Source: Streptomyces sp. NBC_01237
GTDB taxonomy: Bacteria > Actinomycetota > Actinomycetes > Streptomycetales > Streptomycetaceae
DNA length: 64,000 bases
Direction of reading: 5' to 3'
Assembly: GCF_035917275.1 (NCBI RefSeq)
Contig: NZ_CP108508.1
Coordinates: forward strand, 1,550,001 to 1,614,000
Shown: in pieces, positions 1 to 64,000 of the stretch
Layout of the letters: the number at the start of each line of letters is the position of its first letter
Position numbering within the stretch: position 1 is the first letter of the stretch
Notes under the pieces: model-generated
Database searches by the model: none
Seen by the model: only the letters and a program-made list of their open reading frames with translations
Told to the model about the DNA's origin: nothing
Made by a program: the position numbers and the translations under genes

Positions 1-431
1 GCCATGTAGAGCATCTCCTCGGCGGGCCGCGACATCCGGTGGATCTCGTCGAGGAAGAGCACCTCGCCCTCCTGGAGGGAGGAGAGGATCGCGGCGAGGT
101 CGCCCGCGTGCTGGATGGCGGGCCCCGAGGTGATCCTGATCGGGGCGTTCATCTCCGCTGCGATGATCATGGACAGGGTGGTCTTGCCGAGGCCGGGGGC
201 GCCGGAGAGCAGCACATGGTCGGCGGTGGCGCCGCGGGCGCGGGCCGCCTTGAGGACCAGGTCGAGCTGTTCGCGCACCTTCTCCTGGCCGACGAACTCG
301 TCCAGGTCCTTCGGGCGCAGGGCCGCTTCGACCGCGGTGTCCTCACCGTCCGCGCCGGCATCGACCAGCCGGTCGTCGAACTCCCCCACCGGCCGTTCGT
401 CGGTGTCGGGTCCGGTCTCGTCCCAGTTCAT
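1..431 (-). CDS. ruvB: Holliday junction branch-migration ATPase RuvB (N-terminal part, cut by window start)
   Basis: The first ~143 codons of RuvB, the AAA+ motor that drives branch migration of Holliday junctions on the RuvA tetramer during recombinational repair. The start ATG at 431 gives [14 protein letters not shown], followed by the RuvB signature [19 protein letters not shown], Walker A GAPGLGKT and Walker B LFLDEIHR. The reading frame runs off position 1, so the C-terminal wedge and DNA-binding parts are outside the window. It lies 34 bp downstream of ruvA and is last in the ruvC-ruvA-ruvB order usual in actinobacteria, so the three are probably one transcript. Identification is certain; only completeness is limited. 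Confidence 0.97.
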
Positions 432-465
432 TCGGTCAGTCCCGCCTCGGGTGTTTCGGTGCCGG

Positions 466-1092
466 TCAGCGTGCGCGGTTGAGGGTCTGCAGAGCGGCGC
501 GCAGCAGCTGCGGCACGGGGGGCTGAGCGCCCTCGGCGAGGGCGGCTTCGGCCTGCGGGGCGACGGCGGAGACCGCCTCGTCGGCCTCCCGGGTCGCGTA
601 TCCCAGTCCGATCAGCGCGGCCTGGAGCTGATCGCGCCAGCCGGAGGTGACGGCGGTGCCGATGCCCTGCTGGCCGATATGGGCGCCCGTGGGTTCACCG
701 AGCCGGTCCTTGAGCTCCAGCAGGAGCTTCTGGGCGCCCTTCTTCCCGATGCCGGAGACCGCCGTGAGTGCCTTCTCGTCGCCGGTGGAGACGGCCAGCC
801 GCAGCGCGTCCGGGCTGTGGGTGGCGAGCATGGCCTGGGCCAGGCGGGGGCCGACGCCGCTGGCGCTCTGGAGCAGCTCGAAGACCCGGCGCTCGTCGTC
901 GTCGGCGAAGCCGTAGAGCGTGAGCGAGTCCTCCCGTACGACGAGGGAGGTGGCGAGCCTGGCCTCCTTGCCGACGCGGAGAGGGGCCAGGGTGTTCGGG
1001 GTGCACTGGACGGCCATGCCGATTCCGCCGACCTCGATCACGGCCGTGGCCGGGGCGAGGGCGGCCACCGGGCCGGAGACGAAGGCGATCAT
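466..1092 (-). CDS. ruvA: Holliday junction branch-migration protein RuvA
   Basis: A 208-residue RuvA, the junction-binding subunit that loads RuvB. The N-terminal OB domain begins [20 protein letters not shown], and the middle domain carries two helix-hairpin-helix motifs ([12 protein letters not shown] and [19 protein letters not shown]). The C-terminal domain III, which contacts RuvB, follows a Gly/Thr-rich linker and contains [15 protein letters not shown]. The start at 1092 overlaps the ruvC stop by 4 bp (ATGA), so translation is probably coupled. Length is usual for the family. Confidence 0.97.
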
Positions 1093-1622
1093 GCGGTACG
1101 GCCTTTCAGCGTGCGATGGGCGGCGACGGCCTGCTGAAGCCGGTTCTGCGCGGGCGCGCGCCAGATGTGGCAGATGGCGAGGGCGAGGGCGTCCGCGGCG
1201 TCCGCGGGCTTGGGCGGGGCGTCCAGCCGGAGCAGCCGGGTCACCATGGCGCCGACCTGGGCCTTGTCCGCGCGCCCCGAGCCGGTGACGGCGGCCTTGA
1301 CCTCGCTGGGGGTGTGCAGGGCGACCGGGATGCCGCGCCGGGAGGCGCAGAGCATGGCGACCGCGCTGGCCTGGGCGGTGCCCATCACCGTACGGACGTT
1401 GTGCTGGGCGAAGACCCGTTCCACGGCGACGTACTGGGGGCGGTGCTCGTCGAGCCACTGCTCGATGCCCTGCTCGATGGCGACCAGGCGCTGTCCCAGC
1501 TCGGCGTCGGATGGGGTGCGCACGACGCCGACGCCGATCATCGTCAGGGGGCGGCCCGCGACCCCTTCGACGACGCCGACACCGCACCGGGTCAGCCCCG
1601 GGTCCACGCCGAGTACCCGCAT
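1089..1622 (-). CDS. ruvC: Crossover junction endodeoxyribonuclease RuvC
   Basis: A 177-residue RuvC resolvase that nicks Holliday junctions symmetrically. The RNase H-like fold begins [18 protein letters not shown] with the first catalytic Asp at residue 7; the next acidic residue is in VAVERVF (Glu), and the C-terminal pair is in [16 protein letters not shown]. The ATG at 1622 has a purine-rich ribosome site (AGGGGGGC) about 4 bases upstream. It is the first gene of ruvCAB, separated from yebC by a strong hairpin terminator, so the repair operon probably has its own promoter near 1630-1690. Confidence 0.97.
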
Positions 1623-1689
1623 GGAGCCCCCCTGTCCTCACCGCTCGGTCAACTGTTCTGGCAGGCTATCGGCTCGCACTGACAATGCG

Positions 1690-1722
1690 ACGGGCCGACG
1701 GGGTGTGTCCCCGTCGGCCCGT
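1690..1722 (-). terminator. Hairpin terminator between yebC and ruvC
   Basis: A perfect 14-bp inverted repeat (ACGGGCCGACGGGG / CCCCGTCGGCCCGT, loop of 5) just downstream of the yebC stop. There is no clear U-tract, which is common for Streptomyces terminators. Confidence 0.7.
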
Positions 1723-1747
1723 CCGCGGAAGCCGCTCCGATCGCGCC

Positions 1748-2500
1748 TCAGGCGTCGACCTTCTCCATGACCTCGTCGGACACGTCGAAGTTGGCGAAGA
1801 CGTTCTGCACGTCGTCGCTGTCCTCCAGCGCGTCGATGAGCTTGAAGATCTTGCGCGCGCCCTCCTCGTCGAGGTCGACCTGCATGGTGGGCAGGAAGTT
1901 GGCCTCGGCCGAGTCGTAGTCGATGCCGGCCTCCTGGAGCGCGGTACGGACCGCGACCATGTCGGTGGCCTCGCTGACGACCTCGAAGGTGTCACCGAGG
2001 TCGTTGACCTCCTCGGCGCCCGCGTCGAGCACCGCACCGAGGACGTCGTCCTCGGTCAGTTCGCCCTTGGGGACGATGACGACGCCCTTGCGGTTGAAGA
2101 GGTACGAGACGGAACCCGGGTCGGCCATCGAGCCGCCGTTGCGGGTCATCGCGACACGTACGTCGGACGCGGCACGGTTGCGGTTGTCGGTGAGGCACTC
2201 GATGAGCACCGCGACACCGTTGGGACCGTAGCCCTCGTACATGATCGTCTCGTAGTCGGCGCCGCCCGCTTCGAGACCGCCACCGCGCTTGACCGCGGAG
2301 TCGATGTTCTTGTTGGGGACGGAGCTCTTCTTCGCCTTCTGGATGGCGTCGACGAGCGTCGGGTTGCCTTCGGGGTCCACGCCGCCGGAACGCGCCGCGA
2401 CCTCGATGTTCTTGATCAGCTTCGCGAAGAGCTTGCCGCGCTTGGCGTCAATCACGGCCTTCTTGTGCTTCGTCGTAGCCCATTTAGAGTGGCCGGACAT
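1748..2500 (-). CDS. YebC/PmpR family regulatory protein
   Basis: A 250-residue YebC/TACO1-type protein beginning [20 protein letters not shown], the invariant family signature. Members act as DNA-binding regulators or as translation factors that relieve ribosome stalling at polyproline; the sequence alone does not separate these roles. Other family segments are [20 protein letters not shown] and [19 protein letters not shown]. The start at 2500 is preferred over an in-frame ATG 8 codons upstream because the family always starts with MSGHSKW. It lies between ruvC and pdxT, the conserved actinobacterial order. Confidence 0.95.
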
Positions 2501-2561
2501 CTGCCTTCTCCTTCGCGTCACCAAAATCGATCCGAACCCGAGAGATCCTACCGGGATCCGG

Positions 2562-3155
2562 TCAGCCGACTGCGCGCACCATGTCGACGAACAGTGCGTG
2601 AACCCGGTGGTCCCCGGTCAGTTCGGGGTGGAACGACGTGGCCAGGGCGTTTCCCTGCCGTACCGCGACAATATGGCCGCCGTGCTCGGCGATGACGTCG
2701 GCCGCCGCCCCCACGGATTCGACCCAGGGGGCCCGGATGAAGACGCCCTCGACCGGGCCGCCGTCGATGCCGTCGACCTCGACCGCGGCCTCGAACGACT
2801 CGTTCTGCCGTCCGAAGGCGTTGCGGCGCACGATCATGTCGATGCCGCCGACGGTCTCCTGGCCCGAGCGCGGGTCGAGGATCTTGTCGGCGAGCAGGAT
2901 CATTCCGGCGCAGGTGCCGTAGACCGGCATCCCGGCCCGTACCCGCTCGCGCAGGGGTTCCAGCATGCCGAACAGGACGGCGAGCTTGGACATGGTGGTG
3001 GATTCGCCGCCGGGTATGACGAGGCCGTCGACCTCGGCGAGCTCTTCGGGGCGCCGGACCGGCCTGGCCAGGGCATCGGCCGAGGCCAGGGCGATCAGGT
3101 GCTCCCGTACGTCGCCCTGGAGAGCCAGGACTCCGATCACAGGGGATGGGCTCAT
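2562..3155 (-). CDS. pdxT: Pyridoxal 5'-phosphate synthase glutaminase subunit PdxT
   Basis: A 197-residue class I glutamine amidotransferase subunit that hydrolyses glutamine and channels ammonia to PdxS for pyridoxal 5'-phosphate synthesis. It shows [11 protein letters not shown], the PGGEST oxyanion motif, the nucleophile Cys in [12 protein letters not shown], and the His/Glu dyad in [11 protein letters not shown]. It begins 6 bp after the pdxS stop and is clearly cotranscribed with it. Length and motifs are canonical. Confidence 0.97.
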
Positions 3156-3161
3156 CTGTGG

Positions 3162-4082
3162 TTACCAGCCGCGGTTCGCGTAGCGCTCGGCCTCGGGCAG
3201 CGTGTCGCAGTTGATGCCGACCATGGCCTCGCCCAGGTTGCGGGAGGCGTCCGCGATGACCTTCGGGTCGTCGTAGAAGGTGGTGGCCTTCACGATCGCG
3301 GCGGCGCGCTTGGCGGGGTCGCCGGACTTGAAGATGCCGGAGCCGACGAAGACGCCCTCGGCCCCGAGCTGGCGCATCAGCGCGGCGTCGGCGGGGGTGG
3401 CCACGCCACCGGCGGAGAACAGGACGACGGGCAGCTTGCCGAGCTCGGCGACCTCCCTGACCAGCTCGTACGGGGCACGGAGCTCCTTGGCGGCGGCGTA
3501 CAGCTCGTTGTTGTCGTAGCCGCGCAGCCGGGCGATCTCGTTCTTGATCTGGCGCAGGTGGCGGACGGCCTCGACGACGTTGCCGGTGCCGGCCTCGCCC
3601 TTCGAGCGGATCATGGCCGCGCCCTCGGCGATGCGGCGCAGGGCCTCGCCCAGGTTGGTGGCGCCGCAGACGAAGGGGGTGGTGAAGGCGAACTTGTCGC
3701 TGTGGTTGACCTCGTCGGCCGGGGTGAGGACCTCGGACTCGTCGATGTAGTCGACGCCGAGGGACTGCAGGACCTGCGCCTCGACGAAGTGGCCGATGCG
3801 GGACTTGGCCATCACGGGGATGGAGACGGCCGCGATGATCTCTTCGATCATGTTCGGGTCGGACATCCGGGCCACGCCGCCGTCCTTGCGGATGTCGGCG
3901 GGCACCCGCTCCAGAGCCATGACGGCCACGGCGCCGGCGTCCTCGGCGATCTTCGCCTGCTCGGCGTCGACGACGTCCATGATCACGCCGCCCTTGAGCT
4001 GCTCGGCCATGCCGCGCTTGACGCGTGCGGTGCCGGTGGCCGGGGACTCGGTGGACTGCGGGGTGCTGGGAAGCGTGGACAC
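3162..4082 (-). CDS. pdxS: Pyridoxal 5'-phosphate synthase lyase subunit PdxS
   Basis: A 306-residue (beta/alpha)8 PdxS that makes PLP from ribose 5-phosphate, glyceraldehyde 3-phosphate and ammonia from PdxT. Visible are [17 protein letters not shown] near the N-terminus, the Schiff-base lysine region [14 protein letters not shown], the phosphate-binding [13 protein letters not shown] and [19 protein letters not shown]. The start is GTG at 4082; the N-terminal ~20 residues are a Ser/Thr/Pro-rich extension typical of actinobacterial PdxS. No pdxR/MocR-type regulator is adjacent. The ~150 bp upstream to the LemA-like gene probably carries the promoter. Confidence 0.98.
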
Positions 4083-4232
4083 GGGACCTCACTCGGTGGA
4101 AAGACGCTCGGGATTCTGCACGACCGAGCAAACGCTCCGGGACCAGTCCACAGCAAGGGCCAATGGACAGGCCGTGGATCGTTTTCCCCGGGACGGTCCT
4201 GAGGGAGTACGGCCCCGTCGGCGCTCCGGGCG

Positions 4233-4778
4233 TCAGGTTCCGGGGCGGTCCGCGAGTGCCACCGGCGGCGCGTCGTCCATCTCGAAGGCGAGCGGGAAGG
4301 GTGCGTGCCCGGCCAGCCGGAACAGCCGCACCGTGCGATGCCTGCGCAGGGCGCGGGCCGCCCGCACCGCGTCGTTGTGGAAGCGCCGGGCCATCGGGAC
4401 CCGGCGCACTGACGCGGCCAGTTCGGTGGCCGCCTCCTCGCCGCCGGGGATCTCCTTCACGGCCTCGACCTGGGCCGGCTCGCCGAAGACGGCCCGCAGC
4501 GCCGTGCTCAGTTCGCTCTCGGCGACCTCGCGGTGGTCCTCCTCTGCCTGCCGTGCGGCGTGTGCGGCCTCGTACAGGACGATCGACGCGGCGGGGTCGA
4601 GGACGCCCGAGGTGGCCAGCTCCTGGGTGACCGAGGCGCGGCGCAGCAGTTGGGCGTCGAGCGCGGCGCGGGCCGCGTCGATCCGCGCGTGCAGCCGGTC
4701 GAGCCGTCCGGCGGTCCAGCTGAGGTACAGGCCGATCGCGAAGAGCGCGACGGCGATCCAGATGAGGGTTTCGGTCAC
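4233..4778 (-). CDS. Short LemA-like membrane-anchored protein
   Basis: A 181-residue protein starting at GTG 4778. Residues 4-22 form one hydrophobic segment (LIWIAVALFAIGLYLSW), followed by a long helical region. I recognise LemA-family features: a RLHARIDAARAALDAQLLRRASVTQEL stretch, cut here only by my reading, resembles the LemA segment in which an Asp/Gln-Leu pair precedes a double Arg, and the C-terminal RRFHNDAVRAARALRR and RLAGHAPFPLAFEMDD resemble the RRFYND and F...PFFE blocks of LemA. Function of LemA proteins is unknown. It is unusually divergent, and the assignment is by eye. Neighbours are pdxS downstream and a cell-wall hydrolase gene upstream. Confidence 0.75.
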   Translation of the reverse strand: MTETLIWIAVALFAIGLYLSWTAGRLDRLHARIDAARAALDAQLLRRASVTQELATSGVLDPAASIVLYEAAHAARQAEEDHREVAESELSTALRAVFGEPAQVEAVKEIPGGEEAATELAASVRRVPMARRFHNDAVRAARALRRHRTVRLFRLAGHAPFPLAFEMDDAPPVALADRPGT

Positions 4779-5082
4779 GGGCGCAAAGGCTACCGTCGGG
4801 CGGGCCGCGCCCCGCGCTCCGGGCGCTCTCCGGCGGACGGGCGGCCCGTGCGGGAGCCCCGCCCCGCCGGGCGGCGGGGCGGAAGCGCACGGGCCGTCGG
4901 CCGGAGCGGAAGCGCACGGGCAGCGGGCGGAACCGCAAGGGAGCCGGAAGGAACCGGACGGGAAGCCACAGTGGACCGGGGCACGGCCGGGAACAGAACG
5001 GAAGCGGACCGGCACAGCCCGGAAACCGGCCGGCACGGCCCCGCACGCCCCGTCGTGACAGCCGTCGTACGGAACTCCCGTG
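4779..5082. repeat. Gene-free stretch with degenerate GGAA-CGG repeats
   Basis: There is no credible gene here. About 4860-5045 consists of imperfect repeats of a short purine-rich word around GCGGAAGCGCACGGG (two good copies near 4880 and 4908) and CGGAACCG/CGGGAAC variants. They may be a decayed simple repeat; a similar composition reappears at about 24.25-24.42 kb. Confidence 0.45.
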
Positions 5083-5937
5083 TCAGTCCCAGCGGTCCTG
5101 GTTGAGGAAGCGGGCCACGCCGCGCCAGGAATTGGGTCCCATCTCGCCGTCGATCGGACCGGTGTAGCCGTGGGCGGCGGCGAGGCGCTGGAGGGCCGCC
5201 CAGGTGTGGGGGCCGGGCTCGCCGTCGATGGGGCCGGTGTAGCCGTAGTGGTCACGCAGGTTGCGCTGGAGGGCCGCGTACGTGTTCACACCGGGGTCGC
5301 CGTCGACCGGTCCGGTGTAGCCGGACTCGATGGAGAGCCACCGCTGGGCCCGCTGCCAGAAGATGGTGCCGGGCTCGCCGTCCTGTTCGGTGCTGGTCTT
5401 GGGCAGCCCGCCGCCGGAGCCGCCGCCGAGGTAGACCAGCGGATCGATCCGGACGCCGTTCGGATCGATCATGTGCCAGTGCAGGTGGGGGCCGGTGGAC
5501 GAGCCCGAGCCGGGGTCGCCCGGCCGGCCGCCGGAGAGCCCGACGACACCGCCGGTGCCGACGGAGGCACCATCGGCGAGGAGGAACTGCGACAGATGCA
5601 TGTACTGCGTGCGGTACCCGTTGTCGTGGTGGATCGTGACGGTGTGTCCGCCGGTGCCGTTGTTCGGGATGTTGCTGATGGTGCCGCCGCCCGCGGCGGG
5701 CAGCCGGGTGCCGACGCCCATCCCGTAGTCGATGCCGCCCAGCGAACCGTCGTTGAGGTGGTCCTGCCAGCTACCGGTGATCGGGTATCCCCCGAACGGG
5801 TTATAGAAGGAGACGGCGTACGCGCTGCGGGCGCCGAACAGTCCGGCGCCCGCGGTGATTCCTATGGCCGCGGCCGTACCGCGCAGCAGCGTTCTCCTGG
5901 TGGGTCGGCGGTCGGGATCGCCCTGTGGCCCGGTCAT
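5083..5937 (-). CDS. Secreted M23-type peptidase-like protein with three peptidoglycan-binding repeats
   Basis: A 284-residue exported protein. Residues ~12-40 form a Tat-type signal (RRTLLRG, then a hydrophobic stretch ending in ARSAYA). The central domain is M23/LytM-like with GTRLPAAGGGTIS, HTVTIHHDNGYRTQYMHLS and the HxH motif in GPHLHWHM. The C-terminal part has three tandem peptidoglycan-binding repeats, each starting YTGPVDGDPG or YTGPIDGEPG/GEMG and containing T/SW or TY. The expected first zinc ligand (H in HxGxD) reads L-G-G-I-D, so activity is uncertain. The ATG at 5937 has AAGGAG 7 bases upstream. It probably acts in cell-wall turnover. Confidence 0.85.
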   Translation of the reverse strand: MTGPQGDPDRRPTRRTLLRGTAAAIGITAGAGLFGARSAYAVSFYNPFGGYPITGSWQDHLNDGSLGGIDYGMGVGTRLPAAGGGTISNIPNNGTGGHTVTIHHDNGYRTQYMHLSQFLLADGASVGTGGVVGLSGGRPGDPGSGSSTGPHLHWHMIDPNGVRIDPLVYLGGGSGGGLPKTSTEQDGEPGTIFWQRAQRWLSIESGYTGPVDGDPGVNTYAALQRNLRDHYGYTGPIDGEPGPHTWAALQRLAAAHGYTGPIDGEMGPNSWRGVARFLNQDRWD

Positions 5938-6074
5938 GTGGTGTCTCCTTGGGGGGAAGAGTCGAGAACTGGGCTTTGTCATGCCCACACCCAAAGAGTC
6001 CATGCGCCCCGGGCCGCCGGGGAACCCCCGAGGGGAGAACCGGCAACACGGAACCGGCAACACCCCGCAACCGC

Positions 6075-7235
6075 TCAGTCCCGGGCCAGCCCCAGTCGTG
6101 CCCGCAGCCCCGTCCGTTCGTCCGCCGCCACCGACGCGGCGCCGTCCGTCACCGTCTCGTAGACCGCGAGGATGTCCGCCCCCACCGTCGACCAGTCGAA
6201 GCGCCGCACATGGTCGCTGCCCCGCTCGCGCAGCTCCGCACGCCGCTCCGGGTCGCCGAGCAGCCGGATCGCCGCCCCGGCCAGCGCGTCGGCGTCCTCG
6301 TTGGTGAACAGTTCCCCCGCCGCGCCCTGGTCCAGTACCTGCGCGAAGGCGTCCAGATCGCTCGCCAGCACCGGCGCGCCCGCGGACAGCGCCTCGACCA
6401 GGATGATGCCGAAGCTCTCGCCGCCCGTGTTCGGCGCGACGTACACGTCGACACTGCGCAGCAGCCGTGCCTTGTCCTCGTCGCTCACCATGCCGAGGAA
6501 CTCGACCCGCTCGCGCATCTGCGCGGGCAGCGAGGCCACCGCCTCCTCCTCGTCACCGCGTCCCGCGACCAGCAGCCTGGTCTCCGGGCGGGCGGCGAGG
6601 ATCGCGGGCAGCGCCCTCATCAGGACCGGCAGGCCCTTGCGGGGCTCGTCGATCCGGCCGATGAAGCCGATCGTGCCGCCCTGCCACTCGGACCTGGGCT
6701 CGGCCTTCGCGAAGAACCCCACGTCGACCCCGTTGGGAATCACCACGGCGTCGCCCCCGAGATGCTCCACCAGGGTCCGGCGCGCGTACTCGCTCACCGC
6801 GATCCGCGCACTGATCTTCTCCAGCGCGGGCTGGAGGATCGGATACGCGGCGATCATCGCCCGGGACCGCGGATTGGACGTGTGGAACGTGGCGACGATC
6901 GGCCCCTGCGCTGCCCAGCAGGCCAGCAGGCCCAGCGAGGGCGAGGTCGGCTCATGGATGTGGATCACGTCGAAGGTTCCGTCGTGCAGCCAGCGGCGCA
7001 CCCGCGCGGCCGACAGGAAACCGAAGTTCAGCCGGGCGACCGAGCCGTTGTAGGGCACGGGAACGGCCCGCCCCGCCGACACCACGTACGGCGGCAGCGG
7101 GGTCTCGTCGTCGGCGGGCGCCAGGACGGAGACCTCGTGGCCCAGGCGGATCAGATGCTCGGCCAGGTCCCGGATGTGGAACTGCACACCACCGGGTACG
7201 TCCCAGGAGTACGGGCAGACGATGCCGATCTTCAC
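6075..7235 (-). CDS. pimA: PimA-like phosphatidylinositol alpha-mannosyltransferase (GT4)
   Basis: A 386-residue GT-B glycosyltransferase starting at GTG 7235 with KIGIVCPYSWDVPGGVQFHI, the donor/acceptor N-domain signature of PimA. The C-domain has GFIGRIDEPRKGLPVL and the retaining GT4 E-x7-E motif in GESFGIILVEALSAG. PimA adds the first mannose to phosphatidylinositol on the cytoplasmic face of the membrane. The start overlaps the upstream acyltransferase stop by 4 bp, and the set pgsA-acyltransferase-pimA is the same order as in mycobacteria, which is the main support for PimA rather than a generic GT4. The exact acceptor in this organism is inferred. Confidence 0.9.
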   Translation of the reverse strand: MKIGIVCPYSWDVPGGVQFHIRDLAEHLIRLGHEVSVLAPADDETPLPPYVVSAGRAVPVPYNGSVARLNFGFLSAARVRRWLHDGTFDVIHIHEPTSPSLGLLACWAAQGPIVATFHTSNPRSRAMIAAYPILQPALEKISARIAVSEYARRTLVEHLGGDAVVIPNGVDVGFFAKAEPRSEWQGGTIGFIGRIDEPRKGLPVLMRALPAILAARPETRLLVAGRGDEEEAVASLPAQMRERVEFLGMVSDEDKARLLRSVDVYVAPNTGGESFGIILVEALSAGAPVLASDLDAFAQVLDQGAAGELFTNEDADALAGAAIRLLGDPERRAELRERGSDHVRRFDWSTVGADILAVYETVTDGAASVAADERTGLRARLGLARD

Positions 7236-8155
7236 GGCTGTTCCCCCCGGGGGTCCAGGTCGTCGAGCCAGAGCCGCTGCAGCATGTGCCAGTCCTGCGG
7301 GTGCTCGGCGATACCGATGGCGAAGGCATCGGCCAGCGCCTGGGTCATCACGGACGTCATCTCGGTGCGGCTGCCGCTCGTCGGCACCTCGACCGGCGGG
7401 TGTATCCGCGCCTTCATCACCGGCGTCCCGTCGTACGCGAGGGTGACCGGCAGCAGCAGCGCACCGGTCTGCTGGGCCAGCAGGGCCGGACCCGCGGGCA
7501 TCCGCGCGGCGGCGCCGAAGAACGTCACCTCGACCCCCGAGGCCGACAGATCGCGGTCGGCGACCAGACAGACCAGACCGCCCGCGCGCAGCCGCCGGGC
7601 CAGCGTGCCGAAGGCCGCCCCGCCGTTGTGCGGCAGGACCTCCATGCCGAGGCCCTGGCGGTAGGCCACGAACCGGTCGTACAGCGTCTCGGGCTTGAGC
7701 CGCTCGGCGACCGTCGTGAACGGCACCTTGAGGTCGGTGGTGACCCAGGCGCCCGCGAGGTCCCAGTTGCCCAGGTGCGGCAGCGCCAGAATCACCCCGC
7801 GCCCGGCGTCCAGGCCCTCGGTCAGCCGGTGGGCGTCCGTGACGTCGATGCTGTCCTTGATCCGCTGCGGACTCCAGGTCGGCAGCCGGAACGACTCCAT
7901 CCAGTAGCGCATGTACGAGCGCATACCGGCCTTGGAGAGGGCGGCGAGACGGGCCGGGCTCGCGTCCGGCACCACGCGTGCCAGGTTCGACTCCAGCCGC
8001 AGGACGCTCTTGCCGCGCCGCTTCCACACCCGGTCCGCGATGGTGCGGAACAGCGCCTCGGCGGCGGGTTCGGGCAGCTTCTTGACCGCGCCCCAGCCGA
8101 GCCCGTACAGGCCGTCGGTCAGCCGTCCCCTCAGATCGGACACGGTGCCGCTCAC
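7232..8155 (-). CDS. Lysophospholipid/phosphatidylinositol-mannoside acyltransferase (HtrB/PatA-like)
   Basis: A 307-residue membrane-associated acyltransferase of the LpxL/HtrB superfamily. The catalytic H-x4-D is LPHLGNWDLAG at about residues 128-134; further family blocks are FVAYRQGLG, LVADRDLSASG and VTFFGAAARMPAGPALLA. Between pgsA and pimA it is best interpreted as the enzyme that acylates the mannose of PIM1 (the PatA role in mycobacteria). It overlaps both neighbours by 4 bp, so the three genes are translationally coupled. Confidence 0.88.
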   Translation of the reverse strand: MSGTVSDLRGRLTDGLYGLGWGAVKKLPEPAAEALFRTIADRVWKRRGKSVLRLESNLARVVPDASPARLAALSKAGMRSYMRYWMESFRLPTWSPQRIKDSIDVTDAHRLTEGLDAGRGVILALPHLGNWDLAGAWVTTDLKVPFTTVAERLKPETLYDRFVAYRQGLGMEVLPHNGGAAFGTLARRLRAGGLVCLVADRDLSASGVEVTFFGAAARMPAGPALLAQQTGALLLPVTLAYDGTPVMKARIHPPVEVPTSGSRTEMTSVMTQALADAFAIGIAEHPQDWHMLQRLWLDDLDPRGEQP

Positions 8156-8832
8156 TGCGCGGCCTCGCTCCCCCGCGCCGCCGGTCCGGCGGCGGCGGCC
8201 GCCGCGTCCGCCTCGGCGGATTCACGGCGTACGGTCACCACGCGCTGGATCAGCGTCACGAGGCTGCCCGCGGCGACGATCCACAGCGCGATCGGCAGCA
8301 GGATGTCGATCCCGGGCACACCGAACGTGTGCAGACCGGCCAGACCGGCCGCGACCAGCGAGATCACCAGCCGCTCGGCTCGCTCCACCAGGCCGTTCAC
8401 CGCGACCGGCAGCCCGATCGACTCACCACGTGCCTTCGTGTACGAGACCACCTGGCCGCTGGCCAGGCAGAAGATCGCGACGGCGCACAGCACGTTGTCG
8501 TCACCGCTGCCCGCGTACCAGAGGGCGAACCCGGCGAAGATGGCACCGTCGGCGACCCGGTCGAGTGTCGAGTCGAGGAACGCGCCCCACCGGCTGGAGA
8601 TCCCGGCCTGCCGCGCCATATTGCCGTCGACGAGGTCGGAGAACACGAAGATCGTGATGACGATCGTGCCCCAGAAGAACTCTCCCATCGGGAAAAAGAC
8701 CAGCGCACCTGCCATCACTCCGGCCGTGCCGATGAGAGTGACCGCGTCGGGGCTGACACCCAGACGGAGCAGCAGAGCGGCGAACGGCGTGAGGACACGC
8801 GTAAAAAATGCACGCGCGTACTTGTTCAGCAT
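8152..8832 (-). CDS. pgsA: CDP-alcohol phosphatidyltransferase (phosphatidylinositol-phosphate synthase type)
   Basis: A 226-residue polytopic membrane enzyme with the complete CDP-alcohol phosphotransferase motif D-x2-DG-x2-AR-x8-G-x3-D-x3-D (DLVDGNMAR ... GAFLDSTLD at about residues 67-92). It makes a phosphatidylinositol-type phospholipid from CDP-diacylglycerol; in actinobacteria the acceptor is inositol 1-phosphate. The ATG at 8832 (MLNKYARAFF) is chosen because the upstream in-frame sequence is non-family. About six hydrophobic helices follow, then an Ala-rich charged tail. First gene of the operon pgsA-acyltransferase-pimA. Confidence 0.92.
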   Translation of the reverse strand: MLNKYARAFFTRVLTPFAALLLRLGVSPDAVTLIGTAGVMAGALVFFPMGEFFWGTIVITIFVFSDLVDGNMARQAGISSRWGAFLDSTLDRVADGAIFAGFALWYAGSGDDNVLCAVAIFCLASGQVVSYTKARGESIGLPVAVNGLVERAERLVISLVAAGLAGLHTFGVPGIDILLPIALWIVAAGSLVTLIQRVVTVRRESAEADAAAAAAGPAARGSEAAQ

Positions 8833-9184
8833 GGCCTTCCCGAGGGTTCGGTTGGCCGAGCGGCCCCTTCGGCCACCGGCTGGCCCATCGTAGTCACGAC
8901 GCGCGCGGTCCACCGGACGGGCACCCGTCCCCGGGGGTGTCTTCGTCACGCGCTGTCGACCGCCCACGACGGATGCACGACATATGGACGCGACCGGGCC
9001 GGAGTGGAAAGCTCGGAAGACGGACCGCCCCGCGGCAGGGAGCGCGCTCACCGTCATGGAGCGGCCCACCGACACCGCGGGCGTCGCCGAAGCCGCCGCG
9101 GCGGCTCCCCCGTGCCCGTGACCCTCTCCCCCCCTCGCGCAGGTGCTCCCTTCGCACCGCGCACCCGACCGGGAGGCACGCACC
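8833..9184. other. Intergenic region between divergent pgsA and EF-G-like genes
   Basis: 352 bp that must hold two divergent promoters; I cannot pick clear -35/-10 pairs. A 45-codon plus-strand frame (8984-9121, ATG to TGA) exists but has no ribosome site and an Ala/Pro-rich tail, so it is not called as a gene. Confidence 0.5.
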
Positions 9185-11413
9185 ATGGGCACCACGTCAC
9201 ACGCACACCCCGGAGCCGCCGGCAGGGCACCGGCGGCCGGCCATCCCTCCTCCCTGCGGAATGTGGTGCTGGTCGGCCCCAGCGGATCGGGCAAGACCAC
9301 CCTGGTCGAGGCCCTGGCCCTGACCGCGGGCGCGGTCAACCGGGCCGGCCGGGTCGAGGACGGCGCGACGGTCTCCGACTACGACGAGACGGAACAGCGC
9401 CGCCGGCGGTCCGTACAGCTCTCCCTGGTTCCCGTGGAATGGAACGGCTGCAAGATCAATCTGCTGGACACCCCCGGCTACGCGGACTTCGTCGGGGAAC
9501 TCAGGGCCGGCCTGCGGGCGGCGGACGCGGCCCTCTTCGTCGTCTCGGCCGCACAGGAGGCGGAAGCCGTCGCCGCGACCACCCGCGCCGTGTGGGAGGA
9601 GTGCGCCCTGGTCGGCATGGCCCGGGCGATCGTCGTCACCCACCTCGACACCGCCCGTACCTCCTTCGACGAGATGACCCGGGTCTGCGCGGAGATCTTC
9701 GGCGGCGACGACCCCGACGCCGTGCTCCCGCTGTATCTGCCGGTCCAGGGACCCGAGGGCCCGGACGGTCATGCCCCGCTCACCGGTCTCACCGGACTGC
9801 TCACCCAGCGGGTCCTCGACTACTCCTCCGGCGAGCGGAATGAGATGCCGCCCCCGGACGACCGGCGCGAGGGGCTCCTCGCGGCCCGCGACCGGCTGAT
9901 CGAGGGGATCATCGCCGAGAGCGAGGACGAGACACTGATGGACCGCTATCTCGACGGCGGCGACATCAGCACCCGGACCCTCCTCGACGACCTCGAACGC
10001 GCCGTCGCGCGCGGCACCTTCCACCCCGTGCTCACCGCCGCCCCCGCGGCCGAGGGCGCCCGCCAGGGCATCGGCACCGTCGAACTCCTGGAACTGATCA
10101 CCGCGGGCTTCCCCACCCCCCTGGAGCGCACGCTCCCCACCGTCACCACCCCCGGGGGCGCCCCCCGCCCCGCCCCCGGCTGCGATCCCGGAGGGCCACT
10201 GGTCGCCGAGGTCGTCAAGACGTCCTCCGACCCGTACGTGGGCCGGGTCTCCCTCGTCCGTGTCTTCTCCGGCACCCTGCGCGCCGACGACACCGTGCAC
10301 CTGTGTGGTCATGGCCTCACCGACCCCGCCCACGAGCCGCGCCCCTGCCACGACGCGGAGGTCCGTGCCGGCGCGCTCTCCTCCCCGTTCGGCAAACAGC
10401 AGCGCACCCTGGACCGGTGCGTCGCGGGCGACCTCGCCTGTGTCGCCAGGCTCGGCCGCGCCGAGACGGGTGACACCCTCTCCGCCGTGGACGATCCGGT
10501 CCTGATGGAACCCTGGTCGATGCCCGATCCGCTGCTCCCGCTCGCCGTCCGGGCCCATGGCAAGGCCGACGAGGACAAGCTGTCGCAGAGCCTGGCCCGG
10601 CTGGTCGCCGAGGACCCCACCCTGCGCCTCGAACAGAACCCGGACACCCAGCAGGTCGTCCTGTGGTGCCTGGGCGAGGCCCACCGGGACGTCGCCCTGG
10701 AACGCCTGCGCGGCCGGTTCGGCGTCCAGGTCGACGCCGTACCGCACCTGGTCCCGCTGCGCGAGACGTTCGCGGGCCCCGCGTCGGGGCTCGGCCGGCA
10801 CGTCAAACAGTCCGGCGGTCACGGCCAGTACGCCGTCTGCGAGATCGAGGTCGAGCCGCTGCCCCCCGGCACCGGCATCGAGTTCGTCGACAGGGTGGTC
10901 GGCGGAGCGGTGCCCCGCCAGTTCATCGCGGCCGTCGAGAAGGGCGTCCGGGCCCAGGCCGCTCGTGGGATCGTCGCCGGGCACCCGCTCGTCGACCTGC
11001 GCGTCACCCTGCGCGACGGCAAGGCCCACTCGGTGGACTCCTCCGACGCCGCCTTCCAGACCGCGGGCGCGCAGGCCCTGCGCGAGGCCGCCGCTGACAC
11101 CCGCATCCAGATCCTGGAACCCGTCGCCGAGGTCCGGGTGCTGATCCCCGACGACTGTGTGGGACCCGTGATGAGCGATCTGTCGGGACGGCGCGGCCGG
11201 GTGGTCGGCACCGAGCAGAATCCGGGCGGACGCACCCTCGTGCGGGCCGAGGTGCCGGAGATCGAAATCGGCAGGTACGCCGTCGACCTGCGGTCCCTGT
11301 CGCACGGCACCGGCCGCTTCGACCGCTCGTACGCCCGGCACGAGGCGATGCCGCACCAGCTCGCCGCACGCATCCGGGACGAGCGGAAGAACGGCGCGGC
11401 GACGGGTGGCTGA
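9185..11413 (+). CDS. Elongation factor G-like GTPase (EF-G2/FusA2-type paralogue)
   Basis: A 742-residue five-domain EF-G-like protein. The G domain has P-loop GPSGSGKTT and G3 DTPGYADF, but the switch-I RGIT block is RRSV and G4, normally NKxD, reads THLD (IVVTHLDTARTSF). Domains III-IV are intact: SGGHGQYA, a domain IV tip with HSVDSSDAAF, and domain V RIQILEPVAEVRVLIPDDC. It is therefore not the housekeeping translocase (whose gene should sit with rpsL/rpsG) but a paralogue of unknown role, perhaps in ribosome recycling or stress. The ATG at 9185 has GGGAGG 8 bases upstream; an upstream ATG at 9143 is less likely. Confidence 0.88.
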   Translation: MGTTSHAHPGAAGRAPAAGHPSSLRNVVLVGPSGSGKTTLVEALALTAGAVNRAGRVEDGATVSDYDETEQRRRRSVQLSLVPVEWNGCKINLLDTPGYADFVGELRAGLRAADAALFVVSAAQEAEAVAATTRAVWEECALVGMARAIVVTHLDTARTSFDEMTRVCAEIFGGDDPDAVLPLYLPVQGPEGPDGHAPLTGLTGLLTQRVLDYSSGERNEMPPPDDRREGLLAARDRLIEGIIAESEDETLMDRYLDGGDISTRTLLDDLERAVARGTFHPVLTAAPAAEGARQGIGTVELLELITAGFPTPLERTLPTVTTPGGAPRPAPGCDPGGPLVAEVVKTSSDPYVGRVSLVRVFSGTLRADDTVHLCGHGLTDPAHEPRPCHDAEVRAGALSSPFGKQQRTLDRCVAGDLACVARLGRAETGDTLSAVDDPVLMEPWSMPDPLLPLAVRAHGKADEDKLSQSLARLVAEDPTLRLEQNPDTQQVVLWCLGEAHRDVALERLRGRFGVQVDAVPHLVPLRETFAGPASGLGRHVKQSGGHGQYAVCEIEVEPLPPGTGIEFVDRVVGGAVPRQFIAAVEKGVRAQAARGIVAGHPLVDLRVTLRDGKAHSVDSSDAAFQTAGAQALREAAADTRIQILEPVAEVRVLIPDDCVGPVMSDLSGRRGRVVGTEQNPGGRTLVRAEVPEIEIGRYAVDLRSLSHGTGRFDRSYARHEAMPHQLAARIRDERKNGAATGG

Positions 11414-11427
11414 CGGGGTGTCGCAAT

Positions 11428-11460
11428 CACCGCCCGCCCGGACACCGGGACCGGGCGGTG
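11428..11460 (+). terminator. Terminator of the EF-G-like gene
   Basis: An inverted repeat CACCGCCCG / CGGGCGGTG enclosing a second small stem (CCCGG aca CCGGG), 15 bp after the stop codon. Confidence 0.6.
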
Positions 11461-11542
11461 TCGCGATCCGGACGATACTCTGTGGTCGCAGCTCAGAAGG
11501 TATGCCGCGTACGGTAGTTGGGCACACCCGCAGGAGCAGACC

Positions 11543-13234
11543 GTGCGGCGAGTGGGGGCGACAGTGGCCAACGACGGATTCGACTTTTCACCCGGAGCGC
11601 AGATTCCGCTGCAGGGATCGGGCGGGCAGGCGGTGGCGACCAACGCCCTGGCCTCCGCCGCCTACCGCGACAGCCCGGTGGAGAAGATCCTCGAAGCCAA
11701 CAGCGAGTGGCACAAGTCGGAAGTGAAGCCGGGCTCCTCCAAGCTCTTCAAGTCCGACTATTTCAAGCCGAATCTTGGCGAGGCATTCGCCCGTGCCGTC
11801 CAGGAAAGGACGCTCGGCGGCGCCCGCGGCGCACTCATCCAGTCGTTCGGGACCGACCCTCAGACGGTGGTCGAGCACTGCCTCTCCGCGAGTGGTCTGC
11901 GCAAGGAGCGGGACACCCGGCTGACCCTGGTCACCACGGTGTTCGGCATCCTCTTCCTGCCCGGAATGCTGCTGTGGGTGCTGGTCTTCCGGGGGCGCGA
12001 CGCCCTCAACAAGTCCAAGGACAAGGTGTTCCGGTCCGTGGGCACCGCCCTGCTGTTCGTCTTCGGCATCGGCGCCCTGATCCTGCTGATCAAGCTCCCG
12101 CTGAACGGGTTCCTGGCGCTCTATCTGCGCGGGACGATCATCGCGCCGGTCATCGGCTGGTTCATCGCGAAGCGGATCGCGGAGGCGTCCGCCAAGGACC
12201 TGCGGGCCCGCTGGGACGGCCTGCTCTCCGGTGCCGGAGTCATCGCCAAGATCCCCGAGGCCGCACCGAAGAACCCGAACGAGACCGCCCGTGAAGCCCT
12301 GCGCCAGGGCCTGGAGAAGCTGTCCGCCGAACAGCAGTCCAACTCGGTCTTCTACGCCGGCCCCAAGGGCGTCCTCGGGATGGGCACCCGCTGGGGCAGC
12401 TGGCAGCTCGCGGAGGAACTGGTCTCCAAGGACCCCACCAAGGAGATCCACCAGTTCCGCAGCTGGGACCTGATCCGGATCATCCACGACCAGCTGAAGA
12501 TGCTGGAGCGCGGCCCGCTGAACACCGGCGGCTTCCCCACCCCGTCCGTCAAGCACTGGATCGTGTCGCCCGTCGGCGAGAACGCCGGGTCGGTCTCCCG
12601 CCCCGCCGGCGAGGACGTCGCCACCTTCCAGATCAAACCGCACGAGATACAGCGGATCTGCAACCACCAGCAGTTCGGCAGCGGTGACCGGCACTACCTG
12701 GGCGTCCAGTTCACCCTCTGGGACGGCCAGCTCGTGATCACGATGATGGTCACCGTCACCGTGCTCCACGAGACCCTGCGCATCGAGGTCACCGGGCACG
12801 CGCTCGGCCCGGTCCACGGGCTCTTCCTCTCCAAGCCGGAGGAGAAGTCCAGGACGGTCAACAAGACCGTCAGGTTCTGGGAGACCCGCAAGATCCAGCT
12901 GCCGCTCGTCGACGCGCACGAGGTGGTCCGGCTCGCGCTGCGCGCCCCCCTCACCTGGTACCCGCCGCTCCTGGACTACCTCGGCGGCAAGCTGGTCCTC
13001 CCGGAACCCTTCGGACTGCGCCACGCCTGGGCGGCCAAGCCGTGGAACCACCGCTTCATGGCGGACGACGCGATGCGCGCCGCCACCCCCGTCCTGCGCG
13101 CCGTGCACTCGGCGGCGATGCGGGTCCTCACGGAGAACGGCGTCGACACCGAGCGCTTCGACAACCGCTCGATGATGCTCAGCGGCCTCGTGCAGGACCC
13201 GGCGCCGAGGAAGGCCGACGTGTACGACGCGTAG
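11543..13234 (+). CDS. Conserved unknown membrane protein, 563 residues
   Basis: I do not recognise a named family. The protein has a soluble N-terminus (~120 residues), two to three membrane spans at about residues 127-215 (LTLVTTVFGILFLPGMLLWVLVF and a second long stretch around ALLFVFGIGALILLIKLPLNG), then a ~340-residue soluble C-terminal part with GPKGVLGMGTRWGSW, QFRSWDLIRIIHDQLKML and several beta-rich blocks. GTG at 11543 is favoured by AGGAG 6 bases upstream; GTG at 11564 (giving MANDGFDF) also fits. It lies between the EF-G-like gene and, convergently, the HIT gene, a conserved Streptomyces neighbourhood. Confidence 0.8.
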   Translation: MRRVGATVANDGFDFSPGAQIPLQGSGGQAVATNALASAAYRDSPVEKILEANSEWHKSEVKPGSSKLFKSDYFKPNLGEAFARAVQERTLGGARGALIQSFGTDPQTVVEHCLSASGLRKERDTRLTLVTTVFGILFLPGMLLWVLVFRGRDALNKSKDKVFRSVGTALLFVFGIGALILLIKLPLNGFLALYLRGTIIAPVIGWFIAKRIAEASAKDLRARWDGLLSGAGVIAKIPEAAPKNPNETAREALRQGLEKLSAEQQSNSVFYAGPKGVLGMGTRWGSWQLAEELVSKDPTKEIHQFRSWDLIRIIHDQLKMLERGPLNTGGFPTPSVKHWIVSPVGENAGSVSRPAGEDVATFQIKPHEIQRICNHQQFGSGDRHYLGVQFTLWDGQLVITMMVTVTVLHETLRIEVTGHALGPVHGLFLSKPEEKSRTVNKTVRFWETRKIQLPLVDAHEVVRLALRAPLTWYPPLLDYLGGKLVLPEPFGLRHAWAAKPWNHRFMADDAMRAATPVLRAVHSAAMRVLTENGVDTERFDNRSMMLSGLVQDPAPRKADVYDA

Positions 13235-13242
13235 GCCCCGTG

Positions 13243-13296
13243 CGTACGGATGCGGTGCGCCCCGGCGATCCGGCCGGGGCGCACCGCATCCGTACG
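13243..13296. terminator. Very strong bidirectional terminator
   Basis: A perfect 23-bp inverted repeat (left arm begins CGTACGGATGCGG at 13243, right arm ends CCGCATCCGTACG at 13296; loop of 8) between the convergent 563-residue-protein gene and the HIT gene. Confidence 0.85.
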
Positions 13297-13322
13297 ACGT
13301 GCGGGTGGTACGACGGCGCGGA

Positions 13323-13886
13323 TCAGCCGGCCGGCAGCTCTCCGTCGGGCCAGGCGGCGGCCAGCATCGTCCGGGTGTCACCCAGCAGCTGCGGCAGCAC
13401 CTTGGTGTGGCCGACCACCGGCATGAAGTTGGTGTCCCCGCCCCAGCGCGGCACCAGATGCTGATGCAGATGCGCGGCGATGCCCGCCCCCGCCACGTCC
13501 CCCTGGTTCATCCCGATGTTGAACCCGTGCGCCCCGGACGCCGCGCGCAGCGCGATCATCGCCCGCTTGGTGAAGTCGGCCAGCTCGGCGGTCTCCGGAC
13601 CGTCCAGCTCCGTGTAGTCGGCCACGTGCCGGTAGGGCACGACCATCAGATGGCCGCCGTTGTACGGATAGAGGTTGAGCACGGCGTAGACGTGCTCACC
13701 GCGTGCGACGATGAGCCCGTCCTCGTCCGATTTGAGCGGGATCACACAGAACGGACAGCCGTCCCCGGCCCCCGGACCGCTCGGCTTGTTCTCACCCTGG
13801 ATGTACGCCATCCGATGGGGCGTCCACAGGCGCTGGAACGCGTCGGGCGTTCCCACTCCGATCTGCTGCTCCGGCTCACTCGTCAT
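13323..13886 (-). CDS. HIT-family nucleotide phosphorylase/hydrolase
   Basis: A 187-residue histidine-triad protein. It contains a zinc-type CPFC pair at about residues 44-47, the NLYPYNGGHLMVVPYRH block and the triad HLHQHLVPRWGGD near residue 140. The relative at the same locus in mycobacteria is described as a diadenosine tetraphosphate phosphorylase; I infer an Ap4A/dinucleoside polyphosphate substrate by synteny. ATG at 13886 (MTSEPEQQ) is chosen; ATG at 13898 is possible and neither has a strong ribosome site. Downstream of thrS in the conserved order, although a K+ channel gene intervenes on the other strand. Confidence 0.92.
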   Translation of the reverse strand: MTSEPEQQIGVGTPDAFQRLWTPHRMAYIQGENKPSGPGAGDGCPFCVIPLKSDEDGLIVARGEHVYAVLNLYPYNGGHLMVVPYRHVADYTELDGPETAELADFTKRAMIALRAASGAHGFNIGMNQGDVAGAGIAAHLHQHLVPRWGGDTNFMPVVGHTKVLPQLLGDTRTMLAAAWPDGELPAG

Positions 13887-13964
13887 GCCGATCAGCATAT
13901 TGCTTCACCCCCGCCGTGCGTGTCGCCGGGGCCACCCCGGCCGGCGCCCCGCGAGGCTGAGGTC

Positions 13965-14642
13965 ATGAGCAACCCCTCCGCGCCGATGGCCCCGCCCCGG
14001 CTGACCCGCTGGGAGCAGCGGACGGAAGTGCCGCTGTTCGTCGCCTCGCTGGTCTTCCTGCTCGGCTACGCGGTCCGCGTCCTCGCACCCCACGACGCCG
14101 AGCCCTGGCGGGACATCGCCCTCGCCCTGGTCTGCTCGACCTGGCTGCTGTTCGCCGTGGACTACGTCGTACGGCTCCGGCAGAGCGGCCTCGGCGCGCG
14201 CTTCGTCCGCGTCCACTGGCTCGACACCGTGGTGCTGGTGCTGCCGCTGTTGCGTCCGCTGCGGGTGATCCGGGTCTACACGGCGGTGCAGAATCGCCGG
14301 GACCGGCCGCGGCTGAGCCTGTACGCCCGGGTGATGGCCTACGCCGGTCTGAGTGCCGTGCTCCTCGGCTTCAGCGCCGCCCTGGCCGTGTACCACCAGG
14401 AGCACGCCGCCGCCGGTGCCTCGATCCGCACCTTCGGGGACGCGGTGTGGTGGGCGTGCGCGACGCTGACCACGGTCGGGTACGGGGATGCCGTGCCGGT
14501 CACCCCGGGCGGGCGGGCCGTCGCCGCCCTGCTGATGGCATGCGGCCTGGGGCTGCTGGGGGCCGTGACGGGTTCGTTCTCGTCGTGGCTGCTGCGGGTG
14601 TTCACCCGCGAGGACGAGAAGGAGCCCCCGGGGAGTGGGTGA
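13965..14642 (+). CDS. Potassium channel, voltage-gated-like with one pore domain
   Basis: A 225-residue membrane protein with a K+ selectivity filter TTVGYGDAVPVT at about residues 165-176. Hydrophobic segments read as S1 (PLFVASLVFLLGYAVRVLA), S2 (DIALALVCSTWLLFAVDYVV), S3 (WLDTVVLVLPLLRPLRVIRVY), S5 and S6 around the pore. A canonical S4 with Arg every third residue is not evident; the Arg residues near RPLRVIRVYTAVQNRRDRPR may be its remnant. Encoded opposite to its neighbours HIT and thrS. Confidence 0.9.
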   Translation: MSNPSAPMAPPRLTRWEQRTEVPLFVASLVFLLGYAVRVLAPHDAEPWRDIALALVCSTWLLFAVDYVVRLRQSGLGARFVRVHWLDTVVLVLPLLRPLRVIRVYTAVQNRRDRPRLSLYARVMAYAGLSAVLLGFSAALAVYHQEHAAAGASIRTFGDAVWWACATLTTVGYGDAVPVTPGGRAVAALLMACGLGLLGAVTGSFSSWLLRVFTREDEKEPPGSG

Positions 14643-14658
14643 CTCCCCGGGGGCTCCT
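14620..14658. terminator. Bidirectional terminator between K+ channel and thrS
   Basis: A perfect 17-bp stem AGGAGCCCCCGGGGAGT / ACTCCCCGGGGGCTCCT with a 5-base loop; it overlaps the last codons of the channel gene and serves the convergent thrS. Confidence 0.8.
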
Positions 14659-14693
14659 CGTACGCGCTCGTACCGGTGCGGCCGCGGCGGGTA

Positions 14694-16670
14694 TCAGACC
14701 TGGACGCGGTCCTCGACGGCCTTCGCGATCTTCGCCAGGGCCTCGTCGAGCGGGATGCCGTTCTCCTGCGAACCGTCGCGGTAGCGGAAGGAGACGGCAC
14801 CGTTGGCCATGTCCTCGTCACCGGCGATGAGCATGAACGGAACCTTGGCCTTCTGCTGGTTCCTGATCTTCTTCTGCATCCGGTCGGACGAGGCGTCCAC
14901 CTCGACCCGCAGCCCCTGCTTCCGCGCCTTGGCCGCGAACTCCTGGAGGTAGGGGATGTGGGCGTCGCCGATCGGGATGCCGACCGCCTGGACCGGGGCC
15001 AGCCAGACCGGGAACGCACCCGCGTAGTGCTCCAGGAGCACCGCGAAGAAGCGCTCGATGGAACCGAACAGGGCACGGTGGATCATGACCGGGCGCTGCT
15101 TGGTGCCGTCCGGGCCGGTGTACTCCAGGTCGAAGCGCTCCGGGAGGTTGAAGTCGAGCTGCACGGTCGACATCTGCCAGGTGCGGCCGATGGCGTCCTT
15201 GCACTGCACCGAGATCTTCGGGCCGTAGAACGCGGCGCCGCCCGGGTCCGGGACCAGCGGGAGGCCCTGCTTCTCGGCGACCCGGCGCAGCGTCTCGGTG
15301 GCCTCGTCCCAGGCCTCGTCCGAGCCGACGAACTTCTCCGGGTCCTTGGTGGAGAGCTCCAGGTAGAAGTCGGTGAGCCCGTAGTCGCGGAGCAGGTTCA
15401 GGACGAAGGTGAGCGTCCGGTCCAGCTCTTCGGCCATCTGCTCCTTGGTGCAGTAGATGTGCGCGTCGTCCTGGGTGAAGCCGCGCGAGCGGGTCAGGCC
15501 GTGGACGACGCCCGACTTCTCGTACCGGTACACCGTGCCGAACTCGAAGAGGCGCAGGGGCAGTTCACGGTAGGAACGGCCGCGCGCGTCGAAGATCAGG
15601 TTGTGCATCGGGCAGTTCATCGGCTTGAGGTAGTAGTCCACCCCGTCGTCGAGCTGCATGGGCGGGTACATGCCGTCGGCGTACCAGTCCAGGTGGCCGG
15701 ACTTCTCGAAGAGCTTGCCCTTGGTGGCGTGGGGGCTGTAGACGAACTCGTAGCCCTCCTCCTCGTGGCGGCGCCGCGAGTAGTCCTCCATGGCCCGGCG
15801 GATGACGCCGCCCTTGGGGTGGAAGACGGCGAGACCGGGGCCGATCTCGTCGGGGAAGGAGAAGAGGTCCAGCTCACTGCCGAGCTTGCGGTGGTCGCGC
15901 TTGGCGGCCTCCTCCAGGAACTCCAGGTGCGCCTTCAGCTCGTCCTTGGTGGGCCAGGCGGTGCCGTAGATGCGCTGGAGCATCGGGTTCTTCTCGCTGC
16001 CCCGCCAGTACGCGGCGGCGTTCCGCATCAGCTTGAACGCGGGGATGAACCGGGTGGTGGGCAGGTGCGGGCCCCGGCAGAGGTCCTTCCAGCACAGGTC
16101 ACCGGACTTGGGGTCCAGGTTGTCGTAGATGGTCAGCTCGCCGCCGCCCACCTCGACGTCCGCACCGTCGTCCGAGGACGCGGAGCCCTTGATGCCGATG
16201 AGTTCCAGCTTGTACGGCTCGTCGGCCAGCTCCTCGCGGGCGGCCTCGTCGGTGACGACCCGGCGGGAGAACCTCTGTCCCCGCTTCTGGATCTCCTGCA
16301 TCTTCTTCTCGATGGCCTTGAGGTCCTCGGGAGTGAACGGCTTCTCGACGTCGAAGTCGTAGTAGAAGCCGTCCTTGACCGGCGGACCGATGCCCAGCTT
16401 GGCGTCCGGGAAGAGCTCCTGCACGGCCTGCGCCATCACATGCGCGGTGGAGTGCCGCAGGATGTCGAGGCCGTCCTCGGAGGAGATCTCGACGGGCTCG
16501 ACCGTCTCGCCGTCCTTGAGCTCGTACGCGAGGTCCTTCAGCTCCCCCTCGACGCGGGCGGCCACGACGGTGCGCTGACCGGGGAAGAGCTCGGCGGCCG
16601 TCGTGCCCGTCGTCACCACATGCTCTTCCCGCTCGGAATCGCGTTGGATGATCACACGGACGTCTGACAC
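14694..16670 (-). CDS. thrS: Threonine-tRNA ligase
   Basis: A 658-residue ThrRS that charges tRNA-Thr. It has an N-terminal TGS domain, the editing domain with the HSTAH zinc-like motif at about residues 76-80, the class II catalytic core ([12 protein letters not shown]-type motif 2 region [24 protein letters not shown]) and a C-terminal anticodon-binding domain ([18 protein letters not shown]). GTG at 16670 ([11 protein letters not shown]) with AGGAGA 5-6 bases upstream is preferred over ATG 16715. No T-box element is visible in the short leader. First gene of the thrS/HIT/pgsA neighbourhood. Confidence 0.98.
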
Positions 16671-16783
16671 CGGTCTCTCCTGACTCAGGGGGTGCGGCGC
16701 ATTCCTCTTGCGCACGCAAGGGGAATCGTACCGAGCCGGAGGCCTCCGACGCGAAAGGGTTGCGCCGGGGCCCCGCCCCCCTG

Positions 16784-16801
16784 CGGGGAGAACACTCCCC
16801 G
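16784..16801 (-). terminator. Small hairpin after the 420-residue unknown gene
   Basis: CGGGGAG / CTCCCCG, 7-bp stem with AACA loop, immediately after the stop codon at 16803-16805 (minus strand). Confidence 0.5.
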
Positions 16802-16802
16802 G

Positions 16803-18065
16803 CTACTCCTCCTCGCCCGTGCACGCCTCCTCGAAGAAGTCCACGTTCTCCTGGAGCGACTTCATCAGCCGGTCCCGTTCGGCCTCGTCGACCTGGACGG
16901 GTGACACCTGCGAGGCCCCGGTGAGCCGCCGGAATCCGCCCCGGTTCTCCAGTCGCCCCTCCACCCGGAGAGGCAGCCCGACCAGGTGCGCGTGGCCCGC
17001 GATCCGGTACGCCTCCTCGTCCAGCTCCATGCGGACATGGGCGACCTCGGCGCCCGTGAGCACCCGCAGCCGTACGGTCCCGGCGCCGCGCGGGCCCGAG
17101 CGGCGCATGCGGACGACGGCGCCGGTGATCCGCACCGGCACGGCGGGCTCGTCCCGGAGGTAGCGGGCGCCCGCCAGGCGCAGGGCCGGCAGGTCGCCCG
17201 GGGAGAACTCGACGGGTTCCGGGCCGGCGGGGCAGCCGTCCGGGGTACCGGCGGCCGGCGCCCAGTCCAGGGCGATCGCGATCCCTTCCGAGCCGCGCAC
17301 CAGGGCGATCAGGGCCTCGGTCAGCTCGCGGCTGACGCCTGCCGCGACCGCGGCGTCGAAGGCTTCCATGCCTCCGGTCGCCCGCTGGTAGTCGACGGCC
17401 TCCCGGGTGGCGTGCAGTGCCCGGTGGAGCTGGACGGCGAGGGCCCGCCCGGCGGCGACGGGCACATACGCGGTGAGCCTGCGGCCGCCGGGCGCGGGCC
17501 CGATGAGCGTCCCCTCCAGCGCCGCCAGCGCCTTGGTGCGCCGGCGTGCCCCGTGGTAGCCCGCCCGGCCGCGTACCGCGAGGGCCCCGGCGAGGAGGAT
17601 CTGCCGGGCCGCCGAGCGCAGTGTCTCCGCCTCCGCCCAGCCCGCGGCTCCGGCCGCGCCGGCGGCGGACTCGGGCACATCGCGCCACCAGCGGATCTCG
17701 TCGCTGGGCACGGCGAGGGAGACGAGGATCTCGCGGGCGGACGGGGCCGCGCTGCGGGCGAGCGCGGTCAGCGCCTCGGCGAGCAGGTCCTCACTGTCGC
17801 GGAACGCCGCCGTGTCCGGTACGAGCAGGCTCGTCGCGCCCGCGGCCGGGCCCGGCGGGGTCCAGCGGCCGTAGCGTCCGGCCGCTCCCCCGCGCCGCTG
17901 CCAGCCGTGCCGCCGCAGGAGCGCGCCGAGGACGGCGGGGTCCACACCCGCCGGATCGGGCAGCTCTCCGGGGGGCGTGCCGGGGTGCCCCGGGTGGTCA
18001 ACGGGGTGCGCCCCGGTGCCCGGTGCCACCGTTCCGCCCCCGGGCTCGTCCATCGACCGGTGCAT
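16803..18065 (-). CDS. Unknown 420-residue protein paired with DUF4365-like gene
   Basis: I recognise no named family. The N-terminal ~35 residues are Gly/Pro-rich and low complexity; residues ~40-280 are helical and Ala-rich (LLRRHGWQRRGGAAGRYGRW, ALTALARSAAP, GTLIGPAPGGRRLTAYVP). The C-terminal ~110 residues look like a compact beta domain (VPVRITGAVVRMRRSG, VRLRVLTGAEVAHVRMELD, AHLVGLPLRVEGRLENRGG), reminiscent of an OB or barrel fold with alternating Val/Gly strands. ATG 18065 shares its A with the stop of the upstream gene (TGATG), so translation is coupled and the two proteins probably work together. Other starts (ATG 18053) are possible. Confidence 0.75.
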   Translation of the reverse strand: MHRSMDEPGGGTVAPGTGAHPVDHPGHPGTPPGELPDPAGVDPAVLGALLRRHGWQRRGGAAGRYGRWTPPGPAAGATSLLVPDTAAFRDSEDLLAEALTALARSAAPSAREILVSLAVPSDEIRWWRDVPESAAGAAGAAGWAEAETLRSAARQILLAGALAVRGRAGYHGARRRTKALAALEGTLIGPAPGGRRLTAYVPVAAGRALAVQLHRALHATREAVDYQRATGGMEAFDAAVAAGVSRELTEALIALVRGSEGIAIALDWAPAAGTPDGCPAGPEPVEFSPGDLPALRLAGARYLRDEPAVPVRITGAVVRMRRSGPRGAGTVRLRVLTGAEVAHVRMELDEEAYRIAGHAHLVGLPLRVEGRLENRGGFRRLTGASQVSPVQVDEAERDRLMKSLQENVDFFEEACTGEEE

Positions 18066-18658
18066 CAGGGTCTCCCTCCCGCCCCGACCCGGGCCATGAT
18101 CTCGCAGAGCGCGCGGTCGTCGAAGATCCGCGAGGTCGGGATGCGCACGGTGGTCCTGTGCCGGCCCGTCACCGCGTGGCCGGCCAGGTTGGTCCAGTAG
18201 CAGCAGTGCCGCAGGCCGAGCCGTTCGGGCCCGGCGCTCAGCCAGTCGTCCTGGCTGCGGGGCACGATCATCACGACCAGGATCTTGTGCACCGACACGG
18301 GTGTCCGGGCGAGCTTCACGAGGTGCGCGTTGTCGAGCGTGAAGGAGAACGACCGGCCCGGCGGGTGCGGAGGGATCTGGTAGGTGCACTTGAGCTGCAC
18401 CTTGATGGTCACTTCGTCGTCGACGGTGTGGGCGGGGGCGCCGTGGCTGACGTGCCAGTCGATGCCGTTGTCGGGAAAGGGCTGCGAGAGGGAACATCCC
18501 GCCGCTGCCGCCACCGCGTGCAGGTAACCCACCTGGAGGGTCTCCATACAGGCGGTCGTGGCGAGCGTGCCCCGCAGTGGTGCGGTCCGCTGGGACAGCA
18601 GCCCTCCCCCGTAGCCTTCGGCGCGGGTGGGGCCTGGGTCGGGCTGCGCGAGCGCCAT
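18065..18658 (-). CDS. DUF4365-like protein with PD-(D/E)XK-type nuclease fold
   Basis: A 197-residue protein matching the DUF4365 pattern: helix with YLHAVAAAAGCSLSQP, then GIDWHV (Asp at ~68), a linker and IKVQLKCTY (Gln-x-Lys at ~88-90), followed by FSFTLDNAHLVKL and KILVVMIVP. The Asp...QxK spacing is the PD-(D/E)XK nuclease arrangement, with Gln at the D/E position as in several divergent members. ATG 18658 (MALAQPD) is chosen; longer frames to 18754 exist. The gene overlaps the 420-residue gene by one base and is divergent from an exonuclease gene. Function is unknown. Confidence 0.72.
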   Translation of the reverse strand: MALAQPDPGPTRAEGYGGGLLSQRTAPLRGTLATTACMETLQVGYLHAVAAAAGCSLSQPFPDNGIDWHVSHGAPAHTVDDEVTIKVQLKCTYQIPPHPPGRSFSFTLDNAHLVKLARTPVSVHKILVVMIVPRSQDDWLSAGPERLGLRHCCYWTNLAGHAVTGRHRTTVRIPTSRIFDDRALCEIMARVGAGGRP

Positions 18659-18888
18659 GGCTCCCTGTGCCTTCCGGGCGTGCCGATCGGTCGCCCGGCC
18701 CTCGTCCACCGAGGAGGACCGGCGTCTGTCGGGAAGGGTCGGCGGGCGGTTCAACTTCCTTGCCCGTCACCTGTGTTGTCACCGCAGGAGACCGGCCGCA
18801 AACGGCGTATCAGGCAAACAGGCCGGGTATCACCGATATCGGGCAGGGGAATAACTCCATCTGCCGCGCAGGTGCGAGGAGTTCGGGG

Positions 18889-19614
18889 ATGATGCACTGG
18901 TTCGAGGGGCCGCTGGCCGCTTTCGACACGGAGACAACAGGAGTGGACGTCGAGGAGGACCGGATCGTTTCGGCCGCACTCGTCGTCCAGGACACCGCGG
19001 GCGGGCGCACCCGCGTCACCCGCTGGCTGGTCAACCCGGGGGTGCCGGTGCCCGCGGGGGCGACCGAGATACACGGTCTGACCGATGACCATCTGCAGCG
19101 CAACGGCCGGTGGCCCGCGCCCGTGGTGGAGGAGATAGCGAGGGCGGTGGCCGAGCAGTGCGCGACGGGCCGTCCGCTCGTCGTGATGAACGCCCCCTTC
19201 GATCTGACGCTGCTGGACCGGGAGCTGCGGCGGCACCGGGCGTCGTCGCTGGCCGGCTATCTGGAGAACGCCCCGCTGTGCGTGGTGGATCCGCGGGTGC
19301 TGGACAAGCATCTGGACCGCTACCGCAAGGGCCGCCGCACCCTGACGGATCTCTGCGAGCTGTACGGGGTGGTGCTGGACGGGGCGCACGACGCGGCGGC
19401 CGATGCCACGGCGTCGCTGGAGCTGGTGCGCGCGGTGGGCAGGCGGTTCTCGGCCCGCCTGGAGCGACTGACCCCGGCCGAGCTGCACACCCTGCAGGCG
19501 GTGTGGCACGCGGCGCAGGCGCGCGGACTGCAGGCGTGGTTCGCCAGGAGCGGTACGCCGGAGGCGGTGGATCCCGCGTGGCCGCTGCGCCCGGAGCTGC
19601 CCGCGGCGGCCTGA
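18889..19614 (+). CDS. DEDDh-family 3'-5' exonuclease (DNA polymerase III epsilon-like)
   Basis: A 241-residue exonuclease-fold protein. Exo I is AAFDTETTGVDVE (Asp/Glu), Exo II is VVMNAPFDLTLLDREL, and Exo III is the DEDDh form GAHDAAADATASLELV with the catalytic His. ATEIHGLTDDHL is the family EIHG block. It lacks the BRCT or UvrC-like C-terminal additions seen in some homologues; the ~60-residue tail is Ala-rich. AGGAG lies 7 bases before ATG 18889. Probably acts in DNA proofreading/repair or RNA trimming; the substrate cannot be decided here. Divergent from the DUF4365 gene. Confidence 0.9.
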   Translation: MMHWFEGPLAAFDTETTGVDVEEDRIVSAALVVQDTAGGRTRVTRWLVNPGVPVPAGATEIHGLTDDHLQRNGRWPAPVVEEIARAVAEQCATGRPLVVMNAPFDLTLLDRELRRHRASSLAGYLENAPLCVVDPRVLDKHLDRYRKGRRTLTDLCELYGVVLDGAHDAAADATASLELVRAVGRRFSARLERLTPAELHTLQAVWHAAQARGLQAWFARSGTPEAVDPAWPLRPELPAAA

Positions 19615-19637
19615 GGCCGGGGCCCGGCGCATGAGAA

Positions 19638-19670
19638 AGCCGGTCCGTCGTTGATGCTGACGGACCGGCT
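19638..19670 (-). terminator. Terminator of tRNA-Val(CAC) copy 1
   Basis: A perfect 12-bp stem AGCCGGTCCGTC / GACGGACCGGCT with 9-base loop, followed on the minus strand by TTTCTC. Confidence 0.8.
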
Positions 19671-19678
19671 CTTCCCGG

Positions 19679-19750
19679 TGGGCGATACTGGGTTCGAACC
19701 AGTGACCTCTTCGGTGTGAACGAAGCGCTCTCCCACTGAGCTAATCGCCC
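19679..19750 (-). tRNA. tRNA-Val(CAC), copy 1
   Basis: A 72-nt cloverleaf: acceptor GGGCGAT/ATCGCCC, D-arm AGCTCAGTGGGAGAGC, anticodon arm CTTCG-TTCACAC-CGAAG with anticodon CAC, T-arm ACTGG-TTCGAAC-CCAGT, discriminator A; CCA is not encoded. It is 71/72 identical to the copy at 22977-23048. Confidence 0.97.
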
Positions 19751-19763
19751 GGGAACGGGTTGA

Positions 19764-19793
19764 ACCATACAGGGCTCGGCGGGCTTCGTTCAA
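19764..19793 (-). promoter_or_regulatory. Probable promoter of tRNA-Val(CAC) copy 1
   Basis: On the minus strand TTGAAC, 18-base spacer, TATGGT, ending 13 bases before the tRNA. It resembles housekeeping (HrdB-type) promoters and overlaps the last codons of the SRPBCC gene. Confidence 0.6.
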
Positions 19794-20236
19794 ACTCCTT
19801 CCAGCCGGGCCGCGAGGCCCCGGCGTCCGGCCCGCATCATCAGGGTGTGGTTGGCCCGGAACAGCGGGCGTCCGGGTACGGCGAGCCGTCGCAGCAACGG
19901 CTTACGCACATCGACCTCCTGCTCGTACCGGGCCCGGCTGCCGTCGCCGTACTCCCCGACGGTCCAGCGGGCCCACCCCTCCAGATCCCCCGTCATGGCC
20001 GCTTCGACGACCCGCGAGACGGGGTCGTCGCGGCGCCGGCGGGCGGTGACGACGAGTTCGTACGGGAGGAACGAACGGAGGCGCGCGGTGCCGGTGCTGT
20101 CGTCGACGGTGGTGACCGTGCGGACCTGCGGCCACCACCGCGGGTACTCCTCGGCACACGCCAGCGCGGCGTACACGGTGTCGGGCGGCGCGGATATGTC
20201 CCAGACGGCGGTGAAGCGGTAGTGGCACCAGTCCAT
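19790..20236 (-). CDS. SRPBCC-fold (polyketide cyclase-like) protein
   Basis: A 148-residue START/SRPBCC-type ligand-binding protein: MDWCHYRFTAVWDISAPPDTVYAAL with the typical beta1-helix start, then EEYPRWWPQVRTV, LPYELVVTARRRRDDP and GWARWTVGEYGDGSRARYEQEVDV. Such proteins bind hydrophobic ligands or act as cyclases; no partner gene indicates a substrate. It lies directly behind tRNA-Val copy 1 on the same strand and is divergent from the large membrane protein gene. Length (about 145) is normal. Confidence 0.85.
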   Translation of the reverse strand: MDWCHYRFTAVWDISAPPDTVYAALACAEEYPRWWPQVRTVTTVDDSTGTARLRSFLPYELVVTARRRRDDPVSRVVEAAMTGDLEGWARWTVGEYGDGSRARYEQEVDVRKPLLRRLAVPGRPLFRANHTLMMRAGRRGLAARLEGV

Positions 20237-20327
20237 GACTCCAGTCTGCTCACTCCGCTGCTACTCAGGCCCGGAACTGAGTATCCGAGCGCATGTACGA
20301 ACATGTGGGCGGGACCACACTGCGTCC

Positions 20328-22841
20328 ATGGAACATGTGCCGCCACCCGCCGAGGAATTGGCGCTCCTCGACCGAGAACTGGCTCAGCTGGACATCCGCA
20401 GGGGCCGGCTGCTCCACCGGCGCGCCTGGCTGCTGAGCGCTCTCCAGCAGCCGGTGCCCGCGCCGACGGCCCGGCAGTCGGCGTCCGGGATCCGCCCCTG
20501 GGGTCCGCCGCCCGCGTCCGGGCCGGGTGCGTGGGGGGCGCCGGCGGGCTCGGCGGCCCGCCCCTGGGCCGCGCCGCCGGTCGCCGCGCCGCGCAGTGCG
20601 CAGAATGTGCTGCTCACCCTCGGCGGGCTGCTGCTGGCGATCGCCGCCGTCGCGTTCACCCTGGTCAGCTGGGGCACGATGGGCATCGGCGGGCGCTCCG
20701 CGGTGCTGAGCACGGTGACCCTTCTGGCACTGGGTACGCCCGCGATTCTGCTGAACCGCAAGCTGTCCGCCACCGCCGAGGCGCTGGGCGCGCTCGCGCT
20801 GGTGCTGACGGTGCTCGACGCGTACGCGGTGCACGCGGTGGCGGCGCCGGACACGGACGGGCTCGGTTTCACCGCGGCCGCCTCGGCGGTGCTCGCGTCG
20901 GCCTGGGCGGTCTACGGTCTGGCGCTGGGCAGGCTGCGGCTGCCGTTGCCCGCGGCCGTGGCGATGGCCCAGTGGCCCCTGTTCCTGTGGGCGTGGGCGG
21001 CCGGTGCGCCGGCCCTGGTGTTCGGGTGGGCGCTGCTGGTGACGGCGCTGCTGGACGGGGCGATCGCCCTGTGGGCCAGGGGCCCGGCGGTGCGGGTCAC
21101 GGCGTGCGCGGGTGCGGCCGTGACGGGGCTGGGCGCGCTGCTGGTCGCTCTGGCGGAGTCGCTGTCGGCCGGGGGGCCGCTCGACGCGGTGGCGCCGGGG
21201 GCGCTGTTGCTCGCCGGTGCCGCGGTGGCGCTGGCCTGGGCGTGGCGGGCGCCTGCCGGGTTCGCGACGGTCGCCGGTGCGGCGGCCGGACTGGCGGCGG
21301 TGGCCGCGGTGGGCGGTGTGCTGCGGGCGGCGGTGCCGCCCCAGTGGCCGGTGGTGGGGTATCTGCTGTGCGGTGCGGCGCTGTTGGCGGTGGTACGGAC
21401 CCGGCTGCCGCGGGCCGCAGGGCGGGGCGTGCTGGTGGCTTCGGTCGCGGTGGTGGGCGGTGCGCTGGTGTGGGCGCTGCCTCCGGTCGCGGCGGTGCTG
21501 ATGGGGCCGTTGTCGCTGGTGTCCGACGTGTGGCAGGGCGCGCCGGACGGCTTCCGGGAGGCGTTGGGGGCGTCGGTGCCGTGGTCGCGGATGTCCGCGG
21601 CCCCGGTGGTCCTCGCGCTGGTGGCGGCTCTGCTGGGGGCGGCCCACCGGTGGTGGGCCGCCGTGGTGCGGGCCGCCGGGCCGCTGGTGTCGCCGGGTGA
21701 TCCGGTGCGGGGCGCGGCGGGTGCGGGTGCGACGGCTCTCGGCTGGGGTGCGCTGCTGGTGGCGGCGGCCGCGCTGGATGTGCCGTACCCGGTGGCACTC
21801 GCGCTGGAGTCGGTGCTGGTCGCGGTGGCGCTGGTGGTGGCGGTACGGGGTCCGGCCGGGGCGGGCGGCGGTCCTTCGGGTGTGGCGGTGACCGCGCTGG
21901 TCGCTTCGCTGGCGGGGTCGGCGAGCGCGGGACTGCTGTCGCTGGCCTCCGAGGTCGCCACCTACGCGGTGTTCGGGCTGCTGGCGGTGCTGTTCGCCGG
22001 GGCGGCGGTACGGGCTCGGGCGGTGGTGGAGCAGACGTTGTTCGCGTGTGCGGCCGTGGTGTGGGGGATCGTTCTCACCCTCGGCGCCGGGGCCTCCCTG
22101 GAACTGCCCGGGTATCGGGCCGCGCCGTTGATGCTGGTGGTGCCCGCGGTGACGGTGCTGTTGGGGGCACGGCTGCGGCGGCATCCGGTGGCGTTGCCGG
22201 TGGAGCTCACCGGGGCGGTGGGAGCGGTGATCGCGGTGGGGCTCGCGGTGCCGGACGCCCGGTTCCTGGCGTTGGTGCTGGCCCTGTGCGCGGTGCTCGC
22301 CGCGGGCACGGCGGTGCGCCCGGAGCGGCGGCCGGTGGCCGGGTACGTGGCGGCGGCACTGTTCCTCGCCGCGACCTGGGTACGGCTGGCGGCCTGGGAG
22401 GTGTCCGACCCGGAGGCGTACACCCTGCCGGTGACGGTGCCCGCGCTGGTCGTGGGGGTGCTGAGGCGGCGGCGCGATCCGGCGGCGTCGTCGTGGACGG
22501 CGTACGGGGCGGGACTCGCCGCCACGCTGGTGCCGAGCCTCTGCGCGGCGTGGGCCGACACGGGCTGGGTCCGGCCGTTGCTCCTGGGGGTGGCGGCGCT
22601 GGTGATCACGTTGCTGGGGGCCCGGTTCCGGCTCCAGGCGGTGCTGCTGCTCGGCGGTGCGGTGCTGGCACTGGTCGCCCTGCACGAACTGGCGCCGTAC
22701 GTGGTGCAGGCCGTGGGCGCGCTGCCGCGCTGGCTGCCGCCGGCGCTGGCCGGGGCACTGCTGCTGGTGGTGGGCGCGACGTACGAGCAGCGCAAGCGCG
22801 ACGCGCGCCGGCTGAAGGACGCCCTGGGCCGGATGCGCTGA
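20328..22841 (+). CDS. Large polytopic membrane protein, 837 residues
   Basis: I recognise the type (large Ala/Val/Leu-rich Streptomyces integral membrane proteins) but not a function. Residues 1-85 are soluble: a short coiled-coil-like helix (AEELALLDRELAQLDIRRGRLLHRRAWLL) and a Pro/Gly/Ala linker. From about residue 90 onward roughly 25 hydrophobic segments follow, beginning NVLLTLGGLLLAIAAVAFTLVSW. The C-terminus is basic (YEQRKRDARRLKDALGRMR). The N-terminal half resembles DUF2157-like membrane domains. ATG 20328 is used; upstream in-frame sequence is non-coding in character. Confidence 0.82.
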   Translation: MEHVPPPAEELALLDRELAQLDIRRGRLLHRRAWLLSALQQPVPAPTARQSASGIRPWGPPPASGPGAWGAPAGSAARPWAAPPVAAPRSAQNVLLTLGGLLLAIAAVAFTLVSWGTMGIGGRSAVLSTVTLLALGTPAILLNRKLSATAEALGALALVLTVLDAYAVHAVAAPDTDGLGFTAAASAVLASAWAVYGLALGRLRLPLPAAVAMAQWPLFLWAWAAGAPALVFGWALLVTALLDGAIALWARGPAVRVTACAGAAVTGLGALLVALAESLSAGGPLDAVAPGALLLAGAAVALAWAWRAPAGFATVAGAAAGLAAVAAVGGVLRAAVPPQWPVVGYLLCGAALLAVVRTRLPRAAGRGVLVASVAVVGGALVWALPPVAAVLMGPLSLVSDVWQGAPDGFREALGASVPWSRMSAAPVVLALVAALLGAAHRWWAAVVRAAGPLVSPGDPVRGAAGAGATALGWGALLVAAAALDVPYPVALALESVLVAVALVVAVRGPAGAGGGPSGVAVTALVASLAGSASAGLLSLASEVATYAVFGLLAVLFAGAAVRARAVVEQTLFACAAVVWGIVLTLGAGASLELPGYRAAPLMLVVPAVTVLLGARLRRHPVALPVELTGAVGAVIAVGLAVPDARFLALVLALCAVLAAGTAVRPERRPVAGYVAAALFLAATWVRLAAWEVSDPEAYTLPVTVPALVVGVLRRRRDPAASSWTAYGAGLAATLVPSLCAAWADTGWVRPLLLGVAALVITLLGARFRLQAVLLLGGAVLALVALHELAPYVVQAVGALPRWLPPALAGALLLVVGATYEQRKRDARRLKDALGRMR

Positions 22842-22930
22842 GGCGGGGCCGGCCCGGACGTCCTCCCCGGCGCCCCGGGCCGGCCCCGCATCGGGGACGA
22901 CGGCCCGGTGTCGGAGCAGGCACACAAACG

Positions 22931-22970
22931 CAGAGGGTCCGTGAGACTTCTCAGTCTCACGGACCCTCTG
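22931..22970. terminator. Strong terminator between the membrane protein gene and tRNA-Val copy 2
   Basis: A perfect 18-bp stem (CAGAGGGTCCGTGAGACT and its complement) with a 4-base loop, placed 7 bases past the tRNA 3' end on the minus strand and 90 bases past the plus-strand gene. Confidence 0.88.
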
Positions 22971-22976
22971 TCCGGG

Positions 22977-23048
22977 TGGGCGATACTGGTTTCGAACCAG
23001 TGACCTCTTCGGTGTGAACGAAGCGCTCTCCCACTGAGCTAATCGCCC
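22977..23048 (-). tRNA. tRNA-Val(CAC), copy 2
   Basis: A 72-nt cloverleaf identical to copy 1 except for one base in the T-loop (TTCGAAA instead of TTCGAAC). Anticodon CAC in CTTCG-TTCACAC-CGAAG; CCA is not encoded. Confidence 0.97.
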
Positions 23049-23102
23049 GGGCGCACCGCAAACATTACCCCATGTCAGCGGCGCTCCAGGACCAGTCGCA
23101 GG

Positions 23103-23558
23103 TCACTCGCTGATCTTCCACGGCATCGTGATCCCGAACTTCCAGACGTAGATCCCGACGAGCACCGCGATGATCACCAGCCCCACCGAGGTGAGGATGA
23201 TGTTGCGTCGCCGGACCTTGGGATCGAGCGCCCGCTGGGCGGCCTCCGTGACCTTTCGCCTGGTCCAGCGCAGCACCAGCTGGGCCCAGACGAACTCGGT
23301 CGCCCAGATCGCCATGCCTCCGAAGATCACCAGCCACCCGGGACCGGGCAGCGGAAGCATGATGATGCCCGCCACCACCACGGCGAGGCCGACGATGAAG
23401 ACGCCGACCTGCCAGCTCAGGTGCAGCGTCCTGGACGACTTGATGAAACCCGGCGCACGCGAGCCCAGCTCACGCTCCGCCTTCGCCGTGCCCCCCGCAG
23501 CGGACTCCGCGACCGCCTTCTCGGCAGCCTCGCTCCGCTCGTCACTCTCCGCATTCAT
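23103..23558 (-). CDS. TIGR02611-family membrane protein
   Basis: A 151-residue protein with a soluble acidic N-terminus (MNAESDERSEAAEKAV...), two adjacent hydrophobic segments (WQVGVFIVGLAVVVAGIIML, PGPGWLVIFGGMAIWATEF) with the conserved PLPGPGWLVIF, a basic loop (RRKVTEAAQRALDPKVRRRN) and a third membrane span (IILTSVGLVIIAVLVGIYVW). This is the TIGR02611 actinobacterial membrane-protein pattern; function is not known. It is divergent from ssgB and conserved next to it in Streptomyces. Confidence 0.85.
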   Translation of the reverse strand: MNAESDERSEAAEKAVAESAAGGTAKAERELGSRAPGFIKSSRTLHLSWQVGVFIVGLAVVVAGIIMLPLPGPGWLVIFGGMAIWATEFVWAQLVLRWTRRKVTEAAQRALDPKVRRRNIILTSVGLVIIAVLVGIYVWKFGITMPWKISE

Positions 23559-23748
23559 GAATCCCAACCTACCCGAACGCTCCTCGTCACCGGAATGGCC
23601 GCATAACTCAAAGTTACACACCGCTGTACGAGCTACCTGAAGGATCACAAAAGGGTCAGAGGGGTTTACAACGCCACCGTAGGTGGCATGTCGATTTCGC
23701 CGACGTGCGAATCCCCGAGCGCACACTGAGCGAAAGGCCCTGGCGCTT

Positions 23749-24162
23749 ATGAACACCACGGTCAGCTGCGAGCTGCACCTGCGCCTCGTTGTGTCGAGCG
23801 AGTCCTCACTGCCTGTACCCGCGGGCCTGCGGTATGACACGGCCGATCCCTATGCCGTGCACGCCACCTTCCACACCGGAGCGGAGGAGACGGTCGAATG
23901 GGTATTCGCCCGTGACCTCCTTGCCGAGGGGCTGCACCGGCCCACCGGCACCGGAGACGTCCGCGTCTGGCCATCACGTAGTCACGGCCAGGGCGTCGTC
24001 TGCATCGCACTGAGCTCCCCAGAGGGCGAAGCCCTGCTCGAAGCTCCGGCACGAGCCCTGGAGTCGTTCCTGAAGAGGACCGACGCCGCGGTTCCGCCCG
24101 GCACCGAGCATCGTCACTTCGATCTCGACACGGAGCTCTCACACATCCTGGCCGAGAGCTGA
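23749..24162 (+). CDS. ssgB: Sporulation-specific cell division protein SsgB
   Basis: A 137-residue SsgA-like protein. The sequence MNTTVSCELHLRLVVSSESS, VPAGLRYDTADPYAVHATFH, VEWVFARDLLAEGLHRPTG and GQGVVCIALSSPEGEALLEA matches SsgB, the most conserved SALP. In Streptomyces SsgB recruits FtsZ to future septum sites together with SsgA, starting sporulation-specific division in aerial hyphae. The start at 23749 follows GAAAGG. It is the clearest genus-level marker in the window. A developmental promoter is expected in the 190 bp upstream but I cannot place it. Confidence 0.98.
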   Translation: MNTTVSCELHLRLVVSSESSLPVPAGLRYDTADPYAVHATFHTGAEETVEWVFARDLLAEGLHRPTGTGDVRVWPSRSHGQGVVCIALSSPEGEALLEAPARALESFLKRTDAAVPPGTEHRHFDLDTELSHILAES

Positions 24163-24181
24163 GCCAGGCCGAGAGCTGCGG

Positions 24182-24210
24182 GACGCCGTCCGACTCGGGG
24201 AGACGGCGTC
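24182..24210 (+). terminator. Terminator of ssgB
   Basis: A 9-bp stem GACGCCGTC / GACGGCGTC with an 11-base loop, 19 bp past the ssgB stop. Confidence 0.6.
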
Positions 24211-24616
24211 GCGCGGACAACCTCATACGGCAGACACCGGCGCCGTCATCGCGGAAACCACCGCGGCGACGGCGCCGGCGCGTGCACGGGGTCCGGCCCC
24301 ACCGGACCCGCCGAGAACGGCCGACAGTGACCGGACCGGCTGAGAACGACCGGTAACGGCAGAGGCCGACCGGAACCGGCCGGTATCGGCCGCGGGCGGT
24401 CCGCTCCTGCCCGGCCGAGCCACTCGGGCGGCATGAGCCCCACAGCCCCCTCCCGCCCGCCGTACGGACACCACAGGCCCCAGCGGCCCCCGTGGCCGAT
24501 AAAGGGCTCCCCCGGCCCCCTATACGCCCGCACCGGGCCGGGAGCGGGTCCGCCGAGCCAGTAGAGTCAGCCGCCATCGGCGGGCGCCCGCCTGCCGGAG
24601 GCCAGGGAGCGAAATC
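24211..24616. other. Gene-free stretch with degenerate CCGG-rich repeats
   Basis: Bases about 24243-24420 are built from repeated words such as GACCGG, GAACGACCGG and AACCGGCCGG; no gene is supported. A TAGAGT hexamer at about 24561-24566 could be the -10 of the CGNR gene, without an obvious -35. Confidence 0.4.
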
Positions 24617-25249
24617 GTGCTGATCCCACACGACACCCGGATCGCCCTCGACACGGTGGTCGATCTGGTGAACACCGCACCGGAGAACGGGCTGCCGGAC
24701 AGGGGGCCCGCGGACATAACCGGGCAGAGACCGACGGGCGGCCCCCCGGACGCGTCCACCCGCGCGGCCGCCGACCAACTCGCCGACATCGAGTCGCTGT
24801 ACGCCTTCGCGGAGCGCCACCTCATCAGTGGTGTCGGCACGCTCGGCGAGAAGGACCTGCGGGCGGTACAGGACGTACGGAGCCGGTTCGCGGAGATCTT
24901 CGCGGCGCCGGACGCCCGGACCGCGGCCGACCTGGTCAACCGGCTGGTGGCCGCGGCGGGCACCACACCGCAGCTCACCGATCACGACGGCTACGACTGG
25001 CATGTGCACTACTTCGCGCCGGACGCCTCGATCTCCGACCACCTCGCGGCCGACTGCGGCATGGCGCTGGCCTTCTTCGTCGTCGCGGGCGAGCAGGAGC
25101 GGCTGCGGCGCTGCGAGGCACCGGACTGCCGGCGCGCCTTCGTCGACCTGTCGCGCAACCGCTCCCGCCGCTACTGCTCCAGCCGTACCTGCGGCAACCG
25201 GCTCCACGTCGCCGCCTACCGGGCCCGGCGCCGGGAAGCCGCGGGCTGA
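24617..25249 (+). CDS. CGNR zinc-finger transcriptional regulator (ABATE domain)
   Basis: A 210-residue protein with an N-terminal ABATE-type domain (DTRIALDTVVDLVNTAP, the usual LDLVNT-like block) and a C-terminal CGNR zinc finger: CEAPDCRRAFVDLSRNRSRRYC followed by CGNRLHVAAYRARR, giving four Cys ligands and the name motif. These proteins are predicted DNA-binding stress regulators. GTG at 24617 is supported by GGGAG 7 bases upstream. Standing alone, it gives no clue to its targets. Confidence 0.9.
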   Translation: MLIPHDTRIALDTVVDLVNTAPENGLPDRGPADITGQRPTGGPPDASTRAAADQLADIESLYAFAERHLISGVGTLGEKDLRAVQDVRSRFAEIFAAPDARTAADLVNRLVAAAGTTPQLTDHDGYDWHVHYFAPDASISDHLAADCGMALAFFVVAGEQERLRRCEAPDCRRAFVDLSRNRSRRYCSSRTCGNRLHVAAYRARRREAAG

Positions 25250-25311
25250 CCGGTCCTCCGGGATCGCGGCCACCGCCTGCCCGGGAACGCCACCGGGGCA
25301 TCACCGCGGGC

Positions 25312-25488
25312 TCACAGCATGAAGAGATCATGCAACGCGGCCATCAGCAGCAGGACGCCGATCACCGTGAGGAAGATCATCAGGGGTGGCTGGGAAAGCG
25401 CGAAGAGGCAGCCACGGGGCTCTTCGACAGGGGGTGCGGGGGCCTCGCCCCGGGATGTGTCCACCATCTCGAAGTGATCATGACTCAC
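25312..25488 (-). CDS. Small single-span membrane protein, 58 residues
   Basis: A short gene starting at GTG 25488 (V-S-H-D-H-F-E-M) with AGAGGGG 5-7 bases upstream and ending at TGA 25312. The first ~32 residues are polar and Pro/Glu-rich (VDTSRGEAPAPPVEEPRG), then a hydrophobic span PPLMIFLTVIGVLLLMAAL and a short end HDLFML. The ribosome site, clear membrane helix and GC-rich third positions support it. Function is unknown. Confidence 0.7.
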   Translation of the reverse strand: MSHDHFEMVDTSRGEAPAPPVEEPRGCLFALSQPPLMIFLTVIGVLLLMAALHDLFML

Positions 25489-25579
25489 CCCGACCCCTCT
25501 TGGCGATCAACACGCGTCTTCTCCGCGGGAGTTCACCGCTCCGTGGCTGCTCGGATTCGCTCCGGCGTCCGAGACGCCG

Positions 25580-26617
25580 TCACACTTTCGGAACTCCGCC
25601 CCCGGGTCGGCGTGGCGACGCGCTGGAGGCGCGCACGACGAGTTCCGGCTGGAGCACCACATTGCGGTGACGGTGCCCGCCGTCCTCGTCGTCCGCCTCC
25701 TCCAGCAGCAGTTCCGCGGCCATCCGCCCCATCACGACGGCGGGCTGACGTACGGAAGTGAGCGGTACGGCGGCAGCCGCGGCGAACTCGATGTCGTCGT
25801 ACCCGACGATGGCGACGTCCTGCGGCACCCGCACACCCGCCGCGTACAGCGCCTGGAGAACACCCAGGGCGAGCAGGTCATTGGCGCAGAAGACGGCGGT
25901 GGGGCGTGGCACGAGTCCCAGCAGCCGGGCTCCGGCGTCACGGCCGGCCGCGACGTCCAGGCGGTCGGAGGGGATCTCGACGAGCGCCTCGGGGGGCAGA
26001 CCGGCCTCGGCGAGAGCGGCGAGGGCCCCCTCGCGGCGGTCCCGGATCTGGTGCAGGTCACCGGGGCCGCTGACATAGGCGACGGAGCGGTGCCCCGCCG
26101 AGACGAGGTGCCCGACGGCCAGGGCGCCGCCGCGCACGTCGTCCACGGAGACCGCGCAGGACTCGACGCCGGGCGCCACCCGGTCGACCAGTACGAACGG
26201 GATCCGATGGCGGCTGAACGCCTCCAGGTTGCGCCCGGTGGCGTCCGCCGGTGTGACGAGCACGCCGCACACCCGCTGCTCGGCGAAGAGTCCGAGGTAT
26301 TCGGCCTCCTCCGCCGGGCTCTGGTCGCTGTTGCAGACCATGACGCCGAGGCCGGCCTGTCGTGCGGCGCGCTCCGCCCCGCGGGCCACGTCGACGAAGA
26401 ACGGGTTGCCCATGTCCAGGACGAGCAGCGCCATGATCCGGCTGCGGCCCGCCCTGAGCTGGCGTGCGGACTCGCTGCGCACGTACCCCAGCTCGTCGAT
26501 GGCGGCCAGGACACGGGCGCGCGTCTCCGGCAGCACCGCCTCGGGCCGGTTGATCACATTGGAGACCGTGCCCACCGAGACTCCGGCCCGCCGGGCCACG
26601 TCCTTGATCCCTGCCAC
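25580..26617 (-). CDS. LacI-family transcriptional regulator
   Basis: A 345-residue repressor: N-terminal helix-turn-helix IKDVARRAGVSVGTVSNVINRPEAV, hinge helix SARQLRAG, then a periplasmic-binding-protein core (VLDMGNPFFVDVARGAE, VSVDDVRGGALAVGHL, FCANDLLALGVLQAL, VGYDDIEFAAAAAVPLTSVRQP). GTG 26617 places the HTH directly at the N-terminus, as usual. No sugar transport or catabolic gene is adjacent, so the effector cannot be inferred. AT-rich palindromes lie 180-290 bp upstream (see 26800-26906) and may be autoregulatory sites. Confidence 0.93.
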   Translation of the reverse strand: MAGIKDVARRAGVSVGTVSNVINRPEAVLPETRARVLAAIDELGYVRSESARQLRAGRSRIMALLVLDMGNPFFVDVARGAERAARQAGLGVMVCNSDQSPAEEAEYLGLFAEQRVCGVLVTPADATGRNLEAFSRHRIPFVLVDRVAPGVESCAVSVDDVRGGALAVGHLVSAGHRSVAYVSGPGDLHQIRDRREGALAALAEAGLPPEALVEIPSDRLDVAAGRDAGARLLGLVPRPTAVFCANDLLALGVLQALYAAGVRVPQDVAIVGYDDIEFAAAAAVPLTSVRQPAVVMGRMAAELLLEEADDEDGGHRHRNVVLQPELVVRASSASPRRPGGGVPKV

Positions 26618-26799
26618 ACGCCCCACTTGCCTGCCCCACTGATGCGTTCGGCCGCCGCACTCACGGGCGGCGCTTCCCATCGTACGGACGCCGGTGTGCC
26701 GCACCGGGCCTTCCCGGCCGCCGTGTCCCTACCGCCGCGAGCCCTGTGCCGATGCGCGTCGGCACAGGGACGCACACCGCCACGCACGACGGGGAATGA

Positions 26800-26906
26800 A
26801 TTGTTTCAATCCGCGGCGGACGCTCACTCCGTCCTCGTACGACGTCAAGGCACTGGTCACGCGGGCGCCAGTCCCGAACCGAACACCCGGCATAAATCGA
26901 TTCATG
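26800..26906. promoter_or_regulatory. Two AT-rich palindromes upstream of the LacI-family gene (possible operators)
   Basis: ATTGTTTCAAT (26800-26810, ATTG-TTT-CAAT) and CATAAATCGATTCATG (26891-26906, one mismatch, CG centre as in LacI operators) stand out in a GC-rich 315-bp gene-free region, 26618-26932. Nothing else is visible there. Whether the LacI-type protein binds them is inference. Confidence 0.4.
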
Positions 26907-26932
26907 CTGGAGAGGCGCCCCACGGGACGGTC

Positions 26933-27397
26933 TCAGATGCCGTGCTTCTTCAGGATCGCCTCGATGTCGCTGAAGTCCTCACCGGGCGCCGCGGACGGCT
27001 GCCGGCCCTTCTTCGGCTGGGCCTGGGGGCGGGCCGATGCGGCCGGGGCGCCGGAGCCGAGGGAGGGCGCCGAGGCCGCGGGGGCGACCGCCTCGTTCCG
27101 CGCGGCGGCGCGGGCCGCCTTGCGCTCCTTACGGGTGGTGCCGCTGCGGCGCTCGATCGCGCGGGTGGTCATGAACAGCAGCCAGGCCACCCCGAGCACA
27201 CCGAAACCGAGCCAGACGCTCGGCTTGAACGCGATCCCGGAGACCCACTCGACGATTCCGGTCATGACCAGCCCGACCGGCACGAGGGAGTAGGCGGCGA
27301 TCCTGGTCGCCGTGAGGAACCGCTTGCGGTACGCGGTGACCGCGGCGATGCCGAGACCGGCCACCGACGCCGCGGAACAGATGGTCTCGGCAAGCAT
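26933..27397 (-). CDS. Small membrane protein with disordered basic tail, 154 residues
   Basis: Starts at ATG 27397 with GGAGG 7-8 bases upstream. Hydrophobic spans: about residues 3-20 (AETICSAASVAGLGIAAV), 34-52 (AAYSLVPVGLVMTGIVEWV) and 60-78 (VWLGFGVLGVAWLLFMTT). The remaining ~75 residues are Ala/Arg/Pro-rich (RKERKAARAAARNEAV...) and end with a conserved-looking acidic motif PGEDFSDIEAILKKHGI. Similar Streptomyces proteins are often mislabelled cellulose synthase; nothing here supports a glycosyltransferase. Divergent from the DsbA-like gene. Confidence 0.75.
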   Translation of the reverse strand: MLAETICSAASVAGLGIAAVTAYRKRFLTATRIAAYSLVPVGLVMTGIVEWVSGIAFKPSVWLGFGVLGVAWLLFMTTRAIERRSGTTRKERKAARAAARNEAVAPAASAPSLGSGAPAASARPQAQPKKGRQPSAAPGEDFSDIEAILKKHGI

Positions 27398-27553
27398 CGG
27401 GGCCTCCAGGAGCGCGGGGAAACGTCCCCTCCATCCTGCACCGATCACCGGCGTCCGGGCCACGCCCCCCGGCCACATCAGGGACATTTCAGGGCCGCGC
27501 TCCTCCCCAGGTCCCGATGGGAAGACCTCCACCCGGCCTGAAAGACTGTTCCC

Positions 27554-28069
27554 ATGAGCGATTCCACCCCCGCAGCCCCGGTCGTCCTCGACATCTGGTG
27601 CGATCTCGAATGTCCCGACTGCCACCTGGCCCTCAGCGATGTGCACGCCCTGCGCGCCCGGTACGGCGACCGCGTCGAGGTCCGGCTGCGGCACTTCCCG
27701 CTGGACAAGCACAAGCACGCGTACGCCGCGGCGCAGGCCGCCGAGGAGGCCGCCGCGCAGGGCAAGGACTGGCCGTACATCGAAGCGGTGCTGGCCAGGA
27801 CCGACGAGCTCGCCCGCACCGGCGAGCCGCTGCTTCTCGACGTGGCACGTGAACTGGGCCTGGACGCGGAGGAGTTCGACACCGCGCTCATCGACGGCCG
27901 GCATCTGCTGATCGTCGACGCCGACCAGGCGGAGGGCAGGGCGATCGGCGTCACCGGCACCCCGACGTATGTGGTCGGCGACGAGCGTCTGGACGGCGGC
28001 AAGAGCCAGGACGGGCTCCGCGAGCGGATCGAGGAGATCATCGACCGGCTGCTCGCCGAGCGGGGCTGA
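27554..28069 (+). CDS. DsbA-family thioredoxin-like oxidoreductase (FrnE type)
   Basis: A 171-residue thioredoxin-fold protein with the redox pair CPDC (WCDLECPDCHLAL, residues 20-23) right after the first strand VVLDIWCDLE, a helical insertion (HKHAYAAAQAAEEAAAQGKDW) and the cis-Pro segment GVTGTPTYVVGDE. There is no signal peptide, so it is probably cytoplasmic, unlike classical DsbA. Likely a disulfide reductase/isomerase; the partner is unknown. It stands alone between divergent and convergent genes. Confidence 0.9.
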   Translation: MSDSTPAAPVVLDIWCDLECPDCHLALSDVHALRARYGDRVEVRLRHFPLDKHKHAYAAAQAAEEAAAQGKDWPYIEAVLARTDELARTGEPLLLDVARELGLDAEEFDTALIDGRHLLIVDADQAEGRAIGVTGTPTYVVGDERLDGGKSQDGLRERIEEIIDRLLAERG

Positions 28070-28141
28070 CCCTGGGGCGCCGCCTCACCGGGCGAGCGGG
28101 GCCCCGGGGGCGCCGCGCCACCGGGCCGCCCTTCGGCGCCG

Positions 28142-28978
28142 CTACAGCGCCTTGGCCAGGTTGTACTGGGTCGTCGTGTAGCCCAGCGACTCGTACAGCC
28201 GCAGCGCCGGGGTGTTGGCGGCGAAGACGTGCAGGCCGAGCCGGTCGAACCCGGCTTCGCGGGTGATGTCCTCGGCAAGACGCATCAGGGCGCGGCCGTA
28301 GCCCTTGCCCCGGTGCCCGGTGCGCACCTCGACGTCGTAGACGTACCCGACGGTCTCCCCCGGCCGCGTCTCCCGCCGCGCCACCCACACATGGCCGACG
28401 ACCTCGTCCTCGTGGACCAGAACGTGGAAGTGCATGCCGTCGGTGGCCCGGCCGTCCGGGAGGTTGCGGGCCTGGTCGGTCTCGGCCTTGTGCCGGGCCT
28501 GCTCCTCCGGTACGCCCCGGTCGATCCAGTCCTGTGCGTACGCCTTCATGCTGGAGACGTCCCAGCGGGCGTACTCCTCGGCACTCATGGGGCGGCCCGT
28601 GAGGCCGGCGGGCAGCTCGGCGGGGTCCGGCCCGAGCTCCTTGATCATGTTCCGGCTCCGCTCCACGTAGCCGAGCGCGGCGGCCAGCCGCTGGGCGCCT
28701 TCGTTGCCCTCCGGGGCCTCGACGCGCACCTGGGTGCAGCCCCACCCCCGCAGCACCTCCTCGGCGGCGAGCGCGGCGATGGTGCCGCGACCGCGCCTGC
28801 GGTGCGCCTCGTCGATCCGCAGCGAGTGCAGAACCCCCGCCGTCGCGCCGAACGAATCATCGGTACTGATCCCGACAGCGCCGACGGCCCGTCCGTTGTC
28901 GCACACGTCGTAGATACGCGCCCGTGCGCCGTCGGCGCCTTGCTGAATCGGCCCGGTCGGCCGGAGTGTCGTGGTCAT
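28142..28978 (-). CDS. GNAT acetyltransferase with two tandem domains
   Basis: A 278-residue protein with two GNAT folds. The first has LRIDEAHRRRGRGTIAALAAEEVLRGWG (acetyl-CoA loop RRRGRG, ~residues 66-71) and RLAAALGYVERSRNMIKEL; the second has VYDVEVRTGHRGKGYGRALMRLAED (HRGKGYG) and HVFAANTPALRLYESLGYTTTQYNL. Both pyrophosphate loops look intact. Tandem GNATs include MshD-like enzymes, but the acceptor here is unknown. ATG 28978 gives a typical N-terminus; an in-frame ATG at 29014 is possible. Confidence 0.88.
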   Translation of the reverse strand: MTTTLRPTGPIQQGADGARARIYDVCDNGRAVGAVGISTDDSFGATAGVLHSLRIDEAHRRRGRGTIAALAAEEVLRGWGCTQVRVEAPEGNEGAQRLAAALGYVERSRNMIKELGPDPAELPAGLTGRPMSAEEYARWDVSSMKAYAQDWIDRGVPEEQARHKAETDQARNLPDGRATDGMHFHVLVHEDEVVGHVWVARRETRPGETVGYVYDVEVRTGHRGKGYGRALMRLAEDITREAGFDRLGLHVFAANTPALRLYESLGYTTTQYNLAKAL

Positions 28979-29078
28979 CACGGGCTTTCTATCCGCTGGG
29001 TGGCCATCCGTCACCCGCTTTTACGGACAGCGCCGCATGTTTACGGGCGGCGCCGCCTGTCACGGACGGCGACACGTG

Positions 29079-29900
29079 TCACGGGTCGAGGTCGTTGCCC
29101 GCTCTTTCGCCGAAGACGCGCATGGCCTTCGCCGTCACCGGCCCGGGGCTCCCGGCCCACTCCCGTGCGTCGACCCGGTGGACGGCCTGGATGTCCCGGA
29201 GCGTGGAGGTCAGGAAGACCTCCTCGGCGCGCTCCAGGACGTCCATCGGAAGGTCCGTCTCCTGAGCCCCCGTCCACTCCACGGCCAGCGCGCGGGTGAT
29301 CCCGGCGAGGCAGCCGGAGGCGACGGGCGGGGTGTGGATCTGCCCGTCGAGGACGACGAAGACATTGGAGCCGGTGCCTTCGCAGAGCCGCCCGGCCGTG
29401 TTGGCGAACAGCGCCTCCGACGCACCGTGCTCACGGGCCCGGGCCAGGGCGACGACGTTCTCGGCGTACGAGGTGGTCTTGAGACCGGCGACCGCACTGC
29501 GTTCGTTGCGCGTCCACGGGACGGTGATCACGGCCGTGGTGTCGGGACGGCGCGCCGCCCCGCCCAGCGCGACGACCAGGCTGGGCCCGGCGTCACCGCG
29601 CTCGGAGCCGAGCGGAGACAGCCCGCCGGTGTAGGTGATCCGCAGCCGGCCGAGCGCCATCGGGTCGGCGCCGAGGACGGCGGAGGCGGCGCGGCGGACC
29701 TCGTCGAGGTCGGGGTCGGGCAGGCCGAGGCCACGGGCCGAGCGGGTCAGCCGGTCCAGGTGCCGGGTCAGGGCGAACGGGCGGCCATGGGTGGTCCTGA
29801 CCGTCTCGAAGACACCGTCGCCCACGGTGAGCCCGTGGTCGAGCACGGACAGCCTGGCGTCGTCGGCGTCCCGCAGTCCGCCGTTGACCCAAATCCTCAT
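29079..29900 (-). CDS. pabC: Aminodeoxychorismate lyase / class IV aminotransferase
   Basis: A 273-residue fold-type IV PLP enzyme: MRIWVNGGLRDADDARLSVLDHGLTVGDGVFET, the PLP lysine in GLKTTSYAENVVALARA, and NTAGRLCEGTGSNVFVV, ASGCLAGITRALAVEW. Adjacent to and overlapping (4 bp, ATGA) a pabB-like chorismate enzyme, it most probably converts 4-amino-4-deoxychorismate to 4-aminobenzoate for folate. A D-amino-acid or branched-chain aminotransferase role cannot be excluded from sequence alone, but the context favours PabC. Confidence 0.85.
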   Translation of the reverse strand: MRIWVNGGLRDADDARLSVLDHGLTVGDGVFETVRTTHGRPFALTRHLDRLTRSARGLGLPDPDLDEVRRAASAVLGADPMALGRLRITYTGGLSPLGSERGDAGPSLVVALGGAARRPDTTAVITVPWTRNERSAVAGLKTTSYAENVVALARAREHGASEALFANTAGRLCEGTGSNVFVVLDGQIHTPPVASGCLAGITRALAVEWTGAQETDLPMDVLERAEEVFLTSTLRDIQAVHRVDAREWAGSPGPVTAKAMRVFGERAGNDLDP

Positions 29901-30952
29901 GTCGCGGTCCTTCCTGTCTCCTCGAAGGCGCCCGACGCCACAGCGAGCAGCCTCGACGCCTTCAGTTCTGTCTCGTCCCACTCGCGCTCCGGGTCGGAGC
30001 CCCAGGTGATGCCCGCCCCGGTGCCGAAGCGGAGGACCGGCACGGGAGGGTCCCGGTCGATCCAGAACGTCCGTATACCGACGGCCAGCCCGGCAGTGGC
30101 CCGGTCGGCGTCGACCCAGCCGATCCCACCGCAGTACGGTCCGCGCGGCGCGGTCTCCAGCGCCTCGATGATCCGCAGCGCGCTGGACTTGGGCGCCCCG
30201 GTGACGGAACCGGGCGGGAACACCGCGGCCAGCAGCTCCGGCCAGCCCACCCCGTCGGCCAGCCGTCCGCGGACGGTGGAGACGAGGTGGACGAGCCCGG
30301 GATGCTTCTCCACCGCGCAGAGGTCGGGCACGCTCACGCTGCCGGTCGCGCAGACGCGCCCCAGGTCGTTGCGGACCAGGTCGACGATCATCACGTTCTC
30401 GGCGTGATCCTTGTCCAGAAGATCGTCCTCGGTACGCCCGGTTCCCTTGATCGGCCCGGACTCGACCATCCGCCCGTCCCGCGCGAGGAACAGTTCGGGC
30501 GACGCGGTGGCGATCTCCACTCCGTGCGCGGGCAGCCGGATCGTTCCTGCGTACGGGGCCGGGTTGCCGCGCGCCAGCAGCGCGGTGAGGGCGTCGACGT
30601 CGGCGCCGCCCGGATCGGGGAGCGGCGCGGACATCACCCGGCAGAGATTGGCCTGATAGACCTCACCCGCCGCGATGTGTTCACGGATCCGCCGTACGCC
30701 CGCCGTGTAGGCGTCCCGGTCCAGTGATGAGATCCAGTCCCCCGTGGCGGGGCCGCGCCAGGCACCGGGCACGGGAGCGGGCACCGGCTCCGTCCGTACG
30801 GTGGAGAAGCGGGCGCAGACGAGGCGGCCTTCGAAATCGGCACATACGGCCCAGAAACCGGATGAGTCGAGAGCTGCCGGGTCACTGGTGACATCCCGCA
30901 GACCGGAGGCGACGAGGCCGCCGAAGCGGGCTATCGGAGCAAGGTCGAACAC
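29897..30952 (-). CDS. pabB: Chorismate-binding enzyme, aminodeoxychorismate synthase component I type
   Basis: A 351-residue chorismate-utilising enzyme. Core motifs: AGEVYQANLCRVMSAPL, ASPELFLARDG, the PabB-diagnostic PIKGTGRTEDD (Lys nucleophile in PIKGT rather than the TrpE form PIAGT), IVDLVRNDLGRVC, VFPPGSVTGAPKSSALRII and GPYCGGIGWVD. It makes 4-amino-4-deoxychorismate from chorismate with ammonia from a glutaminase, whose gene is not here. It is shorter than TrpE-type proteins because the N-terminal domain is reduced. Overlaps the lyase gene, so folate/PABA synthesis is the likely pathway. Confidence 0.9.
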   Translation of the reverse strand: MFDLAPIARFGGLVASGLRDVTSDPAALDSSGFWAVCADFEGRLVCARFSTVRTEPVPAPVPGAWRGPATGDWISSLDRDAYTAGVRRIREHIAAGEVYQANLCRVMSAPLPDPGGADVDALTALLARGNPAPYAGTIRLPAHGVEIATASPELFLARDGRMVESGPIKGTGRTEDDLLDKDHAENVMIVDLVRNDLGRVCATGSVSVPDLCAVEKHPGLVHLVSTVRGRLADGVGWPELLAAVFPPGSVTGAPKSSALRIIEALETAPRGPYCGGIGWVDADRATAGLAVGIRTFWIDRDPPVPVLRFGTGAGITWGSDPEREWDETELKASRLLAVASGAFEETGRTAT

Positions 30953-31027
30953 TCTGGTGAGTCTAGGACGGTGCGCGGTGACCTGCGCCGGGGCGGGGGC
31001 ACCGCAGCACGCTGCGCAAACGCGTTT

Positions 31028-31055
31028 TTGTACTGGCCCAGGAATCCGCTAGAGT
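31028..31055 (+). promoter_or_regulatory. Probable promoter of the tRNA cluster
   Basis: TTGTAC, 16-base spacer, TAGAGT, 41 bases ahead of tRNA-Gly, in the divergent gap with the pabB-like gene. Confidence 0.5.
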
Positions 31056-31096
31056 TCAACACGTCGCCGGGACGCGCAAGCGCACCGGAAAGACAC

Positions 31097-31169
31097 GCGG
31101 ACGTAGCTCAGTTGGTAGAGCGCAACCTTGCCAAGGTTGAGGTCGCCAGTTCGAACCTGGTCGTCCGCT
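31097..31169 (+). tRNA. tRNA-Gly(GCC)
   Basis: 73 nt: acceptor GCGGACG/CGTCCGC, anticodon arm CAACC-TTGCCAA-GGTTG with anticodon GCC, T-arm with GTTCGAAC, discriminator T. First gene of a five-tRNA cluster. Confidence 0.97.
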
Positions 31170-31206
31170 CGCAGAAGGTGGGGGATCTTCCCGAACCCCC
31201 ATCCCT

Positions 31207-31280
31207 GGTGGAGTGGCCGAGAGGCGAGGCAACGGCCTGCAAAGCCGTCTACACGGGTTCAAATCCCGTCTCCACCTCCA
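31207..31280 (+). tRNA. tRNA-Cys(GCA)
   Basis: Acceptor GGTGGAG/CTCCACC, anticodon arm ACGGC-CTGCAAA-GCCGT with anticodon GCA, the U73 discriminator expected for tRNA-Cys, and an encoded CCA (31278-31280), unlike its neighbours. Confidence 0.97.
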
Positions 31281-31281
31281 A

Positions 31282-31353
31282 GGACGATTAGCTCAGCGGG
31301 AGAGCGCTTCCCTGACACGGAAGAGGTCACTGGTTCAATCCCAGTATCGTCCA
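31282..31353 (+). tRNA. tRNA-Val(GAC), copy 1
   Basis: 72 nt; acceptor GGACGAT/ATCGTCC, anticodon arm CTTCC-CTGACAC-GGAAG with anticodon GAC. It starts one base after the CCA of tRNA-Cys. The body is identical to copies 2 and 3; only the acceptor stem differs. Confidence 0.97.
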
Positions 31354-31372
31354 CCGGTCCGCAAGGATCCCC

Positions 31373-31444
31373 GCGCGATTAGCTCAGCGGGAGAGCGCTT
31401 CCCTGACACGGAAGAGGTCACTGGTTCAATCCCAGTATCGCGCA
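31373..31444 (+). tRNA. tRNA-Val(GAC), copy 2
   Basis: 72 nt; acceptor GCGCGAT/ATCGCGC, anticodon GAC. Identical to copy 3. Confidence 0.97.
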
Positions 31445-31467
31445 CGCAGTACACGCAGGGTCACCCT

Positions 31468-31539
31468 GCGCGATTAGCTCAGCGGGAGAGCGCTTCCCTG
31501 ACACGGAAGAGGTCACTGGTTCAATCCCAGTATCGCGCA
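31468..31539 (+). tRNA. tRNA-Val(GAC), copy 3
   Basis: 72 nt; acceptor GCGCGAT/ATCGCGC, anticodon GAC. Identical to copy 2; last gene of the cluster, 7 bases before the terminator. Confidence 0.97.
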
Positions 31540-31546
31540 CCAGCCC

Positions 31547-31580
31547 AGAACCCCCGGTCGTCTCGACGACCGGGGGTTCT
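31547..31580 (+). terminator. Terminator of the tRNA cluster
   Basis: A perfect 16-bp stem AGAACCCCCGGTCGTC / GACGACCGGGGGTTCT with a minimal loop, directly after tRNA-Val copy 3. Confidence 0.85.
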
Positions 31581-31608
31581 GCCGTTCCCTCGTCGCCCCG
31601 CGCACGAT

Positions 31609-31647
31609 CCCGCGGGCCCCGGACAGGACGCGTCCGGGGCCCGCGGG
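31609..31647 (-). terminator. Terminator of the zinc-ribbon gene
   Basis: A perfect 16-bp stem CCCGCGGGCCCCGGAC / GTCCGGGGCCCGCGGG with a 7-base loop, 12 bp past the zinc-ribbon gene stop on the minus strand. Confidence 0.8.
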
Positions 31648-31659
31648 ACGGCAAGGGAT

Positions 31660-31950
31660 TCAGGAGGAGAAGAGCATCCGGCCGAAGCTCTTCTGACGGT
31701 GGTGGCCGTGGTGACCGCCGTGGTGCTGCGGGGCGCCCCACGCGGGAGCGGGCGCCGCGGCCGCCGGGTAGGCCTGCGGGGCGGGGGGCGCGGGCGGGGC
31801 CTGCTGCGTCCACTGCGACTCCAGACGGGTCAGGGACTCCAGCTCGCCGTAGTCGAGGAATATCCCGCGACAGCCGCTGCACTGCTCGATCTGGACGCCA
31901 TTGCGGTTGTACGTGTGCATCTGCGCGTGACACTTGGGGCACTGCATCAT
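31660..31950 (-). CDS. TFIIB-type zinc-ribbon protein
   Basis: A 96-residue protein with an N-terminal zf-TFIIB ribbon: MMQCPKCHAQMHTYNRNGV then QCSGCRGIFLDYGEL (CPxC ... CxxC, with the diagnostic CRGIFLD). The rest is a Pro/Ala/His-rich, probably disordered tail (APQHHGGHHGHHRQKSF) that could bind metal. A GGAGCCGAG-type ribosome site precedes the double ATG. Function of this family is not established. Convergent to the tRNA cluster. Confidence 0.88.
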   Translation of the reverse strand: MMQCPKCHAQMHTYNRNGVQIEQCSGCRGIFLDYGELESLTRLESQWTQQAPPAPPAPQAYPAAAAPAPAWGAPQHHGGHHGHHRQKSFGRMLFSS

Positions 31951-32015
31951 CGGCTCGGCTCCTCGCCTTCGGTGTGCCGTCGCCGGAATGCCTGCCCGAC
32001 GGCGGTCGGTTCACC

Positions 32016-32969
32016 CTACGACGAGCCTTCGGCCGCCAACTCGGGCGGGAGGGACGCAATTCGGGCACAGGCATCGATCATCATCTGCTCCACCTCATCC
32101 GGAGTTCGGCCCTCCGCGGCGGACTTGGCGAAGGCGAGCGCCGCGGTCTGCACCGTGAGGGCGCGTGCCGGGACATCCAGTTCGGGCCAGGGGTCCCCGC
32201 CGGCGGGTACGGCCGGACCGCCCGCGCCCCGGTAGGCGGCCAGGAAGCGCAGCCAGACTTCGGGGGGCAGCAGCCCGGCGGCGTACCAGGCGGCGGGCCG
32301 GGCGAGGTCCCAGGACGGGTCGCCCAGACCCGCGTCGTCGACATCGATGAGCAGCCAGGGGCCGTGCGGAGCCGGGTGCCGGACGAGTTGGCCCAGGTGC
32401 AGATCCCCGTGGCAGAGGAAGCCGGCGCGGTGCGCGGGGGGCGGTTCCTCGCCACGTGCCCAGGCGGGCAGGGAGCGCCAGGCGGCGAGGACGGCGGAGG
32501 TGGCCGGCTCACCGGGCCGGGCCGCCCGCATCCGGGCCACGGCGAGGGCGGCCTTGGCAGGGCCACGCATCGGCGGGAGCGGCAGTGGGGGTCCGGTGCG
32601 GTGGAGGCGGGCGAGCAGAGTGGCGGCTTCTTCCCAGGGCGCGGCGTCGGGGTCCGCCGGGTCGACGGGTTCACCGTGCGGCCAGAGGGTGACGGGGCGG
32701 CCGGAACGGGGCCGGGCCGGTGCGGGCAGCGGGGGAAGCAGGACGCCGGTCAGCCGGGGGTCGGCCGCCAGGGCGACGCGGGCGGCGAGCGCCTCGCGGT
32801 CCGTGTCCGCGGCGTGCGCCTTGGCCACGATCCGGCCGCTGCGGACGACGGTGCCGTCCGGGCGGTCCGCCAGCACCTGGGGCGGCCCGCAGACGCACCG
32901 TACGGCGGGCGGATGGGAGCTGTCGTGCGCGAGTGCGCCCAGCTCCCGTACGACTGCGGTGGTACTCAA
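32016..32969 (-). CDS. Aminoglycoside-phosphotransferase-fold kinase (maltokinase-like)
   Basis: A 317-residue small-molecule kinase fold. The catalytic loop is LCHGDLHLGQLVR (HGD at ~residue 187), where Gln replaces the usual Asn of HxDxxxxN, as in maltokinases; the metal-binding segment is LIDVDDAGLGDPSWDLARP. The N-lobe is short and atypical (VVRSGRIVAKAHA offers the ATP-binding Lys). Not an obvious antibiotic-resistance enzyme. No trehalose/glucan genes lie nearby to support a maltose substrate, so the substrate is open. Confidence 0.85.
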   Translation of the reverse strand: MSTTAVVRELGALAHDSSHPPAVRCVCGPPQVLADRPDGTVVRSGRIVAKAHAADTDREALAARVALAADPRLTGVLLPPLPAPARPRSGRPVTLWPHGEPVDPADPDAAPWEEAATLLARLHRTGPPLPLPPMRGPAKAALAVARMRAARPGEPATSAVLAAWRSLPAWARGEEPPPAHRAGFLCHGDLHLGQLVRHPAPHGPWLLIDVDDAGLGDPSWDLARPAAWYAAGLLPPEVWLRFLAAYRGAGGPAVPAGGDPWPELDVPARALTVQTAALAFAKSAAEGRTPDEVEQMMIDACARIASLPPELAAEGSS

Positions 32970-33288
32970 CGGCTCCCCCGGCGATGATCGCTCCGGCCCT
33001 GCCGCCGGTCCCGCGACGAGCGTACGCGGCGGGGCGGGCGGAGGCCGCGGGCGTTCGCGTACGCCCGCCGAGCGCGCGGAGCGCTGTACAGGGTTCGTCT
33101 GCGCGCACCGTCCCGTCGGTGACGCGCCGCTCCGTCCACGAGGGGGGCCGCCGTGGTCCGGACAGCGCGATGTCCGGTCAGCTCCCCAGCTGACCGGACA
33201 AACGCTGCCGTCCGCCGCACCCCCGTCCCCACGGGGTTGTTGGCCGGATGTCCCGGTCCGGACCGCTCTTCCGGACCCGGGGCGCCGC
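32970..33288. other. Intergenic region with a perfect hairpin
   Basis: 319 bp without a gene. It holds TGTCCGGTCAGCT (33171-33183) and its perfect complement (33188-33200) around a CCCC loop, the likely terminator of the small minus-strand gene at 33289-33495, plus weaker GGTCCGG/CCGGACC pairs near 33255-33277. Confidence 0.5.
33171..33200 (-). terminator. 13-bp perfect hairpin, probable terminator
   Basis: TGTCCGGTCAGCT / AGCTGACCGGACA with CCCC loop, about 90 bp past the stop of the 68-residue membrane protein gene; no U-tract. Confidence 0.5.
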
Positions 33289-33495
33289 TCAGCGCCCCAG
33301 CATCACGCCCACGGACGACGCCTGTGTGACCACTGCGTCCCAGCCGCCGAAGACGACTACGAGCAGGGCCGCCAGAGGAAGAACCATGGCCGTCGCCACC
33401 AAGGGGTGACGCGTGCCGGACGGGCGGGCGCCGAACGAGGCGTATGCCTTGCGTCCCTGCGTGCGGATCATGGTCCGCGTTGCCGTGTCCGACAT
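33289..33495 (-). CDS. Small membrane protein, 68 residues
   Basis: Starts at ATG 33495 with AGGAGAGGAA immediately upstream, a strong ribosome site. The first ~28 residues are polar and basic (SDTATRTMIRTQGRKAYASFG), followed by one membrane span HPLVATAMVLPLAALLVVVF and a short hydrophilic end (GGWDAVVTQASSVGVMLGR). I recognise no family. The strong ribosome site and hydropathy support a real gene. Confidence 0.7.
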   Translation of the reverse strand: MSDTATRTMIRTQGRKAYASFGARPSGTRHPLVATAMVLPLAALLVVVFGGWDAVVTQASSVGVMLGR

Positions 33496-34144
33496 GGTTC
33501 CTCTCCTGACCTGATGTGGGGCGGCGGGCGTTGACCTCGGGGGACGAGTGCTTCACCCGCCGCTTGACCTCAACATTAGGGAAGCGTCGGGCAGGGGTCG
33601 TCATGCCCGCGTACCGAATGCCGGGCCTCCCGGAGGATGAGCTGTCGGTAGTCGACGTACTCCCCTGGGTGGAGATCGGGCGTCAGGGCTTGGGGTCATC
33701 CCGGAGGGGACGTTCGCAGGCGTCCTCCCTGAGAACCGCTTGTTCGACCGGGCGAGCCCCCGGTCGCCCTGAAGGGTGCGGTACGCACCACGGAGCCGCT
33801 CCGGGTGACTTCACTCACTTCCACCACCCCCCGGCGGAGGGCTGTCTCCCCCCTGCGGCCCACTCCGGAGGCCCCCGCCCCGTAGGCACCGGTCGTGTCT
33901 CCCGCGTCCACGGTCCTCTCCCTTCGATCCTCCCGCATCGATCCAATCCCCCTTCTGCGACGGTCCCTTGAGATCTCGCACGGGGCGGGAGGCCCGGATC
34001 CACGGCCTCCTGACCACTCTTCACCTTTCCCACCCGGCACTGACAATCGAATCTCCGGGGAGGGCGCGGCCTCTGAGCGCGCCGGGCGCCGGGTACGTAA
34101 GCTGTGCCTCGTCAGGCGGACCAGGCAGCGGGGATGGGCAGACG
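33496..34144. other. 650-bp region without a supported gene, upstream of the Ser/Thr kinase
   Basis: The region is pyrimidine-rich on the plus strand from about 33780. Frames at 33516-33971 (+) and 33696-34046 (-) exist but have no ribosome site or recognisable domain and conflict in codon use. It should contain the promoters of the kinase and of the 68-residue protein; I cannot place them with confidence. Confidence 0.4.
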
Positions 34145-35461
34145 ATGGCGATGATGCGGCTCCGGCGCGAGGACCCGCGTCTCGTCGGCTCGTTCAGGCT
34201 GCACCGGCGACTCGGGGCGGGCGGCATGGGCGTCGTCTATCTGGGTTCCGACCGGCGTGGTCAGCGGGTGGCCCTCAAGGTGATCCGGCCCGACCTGGCG
34301 GAGGATCAGGAGTTCCGTTCGCGCTTCGCACGCGAGGTGTCGGCGGCCCGGCGGATCCGCGGAGGCTGCACGGCGCGTCTGGTCGCCGCCGATCTGGAGG
34401 CGGACCGCCCCTGGTTCGCGACGCAGTACGTCCCCGGTCCCTCCCTGCACGACAAGGTCGCCGAGGAGGGCCCGTTGGCCGCCGCCGAGGTGGCCTCGAT
34501 CGGGGCGGCGCTCTCCGAGGGGCTGGTGGCGGTGCACGAGGCGGGTGTCGTCCACCGTGATCTGAAGCCGTCGAACATCCTCCTCTCCCCCAAGGGCCCC
34601 CGGATCATCGACTTCGGTATCGCCTGGGCGACCGGGGCGAGCACGCTGACCCATGTCGGTACGGCGGTGGGGTCACCCGGTTTCCTCGCGCCCGAGCAGG
34701 TCCGGGGCGCGGCGGTGACGCCCGCGACGGACGTGTTCTCGCTCGGTGCCACCCTCGCCTACGCGGCGATGGCCGATTCGCCCTTCGGGCACGGCAGTTC
34801 CGAGGTGATGCTGTACCGCGTGGTGCATGAGGAGCCGCAGCTGCACGACGTGCACGACGCGCTCGCCCCACTGGTACGGGCCTGTCTGGCGAAGGACCCG
34901 GAGGAGCGGCCGAGCACGCTCCAGCTCTCCATGCGGCTCAAGGAGATCGCGGCCCGGGAGGCGCAGGGCCTGCACGAGAGCCGGCCGCCCACCCAGCGCT
35001 CCGCTCAGGAGCTGGACCGGCCGACCGGCCGCCTGGACGGTCCGTACACCGAGCAGCACACCCGCCGCGCGGACGGCCCCTCGGCGCCCCGCCCCCAGCA
35101 GAACAGGCGTACCGCGCCGGCCCGTCCGGCCGCGCCCCGTACCGGAGGTTCGCGCTCCCAGCCGGCCCCGCGCAACACCACGCGTTCCGGTAAGCGCCCC
35201 GGCGCGACGAACGGCACGAAGAACGGCCGGCCGGGCACCAGAGGCGGGGCCCGGACCACCTCGGCGGGGCGGCGGCCGGCGAATCCGCGACTGCTGCGGC
35301 AGCGGCTCGTCGTCTTCGTCGTCGTGACCCTGCTCGTGGCGCTGGGCATCGCCGCCGCACAGGGGTGCCAGGGTCCGGCGCGCGGGCTGGGCGCCTCGCA
35401 GCCGCACACGCACAACGCCGACGCGCGGCACGCGCAGGCGGGTGTCCCTCTGCAACGGTAG
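34145..35461 (+). CDS. Membrane-anchored serine/threonine protein kinase
   Basis: A 438-residue Hanks-type kinase. The kinase domain (~residues 13-275) has the glycine loop LGAGGMGVVYLG, VALKVI (Lys), catalytic HRDLKPSNILL, DFGIA and GSPGFLAPEQV. A ~120-residue Pro/Arg/Thr-rich juxtamembrane linker follows, then one span LVVFVVVTLLVALGIAA (~residues 391-408) and a short outer tail without PASTA repeats, so it senses through another mechanism. ATG 34145 is chosen; ATG 34151 and 34154 are in frame. The 3' end of the gene is the first unit of a 30-bp tandem repeat (see 35438-35527). Confidence 0.92.
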   Translation: MAMMRLRREDPRLVGSFRLHRRLGAGGMGVVYLGSDRRGQRVALKVIRPDLAEDQEFRSRFAREVSAARRIRGGCTARLVAADLEADRPWFATQYVPGPSLHDKVAEEGPLAAAEVASIGAALSEGLVAVHEAGVVHRDLKPSNILLSPKGPRIIDFGIAWATGASTLTHVGTAVGSPGFLAPEQVRGAAVTPATDVFSLGATLAYAAMADSPFGHGSSEVMLYRVVHEEPQLHDVHDALAPLVRACLAKDPEERPSTLQLSMRLKEIAAREAQGLHESRPPTQRSAQELDRPTGRLDGPYTEQHTRRADGPSAPRPQQNRRTAPARPAAPRTGGSRSQPAPRNTTRSGKRPGATNGTKNGRPGTRGGARTTSAGRRPANPRLLRQRLVVFVVVTLLVALGIAAAQGCQGPARGLGASQPHTHNADARHAQAGVPLQR

Positions 35462-35527
35462 GTTCCGGCGGGTGCCCCTCCGGAGCAGTGAACTCCGGCG
35501 GGTGACCCTCCGGAACGGTAGGTTCCG
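35438..35527 (+). repeat. Three 30-bp tandem repeats covering the kinase stop codon
   Basis: Units at 35438-35467, 35468-35497 and 35498-35527, each starting GCGGGTG and ending TCCG; units 1 and 3 differ at 3 of 30 bases. The unit contains an in-frame stop at the same place (TAG, TGA, TAG), so the kinase ends in unit 1 (residues AGVPLQR). A decayed fourth unit follows to about 35550. Confidence 0.8.
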
Positions 35528-35551
35528 GGGCGGGCGACCGCCGGAGCGTGG

Positions 35552-36370
35552 TCAGCCCCGGGGCCGGCCCGTCGCCACCGCGTAGAAGGCGACCGCCGCC
35601 GCCGCTCCCACGTTCAGCGAGTCGACGCCGTGCGCCATGGGGATACGGACCCATTCGTCGGCGGCCATCAGTGCCTGTGTGGACAGCCCGTCGCCCTCGG
35701 CTCCGAGCATCAGCGCCACCCGCTCCAGCCGGTGCGGTGCCGCCTCGTCGATGCTGGACGCCTTCTCGTCGGGGGTGAGGGCGAGGAGCTTGAAGCCCGC
35801 CTCCCGTACCGACTCCAGCGTCTTGGGCCAGGCGTCGAGCCGGGCGTAGGGAACGGAGAAGACCGCACCCATCGAGACCTTGACCGAACGCCGGTAGAGC
35901 GGGTCGGCGCAGTCCGGTGAGAGCAGCACGGCGTCCATGCCGAGGGCGGCGGCGCTGCGGAAGATCGCACCGATGTTGGTGTGGTCGTTGACCGACTCCA
36001 TGACGACCACGCGGCGGGCCGTGGCCAGCAGTTCGTCGGCGGTGGGCAACGGCTTGCGCTGCATGGAGGCGAGGGCCCCCCGGTGCACGTGGTAGCCCGT
36101 GACGCGTTCGGCGAGCTCCGGATTGACCGCGTACACGGGCGCCGGGACCTCGTCGATGACGTCGCGCATCACATCGACCCACTTGGCGGAGAGCAGCATC
36201 GACCGCATCTCGTACCCGGCGTGCCTGGCCCGTCTGATCACCTTCTCGCCCTCGGCGATGAAGAGGCCCTCGGCCGGCTCACGGCGGCGCCGGAGTTCGA
36301 CATCGGTCAGGCCCGTGTAGTCGCGCAGGCGCGGGTCGTCGGGATCGTCGACGGTGATGAGATCAGCCAC
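35552..36370 (-). CDS. SpoU/TrmH-family RNA 2'-O-methyltransferase
   Basis: A 272-residue SPOUT methyltransferase with an N-terminal L30e-like substrate domain (EGLFIAEGEKVIRRARHAG, SMLLSAKWVDVM) and a C-terminal trefoil-knot domain: VVMESVNDHTNIGAIFRSAAALG (motif 1), LMLGAEGDGLSTQAL (motif 2) and IPMAHGVDSLNVGAAAAVAFY (motif 3), all intact. It methylates tRNA or rRNA using S-adenosylmethionine; the exact site is not readable. Convergent to the kinase gene. Length is typical. Confidence 0.93.
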   Translation of the reverse strand: MADLITVDDPDDPRLRDYTGLTDVELRRRREPAEGLFIAEGEKVIRRARHAGYEMRSMLLSAKWVDVMRDVIDEVPAPVYAVNPELAERVTGYHVHRGALASMQRKPLPTADELLATARRVVVMESVNDHTNIGAIFRSAAALGMDAVLLSPDCADPLYRRSVKVSMGAVFSVPYARLDAWPKTLESVREAGFKLLALTPDEKASSIDEAAPHRLERVALMLGAEGDGLSTQALMAADEWVRIPMAHGVDSLNVGAAAAVAFYAVATGRPRG

Positions 36371-36434
36371 AGGGTGATACTGCCTTGTCCGGTGTGTGGT
36401 GCCAACGCCTTGGATGAAGATCGGTTACCGCGGG

Positions 36435-37688
36435 TTACCCGGCGGGGGGTGCCACGGAGTCCGGTCCGACCGCGACGACTTCGCCGATGACGATCACGGC
36501 GGGCGGGCGCACCTCTTCGGTGACGGCTCGTTCGCCGACGGTCGCCAAGGTCGCGTCGACCCGGCGCTGGGCGGCCGTGGTGCCCTCCTGGACCAGGGCG
36601 ACCGGGGTCCCGGGGTCCTTGCCGTGGGCGATCAGCGCGGCCGCGATGGCGCCGATCTTGTCGACGGCCATCAGCAGGACCAGGGTGCCGCGCAGTCGGG
36701 CGAGCGCCGCCCAGTCGACCAGCGAGCGCGGGTCCTCCGGGGCGACATGACCACTGACGACGGTGAACTCATGGGCGACGCCGCGGTGGGTGACCGGGAT
36801 ACCGGCCGCGCCCGGAACGGAGATGGAGCTGGAGATCCCGGGGACGACCGTGCAGGAGATGCCCTCGGCCGCCAGTGCCTGGGCCTCTTCCATGCCCCGG
36901 CCGAAGACGAACGGGTCGCCGCCCTTGAGCCGGACGACGGCCTTGCCCGCCTTGGCGTGCTCGATCAGCGCCCGGTTGATCGCCTCCTGGGCCATGTAGC
37001 GGCCGTACGGAATCTTCGCGGCGTCGATCACCTCGACATGCGGCGGGAGTTCGTCGAGCAGATCACGGGGGCCCAGCCGGTCGGCGATGACCACGTCGGC
37101 CTCGGCGAGCAGACGACGGCCTCGCACGGTGATCAGGTCGGGGTCGCCGGGACCGCCGCCGACCAGCGAGACGCCGGGGGCGCGGGTGCGGTGGTGCGGG
37201 GCGGCGAGGGTGCCGTCGCGCAGGCCCTCCACGATGGCGTCGCGGACGGCGGCGGAGTGGCGGGGGTCGCGGCCCTGCGAGGTGGTGGTGAGGACGGCGA
37301 CCGTGACGTTCTCGCTGCGGCCGGTGGCCGGGGTCCAGGCGGTGGCGGCCTCTGCGTCGTCGCTGCGGACGCACCAGGTACGGGAGCGCTCCGCCTCGGC
37401 GGAGGCGGCGTCGGCGGCGACCGGGTCGGAGCACGCGACGAGGGCGTACCAGGTGTCGCCGAGATCGCCGTCGCGGTACCGGCGGCGCTCCCAGCGGATC
37501 TCGCCGGCGTCGGCCATCGCCTCGACGGACGGGGTGGCGGACGGGGAGACCAGGGTGATGTCGGCACCGGCCGCGATGAGTGCGGGCAGGCGGCGCTGCG
37601 CGACCTGGCCGCCGCCGACGACGACGACGCGGCGCCCGTTCAGGCGCAGTCCGACGGGGTAAGCGGGGTGATCGGCGTGCTCGGCCAT
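36435..37688 (-). CDS. cobA: Bifunctional precorrin-2 dehydrogenase / uroporphyrinogen-III C-methyltransferase
   Basis: A 417-residue fusion. Residues ~1-160 form a SirC/CysG-N-like NAD-binding domain (RRVVVVGGGQVAQRRLPALIAAGADITLVS). Residues ~165-417 are the SUMT domain (VSLVGGGPGDPDLITVRGRRLLAEADVVIADRL, VVRLKGGDPFVFGRG, VVPGISSSISVPGAAGIPVTHRG). It methylates uroporphyrinogen III to precorrin-2, and the first domain would oxidise it to sirohydrochlorin; the ferrochelatase part of full CysG needs checking. ATG 37688 has GAGGAG 11 bases upstream. The product feeds siroheme and the cobalamin genes beside it. Confidence 0.93.
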   Translation of the reverse strand: MAEHADHPAYPVGLRLNGRRVVVVGGGQVAQRRLPALIAAGADITLVSPSATPSVEAMADAGEIRWERRRYRDGDLGDTWYALVACSDPVAADAASAEAERSRTWCVRSDDAEAATAWTPATGRSENVTVAVLTTTSQGRDPRHSAAVRDAIVEGLRDGTLAAPHHRTRAPGVSLVGGGPGDPDLITVRGRRLLAEADVVIADRLGPRDLLDELPPHVEVIDAAKIPYGRYMAQEAINRALIEHAKAGKAVVRLKGGDPFVFGRGMEEAQALAAEGISCTVVPGISSSISVPGAAGIPVTHRGVAHEFTVVSGHVAPEDPRSLVDWAALARLRGTLVLLMAVDKIGAIAAALIAHGKDPGTPVALVQEGTTAAQRRVDATLATVGERAVTEEVRPPAVIVIGEVVAVGPDSVAPPAG

Positions 37689-37884
37689 GGTGGTGCGGGC
37701 TCCTCGTGCGGGGTGGTGCGTAGGGGGCCGCTGTGGGGGTGGAGCGGCTGGGGCGGGGGGCGAGGGCGTGGGGGCGTGTCGCGTGGGACCACGATACGCG
37801 GGGCGGTTACGGGGTCGGTCGCCTGCGGCGGGCTTGTCCCCTACCCGCCCCTTCCCGAAACCGGGGCACCGCCCCGGACCCCGC

Positions 37885-38183
37885 TCCTCAAACGCCGGAG
37901 GGGCTGGGGGTGGGGGGTGGGGTTCGCCGGCCCCCGGCACCCAGCTGTCCTCGAACGCCGGACGGGCTGGAAGTGGGGCGGGCTGCCCCGGGCCCCGCGC
38001 CCCGGTGTCCTCAAACGCCGGACGGGCTGGAGTTGGGGACGGTGAGGCCTGGGCTCGGGGAAAGGATGTCCTCGAACGCCGGAGGGGCTGGGTCGGCCGA
38101 CGGGGGCCGGGGTCGGCCGACCGGGCCGGGGTTCGCCTGCGGGGCCCGGCCCGGCCCCGCTCCGCAAGCGCCGGGTGGGCTTG
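37885..38183. repeat. Array of five copies of a ~60-bp Streptomyces-type intergenic repeat
   Basis: The core TCCTCAAACGCCGGACGGG (variants AAACGCC/GAACGCC and GGAGGGG/GGACGGG), followed by CTGG, occurs at 37885-37907, 37948-37970, 38008-38030 and 38069-38091, with a decayed copy at 38161-38183. Copies are preceded by a GC-rich arm such as CCCCGG(G/A)CCCCGC. They fill the 529-bp gap 37689-38217 between cobA and cobT; no gene is supported there. This core is widespread in Streptomyces intergenic DNA from general knowledge. Confidence 0.8.
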
Positions 38184-38217
38184 AGGAGCGGGGGCGGCCG
38201 GTCGGTCGCCGGCGAGG

Positions 38218-41200
38218 TTACTTCTCCGTGACGCCCGCGGCGTCGAACGTCGCCACCTCGTGCATCGCGCGGGCCGCGCTCTGCACGATCGGGAGCGCGA
38301 GCAGGGCGCCCGTGCCCTCGCCGAGGCGCAGGTCCAGGTCGACCAGCGGGCGCAGGCCCAGCTTGTTGAGAGCGGCGACGTGGCCGGGCTCGGCGCTGCG
38401 GTGGCCGGCGATGCAGGCGGCGAGGGCCTCGGGGGCGATGGCCCGTGCGACCAGGGCCGCCGCGCCCGCGCTCACGCCGTCGAGGATGACCGGCGTACGC
38501 AGCGACGCGCCGCCGAGCAGGAAGCCCGCCATCGCGGCGTGCTCCAGGCCGCCGACCGCGGCGAGCACGCCGATCGGGTCGGCCGGGTCGGGCCGGTGCA
38601 GGTCGAGCCCCCGGCGGACGACATCGACCTTGCGGGCGTGCATCTCGTCGTTGATCCCGGTGCCCCGGCCGGTCACCTCTGCCGCGTCGATACCGGTGTA
38701 TACGCAGATCAGGGCGGCCGACGCGGTGGTGTTGGCGATGCCCATCTCGCCGGTCAGCAGCGCCTTGTTGCCCGCGGCCACCAGGTCGCGGGCGGTCTCG
38801 ATGCCGACCTCGATGGCCGCGAGGACCTCTTCGCGGCTGAGTGCGGGACCGGTGGTGAAGTCCGCCGTGCCGGGGCGCACCTTCCGCGGCAGGAGACCCG
38901 GCGTCGCGGGCAGCTCGGAGGCCACACCGACATCGACGACACAGACCTCGGCGCCGACCTGGGCCGCGAAGGCGTTGCAGACGGCTCCGCCGCCGAGGAA
39001 GTTGGCCACCATCTGGGCCGTGACCTCCTGCGGCCAGGCGGTCACACCCTGGGCGTGCACCCCGTGGTCCCCGGCGAAGATCGCGACGGCCGCGGGCTCG
39101 GGGATCGGCGGCGGGCACATCCGGGAGAGCCCGGACAGCTGGGCGGAGATGATCTCCAGCATGCCGAGCGCACCGGCCGGCTTGGTCATCCGCTTCTGGC
39201 GTTCCCATGCCTCGCCGAGCGCCTTGGCGTCCAGCGGGCGGATGTTGGAGATGGTCTCCTGGAGCAGGTCGTGCGGCTCCTCGCCGGGCAGGGCACGCCG
39301 CCCGTACGTCTCCTCGTGCACGACCCAGGACAGCGGGCGGCGCTTGGACCATCCCGCCTGCATCAGCTCGGGCTCCTCGGGGAACTCGTCGACGTATCCG
39401 ACACAGAGGTACGCGACGACTTCGAGGTGCTCGGGCAGTCCGAGCGCGCGGACCATCTCGCGCTCGTCGAAGAAGCTGACCCAGCCGACGCCGAGGCCCT
39501 CGGCGCGTGCGGCGAGCCACAGGTTCTCCACGGCGAGGGCGGAGGAGTACGGGGCCATCTGCGGCTGGGTGTGCCGGCCGAGGGTGTGCCGGCCGCCGCG
39601 GGTGGGGTCGGCGGTGACGACGATGTTCACCGGGGTGTCGAGGATGGCCTCGATCTTCAGTTCCTTGAACTGCTTGGCCCGGCCCTTGGGGAGCGAGCTG
39701 GCGTAGGCATCACGCTGACGCTGGGCCAGTTCGTGCATGGACCGGCGGGTCTCCGCGGAGCGGATGACGACGAAGTCCCAGGGCTGCGAGTGGCCCACGC
39801 TCGGTGCCGTGTGCGCGGCTTCGAGGACACGGAGCAGGACCTCGTGCGGGATCGGGTCGCTGCGGAAACCGTTGCGGATGTCGCGGCGCTCCCGCATGAC
39901 CCGCAGGACCGCTTCGCGTTCGGCGTCGTCGTACCCGGGAGCGGGCGGGGTGACGGGCTGCTCCTGCGCGGGCGGCTCCTCGACGAGCTGCTCCTGCGCG
40001 GGCTGCTCCTCGGCGGCCACGGCGTCGGGGGCCACGGCGTGGGCCTGCCGCACGGCCGCGGGGGGAACCTCGACCGGCTCCCGCTCCACGAGCTCCGGGG
40101 TCTCGATGATCTCGGGCCCCGTGAAGTCCTCGGGTACGGGGACCTGCTGGGGGGCCTGGGCGGCCTCCGGCTCCACCACGGGCTCCGGCTCCACCACACG
40201 CTCCGGAGCGGCCACCACCGCGGGCGCCTCCTGCGTCACCACAGGTCCGGCCTCGGCGGGCGCCGGCTCCATGGGCGCCGGCTCCACGGCGGGCTCGACG
40301 GGGCCGGGCTCGACGGGGCCGGGCTCGACGGGGCCGGGCTCCTCGGCTTCCGGCGTGATCGGCGCCGCTGCGGGCTCGATCACCACGGGGGCGACGGCGG
40401 GCGCCTCGACGGCCGGTTCGGGCTCGGGCGCGGCTTCCGGCTCGACGACGGCTTCCGGCAGCTCGGCCTCGGCGACCGGTGCCGGGGCGGTGGCCGGAGC
40501 GGGAGCCGGGTCCGGAGTCGCCGCCGAGCCCTCCACGGGTACGAGGGGTTCCGCCGGCTCCTCCACCGTGGGGGCGACCTCGGACGTGACCTCGACGGGA
40601 GCCTCCGCCGGGGTCTCGACAGATGCCTCGACAGCTGCCTCGACAGGGATGTCCGCCGAGGGGGCCGTGGCCGCCTCGGCGGGGACCTCGGCCGGCACTT
40701 CGACGGCAACCTCCGCCGGCGCCTCGGCAGGTGCCTCCGCCGGGATCGCCGGAGCCTCCGCTTCCGTCGGCTCGGGGACGACCGTTTCTGCCGGAGCGGC
40801 CTGCTCGGGCGGGATCACCTGGTCCTGCTGGGCCGCGGCCTCCGGCTGGACGGCCTGGACGGCCTGCTCGGGTGCGGGTGTCTCCGCCGTCTGCTGCGGC
40901 GCCTGGGCACCCCACGGAGCCCCGCTCTGCGGCGGAAGCTCGCCCAGCTGCGGGCCGGGCAGCACCGGAGCCTCCTCGGCCGGGGCCTCGAAGTACTCGG
41001 GGCCCGCCGCGGGCGGTCCCGCGTGCCGTGCGGCCGTCGGGGCCGAGGGCTGCGGCGCACCGGCGGGCCCCCGGTCGGCGAGCGAGCGGACCACACCGCC
41101 GGTGGGCGTACCGCCGTACGACGGGGCCCCGTCCGACGCGGGGCCGCGGTGCAGCGGGCGGCGGGCGGGAGCCGCGGCGTGCGCGGCCACCGGGACCTGG

Positions 41201-41664
41201 GCGGGAGCCTGCGCGGGCGCGGGGCCCGGAATCCGTACGCCGTCGAGGTCGACGGAACCGGCGTCGCGGCCACCGGACTCGTGGGTGCCCTGGACGGTGC
41301 CGGCTGCCTGGGTGGCGTAGGCGGCCTGGCCCTGCGCGGGCACCGCGGACTGCGGCGCGGTCCTGACCTGTGCCTGGTTCTGGTCCTGGGCGGGGGCCTG
41401 CTCGGCGTTCGGGGCGGGTGCGTGGCCCGGTGCCGGTGCGTAGGACACGCCGGCTCCCGAGGTCTGGCCCGGAACGGCCGGGGCTGCCTGCGGGTCGCTC
41501 CAGGCGCCCTGGGAGGTCGGCATCAGCAGAAGGTCGTCGTCCTCGGGTGTGTGCTCGGAGGGATCGAGGAAGGTGTACGCGTCCGGGGCGGGGATGCCCG
41601 GCTGCTCCACCATGCCTGCGTTCTCCGGCAGTCCCTCGCCCGGGACCTGGCCGGTGTCAGTCAT
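38218..41664 (-). CDS. cobT: BluB-CobT fusion: DMB synthase-like and nicotinate-nucleotide:DMB phosphoribosyltransferase
   Basis: A 1148-residue fusion. Residues 1 to ~575 are low complexity, very rich in Pro, Ala, Glu and Val (for example GPVEPGPVEPGPVEP) and probably disordered. Residues ~580-795 are a BluB-like nitroreductase fold (MRERRDIRNGFRSDPIPHEVL, APSVGHSQPWDFVVI, GLGVGWVSFF) expected to make dimethylbenzimidazole from reduced FMN. Residues ~805-1148 are CobT (MTKPAGALGMLEIISAQL, FAGDHGVHAQGVTAWPQEVT, GEMGIANTTASAALI, GRGTGINDEMHARK), which activates that base to alpha-ribazole phosphate. ATG 41664 has GAGGGG 6-7 bases upstream. Making and activating the base in one chain would allow channelling. 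Confidence 0.9.
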   Translation of the reverse strand: MTDTGQVPGEGLPENAGMVEQPGIPAPDAYTFLDPSEHTPEDDDLLLMPTSQGAWSDPQAAPAVPGQTSGAGVSYAPAPGHAPAPNAEQAPAQDQNQAQVRTAPQSAVPAQGQAAYATQAAGTVQGTHESGGRDAGSVDLDGVRIPGPAPAQAPAQVPVAAHAAAPARRPLHRGPASDGAPSYGGTPTGGVVRSLADRGPAGAPQPSAPTAARHAGPPAAGPEYFEAPAEEAPVLPGPQLGELPPQSGAPWGAQAPQQTAETPAPEQAVQAVQPEAAAQQDQVIPPEQAAPAETVVPEPTEAEAPAIPAEAPAEAPAEVAVEVPAEVPAEAATAPSADIPVEAAVEASVETPAEAPVEVTSEVAPTVEEPAEPLVPVEGSAATPDPAPAPATAPAPVAEAELPEAVVEPEAAPEPEPAVEAPAVAPVVIEPAAAPITPEAEEPGPVEPGPVEPGPVEPAVEPAPMEPAPAEAGPVVTQEAPAVVAAPERVVEPEPVVEPEAAQAPQQVPVPEDFTGPEIIETPELVEREPVEVPPAAVRQAHAVAPDAVAAEEQPAQEQLVEEPPAQEQPVTPPAPGYDDAEREAVLRVMRERRDIRNGFRSDPIPHEVLLRVLEAAHTAPSVGHSQPWDFVVIRSAETRRSMHELAQRQRDAYASSLPKGRAKQFKELKIEAILDTPVNIVVTADPTRGGRHTLGRHTQPQMAPYSSALAVENLWLAARAEGLGVGWVSFFDEREMVRALGLPEHLEVVAYLCVGYVDEFPEEPELMQAGWSKRRPLSWVVHEETYGRRALPGEEPHDLLQETISNIRPLDAKALGEAWERQKRMTKPAGALGMLEIISAQLSGLSRMCPPPIPEPAAVAIFAGDHGVHAQGVTAWPQEVTAQMVANFLGGGAVCNAFAAQVGAEVCVVDVGVASELPATPGLLPRKVRPGTADFTTGPALSREEVLAAIEVGIETARDLVAAGNKALLTGEMGIANTTASAALICVYTGIDAAEVTGRGTGINDEMHARKVDVVRRGLDLHRPDPADPIGVLAAVGGLEHAAMAGFLLGGASLRTPVILDGVSAGAAALVARAIAPEALAACIAGHRSAEPGHVAALNKLGLRPLVDLDLRLGEGTGALLALPIVQSAARAMHEVATFDAAGVTEK

Positions 41665-42000
41665 GCGTACCCCTCGCCCATCGTCAGTGCTCCTTCGGCC
41701 CTTCGCCCGGGATGCCCGAACCACGGCACGCCGGTGCTCGTCAACAAGAACGAGCGGGCTCGCCGCGCGGCACGAAACGCCCGCGGACCTCTTCATATTC
41801 TCGCGGCCGTACGCCGCCGCGACAGGAAGTTCTGCCACGGCTCTCTGTGGACTGCGCCACTTCGCGCGTCCCCCGGGATGTGCCGTACCACAGTGCGGAC
41901 CAAAACGGTCCCCTTTTCCGGACATTGACGAACGAAGCGACGAACGGCCGGGCGCGGTACAACGATCGGCCAGCCTACCCCGCGCGGCACGCCGCACAGG
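41665..42000. other. Intergenic region between cobL and bluB-cobT
   Basis: 336 bp without a gene. I looked for a cobalamin riboswitch (B12 box, GCCACTG element) and saw none. A short hairpin GGACC-GTTTT-GGTCC (41897-41911, minus strand) could weakly terminate cobL. Confidence 0.4.
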
Positions 42001-43239
42001 TCAGGGGGCGAGGTCCGAACGCCGTGCGGAGAGCAGGAAGACCACGGACCGTTCGCGTTCGGTCCACGCGGTGGTGTCGAGTTCGACGGACTGGAGCAGG
42101 GAGCATTCGACGGTGTATCCGTTCCCCGCGAGCGCGGCTCCGAGCGCCTCCGCCTCGTCGCGGGTCGACGCGTGGGTCACGATGCGTTCCGGGCGCCGGT
42201 CGGCGACGGCGGTGACGACGGGGACGCCGCCGCCCCCGATCCGTACGACGTCCGGTTCGGGCAGCCGTTCCAGGATGTGCGGGGCCTGCCCCTGGACGAT
42301 CTGGAGGGGTACGCCGAAGGCGCGGGCGGCAGCCGCCGTACGGTCGCAGGCCGCCCGGTCGCTGTCGACGGCCAGTACCGCCGCGCCGAAGCGGGCCGCT
42401 TCCACCGCCAGGGCTCCGCTGCCGGAACCGATGTCCCAGAGCAGGTCGCCGGTGCGCGGGCCCAGGCGGGCCAGCTGGGCGGCGCGCAGGCCCGGGGACT
42501 CGCCCTCGCCGCTCTCCTCACCGGGGTCCGGCGCGCCGTCCCGGTACGCCTCCGCGGGCAGCGCCCAGCCTCGGGCGCCGCGGGGGTAGGCGGGCTGACG
42601 GCCGGCGATCCAGGCACCGGTGGCGCTGGTCTCGGGGCCGCCGCCGATGACGATGACGACGTTCGGGTCGCGCCAGGCGTGGTCGGCCGCCTTGTCCGAG
42701 GTCAGGACCGTGACCTGCTCGCGTGCGGTGCCGAGCTCCTCGCAGATCACGAAGGTGCGGTGCACGCCTTCGAGGAGGAGTGCCAGTTCGGCGGGGCCCG
42801 CGCCGGGTGAGGTGAGGACGGCGACCTTGTGGTGGGCGCGGCAGACGTTGACGGCGCGGCGCAGCGTGCGGGGGTGGGCGACGACGACCTGTGCGTCGTC
42901 CCAGGGCATGCCGGCGCGGGCGAACGCGGTCGCCACGGACGAGACGGCGGGCACGACTTCGACTTCCAGGCCGTGCTCGGGGGCGCGCAGGGTGCGTACG
43001 ACGCCGAAGAAGCCGGGGTCGCCGTCGGCGAGGACCACGGGGCTGCCGCGATGTCCGGCGATCCGGCGGGCGGCCAGGTCGACGCTGCCGAGGCGGATGC
43101 GTTCGGCGCGTTCGGGGACTTCGGGCAGTGCGAGGTGGTGGGCCGCGCCCGCGACGAGCGTGGCGGCCGAGAGCGCCGCCGTCGCCGCTCTGGTCAGTGG
43201 CGAGCCGTCCCAGCCGATCACCGTGACCCGGTCGGCCAT
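42001..43239 (-). CDS. cobL: Precorrin-6Y C5,15-methyltransferase (decarboxylating), CbiE-CbiT fusion
   Basis: A 412-residue cobalamin enzyme. The N-terminal CbiE-type domain has VTVIGWDGSPLT, SPVVLADGDPGFFGVVRTL and VVPAVSSVATAFARAG; the C-terminal CbiT-type Rossmann methylase (~residues 235-412) has LLWDIGSGSGALAVEAARFGA and VVRIGGGGVPVVTAV. Together they methylate C5 and C15 and decarboxylate the C12 acetate of precorrin-6B. Same strand and direction as cobT and cobA, so this is a small corrinoid cluster; other cob genes lie elsewhere. Confidence 0.94.
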   Translation of the reverse strand: MADRVTVIGWDGSPLTRAATAALSAATLVAGAAHHLALPEVPERAERIRLGSVDLAARRIAGHRGSPVVLADGDPGFFGVVRTLRAPEHGLEVEVVPAVSSVATAFARAGMPWDDAQVVVAHPRTLRRAVNVCRAHHKVAVLTSPGAGPAELALLLEGVHRTFVICEELGTAREQVTVLTSDKAADHAWRDPNVVIVIGGGPETSATGAWIAGRQPAYPRGARGWALPAEAYRDGAPDPGEESGEGESPGLRAAQLARLGPRTGDLLWDIGSGSGALAVEAARFGAAVLAVDSDRAACDRTAAAARAFGVPLQIVQGQAPHILERLPEPDVVRIGGGGVPVVTAVADRRPERIVTHASTRDEAEALGAALAGNGYTVECSLLQSVELDTTAWTERERSVVFLLSARRSDLAP

Positions 43240-43344
43240 CGTCGTCTGTCTCCTGGGGGTGTAGCAGGCGGGGGTTGCCCACGGGTGGCGGGCAGGGTGA
43301 GAGTACCCGGTCGGTGCCGGGGCCCGGCGAGGGGCTGCGCGGTG

Positions 43345-43992
43345 TCAGTTCCAGTCGTTGTAGGTGCCGTAGCCACCGGCGTCGGCCAGTTCCTCGGCGA
43401 CGCCTTCGAGGTCCTCGGGGAGCAGGCCCCAGACGATCAGGTCGGTCCGGATGTCGGTCCAGCCGCCGTCCGTGCCGTTCTCGGTCCGGGTGCGCGCTAT
43501 CCGGGCGTTGCGCAGGACTCCCTCGCTGATGCAGCCCAGCTTCTGGGCGACCTGCTGGGAGGCGGTGTTGTCGGCGGGGGTGCGCAGCTCGATGCGTTCG
43601 AACCGCTGGTCGCGGAAGAGCCATTCGGCGAGCGCCAGCACGGCTTCGGTGGCGTAGCCCTCGCCGCGCGCCCAGGGGGCGGTGATGTAGCGGACCTCGG
43701 TGGCCAGGGTGCGCCAGTCGGTGTTCAGGAGCTGGACGGAGCCGACCAGGCGCTGGGTGAGGAATTCGGTGACGGCGAGGACGATGCCGTTGCCCGCGGT
43801 GCGCTCGGCGGGAGCGATCCTGCGGACCCAGCGTTCGGCGTCGACCTGGGTGTACGGGTGCGGCCCATCGGTCCAGGCGGTGACGAGTTCGTCGTTCATC
43901 ATCTCGATGTACGCGGGGATGTCGGCCATCTCGAAGGGGCGCATCACCAACCTGTCCGTGCTGATGGAGATGGACGGAAAGGTGGAAGTCAT
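43345..43992 (-). CDS. GNAT acetyltransferase (RimJ/RimL type)
   Basis: A 215-residue acetyltransferase of the RimJ/RimL group: ISTDRLVMRPFEMADIPAY at the N-terminus, then EVRYITAPWARGEGYATEAVLALAEWLF with the acetyl-CoA loop ARGEGYA, and ELRTPADNTASQQVAQKLGCISEGVLRNA. It probably acetylates a protein N-terminus or small amine; nothing nearby fixes the substrate. ATG 43992 has GGAG 7 bases upstream; ATG 44004 is alternative. The C-terminal DLEGVAEELADAGGYGTYNDWN tail is family-atypical. Confidence 0.88.
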   Translation of the reverse strand: MTSTFPSISISTDRLVMRPFEMADIPAYIEMMNDELVTAWTDGPHPYTQVDAERWVRRIAPAERTAGNGIVLAVTEFLTQRLVGSVQLLNTDWRTLATEVRYITAPWARGEGYATEAVLALAEWLFRDQRFERIELRTPADNTASQQVAQKLGCISEGVLRNARIARTRTENGTDGGWTDIRTDLIVWGLLPEDLEGVAEELADAGGYGTYNDWN

Positions 43993-44072
43993 GCGCAGCT
44001 CCATGCCGAAGACCGGGTAAAAGCACAGCATGCAGCATCGGGCCGACGTTGTGCATGGGCGGGTCCGCACGG

Positions 44073-44113
44073 CGGAGCCCCGCGCCCTCCCCGAGGGAGG
44101 GCGCGGGGCTCCG
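44073..44113 (-). terminator. Strong terminator of metNIQ
   Basis: A perfect 19-bp stem (left arm CGGAGCCCCGCGCCCTCCC, 44073-44091) with a 3-base loop, 21 bp past the metQ stop on the minus strand. Confidence 0.88.
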
Positions 44114-44134
44114 TTCGCAAGTACCCGGTGGAGG

Positions 44135-45001
44135 TCAGGACTTGGCGGGGGTACCGAAGGCCGGGATGACCGAGCCCTGGTAGGTGTCCTCGATGAACTT
44201 CTTGACCTCGTCGGAGTTGAGGAGCTTGATGAGCTTCTGGACGCGGGCGTCCTTCTCGTTGCCCTTCTTCACGGCGATGATGTTGGCGTACGGGTTGCCG
44301 TCGGCCTTCTCCAGCGCCAGGGAGTCCTTGGAGGGCTTGAGCTTCGCCTCGATGGCGTAGTTGCCGTTGATGACGGCGGCGTCGACGTCGTTCAGGGCGC
44401 GGGGCACGGTGGCGGCCTCCAGCTCCTTGAACTCCAGGCCCTTCTTGTCGGTGATGTCGCTCAGCTTGGCGTCGGTGCCGACGCCGTCCTTGAGGGTGAT
44501 CAGACCGTTCTGGGCGAGCAGCTGGAGGGCGCGGCCCTCGTTGGTGGTGTCGTTCGGTACGGCGATGGTCCGGCCCGACTTGAGGTCACCCAGGTCCTTG
44601 ACCTTCTTGGAGTACAGGCCCAGGGGCTCCAGGTGCACCGTGCCGACGGAGACGAGGTGGGTGTTGTTCTTCTTGTTGAAGTCGTCCAGGTAGGGCTGGT
44701 GCTGGAAGAAGTTGGCGTCGACCTGGCCGGTCTCGGTGGCGGTGTTCGGCAGGACGTAGTCCGTGAACTCCTTGACCTCCAGCTTGAGACCTTCCTTGGC
44801 CGCCAGGTTCTTCTGGACGAAGCCGAGGATGTCGGCGTGCGGGGTCGGGGACGCGGCGACGACGAGCGCCTTGGAGGTGTCGGCCTTGGCGCCGGTGTCG
44901 CCCTTGGACGCCGGGTCGGAGTCCGTACCGCAGGCGCTGAGGCCCAGGGCGAGGGCGGCGGTGGCGGCGGCAGCCGCGGTGATCTTGATGTTCTTACGCA
45001 C
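44135..45001 (-). CDS. metQ: Methionine-binding lipoprotein MetQ
   Basis: A 288-residue substrate-binding lipoprotein of the methionine ABC importer. The signal ends in a lipobox LGLSACGTDSD (Cys ~24). The mature part shows the NLPA/MetQ pattern: VVAASPTPHADILGFV, FTDYVLPNTATETGQVDANFFQHQPYLDDF, IAVPNDTTNEGRALQLLAQNGLI and AAVINGNYAIEAKL. GTG 45001 is chosen so that the signal begins with basic RKNIK. Third gene of metN-metI-metQ. Confidence 0.96.
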   Translation of the reverse strand: MRKNIKITAAAAATAALALGLSACGTDSDPASKGDTGAKADTSKALVVAASPTPHADILGFVQKNLAAKEGLKLEVKEFTDYVLPNTATETGQVDANFFQHQPYLDDFNKKNNTHLVSVGTVHLEPLGLYSKKVKDLGDLKSGRTIAVPNDTTNEGRALQLLAQNGLITLKDGVGTDAKLSDITDKKGLEFKELEAATVPRALNDVDAAVINGNYAIEAKLKPSKDSLALEKADGNPYANIIAVKKGNEKDARVQKLIKLLNSDEVKKFIEDTYQGSVIPAFGTPAKS

Positions 45002-45080
45002 GAAGAGTGCCTCTTTCGGTGATGAGGTGGTGCGCCCGGACAAGGAGTTCGGGCTTGGGAGGAGAGAGAGTCGGAGGGCG

Positions 45081-45752
45081 TCAGGAGAGGGTGCGGCCCC
45101 GGCGGGCCAGCAGGCGCACCACTCCGTCGCCGATCAGCTGGATCACGGTCACGATGACGATCAGCAGCGCGACGGTGATGAGCATGAACTGGTTGTCGAA
45201 GCGCTGGAATCCGTAGGTGACGGCCTTCGAGCCGAGCCCTTCGCCGCCGACCGCGCCCGCCATCGCCGAGTAGCCGATGAGCACGATGACGGTGGTGGTG
45301 ACGCCGGAGACGAGCGAGGGCAGCGCCTGCGGCAGCAGCACCTTGCGGACGATCGTCGGGATGGAGCCGCCCATCGACTGGACGGCTTCGACGAGCCCGT
45401 GGTCGACTTCGCGGACCGCCGTCTCGACGAGCCGGGCGAAGAACGGGATGGCGCCCACGGCGAGCGGCACGATCATCGCCGTCGGGCCGATGAAGGTGCC
45501 GACGACCCAGGTGGTGAAGGGGATCAGGGCGATCAGCAGGATGATGAACGGCAGCGAGCGGCCGATGTTCACGATCACGCCGATGACCTTGTTGACCGCC
45601 GTGTTCTGCAGGAGTCCGCCCCGGTCGGTGAGGACCAGCAGGACACCGAGCGGAAGGCCGACCAGCACGGTGACGACCGCGGACCACAGCACCATGTAGA
45701 GGGTGTCGACGGTGCCCTGGGTCAGCAGTGGCTGCATTTCGGACCAGGTCAC
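45081..45752 (-). CDS. metI: Methionine ABC transporter permease MetI
   Basis: A 223-residue inner-membrane permease with five hydrophobic spans. The ATPase-coupling EAA loop reads EAVQSMGGSIPTIVRKVLLPQALPSL, and the first span region VDTLYMVLWSAVVTVLVGLPLGV is typical of the MetI family. It overlaps metN by 4 bp, so stoichiometric synthesis by coupling is likely. Confidence 0.96.
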   Translation of the reverse strand: MTWSEMQPLLTQGTVDTLYMVLWSAVVTVLVGLPLGVLLVLTDRGGLLQNTAVNKVIGVIVNIGRSLPFIILLIALIPFTTWVVGTFIGPTAMIVPLAVGAIPFFARLVETAVREVDHGLVEAVQSMGGSIPTIVRKVLLPQALPSLVSGVTTTVIVLIGYSAMAGAVGGEGLGSKAVTYGFQRFDNQFMLITVALLIVIVTVIQLIGDGVVRLLARRGRTLS

Positions 45753-46825
45753 TTGGCGACCTCCTTGGTGAGCGGGGCGGATGCCTGTTCCGGTACGGCG
45801 GGGGCCTCGGCGTCCACGACCTCGGCCTGGAGGCCCTGCTCACGCAGGAAGCCGATCGGTACGACGTTGTCCTCGAAGCGGCCGGGCAGCTCGATGCGCA
45901 TCCGGCCGATCTGGTTGCCGCCGACGGTGTCCATCGCCGCTCCGAGGATGGAGATGTCGATGTTGTACGTACGCGAGAGCTGGGAGATCACCGGTTGGCT
46001 CGCGGCCTCCCCGTGGAAGGTGACGTCGACGACCGTGCGGTCGGGGCCGGAGGCGGCGCCGCCGACCGGGAACAGCTCGTGGGCCAGTTCGGAGCCGGGG
46101 GTGGCGAGCAGTTCCCCGACGGTGCCGGACTCGACGATGCGGCCGCGCCGCATCAGCGCGGCGGAGTCGCAGACCGTCTTGACGACGTCCATCTCGTGCG
46201 TGATCAGCAGCACGGTGAGGCCCAGCTGCTGGTTGAGGTCGCGCAGCAGCGAGAGGATGGAGCGGGTGGTCTCGGGGTCCAGCGCGGAGGTCGCCTCGTC
46301 CGAGAGCAGCACCTTGGGGTCGCCGGCCAGGGCGCGGGCGATACCGACGCGCTGCTTCTGACCGCCGGAGAGCTGGCCGGGGTAGGCCTTCGCCTTGTCG
46401 GTGAGGCCGACGAGGTCGAGAAGTTCGAGTGCCTTGCGGGTGCGGGCCTGGCCGGAGACGCCGAGGATCTCCAACGGGAGTTCCACGTTGTCCCGCACAT
46501 TGCGCGAGGCCAGGAGGTTGAAGTGCTGGAAGACCATGCCGATACGGCTGCGCGCCTCGCGCAGCTCCTGGCCGGCGCGGCGGCCTCGGCCGGCGAGCGC
46601 GGTGAGGTCCTGTCCGGCCACCGTGACGGTGCCGGACGTGGGCCGCTCCAGCAGGTTGACGCAGCGGATCAGGGAGGACTTCCCGGCGCCGCTCTGTCCG
46701 ATGACGCCGTAGACCTCGCCCTCGCGGACGTGCAGGTCGACGCCGTCGAGTGCGGTGACCTCACGGCCGCGCGACTGGTAGACCTTCGTGAGGCCCGTAG
46801 TGGTGATCACAGGGGTTTCCGTCAC
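45749..46825 (-). CDS. metN: Methionine ABC transporter ATP-binding protein MetN
   Basis: A 358-residue ABC ATPase: Walker A GQSGAGKSSLIRCVNLLERPTSG (A-loop region upstream), Q-loop VFQHFNLLASRNVRDNV, signature LSGGQKQRVGIARAL, Walker B VLLSDEATSALD and switch LLITHEMDVV. The C-terminal NIL domain (VVDVTFHGEAASQPVISQLS ... GNQIGRMRIELPG) senses methionine and inhibits transport when it is abundant. GTG 46825 is the most probable start but has no good ribosome site; GTG 46810 is possible. The upstream 200 bp contain a leader ORF and hairpins (see 47028-47114), suggesting control at the leader. Confidence 0.95.
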   Translation of the reverse strand: MTETPVITTTGLTKVYQSRGREVTALDGVDLHVREGEVYGVIGQSGAGKSSLIRCVNLLERPTSGTVTVAGQDLTALAGRGRRAGQELREARSRIGMVFQHFNLLASRNVRDNVELPLEILGVSGQARTRKALELLDLVGLTDKAKAYPGQLSGGQKQRVGIARALAGDPKVLLSDEATSALDPETTRSILSLLRDLNQQLGLTVLLITHEMDVVKTVCDSAALMRRGRIVESGTVGELLATPGSELAHELFPVGGAASGPDRTVVDVTFHGEAASQPVISQLSRTYNIDISILGAAMDTVGGNQIGRMRIELPGRFEDNVVPIGFLREQGLQAEVVDAEAPAVPEQASAPLTKEVAK

Positions 46826-47027
46826 TGTCGAGTGCGCGGCGCGGTGTCCGCCGGGCACGGGGCATTCGTCTGAAGAGACTGTTCGGGCTGGTCTGCCGGT
46901 GGGTCTCGGCATGGCCGGCCGCGGCGGAAGGCCGACAGGCAGCGCATGCTCGGGCGGGCTCGTTCCATTGGGTGCAAACGGCGCAGGCTCGGTCTCGCTT
47001 CGGGGCGCGAGGCTCAGGCTGGGGCCC

Positions 47028-47114
47028 TCAGAAGGCGCGCATTCGACACATACAACGAGCACCGGGCGTGCTGATCGCCTCGGTCGCAAGGATGCGGCTG
47101 CTCGTCGTGGTCAT
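47028..47114 (-). CDS. Putative regulatory leader peptide (28 residues) upstream of metNIQ
   Basis: A short frame from ATG 47114 to TGA 47028. It begins MTTTSSRILATEAIS and ends GARCMCRMRAF, with two Cys and two Met codons within six codons near the 3' end. These and adjacent codons are ones Streptomyces rarely uses (GCT, CGT, TGT, TGT, CGA). The TGA is ~200 nt before metN, and the gap can form several hairpins. I infer a sulfur-amino-acid-responsive attenuator: ribosome stalling at Cys/Met codons would change leader folding. The ribosome site (TTGGGAC next to the ATG) is weak, so translation is unproven. Confidence 0.5.
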   Translation of the reverse strand: MTTTSSRILATEAISTPGARCMCRMRAF

Positions 47115-47152
47115 GTCCCAAGTAAAACAGACGTAACGACTCCCCGATCCCC

Positions 47153-47173
47153 GCTGTCCGGATAGCGGACAGC
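47153..47173. promoter_or_regulatory. Perfect palindrome upstream of the metNIQ leader (possible operator)
   Basis: GCTGTCCG and CGGACAGC around a 5-base spacer (GATAG on the plus strand), 39 bp upstream of the leader ORF start and near the likely metNIQ promoter. The cognate regulator is unknown. Confidence 0.4.
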
Positions 47174-47427
47174 CGTGGATGGCCGTGCGGAACGGTGCGG
47201 GGAAAGCCGGGAGTCCTTCCTCGCGCGTCTGTGACCTGCGCCGATACAAGGGGACGGGGGGTGGGGGCGGTCGCCCGGGGCGGTGTGACGGGGAGGGCCG
47301 CTGTGGCCAAGGCCACGATCCCGTGCCCGTGGGCGTGACGGTGACCGTTGCCGCGGCACGGGCCTTCGGGCGTGAGGGGCGCCGGGCCCCTCGCGGAGGT
47401 CCGGCGGCTCCGTAATACCCTCGCCTC

Positions 47428-47787
47428 ATGCTTGACGCCCTGACGGTCGCGGTCGCCGTGTCCGCGCTCGCCCTCGCCGCCTGGTGCGGATTCGCCGCCT
47501 ACCGGGACCAGCCCACGAAGGACTGGCACTTCATCGGGATGGCCGTCGTCTCGGTGCTGGCCCTGGCCCAGCTGGTGGTGGGAATCGTGCAGCTGGCCCG
47601 CGGCGAGCGGCCGGAGCAGGGCATGACGATCTTCATCGCCTATCTGATCGGCTCCTTCGCCGCCGTACCGGCCGCCGGATTCCTGTCGCTGACCGAGCGG
47701 ACCCGCTGGGGTTCGGTCACGGTGGCGGCGGGCGCGGTCGTGCTGGCGGTGCTCGAAGTGCGGCTCTACGACATCTGGGGAAACTGA
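47428..47787 (+). CDS. Small integral membrane protein, 119 residues
   Basis: Four hydrophobic segments over 119 residues (LDALTVAVAVSALALAAWCGF; FIGMAVVSVLALAQLVVGIVQLA; MTIFIAYLIGSFAAVPAAGFLS; VTVAAGAVVLAVLEVRLYDIW). I recognise no functional family. Two bases separate its stop from the next start, so the pair is co-translated; the second gene also encodes a four-span membrane protein. The pair may form a heteromeric membrane complex, which is inference from the coupling. Divergent from the metNIQ leader, sharing a ~250-bp promoter region. Confidence 0.8.
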   Translation: MLDALTVAVAVSALALAAWCGFAAYRDQPTKDWHFIGMAVVSVLALAQLVVGIVQLARGERPEQGMTIFIAYLIGSFAAVPAAGFLSLTERTRWGSVTVAAGAVVLAVLEVRLYDIWGN

Positions 47788-47789
47788 CC

Positions 47790-48218
47790 GTGACCGACAC
47801 CGAACGCCCCGAGGCTCCCCCGAAGCAGTCCTTCGAGCTGGGCACCGGTCCCGGGCGGGTACTGGTCTGGTTCTACGGCGTGTTCACCGTGGCGGCCGCA
47901 TCCCGCTCCGTCGTCGAGATGATCATGGACTTCGACAAGGCGCCGCTGGCCTATGTGCTGTCGGCCGTCGCGGCCCTCGTGTACGGCTTCATCACGTACT
48001 CGCTGGTGCGGGGCGGGGAGAAGGCCCGAAGGGCGGCGCTGGTGTGCTGCGCCGCCGAACTCGCGGGAGTGCTCGTCGTCGGTACGTGGACGCTGGTGGA
48101 GCCGTCCGCCTTCCCCGATGCGACCGTCTGGTCGGACTTCGGGATGGGCTACCTGTTCATCCCGGTGATCCTGCCGGTCACCGGGATGATCTGGCTGCGC
48201 CGCGCCAGGACCGTCTAG
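47790..48218 (+). CDS. Small integral membrane protein, 142 residues
   Basis: Starts at GTG 47790, two bases after the preceding stop, with GGGGAA upstream. A polar N-terminus (TDTERPEAPPKQSFELGTGPG) leads into four hydrophobic spans (VLVWFYGVFTVAAASRSVVEMI; LAYVLSAVAALVYGFITYSLV; LVCCAAELAGVLVVGTWTLV; GYLFIPVILPVTGMIWL) and a short basic end RRARTV. No family is recognised beyond Streptomyces integral membrane protein. Confidence 0.8.
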   Translation: MTDTERPEAPPKQSFELGTGPGRVLVWFYGVFTVAAASRSVVEMIMDFDKAPLAYVLSAVAALVYGFITYSLVRGGEKARRAALVCCAAELAGVLVVGTWTLVEPSAFPDATVWSDFGMGYLFIPVILPVTGMIWLRRARTV

Positions 48219-48266
48219 GGCCTCGCGCACCGTTCCGGGAGACCCCGGACGGGCCGGAGTGATCCG

Positions 48267-48770
48267 TCAGGCGCTGGCCACGTAGGCCCGTGCCTCCGCG
48301 TCCTTCTCCAGCAGGAGCATCCGCACCCCGTCCGCACCGGTGGCGGCCCCGACCTGCGCGTATCCCGCCCTGCGGTAGAGCCGCAGATTGTTCTCGCTGC
48401 GATGGCCGGTGTGCAGCCGGAAGCGGGTGGCCGACCGGTCCGCGGCCAGGCCCGCCTCCGCGGCCCCCAGCAGACGGGCGCCGAGGCCGTGTCCCTGGAG
48501 CCGGGGGTGGACGCAGAGCCTGGAGATCTGGCCCGTACCGTCCCGGTCGATGAATCCGCGTACCGAGCCGACCACTTCCTCACCCAGCCTGGCCACGAAC
48601 ACCAGATCCGCGGCGACTTCACCGCGCACCGATTCGAGACTCTGGACGAGAGGGTCTATCCGGTAGTTGTCGTAGAGCTCCGCCTCGCTCTGGAAGCAGA
48701 GGTACTGGAGCCTGAAGATCTGCTCGACGTCCTGTGCCGTCGCCGCCGAGATGGTCACACTCATGCCCAT
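48267..48770 (-). CDS. GNAT acetyltransferase
   Basis: A 167-residue single-domain GNAT: VTISAATAQDVEQIFRLQYLC, then ISRLCVHPRLQGHGLGARLLGAAEAG with the acetyl-CoA loop LQGHGLGA, and LHTGHRSENNLRLYRRAGY. GGGAGG lies about 9-10 bases upstream of ATG 48770; ATG 48764 is also possible. The substrate is unknown. Convergent to the small membrane protein pair. Confidence 0.88.
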   Translation of the reverse strand: MGMSVTISAATAQDVEQIFRLQYLCFQSEAELYDNYRIDPLVQSLESVRGEVAADLVFVARLGEEVVGSVRGFIDRDGTGQISRLCVHPRLQGHGLGARLLGAAEAGLAADRSATRFRLHTGHRSENNLRLYRRAGYAQVGAATGADGVRMLLLEKDAEARAYVASA

Positions 48771-48815
48771 GTGTGCATGCCTCCCGCTCACCTGTCCGCC
48801 GGTTGTCTACCGCTC

Positions 48816-49379
48816 CTATCCCCGCGGTTCAGGAGCAACAACCTCCGCCGCCAGCATTCTGCGCAGACATCCAAGGCAACGGGAACGCATCGGACCCAAA
48901 CTGCCCTGTGACATACCCAACTCCCCTGCGATTTCCCGGTAGGTCGGATCGCCGGGGGCGAGCATCGCCTCCAGCAGCCGGGAGCAGCGCCGGGGCAGCC
49001 GGGCCACGGCCGCGCGCAGCGCCCGGCGTTCGGCCGCGCCCAGGGCGGCCCGCTCCGGGCAGCCGGCCGGGTCGGCGCGGGGTTCCACCCGGGCGTACGG
49101 GTGTTCGTGCCGGGCCGTGCGGCGGCCTCGGCGGGCCTCTGCCCGTACGGAGTCGCGCACCCAGCGCGCCGAGTCGTCCGGTGGTCCGGCCGTCGCGAGA
49201 CGTTCCAGCAGCCGCAGCCATACGGCCTGTTCGAGGTCGGCGGGGTCGAGGGCGGCGGCGGGCGCCTCGGCCGAGACCTCCGCGCGCACCAGGGGGCGCA
49301 GGGCGCGGACGACGAGGGCGGGGGCGGCGGTCCCGGAGGCGGTGGTGGCGGCGGCCGGAGCATGATCGAGAAGGGTCAT
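48816..49379 (-). CDS. Sigma-70-family RNA polymerase sigma factor-like protein
   Basis: A 187-residue ECF-like protein. The N-terminal half has a weak region 2 (DLEQAVWLRLLERLATAGPPDDSARWVRDSVRAEARR, resembling the RLLE...WL..VARN pattern). The C-terminal half has a clear sigma region 4 helix-turn-helix: AVARLPRRCSRLLEAML then PTYREIAGELGMSQGSLGPMRSRCLGCLRRML. There is no anti-sigma gene next door. Two Cys in the last helix are unusual. ATG 49379 has only a weak ribosome site. Confidence 0.85.
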   Translation of the reverse strand: MTLLDHAPAAATTASGTAAPALVVRALRPLVRAEVSAEAPAAALDPADLEQAVWLRLLERLATAGPPDDSARWVRDSVRAEARRGRRTARHEHPYARVEPRADPAGCPERAALGAAERRALRAAVARLPRRCSRLLEAMLAPGDPTYREIAGELGMSQGSLGPMRSRCLGCLRRMLAAEVVAPEPRG

Positions 49380-49429
49380 GCCCCAGCGGACGTGCCCCGC
49401 GGGCGGCCGGTTGCCGTGTGCCGGGAGCA

Positions 49430-49460
49430 CCACCCGACCGGGGCATGCACGGTCGGGTGG
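49430..49460 (-). terminator. Hairpin terminator after the GDPD gene
   Basis: CCACCCGACC / GGTCGGGTGG, perfect 10-bp stem, about 70 bp past the GDPD stop on the minus strand. Confidence 0.55.
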
Positions 49461-49527
49461 CTGACGGCACCGCACGCTGACGGTGGCGCCCGACGGCGTG
49501 CGGCACCCGACGGGCCGGCGGGGTACG

Positions 49528-50688
49528 TCAGTTCCGGGCGAAGTCCGCCGCCGCGAGCAGCGCGGTGTCCGGGTTGTCGGAGAACACTCCGTCGATACCG
49601 GTGGCGAAGTAGGCCCGGAAGGCGCCGAACGCGTCTCCGTACGCGTTGGGGTCGGTGCCCCGGCGGAAGTCGGCGGGCAGGAAGGTGTTCTCGTTGCGCA
49701 TCGTGTACGGGTGGAGGAGCAGGCCCTGCGCGTGCGCGTCCTTCACCAGCGTGGTCGGCGTGGTCAGCCGGCCCGAGGCGTCCTTGGGAATGATCAGGTC
49801 CAGGGTGGGGCCGATGCCCTGCGCGAACGACGCCATCCACTTCAGGCCGGCCGGCTTGACGAGGTCGGCGACCGTACGGGGGTCATTGGCCTCCACGAAG
49901 TCCCAGGGGCGCTCCTTGGGTCCGGACAGCAGGACGACGCGCGGGGTGGCGACGAGCCTGGACAGCCGCTGGATGGAGCCCGGCTCGAAGGACTGGAGTA
50001 TGAGCGGAGCGTTCGCGCGGTGGCGGTGGTAGCGGCGCAGCAGCCGGGCCAGCGGCTCCTCCAGGCCGAGGCCCAGTCCGCGGAAGTACGTGGGGTGCTT
50101 GGTCTCGACGTACAGCCAGACCGGCCTGCCGCGCCTGCGGCCCTCCTTGTCGGCCCAGCGCAGGACCTCCTCGAAGGTGGGGATCTCCCAGCGGCCGTCG
50201 TAGAGGGTGTTCTTCTGGCGGTTGCCGGGGATGCGTTCCTTGGCCCGCAGCGTCTTCAGCTCGGCCAGCGTGAAGTCCTCGGTGAACCAGCCGGTGAGGG
50301 GAATCCCGTCGACCTTCTTGGTGGCCCTGCGGCTCGCGAACTCGGGGTGGTCGGCGACATCGGTGGTGGCGGTGATGTCGTTCTCGTGGCGGCACACGAG
50401 GTGACCGTCCTTCGTCGGCACGAGGTCCTGCTCGACGATGTGTGCGCCCATGTCCAGGGCCAGCTGGTAGGAGCCGAGGGTGTGCTCGGGGCGGTAGCCG
50501 CTGGCGCCCCGGTGGCCTATGACGGTCGGTACGGGCAGGTCCCGGAGGGAGCCGTGGCCGTTGCCGTGGCCGCCGCGGCCACGCTCGGCGGCCTGCGCCG
50601 CGGCGGGCAGTCCCAGGGCCGCCGTACCGAGGACGGCCGCCCCCAGAAGGGTTCGCCGGCCGGGGCTCGTCTGCGCACGCTCTGTCAT
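49528..50688 (-). CDS. Secreted glycerophosphodiester phosphodiesterase (Tat-exported)
   Basis: A 386-residue enzyme with a Tat signal (SPGRRTLLGAAVLGTAALGLPAAAQA). The GDPD TIM-barrel motif is VIGHRGASGYRPEHTLGSYQLALDMGAHIVEQDLVPTKDG in two parts: HRG...PEHT catalytic and E/D metal ligands; later come VWLYVETKHPTYF and LILQSFEPGSI. It hydrolyses glycerophosphodiesters outside the cell to glycerol 3-phosphate, useful for phosphate or carbon scavenging. GAGGAG precedes ATG 50688. Divergent from an acyltransferase gene; I see no clear PHO box in the gap. Confidence 0.93.
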   Translation of the reverse strand: MTERAQTSPGRRTLLGAAVLGTAALGLPAAAQAAERGRGGHGNGHGSLRDLPVPTVIGHRGASGYRPEHTLGSYQLALDMGAHIVEQDLVPTKDGHLVCRHENDITATTDVADHPEFASRRATKKVDGIPLTGWFTEDFTLAELKTLRAKERIPGNRQKNTLYDGRWEIPTFEEVLRWADKEGRRRGRPVWLYVETKHPTYFRGLGLGLEEPLARLLRRYHRHRANAPLILQSFEPGSIQRLSRLVATPRVVLLSGPKERPWDFVEANDPRTVADLVKPAGLKWMASFAQGIGPTLDLIIPKDASGRLTTPTTLVKDAHAQGLLLHPYTMRNENTFLPADFRRGTDPNAYGDAFGAFRAYFATGIDGVFSDNPDTALLAAADFARN

Positions 50689-50932
50689 GAGTGCTCCTCG
50701 CTGTAGTGTCTGGCACCTGTCGAGCGAGGGCCGATCGTAGGCAGCCGGGCCGTCCGCCCGGCAGCCCCGGGGCGAACATGGCGCAAACACGCGTCAACAC
50801 TGCGTATCCACTTCGTGAACCCGATGTGCGATCAGGCGGTACCCGCGAGTATCGTCCTCACCTGCACAGACCCTCACCCGCACAGACCCTCACCGCACCT
50901 CGGCCGGCCCGGCCACGACACCGGAGGAACCG

Positions 50933-51604
50933 TTGTCCCGACTCACGGTCATCAAGGCAGTGCTCGGACCGATCCTGCGCCTGATGTTCCGCCCGCAGGT
51001 GGAAGGCGCGAAGAACATCCCCGGGTCCGGGCCGGTGATCCTCGCGGGCAACCACCTCACGTTCATCGACTCGATGATCATGCCGATCTGCTGCGACCGG
51101 CCGGTGTTCTACATCGGCAAGGACGAGTACGTCACGGGCAAGGGGCTCAAGGGCCGCCTGATGGCCTGGTTCTTCACCGGCTGCGGCATGATCCCGGTGG
51201 ACCGGGACGGCGGACGCGGTGGTGTGGCGGCGCTGATGACGGGCCGCCGGGTGCTGGACGAGGGCCATGCCTTCGCGATCTACCCGGAGGGCACCCGCTC
51301 CCCCGACGGCCGGCTCTACCGGGGCCGTACGGGTATCGCCCGGCTGACGCTGATGACGGGCGCGCCGGTGATCCCGTTCGCGATGATCGGCACGGACAAG
51401 CTCCAGCCGGGCGGCGCCGGACTGCCCCGGCCGGGCAAGGTCACGGTGCGCTTCGGTGAGCCGATGGAGTTCTCGCGCTACGAGGGCATGGACCGCGACC
51501 GCTATGTACTGCGGGCGGTGACGGACTCGGTGATGGCCGAGGTGATGCGGCTGTCCGGCCAGGAGTACGTGGACATCTACGCGACGAAGGCCAAGGCCGC
51601 CTGA
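50933..51604 (+). CDS. 1-acyl-sn-glycerol-3-phosphate acyltransferase (PlsC-like)
   Basis: A 223-residue PlsC-family acyltransferase starting at an unusual TTG (50933) with GGAGGA four bases upstream. Motifs: NHLTFIDSMIM (H-x4-D), FFTGCGMIPVDRDGGRG, FAIYPEGTRSPDGRLYRGRTGIARL (block III) and VIPFAMIGTD. It would acylate lysophosphatidate to phosphatidate in phospholipid synthesis. ATG-initiated alternatives would remove the N-terminal amphipathic segment, so TTG is the best start. Convergent to the MFS gene. Confidence 0.93.
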   Translation: MSRLTVIKAVLGPILRLMFRPQVEGAKNIPGSGPVILAGNHLTFIDSMIMPICCDRPVFYIGKDEYVTGKGLKGRLMAWFFTGCGMIPVDRDGGRGGVAALMTGRRVLDEGHAFAIYPEGTRSPDGRLYRGRTGIARLTLMTGAPVIPFAMIGTDKLQPGGAGLPRPGKVTVRFGEPMEFSRYEGMDRDRYVLRAVTDSVMAEVMRLSGQEYVDIYATKAKAA

Positions 51605-51616
51605 ACCCGGCGACGG

Positions 51617-51649
51617 AAGGGCCCGCACCCCTCGGGGGTGCGGGCCCTT
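51617..51649. terminator. Bidirectional terminator
   Basis: A perfect 15-bp stem AAGGGCCCGCACCCC / GGGGTGCGGGCCCTT with a 3-base loop between the convergent acyltransferase and MFS genes. Confidence 0.88.
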
Positions 51650-51665
51650 GCGCGTACGGGCGGTT

Positions 51666-53210
51666 CTACGGGTGCTCGATGCCCTCCTCCAGCTTCTGGC
51701 CCCGCAGCAGGAACCAGGCGGCGACGGCGGTCGCCAGGAGTACCGAGGCACCGACGCCCGCGGCGAGCTGAAGCCCGTCGACGAACGCCTCCTGGGCCAC
51801 CGAGATCAGGGGATCCGCCTGCCCCGCCGGCAGGTCGGTGGCCGCTTCGACGGCGCCGCCGAGGGATTCATGGGCGGCCGCAGCCGTGTCGGATGGGGTG
51901 CCCGGCGGAGTCACGAAGTCCTGGTAGACGCCGGTGACGATGGATCCGAGCAGGGCGATACCGAGGGCGGCGCCGAGTTCGTACGCCGTTTCGGAGACGG
52001 CGGACGCGGAGCCCGCCTGCTCCTTCGGCACGCTGGAGAGGATGACATCGGCGGTGACGGTGAAGGCGAACCCGGCGCCGACGCCGACGACCAGCAGCAT
52101 GCCGCCGAGCAGCGGGTATCCGGTGTCCTTGCTGAGCACGGTCACGGACGCCAGGGCCAGGCCGACCGCCGCGAGTCCGCCGGAGACCACGGAGCGGACC
52201 GAGAAACGGCGGGCCGCGAATCCGGCCAGCAGACCCGCGGTGACCGCGCCGACGGCCGCGGGCAGTTCGGCGAGCCCGGCTTCCAGCGGGCCGCGGCCCT
52301 GGACCAGTTGCAGGAACTGGGAGAGGAAGAAGACCAGTCCGGACAGGCCGAGGATGGTCAGGAGGTCGGCGAGGACCGCGCCCGAGAAGCCCCGGTGGTG
52401 GAAGAGCCGCATGTCCAGCAGGGGCGCGGGCAGCTTGAGCTGCCTGCGGATGAACCAGGTGAGCGCGGCCACGCCGATGACGGCCGAGGCGGCGACCTCC
52501 CAGCTCGCCCCGTGTGCGGCCACCTCCTTGATGGCGTACACGACCGCGATCATGCCGATCAGGGAGAGCGCGACACTGACCAGGTCCCAGGGGCCCGGTG
52601 CCGGGTTCTTCGACTCGGGGATCAGCTTGATGCCGACGACCACGAGGACCGCCATGACGGGCAGGTTGATGAGGAAGACCGATCCCCACCAGAAGTGTTC
52701 GAGGAGGAATCCGCCGACGACGGGTCCGACGGCCGCGCCCGCGGAGGCCATGGCGCCCCAGATGCCGATGGCGAGGCTGCGTTCGCGCGGGTCGTGGAAG
52801 AGGTTGCGGATCAGGGCCAGCGTGGACGGCATCAGGGTGGCGCCCGCGACACCGAGCAGCGCTCGGGCCAGGATCATCATCTCCGGGGTCTGCGCGTACG
52901 CGTTGAGCACGGAGACCGCGCCGAACGCGACGGCGCCGATGAGCAGCAGCTTCTTGCGGCCGATACGGTCACCGAGGCTGCCCATGGAGACGAGGAGTCC
53001 GGCGATGACGAAGGAGTAGACATCGCCGATCCAGAGCAGCTGGGTGCCGGTCGGTTCGAGGTCCTCGCTGAGGAACGGGGTCGCGAGGCCGAGGACGGTC
53101 GCGTCGACGGCCACCAGCAGCACGGCGAGCACGAGTACGGCCAGGGCGATCCACCGCCCAGGGCGGCGTACGGCGTCCGCGGTGTGCTGGTGCTGGTCGA
53201 TGCTGGTCAT
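51666..53210 (-). CDS. MFS drug efflux transporter, DHA2 (14-span) family
   Basis: A 514-residue transporter with 14 hydrophobic spans and DHA2 signatures: LVAVDATVLGLATPFLSEDL in span 1, GSLGDRIGRKKLLL (motif A), RALLGVAGATLMPSTLALI and GIWGAMASAGAAVGPVVGGFLLEHFWWGSVFLINLP split between motif C and span 6. It resembles QacA/SmvA-type multidrug exporters using the proton gradient. Its 4-bp overlap with the upstream TetR gene indicates local repression released by a drug ligand. Confidence 0.93.
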   Translation of the reverse strand: MTSIDQHQHTADAVRRPGRWIALAVLVLAVLLVAVDATVLGLATPFLSEDLEPTGTQLLWIGDVYSFVIAGLLVSMGSLGDRIGRKKLLLIGAVAFGAVSVLNAYAQTPEMMILARALLGVAGATLMPSTLALIRNLFHDPRERSLAIGIWGAMASAGAAVGPVVGGFLLEHFWWGSVFLINLPVMAVLVVVGIKLIPESKNPAPGPWDLVSVALSLIGMIAVVYAIKEVAAHGASWEVAASAVIGVAALTWFIRRQLKLPAPLLDMRLFHHRGFSGAVLADLLTILGLSGLVFFLSQFLQLVQGRGPLEAGLAELPAAVGAVTAGLLAGFAARRFSVRSVVSGGLAAVGLALASVTVLSKDTGYPLLGGMLLVVGVGAGFAFTVTADVILSSVPKEQAGSASAVSETAYELGAALGIALLGSIVTGVYQDFVTPPGTPSDTAAAAHESLGGAVEAATDLPAGQADPLISVAQEAFVDGLQLAAGVGASVLLATAVAAWFLLRGQKLEEGIEHP

Positions 53211-53758
53211 TGCTCCACGCTCCGCCGTGCTCCGCCGAGCAGCAACTCGACGATCATGTACTGGAAGTCCTGTGCGGCGACCCGTCCCACCTGGACGGAC
53301 CAGGCGCCGGTGCCGATGAGCCCGTACAGGGCCTCGGTCAGCCAGGCGGGGGTGAGGTCGATACGGAACTCGCCGCGCTCCTGGCCGCGCCGGAAAAAGG
53401 CGGAGACCCTGGCATCGAGCCGGTTCCAGCCCTCGTTCACCTCATCGCCTTCGAAGAGCTGGTTCTCGGTGACGAGGAAGGACAGCAGTCCGGCACCGGG
53501 CTCGACGGCCTCGACGAGGCGCCGCAGCCCTTCCTCGGCGGTGCCCTCGTCGAGTGCGGCGGCATCCAGGGCCGCTTCGAATTCCCGGATGCCGAGCTCC
53601 TCCAGCGCCTTCACCAGGGCGTCCCGCCCGGCGAAATGACGGTGAAGGGTGGCGCGGCCGATGCCCGCGGCCCTGGCGACCTCATCCATGGTGGCCGTGG
53701 ATTTATGGGTCAGCAGGGCGGCGGCACTGCGCAGCACCTGCTCACGGTCGAGAGTCAT
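53207..53758 (-). CDS. TetR-family repressor of the adjacent MFS pump
   Basis: A 183-residue TetR regulator: N-terminal HTH ATMDEVARAAGIGRATLHRHFAGRDALVKAL, followed by a helical ligand-binding domain (FEAALDAAAL, LLSFLVTENQLFEGDEVNEGW, LTEALYGLIGTGAWSVQVG). It is first in a two-gene operon with the DHA2 pump. A palindrome 19 bp upstream of its start (53777-53796) is the natural operator, so it would repress itself and the pump. Confidence 0.93.
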   Translation of the reverse strand: MTLDREQVLRSAAALLTHKSTATMDEVARAAGIGRATLHRHFAGRDALVKALEELGIREFEAALDAAALDEGTAEEGLRRLVEAVEPGAGLLSFLVTENQLFEGDEVNEGWNRLDARVSAFFRRGQERGEFRIDLTPAWLTEALYGLIGTGAWSVQVGRVAAQDFQYMIVELLLGGARRSVEQ

Positions 53759-53776
53759 GAGACGACCTTAACCCAT

Positions 53777-53796
53777 GTGAGACATCAACGTCTCAC
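53777..53796. promoter_or_regulatory. Probable TetR operator
   Basis: A perfect inverted repeat GTGAGAC-ATCAAC-GTCTCAC, 19 bp upstream of the TetR gene start; size and position fit a TetR-family operator. Confidence 0.65.
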
Positions 53797-53921
53797 CAGG
53801 GGGGAGGGAGGGCCGTCCTGCCCGCACACCACGTCCGGACCTGGCGGCGGCGGAGACCGCCACAGATGCCCCTGGGCGATATCCGGTGCCGCCGCGGCGG
53901 CGAAGTGGGCAGCATAAGGGC

Positions 53922-54446
53922 ATGAAGCCGCTGCTGCTGATCGACATCGACGGTCCGCTCAATCCGTACGCGGCGCTGTCCCGCCGCAAGGCACCGGACG
54001 GGTACCGCAGACACCGGATGCGCCCGACGGGGTGGACCGACGGCCCTCCCCTTCCCGTCCTGCTCAACCCGGGACACGGCGACGAACTGCTGAACCTGGC
54101 CGGACGGTACGAGCTGATCTGGGCCACCACCTGGAAGGACGAGGCCAACGAGTGGATCGGCCCGCACCTCGGGCTGCCCGCGCTGCCGTACATCGACTGG
54201 CCCGAGATGCACGGCAGCGCGCCCGACGGGACGTACTGGAAGACGCGGTACGTCGTCGAGTACGCGGCCGGAAGGCCGTTCGCCTGGGTCGACGACGAGA
54301 TCACCGGCCGGGACCGGGAGTGGGTCGCCGCCCACCACCCGGGGCGAGCGCTGCTGCGGCAGATCGATCCGCGCGTCGGTCTGGAGCGCGGCGACTTCGA
54401 CGCGCTCGCCGGCTGGGCCGCGGGAGCCGGGGCCACCGGCCCCTGA
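53922..54446 (+). CDS. HAD-like phosphatase-fold protein
   Basis: A 174-residue protein beginning MKPLLLIDIDGPLNPYAAL with the HAD nucleophile motif D-x-D, then LIWATTWKDEANEWIGPHLGLP (motif II Thr) and PFAWVDDEITGRDREW (motif IV DD). The compact layout resembles the HAD domain linked to RNA-repair Swiss Army knife proteins; this is from memory and unverified. Probably a small phosphatase of unknown substrate. Divergent from tetR and shares the operator region. Confidence 0.78.
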   Translation: MKPLLLIDIDGPLNPYAALSRRKAPDGYRRHRMRPTGWTDGPPLPVLLNPGHGDELLNLAGRYELIWATTWKDEANEWIGPHLGLPALPYIDWPEMHGSAPDGTYWKTRYVVEYAAGRPFAWVDDEITGRDREWVAAHHPGRALLRQIDPRVGLERGDFDALAGWAAGAGATGP

Positions 54447-54571
54447 CGGATGGTCCGTGCGGGACCGGTCCGGGCGGAATCACTCCTTGGCGGGTTGCTC
54501 CGTTGCGGGATCGGCCCTTCAGGAGTGTCGGGTCCAGGCCCCGCGGGCAGGGCCGGTACGACGGGGCCGGG

Positions 54572-55543
54572 TCAGCTCCACGGCAGTGCGGAACGGTGGC
54601 GCCAGTACGCCTCCGGCTCCTCCACCAGCGCGTCGAGCCGGTCGCGCCCTTCCTCGTCGAGATCGACGACGGCGGCGTGCAGATTGCCGGAGAGCTGGTT
54701 CACGGTGGCCGCACCGGAGAGGACGACACCGGCCCAGGGCCGTCGCAGGACGAACGCGAGGGCGACCGCGTCGCTGCCGACGTCGGCTCGGGCGGCGATC
54801 TCCTGGACGACGGCGGGGGCCTCGGAACCGGCCAGGCGCCCGTTGGCCATGCCCTCCTTGACGATCACGGTGAGCCCGGCGTCATGGGCCTCGGCGAGCG
54901 CCGGTCCGGCCGAGGTCTCCAGCGCGTTGTACGTGGCCTGGACGGTGCGGAACAGGGGCTCGCCGTCCACCGTGACGGTGAGGGCGGCCCGGATGGCGTC
55001 GGCCTGCCCGGGTCCGCTGGTGGAGAGGCCGACGGTGACGCCCTCGGCGGCGAGCGCGGCGAGGCGCTCGTGCAGTGCCTTGTCGTCGAGCGCCGGGCTG
55101 TCGGCGGTCACCGAGTGGATCTGGTAGAGGTCCAGCCGGTCCCCCAGCAGCTCGGCGGTCTCGGCGCGCTGACGCTCGTACATGGACAGGCTGTGGTCCT
55201 TGACCTCGTGCGCCTCGGCGTCGACGCTCCAGTCCGCGGTGTAGGTGTAGCCCCATTTGCTGCCGATGACGACATCCGTGACCTCGGGGTGGGCGGTCAG
55301 CCAGCCGGCCAGGAACTCCTCGGAGCGGCCGTAGGAGCGGGCCGCGTCGAAGTAGCGGATGCCCTGGGCGTAGGCGGCGTCCAGGAGCTCATGGGTGCGG
55401 GCGCGCAGCGCGTCGACCCCCCGGTCGGCGGGCAGGTCCCGGTCGCGGTGCAGATTGATGTAGCCGGGCCTGCCGACGGCGGCAAGGCCGAGCCCGATGT
55501 GAGCGGTCGGGGTCGTCGCGGCGGCCAGGGCGGCGAAGGGCAT
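54572..55543 (-). CDS. Aldo/keto reductase family protein
   Basis: A 323-residue TIM-barrel oxidoreductase with the catalytic tetrad visible: Asp and Tyr in IRYFDAARSYGRSEEFLAGW, Lys in VIGSKWGYTY and His in RLDLYQIHSVTAD. NADPH-binding residues would be near AIRAALTVT and the C-terminal SGAATVNQLSGN. Probably NADPH-dependent reduction of aldehydes or ketones; the substrate is unknown. GAGGAG lies 7-12 bases before ATG 55543. It stands next to argH but on its own ribosome site and is not part of arginine synthesis. Confidence 0.9.
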   Translation of the reverse strand: MPFAALAAATTPTAHIGLGLAAVGRPGYINLHRDRDLPADRGVDALRARTHELLDAAYAQGIRYFDAARSYGRSEEFLAGWLTAHPEVTDVVIGSKWGYTYTADWSVDAEAHEVKDHSLSMYERQRAETAELLGDRLDLYQIHSVTADSPALDDKALHERLAALAAEGVTVGLSTSGPGQADAIRAALTVTVDGEPLFRTVQATYNALETSAGPALAEAHDAGLTVIVKEGMANGRLAGSEAPAVVQEIAARADVGSDAVALAFVLRRPWAGVVLSGAATVNQLSGNLHAAVVDLDEEGRDRLDALVEEPEAYWRHRSALPWS

Positions 55544-55640
55544 CGCGGGCTCCTCGTGGTCGGTTCCGTTGCTCCCGACCAACGTAGCCCGCGATGCCGT
55601 TCGTACACCTGTTGAGCGGGCGCCGCGCCCTCTCGTGCCG

Positions 55641-58362
<2,722 letters not shown>

Positions 58363-58393
58363 GGGTTTCTCCTTACGGTGCAATCACTGATGG

Positions 58394-58427
58394 GTATAAC
58401 TATGCAGTCCTCCGTATGCTTTGTCAA
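58394..58427 (-). promoter_or_regulatory. argGH promoter with possible ArgR (ARG box) site
   Basis: On the minus strand a perfect TTGACA (58422-58427), 17-base spacer and CATAGT (58399-58404). The -10 lies inside an AT-rich imperfect palindrome GCATAGTTATAC (58394-58405), and GCATAC occurs again in the spacer (58414-58419); both resemble ARG boxes. ArgR binding is inference. Confidence 0.6.
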
Positions 58428-58532
58428 AACTGCTGGTCAGAGACGTGTGGCGATGATGTGCCGTGCCCCTTCCCTCGGCGGGCGGGCCTTCGCCCCTCGG
58501 CAGAGGGGCCTTCGCCGCCGATACTCGACGCC

Positions 58533-59141
58533 ATGGGAAAGACTTATGAACGCATCGACGGACGGCTGAGGACCTTCATTGAGGAGCAGCCCCTGTTCTT
58601 CACGGCGACCGCTCCCCTGGACGCCGACGGCACGGTCAACCTCTCCCCCAAGGGCGTCAGCGGCTCGTTCGCCGTGGTCGACGAACGGACCGTGGCCTAC
58701 CTGGACTTCGCCGGGAGCAACGCGGAGACCATCGCCCACCTGCGCGAGAACGGGCGCATCACGCTGATGTGGTGCGCCTTCCAGGGGCCGCCCAACATCG
58801 TGCGGGTGCACGGCCGCGGTGAGCCGGTCTTCCGCGACGACCCGCGGTTCACCGGACTCCTGGACCACTTCCCCGGTGTCGACCCCACCCCGCACGGGCT
58901 GCGCGCGGTCATCGTCGTGCGGGCCGAGCTGATCCGGGACACCTGCGGATTCGCGGTGCCCCACCTCTCGTACGACCAGGACCGCTCGCTGCACGCCGAC
59001 CGGTTCCGGCGCGAGGACGACGAGAGCCTCAGTGCGTACTTCGAGAAGAAGCCGGACATCGCCACGAGCATCGACGGGCTGCCGGGGCTCCCCCTCCCGC
59101 TGCCGCCGATGGCGCCGACGGCAGCGCCTCCCGGGCGGTGA
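58533..59141 (+). CDS. Pyridoxamine 5'-phosphate oxidase-like FMN-binding protein
   Basis: A 202-residue split-barrel protein: YERIDGRLRTFIEEQPLFFTATAPLDADG, VNLSPKGVSGSFAVVDE, VAYLDFAGSNAETIAHLREN, ITLMWCAFQGPPNIVRVHGRGEPV (read in parts). These are the PPOX-fold FMN/F420 pattern; many actinobacterial members are F420-dependent or general flavin reductases. No evidence for a true PdxH role. ATG 58533 is used. Divergent from argG and followed by an L,D-transpeptidase-like gene. Confidence 0.88.
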   Translation: MGKTYERIDGRLRTFIEEQPLFFTATAPLDADGTVNLSPKGVSGSFAVVDERTVAYLDFAGSNAETIAHLRENGRITLMWCAFQGPPNIVRVHGRGEPVFRDDPRFTGLLDHFPGVDPTPHGLRAVIVVRAELIRDTCGFAVPHLSYDQDRSLHADRFRREDDESLSAYFEKKPDIATSIDGLPGLPLPLPPMAPTAAPPGR

Positions 59142-59205
59142 GCGACTGGGCCGTACGGAGCAGGCCCGGTGGGGCCGCCGCACCGGGCGCCGTACGGTCC
59201 GGACC

Positions 59206-59907
59206 ATGCGCGTCTCTCTGGTGACCGGTGGAGTACTGCTCGCCCTGCTGGGCTCGGTCGCGGCCCGGCCCGACGGCGGGCCGCCGCTCCCCGCACGGCT
59301 GGCCGACACCGGCGGCGGCAGCCAGCTGATCACGGCCGAGGCCCCGGACCCGGGCTCCACCACGGGCACGGTGACCTGGTGGGAACGGCGACGGGGCGGA
59401 TGGCTGGCGGCGGGATCGGCGCCGGCCCGGTTCGGCGCGAAGGGGCTCGCCGAGGGCCGCACGCGCGAGCAGGGCACGAACACCACGCCCACCGGGCTGT
59501 ACGACCTCCCGTACGCCTTCGGGATCAAGGCGCCCGCGCCGGGGACGGCGTACCCCTACCGGCGGGTCGACGACCGCTCCTGGTGGTGCCAGGACAACGC
59601 GGCACGGGCCTACAACCGCTGGGTGGAACCGCGGCCCGCGGACTGCCGGGCGGACGAGGCCGAGCATCTGGTCACGTACACCGACCAGTACGCCCGCGCC
59701 CTGGTCATCGGCTTCAACTACGCCCGCCCGGTACGGGGCCGGGGCGCCGGGATCTTCCTGCATGTGAACGGGCGCGGTGCGACCGCCGGCTGCGTCTCCG
59801 TACCGGCGGCCGCGATGGACCGCATCCTGGCCTGGGCGAACCCGGCCCGCCGCCCGCACATCGCGATCGGGACCGCCTCGGGCCCGACCGCGATCACCCG
59901 CTACTGA
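59206..59907 (+). CDS. Exported L,D-transpeptidase-like (YkuD-fold) protein
   Basis: A 233-residue protein with an N-terminal signal (MRVSLVTGGVLLALLGSVAA). The catalytic region IFLHVNGRGATAGCVSVPAAAMDRIL carries His and the S/TxGC nucleophile Cys (~residue 201), as in YkuD-like enzymes; upstream TPTGLYDLPYAFGIK is the usual strand pair. It probably remodels peptidoglycan by 3-3 cross-linking or is an orphan L,D-carboxypeptidase-like protein. No LysM or other wall-binding domain is present. Confidence 0.85.
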   Translation: MRVSLVTGGVLLALLGSVAARPDGGPPLPARLADTGGGSQLITAEAPDPGSTTGTVTWWERRRGGWLAAGSAPARFGAKGLAEGRTREQGTNTTPTGLYDLPYAFGIKAPAPGTAYPYRRVDDRSWWCQDNAARAYNRWVEPRPADCRADEAEHLVTYTDQYARALVIGFNYARPVRGRGAGIFLHVNGRGATAGCVSVPAAAMDRILAWANPARRPHIAIGTASGPTAITRY

Positions 59908-59971
59908 GGGCGGTCCCGCGGGCCGTGTCCACGCGGTTCCGCCCGGCCCGGTCCGGACGGAAGGCCCCGGT

Positions 59972-60508
59972 TCAGCGGTCGTTCTGGGCCAGCCGCAGCA
60001 GATGGTCCGCGAGGGCCTGGCCACCGTTCGGGTCGCGGCTGATCAGCATCAGGGTGTCGTCACCCGCGATGGTGCCGAGGATGGCCTGGAGTTCGGCCTG
60101 GTCGATGGCCGAGGCGAGGAACTGGGCCGCGCCCGGCGGTGTGCGCAGCACCACGAGGTTGGCCGACGCCTCCGCCGAGATGAGGAGTTCGGAGGAGAGC
60201 CTGCGCATCCGCTCCTCCTTGGCGGAGCCGCCCAGCGGCGCCTGCGGGGTACGGAATCCGCCCTCGCTCGGCACCGCGTAGATCAGCTCCCCGCCGGTGT
60301 TGCGGATCTTGACCGCGCCCAGCTCGTCGAGGTCCCGGGAGAGCGTCGCCTGGGTGACGCTCAGCCCGTCGTCGGCCAGCAGCTTGGCCAGCTGGCTCTG
60401 GGAGCGCACCGGCTGCCGGTTCAGGATGTCCACGATCCGGCGGTGGCGGGCCGTGCGGGTCTGCGGCACGGACGGCCCGCCGTGCTCGGATTCCTGCGCC
60501 TCGGTCAT
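59972..60508 (-). CDS. argR: Arginine repressor ArgR
   Basis: A 178-residue ArgR. N-terminal winged [47 protein letters not shown] (SR motif for DNA contact, read in parts). C-terminal hexamerisation/arginine domain: [15 protein letters not shown] and [15 protein letters not shown]. With arginine it represses arg operons at ARG boxes and probably this operon and argGH. ATG 60508 follows GAGGCG. Last gene of argC-J-B-D-R. Confidence 0.97.
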
Positions 60509-60533
60509 CGTCGTCGCCTCATTCTCCGGATCG

Positions 60534-61730
60534 TCATGCTCCGGATCGTCCGTCCCCGTATGCCGCGTCGAGAGCGCCCGGCAGGATCCGCAGGAACGCG
60601 TCCACCTCGTCGTCACCGATGATCAGCGGCGGCATGAGCCGTACGACATCGGGGGCGGGCGCGTTCACCAGGAGCCCGGCTCCCTGGGCCGCCTGCTGCA
60701 CCTGTGGTGCGAGGGGTCCGGTGAGCACGATACCCAGCAGCAGTCCCGAGCCGCGGACATGGGAGACCAGGGGGTGTTGGAGTCCCTCGACCCCCACCCG
60801 GATCCGCTCGCCGAGCCGCTTCACCTGGTCCAGGGTGCCGTCGGCGGCGAGGGTGTCCAGGACCGCGAGTCCGGCGGCGCAGGCGATCGGGTTGCCGCCG
60901 AACGTCGTGCCGTGCTGGCCGGGCTTGAGCAGGTCGGCCGCCGGTCCGAAGGCGACGGCGGCGCCGATCGGCAGTCCGCCGCCGAGCCCCTTGGCGAGGG
61001 TGACGACATCGGGCTCGACCCCCTGGTGGGCCTGGTGCTCGAACCAGTGGCCGCAGCGGCCGATACCGGTCTGCACCTCGTCCAGGACGAGCAGGGTGCC
61101 GGTGGCCCGGGTGATCTCCCGGGCCGCCTCCAGATAGCCCTTGGGCGGCACGACCACACCGTTCTCGCCCTGGACGGGCTCGATGATCAGCAGGGCCGTG
61201 TCGGTGGTCACCGCGGACCGCAGCGCCGCCACGTCCCCGTACGGGACATGGGTGACGTCGCCGGGCAGCGGCAGGAAGGGCTCGCGCTTCTTCGGCTGGC
61301 CGGTGAGGGCGAGCGCGCCCATCGTCCGGCCGTGGAACCCTCCGTCGGTGGCGACCATGTGGGTGCGTCCGGTGAGCCGGCCGATCTTGAAGGCGGCCTC
61401 GTTGGCCTCGGCACCGGAGTTGGCGAAGTAGACGCGGCCGGGCCGGCCGAAGAGCTGGAGCAGCCGTTCGGCGAGCGCGACGGGCGGTTCGGCGATGAAG
61501 AGGTTGGAGACGTGCCCGAGGGCGGCGACCTGCGCGGAGACGGCCTCGACGACGGCGGGGTGGGCGTGGCCCAGCGCGTTCACCGCGATGCCGCCGACGA
61601 AGTCGAGGTACTCGGTGCCGTCCGCGTCCCAGAGGCGGGCGCCGGAGCCGCGGGTCAGGGACAGCGCGGGGGTGCCGTAGTTGTCCATGAGCGCGCCCTG
61701 CCACCGCTGCGAAAGCCCGGCGTTGGTCAT
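60534..61730 (-). CDS. argD: Acetylornithine aminotransferase
   Basis: A 398-residue fold-type I PLP enzyme converting N-acetylglutamate semialdehyde to N-acetylornithine. [50 protein letters not shown] and the PLP lysine in [16 protein letters not shown] are all present. The start overlaps the argB stop by 4 bp. Confidence 0.97.
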
Positions 61731-62637
61731 GCTTCCCCCTGTGTCGCGTGCTGTGCGTCGGGCACGACCATCGTGCCGACTCCCTCGTCGGTGAAGATCT
61801 CCAGCAGGATCGAGTGCTGGACCCGGCCGTCGATGACCCGGGCGGTCTCGACACCGTTGCGTACGGCGTGCAGGCAGCCCTGCATCTTGGGGACCATGCC
61901 GCTGGAGAGGTCCGGCAGCAGCTTCTCCAGCTCGGTCGCGGTCAGGCGGCTGATCACGTCGTCGCTGTGCGGCCAGTCCTCGTAGAGGCCCTCGACATCG
62001 GTGAGGACCATCAGCGTCTCGGCGTTCAGCGCGGCGGCGAGCGCGGCGGCCGCGGTGTCGGCGTTGACGTTGTAGACGTGGTTGTCGTCGGCGGAGCGGG
62101 CGATGGAGGAGACGACCGGGATGCGGCCGTCGTCCAGCAGCGCCTGGATGGCCCCGGTGTCGATCGCGGTGATCTCGCCGACCCGGCCGATGTCGACGAG
62201 TTCGCCGTCGATGGTGGGCCGGTGCTGGGTGGCGGTGATGGTGTGGGCGTCCTCGCCGGTCATGCCGACGGCGAGCGGGCCGTGCTGGTTGAGCAGCCCG
62301 ACGAGTTCGCGCTGGACCTGTCCGGCCAGGACCATCCGTACGACGTCCATCGCCTCGGGCGTGGTGACGCGCAGACCGGCCTTGAACTCGCTGACCAGAC
62401 CCTGTTTGTCCAGCTGGGCGCTGATCTGCGGGCCGCCGCCGTGCACGACGACGGGCTTGAGGCCGGCGTGCCGCAGGAAGACGACGTCCTGGGCGAAGGC
62501 GGCCTTCAGCTCCTCGTCGATCATGGCGTTGCCGCCGAACTTGATGACGACGGTCCTGCCGTGGTGCCGGGTCAGCCAGGGCAGCGCCTCGATGAGGATC
62601 TGTGCCTTCGGCAGTGCGGTGTGCTTGCGGGCCGTAC

Positions 62638-62641
<4 letters not shown>
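61727..62641 (-). CDS. argB: Acetylglutamate kinase
   Basis: A 304-residue amino-acid kinase phosphorylating N-acetylglutamate. Motifs: [50 protein letters not shown] and [18 protein letters not shown]. Overlaps argJ and argD by 4 bp each. A feedback N-terminal helix of the arginine-sensitive type ([17 protein letters not shown]) seems to be present. Confidence 0.97.

Positions 62642-64000
<1,359 letters not shown>

Follow-up and report, generated by a model that had tools for sequence, protein, structure and literature searches.

The closest described counterpart of the element analysed here is metL (SLIV_29928) of Streptomyces lividans TK24, a predicted attenuator located before metNIQ and encoding the peptide MSTTSDRTPATEATTTPGARCMCRRMCAF, followed by a stop codon (Droste et al. 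2021; PMC8079986). In the accessible part of that publication, metL is presented with a leaderless mapped start, several methionines and threonines, and without a typical Rho-independent terminator. In mycobacteria, leaderless polycysteine ORFs (Canestrari et al. 2020) are described, in the available portions of PMC9031893 and PMC13236596, as attenuators dependent on cysteine supply. Upstream of cysS in Rhodobacterales, the uORFC-8-2 motif carries a leader ORF with conserved Cys codons within the first stem of a structured RNA whose last element is a U-run intrinsic terminator, and the excerpted text mentions a three-stem junction as possible in rare cases (PMC8632094). Leaders with Cys codons near the stop and no obvious terminator, for which Rho was suggested, were reported in acnes and upstream of cbs in B. 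longum by Seliverstov et al. (2005), who suggested Rho-type termination for mycobacterial cys leaders as well and, as far as the accessible text goes, found no conserved structure upstream of the methionine operons of Actinobacteria (PMC1262725).

We analysed a stretch of 64,000 nucleotides (the window) in which a short ORF precedes metNIQ. This ORF resembles S. lividans metL in its position, its probably leaderless start and its near-identical peptide, and MSTTSDRTPATEATTTPGARCMCRRMCAF itself occurs among the loci compared here. A predicted leader of this kind is already known: the initial annotation took it for undescribed, which is wrong, metL having been in print since 2021 (PMC8079986). 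The additions made here are a fold overlapping the ORF, a tail of Cys and Met codons and a range across the family. Whereas the available description of metL concerns Met and Thr, a single species and downstream hairpins, with no fold in the ORF, the leader examined here has Cys as its most enriched residue, a predicted fold, a spread over the family and a promoter palindrome. Like the mycobacterial polycysteine ORFs, it is short, actinobacterial and probably leaderless, with Cys codons ahead of other genes. Unlike their contiguous Cys codons, those of the present ORF are not contiguous and mostly alternate with Met and Arg codons; moreover, this ORF putatively controls a methionine importer and is overlapped by a conserved predicted fold. 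The placement of a Cys-codon leader ORF in a structured RNA recalls uORFC-8-2, but the terminator of that motif has no equivalent in the metN leader, which combines three predicted helices in the ORF with Met codons. Cys codons near the stop and the lack of an obvious terminator are shared with the leaders of Seliverstov et al., although these precede other genes than metN. In the open-licence literature, we found no description of cysteine as control residue of a metN leader or of the spread of this leader. We propose, from comparative sequence evidence, that the leader is probably a ribosome-position sensor of Cys- and Met-tRNA supply controlling metNIQ.

The leader ORF and its Cys/Met tail

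The genes and the leader elements lie on the same strand:

44135..45043 (-), metQ, NlpA-type lipoprotein (NCBIfam, Pfam)
45081..45752 (-), metI, permease (NCBIfam, Pfam)
45749..46810 (-), metN, methionine ABC transporter ATPase with NIL domain (NCBIfam, Pfam)
46808..46810 (-), likely metN start codon GTG, with a weak Shine-Dalgarno GGA at 46818-46820
47028..47114 (-), leader ORF of metL type, product MTTTSSRILATEAISTPGARCMCRMRAF followed by a stop (conservation and codon analyses)
47040..47054 (-), candidate control codons TGT ATG TGT CGA ATG (Cys-Met-Cys-Arg-Met), the first TGT lying within the 3' strand of helix P1

The MetN, MetI and MetQ models rank first for the three downstream genes, with NCBIfam scores under the curated cut-offs. 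The GTG at 46810 (VITTTGLTK) is more likely to be the metN start than the GTG at 46828 because the latter reads GCG in several species. Five tRNA genes are clustered elsewhere in the window, at 31097-31539 on the + strand.

The initial annotation had described a 28-codon ORF on the metN strand ending in GARCMCRMRAF, using rare codons, followed by some 200 nt with potential stems before metN and lacking a SAM riboswitch core. These statements hold: the translation of 47114-47028 has this length and C-terminus, the relative usage of the codons concerned is low in six genes of the window (TGT 0.12, CGT 0.08, CGA 0.04, GCT 0.02, GGT 0.10, CTT 0.02), hairpins are predicted in the spacer and no Rfam riboswitch family matched. 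Neither NCBIfam nor Pfam contains a family matching the window peptide, and NCBIfam contains none matching the peptides of four relatives.

The peptide is conserved, an intact equivalent ORF being present upstream of metN in 166 of 166 loci (own genome and near-duplicates included). These loci comprise 17 contigs of named organisms (L002-L018) and 149 further genomes (30 plus 119 of 120 fetched), L231 being omitted as a repeat of L109. A regular expression recovered 162 of the leaders, representing 117 distinct ORFs; the other four were read directly (Kitasatospora L014 and L016, Actinomadura L017 and Streptomyces L190). A larger set of 221 loci adds to the 162 another 59 of 63 more distant loci, two of the remainder having no metN start in the stretch and two failing the ORF rule. 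The ORF at 47028-47114 (-) is real, far beyond chance.

Of 200 Streptomycetaceae genomes scanned with a covariance model of the leader RNA, 121 match at E up to 0.1, and these represent 13 of 17 genera; for 12 of them the match lies only between E 0.001 and 0.1. In a class-wide draw, 45 of 394 genomes match: 39 belong to the own genus, three to one other family (f17), with leaders resembling that of Actinomadura rubrisoli (L017), and three matches at E near 0.1 are counted as chance. MetN was searched in 25 genomes, namely 20 of the 79 model-negative family genomes, four Streptomyces with weak MetN matches and one model-negative genome of f17. A metN orthologue was found in 11; the other 14 (ten model-negative, four not scanned with the model) yielded generic ABC ATPases only. 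Ten of these 11 metN-bearing genomes without a match to the RNA model have an intact diverged leader, chosen by eye among Cys-rich short ORFs behind a -10-like string. The eleventh (L344) has metN and a truncated leader in which the tail RMCRMCA and its stop are kept while promoter and start are gone. The same rule by eye gave no leader at the metN loci of Agrococcus, Brevibacterium and Cellulomonas. A genome search with the tail pattern, meant to reveal extra leaders, matched 12 times, fewer than its reversed control (26), and so showed no signal besides the true site.

Each of the 157 distinct peptides has at least one Cys and at least one Met in its last 14 residues. Cys, the most enriched residue, makes up 20.7% of this tail against 2.6% elsewhere, Met 15.1% against 1.8%, and Arg 20.4% against 8.5% in the N-terminal part. 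Once four ORFs carrying an inserted codon are left out, the first set has 109 in-register ORFs: 102 of them retain the first Cys, 94 the Met after it and 103 the second Cys, and codons that have replaced this Met still end in G. Most peptides contain CxC or CC, the C-x-C alternation in most and CC only in some relatives. Distant relatives retain Cys and Met in the tail, as in MTATTTCTPTGAAPAGERCMCCRMCHC, MTAARSCLAHRSLTQRAGRMCCRRMCDR and MFTTAHTSGTAATATGCRRMCRSCQICRMCGC, and have diverged N-terminal parts; in A. rubrisoli this part is unrelated and RMCCRRMCDR is retained. The rare Arg codon CGA (47043-47045), which lies outside the helices found, precedes ATG in 168 of 172 distinct ORFs.

The proposal of the initial annotation, a Cys/Met leader controlling metNIQ, gains from the linkage of a conserved, probably leaderless ORF to metN and from the survival of Cys and Met codons in distant relatives. 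The codons enriched in the tail are those of amino acids tied to the operon, and the leader is read here as a joint sulfur-amino-acid sensor in which Cys would count no less than Met. A control role for threonine is unlikely, since Thr codons lie mostly in the N-terminal part.

A predicted RNA fold overlapping the ORF

The coding sequence is predicted to form a compact RNA domain (numbering from nt 1 = 47114), whose helices derive from prediction and comparison rather than from probing; pair probabilities are averages of the predicted ensemble over 159 distinct sequences:

47052..47108 (-), three-helix RNA domain inside the ORF (predicted pairing and covariation counts)
P1 (-), nt 7-15 with 55-63, mean pair probability 0.59-0.94
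P2 (-), nt 19-22 with 27-30, mean pair probability 0.69-0.96
P3 (-), nt 31-39 with 47-54, mean pair probability 0.80-1.00

The closing helix P1 is predicted to pair the start of the ORF with the first control codons. The T-ending codons GGT, GCT, CGT and TGT place a U opposite an A or G of the 5' part of the ORF, and this pairing, rather than slow decoding, accounts for most of the rare codons (GGT, GCT, CGT and the first TGT). The second TGT, CTT and CGA are not so explained. Pairing of the first two control codons and the two codons before them with nt 4-24 averages 0.50, 0.41, 0.42 and 0.35 in four groups of 120, 25, 18 and 9 distinct ORFs, sorted by peptide patterns set in this analysis, against 0.08-0.12 for synonymous variants; the median share of variants reaching the real pairing is 0.00, 0.05, 0.09 and 0.07. 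The minimum free energy of the leader is not exceptional (168 of 1000 synonymous variants are as low), its mean z of -0.74 over 60 of the 117 distinct leaders being weak. As the whole leader is only modestly more stable than its variants, the constraint concerns which bases pair.

The strength of the covariation depends on the alignment. In one of 77 diverse members, obtained from 78 sources searched and fitted to the model, which leans it towards the structure, 25 of the 26 pairs of P1-P3 and of hairpin B in the spacer show two-sided changes, with 152 cells against 38.0 +/- 5.8 in shuffles and a covariation score of 0.240 against at most 0.044 with the strands slid. When 60 sequences are aligned without fitting to the structure, such changes are confined to 3 of the 26 pairs. 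Under a tree-based null, pair 105-120 of hairpin B alone is individually significant (E 0.03) and none is in P1-P3, the next lowest structure pairs being 14-56 (E 1.7) and 104-121 (E 2.3); in the Streptomyces-dominated alignment of 159 sequences no pairing-consistent pair is significant under this null. RNAalifold, applied to 156 and 60 sequences, recovers P2, P3 and the three inner pairs of P1, leaves out the six outer pairs of P1 and hairpin B, and proposes an alternative in which the second half of the leader pairs with the hairpin B segment; in one of these runs, two-sided change affects 3 of 27 pairs, two in P3 and one in the alternative half. Pair 14-56 illustrates how folding and coding interact: among the 190 of 221 loci fitting the rule, 162 combine AGC at codon 5 with GCT, 22 combine AAC with GTT or GTC and 6 have other combinations, so that both amino acids change and one base pair is kept, few independent events lying behind these counts.

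Third positions are as fixed as the others in the 117 distinct ORFs (codon 4 ACG in 116, codon 7 CGC in 116, codon 11 ACC in 117), while codons 6, 8, 9, 14 and 15 vary with free amino acid change; the conservation therefore operates at the RNA level. For this reason, the expectation that the C-M-C-R-M codons but not their flanks would be conserved fails within Streptomyces, where flanks and third positions are equally conserved owing to the structured RNA within the ORF. The first Cys codon nevertheless suggests selection on Cys itself: it is TGT, whose U wobbles with G, in 97 of 109 in-register ORFs and the better-pairing CGT in 3. The ORF is kept open through insertions of 3 to 12 bases in the tail. 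The distance between the stop and hairpin B, by contrast, is not tied to one frame, with remainders 0/1/2 in 120/35/38 of the 193 loci, out of 221, having the hairpin core. Coding and folding therefore both seem to constrain the segment, which would make it a clear case of a single RNA subject to the two.

The presence, next to methionine-importer genes, of a conserved domain of three helices with near-invariant nucleotides could also suggest a ligand-binding riboswitch upstream of metNIQ, the ORF being a passenger or mere output device. This seems to us quite improbable. The ORF is intact at the metN loci examined save the truncated L344, the Cys and Met codons outlast the sequence of the fold in distant relatives, and the predicted junction has only three unpaired bases (nt 16-18), two of them freely varying. 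Rfam searches at both thresholds returned no family, with a single other-strand match at chance level (E 1.9); the P1-P3 fold has no match in Rfam 15 and we found no description of it in the open-licence literature.

The conservation of residues within the genus, with RM-C or RM-R present in all 157 distinct peptides (a pattern demanded by the second search rule) and the near-constant CGA-ATG, might alternatively indicate an arrest peptide, in which a small molecule or condition would cause the nascent chain itself to stall the ribosome. The peptide varies where the RNA forms loops and is constant, third codon positions included, where it forms stems, so that its conservation follows RNA pairing, and the N-terminal part is unrelated in distant relatives; we consider such arrest very unlikely.

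Promoter, spacer and candidate output

Two promoter elements lie upstream of the ORF:

47121..47126 (-), -10 hexamer TTTACT of a putative leaderless promoter (spacing and comparison)
47155..47171 (-), DNA palindrome TGTCC-N7-GGACA, candidate operator at about -41 to -57 from the predicted start

In all 221 loci the end of the -10 hexamer lies 6 or 7 nt ahead of the ATG (for 59 of them the search rule itself required a -10-like string), and its sequence is TTTACT in 212. A Shine-Dalgarno-like string is found in only one of the 221 leaders, and a scan with the sigma-70 consensus gave no promoter at the leader. With its start 6-7 nt after the hexamer and no Shine-Dalgarno site, the ORF is probably leaderless.

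The palindrome raises the possibility that control operates mainly at the promoter, through a protein binding this operator or through SenR, the leader adding little. Within 70 nt upstream of the leader ATG, GTCC-N5-9-GGAC is present in 197 of 221 loci where 1.85 are expected from shuffles. In S. coelicolor, according to the accessible part of PMC4991794, a mutant of the SenR system shows deregulated stress induction of methionine-uptake genes, and SCO1559 has a predicted SenR site 31 nt upstream. Promoter control of this sort leaves unexplained the persistence of the Cys and Met codons, the ORF and the helices in the transcribed leader, and as the main mechanism we judge it to have little chance of being correct. 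The exact palindrome pattern occurs once in the own genome; a longer pattern with at most one mismatch gives 16 sites there against 3 for the reversed control.

The sensor reading requires an output downstream of the ORF, where the following elements are found:

46994..47011 (-), hairpin B, CTCGC-GCCCCGAA-GCGAG, near-invariant loop, without U-tract
46864..47027 (-), C-rich, G-poor spacer, candidate Rho-loading region (from base composition)
46832..46858 (-), hairpin P5 (GUGC..GGCG / CGCC..GCAC), immediately preceding the metN ribosome site

The core of hairpin B is lacking in some members from related genera. Its nt 104-108 pair with 117-121 at mean probabilities of 0.84-0.90 over the 159 sequences, and its predicted probability (0.82-0.93) is unchanged by ribosome position. 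Its loop is the same in A. rubrisoli; the near-constancy of GCCCCGAA from Streptomyces to Actinomadura without a U-tract suggests an RNA or protein partner. A second exact hairpin B core in the genome falls in an apparently unrelated coding region. P5 (nt 257-266 with 274-283) has mean probabilities of 0.37-0.70 when free and 0.51-0.90 with the leader masked.

No U-tract terminator was found between the ORF and metN, the sole terminator-like match lying inside the ORF's own fold, and no terminator/antiterminator pair was found in the leader. Given this lack and the indifference of hairpin B to ribosome position, a classical trp-type transcription attenuator is not supported. A candidate antiterminator pairing GAGG:CCUC was dropped by eye, GAGG not following a CUC to CCC change in hairpin B. 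A leader-metN helix, GUCGA/UCGAC, has a predicted mean probability of about 0.5; the leader-metN duplex does not outperform shuffles (mean z -0.63, -0.56, -0.50 and +0.85 in four groups), and reading the sequences listed gave no compensatory change. Opening of the metN ribosome site is not raised by stalling in the predictions (0.451 free, 0.438 stalled); of the 221 loci, 43 gain and 89 lose openness at the metN start.

The spacer offers another possibility. C exceeds G in 221 of 221 spacers, with a median ratio of 1.57 (1.40 in the own spacer, a value reached by 6.4% of the 200-mers of the window on both strands) and mean contents of 0.453 for C and 0.291 for G. Since neither a U-tract terminator after the ORF nor switching at the metN start is seen, we favour a Rho-type output.

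A probable ribosome-position sensor before metNIQ

In the mechanism that we consider probable, transcription would start at the A of the leader ATG and a ribosome would load immediately, opening the 5' strand of P1. With plentiful Cys-tRNA, and probably Met-tRNA, it would traverse the C-terminal Cys and Met codons and depart at the stop; in a shortage, it would stall on these codons and hold the leader RNA open, and metNIQ expression would rise. P1 would reset the RNA after each passage and may impede fresh loading at the 5' end. The output would most likely be the loss of transcription-translation coupling, followed by early Rho-type termination in the C-rich spacer. Direct support exists for the ORF and its conservation, for the promoter spacing and for the enrichment of Cys and Met codons, and support by prediction and comparison for the helices. 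The leaderless start in S. lividans is taken from the literature; that the ORF is translated, that ribosomes stall on it, which way expression then changes and how the output is produced are inferred.

A more specific version is tentative and, in our estimation, rather doubtful. It pictures a self-gating sulfur sensor in which one helix would pair the start of a leaderless ORF with its own Cys and Met codons and gate ribosome entry, a stalled ribosome holding it open. Cys and Met would be read together, neither a U-tract terminator nor start-site sequestration would be involved, and the element would form an RNA class outside Rfam extending from Streptomycetaceae to Actinomadura.

In S. coelicolor, metN, metI and metQ rise 5.2-, 3.5- and 2.3-fold under oxidative stress alongside cysteine genes, with a link to SenR (PMC4991794, accessible part). 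The joint induction with cysteine genes is consistent with the sensor reading, if indirectly; the SenR link favours promoter control. By analogy, the S. coelicolor ilvB leader, whose codon changes were without regulatory effect as cited by Seliverstov et al. (PMC1262725, available text), may serve as a warning for leaders of such kind. The overlapping fold would likewise make plain codon-swap experiments misleading unless pairing is preserved.

If the sensor reading is true, a sulfur-amino-acid attenuator precedes metN in nearly every metN-bearing Streptomycetaceae genome examined, and would account for the way in which antibiotic producers adjust methionine uptake with no SAM riboswitch at metNIQ. 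The published methionine/threonine label would then need to shift towards cysteine and methionine.

The frequent CxC or CC motifs and the oxidative-stress induction of S. coelicolor metNIQ could still point to a small Cys-rich protein with its own job in metal or redox binding, placed before metN for co-expression, but this is the least probable explanation, given that peptide length and Cys spacing vary, the ORF overlaps an RNA fold and the element keeps its place beside metN, as a single copy in 118 of the 121 model-positive Streptomycetaceae genomes.
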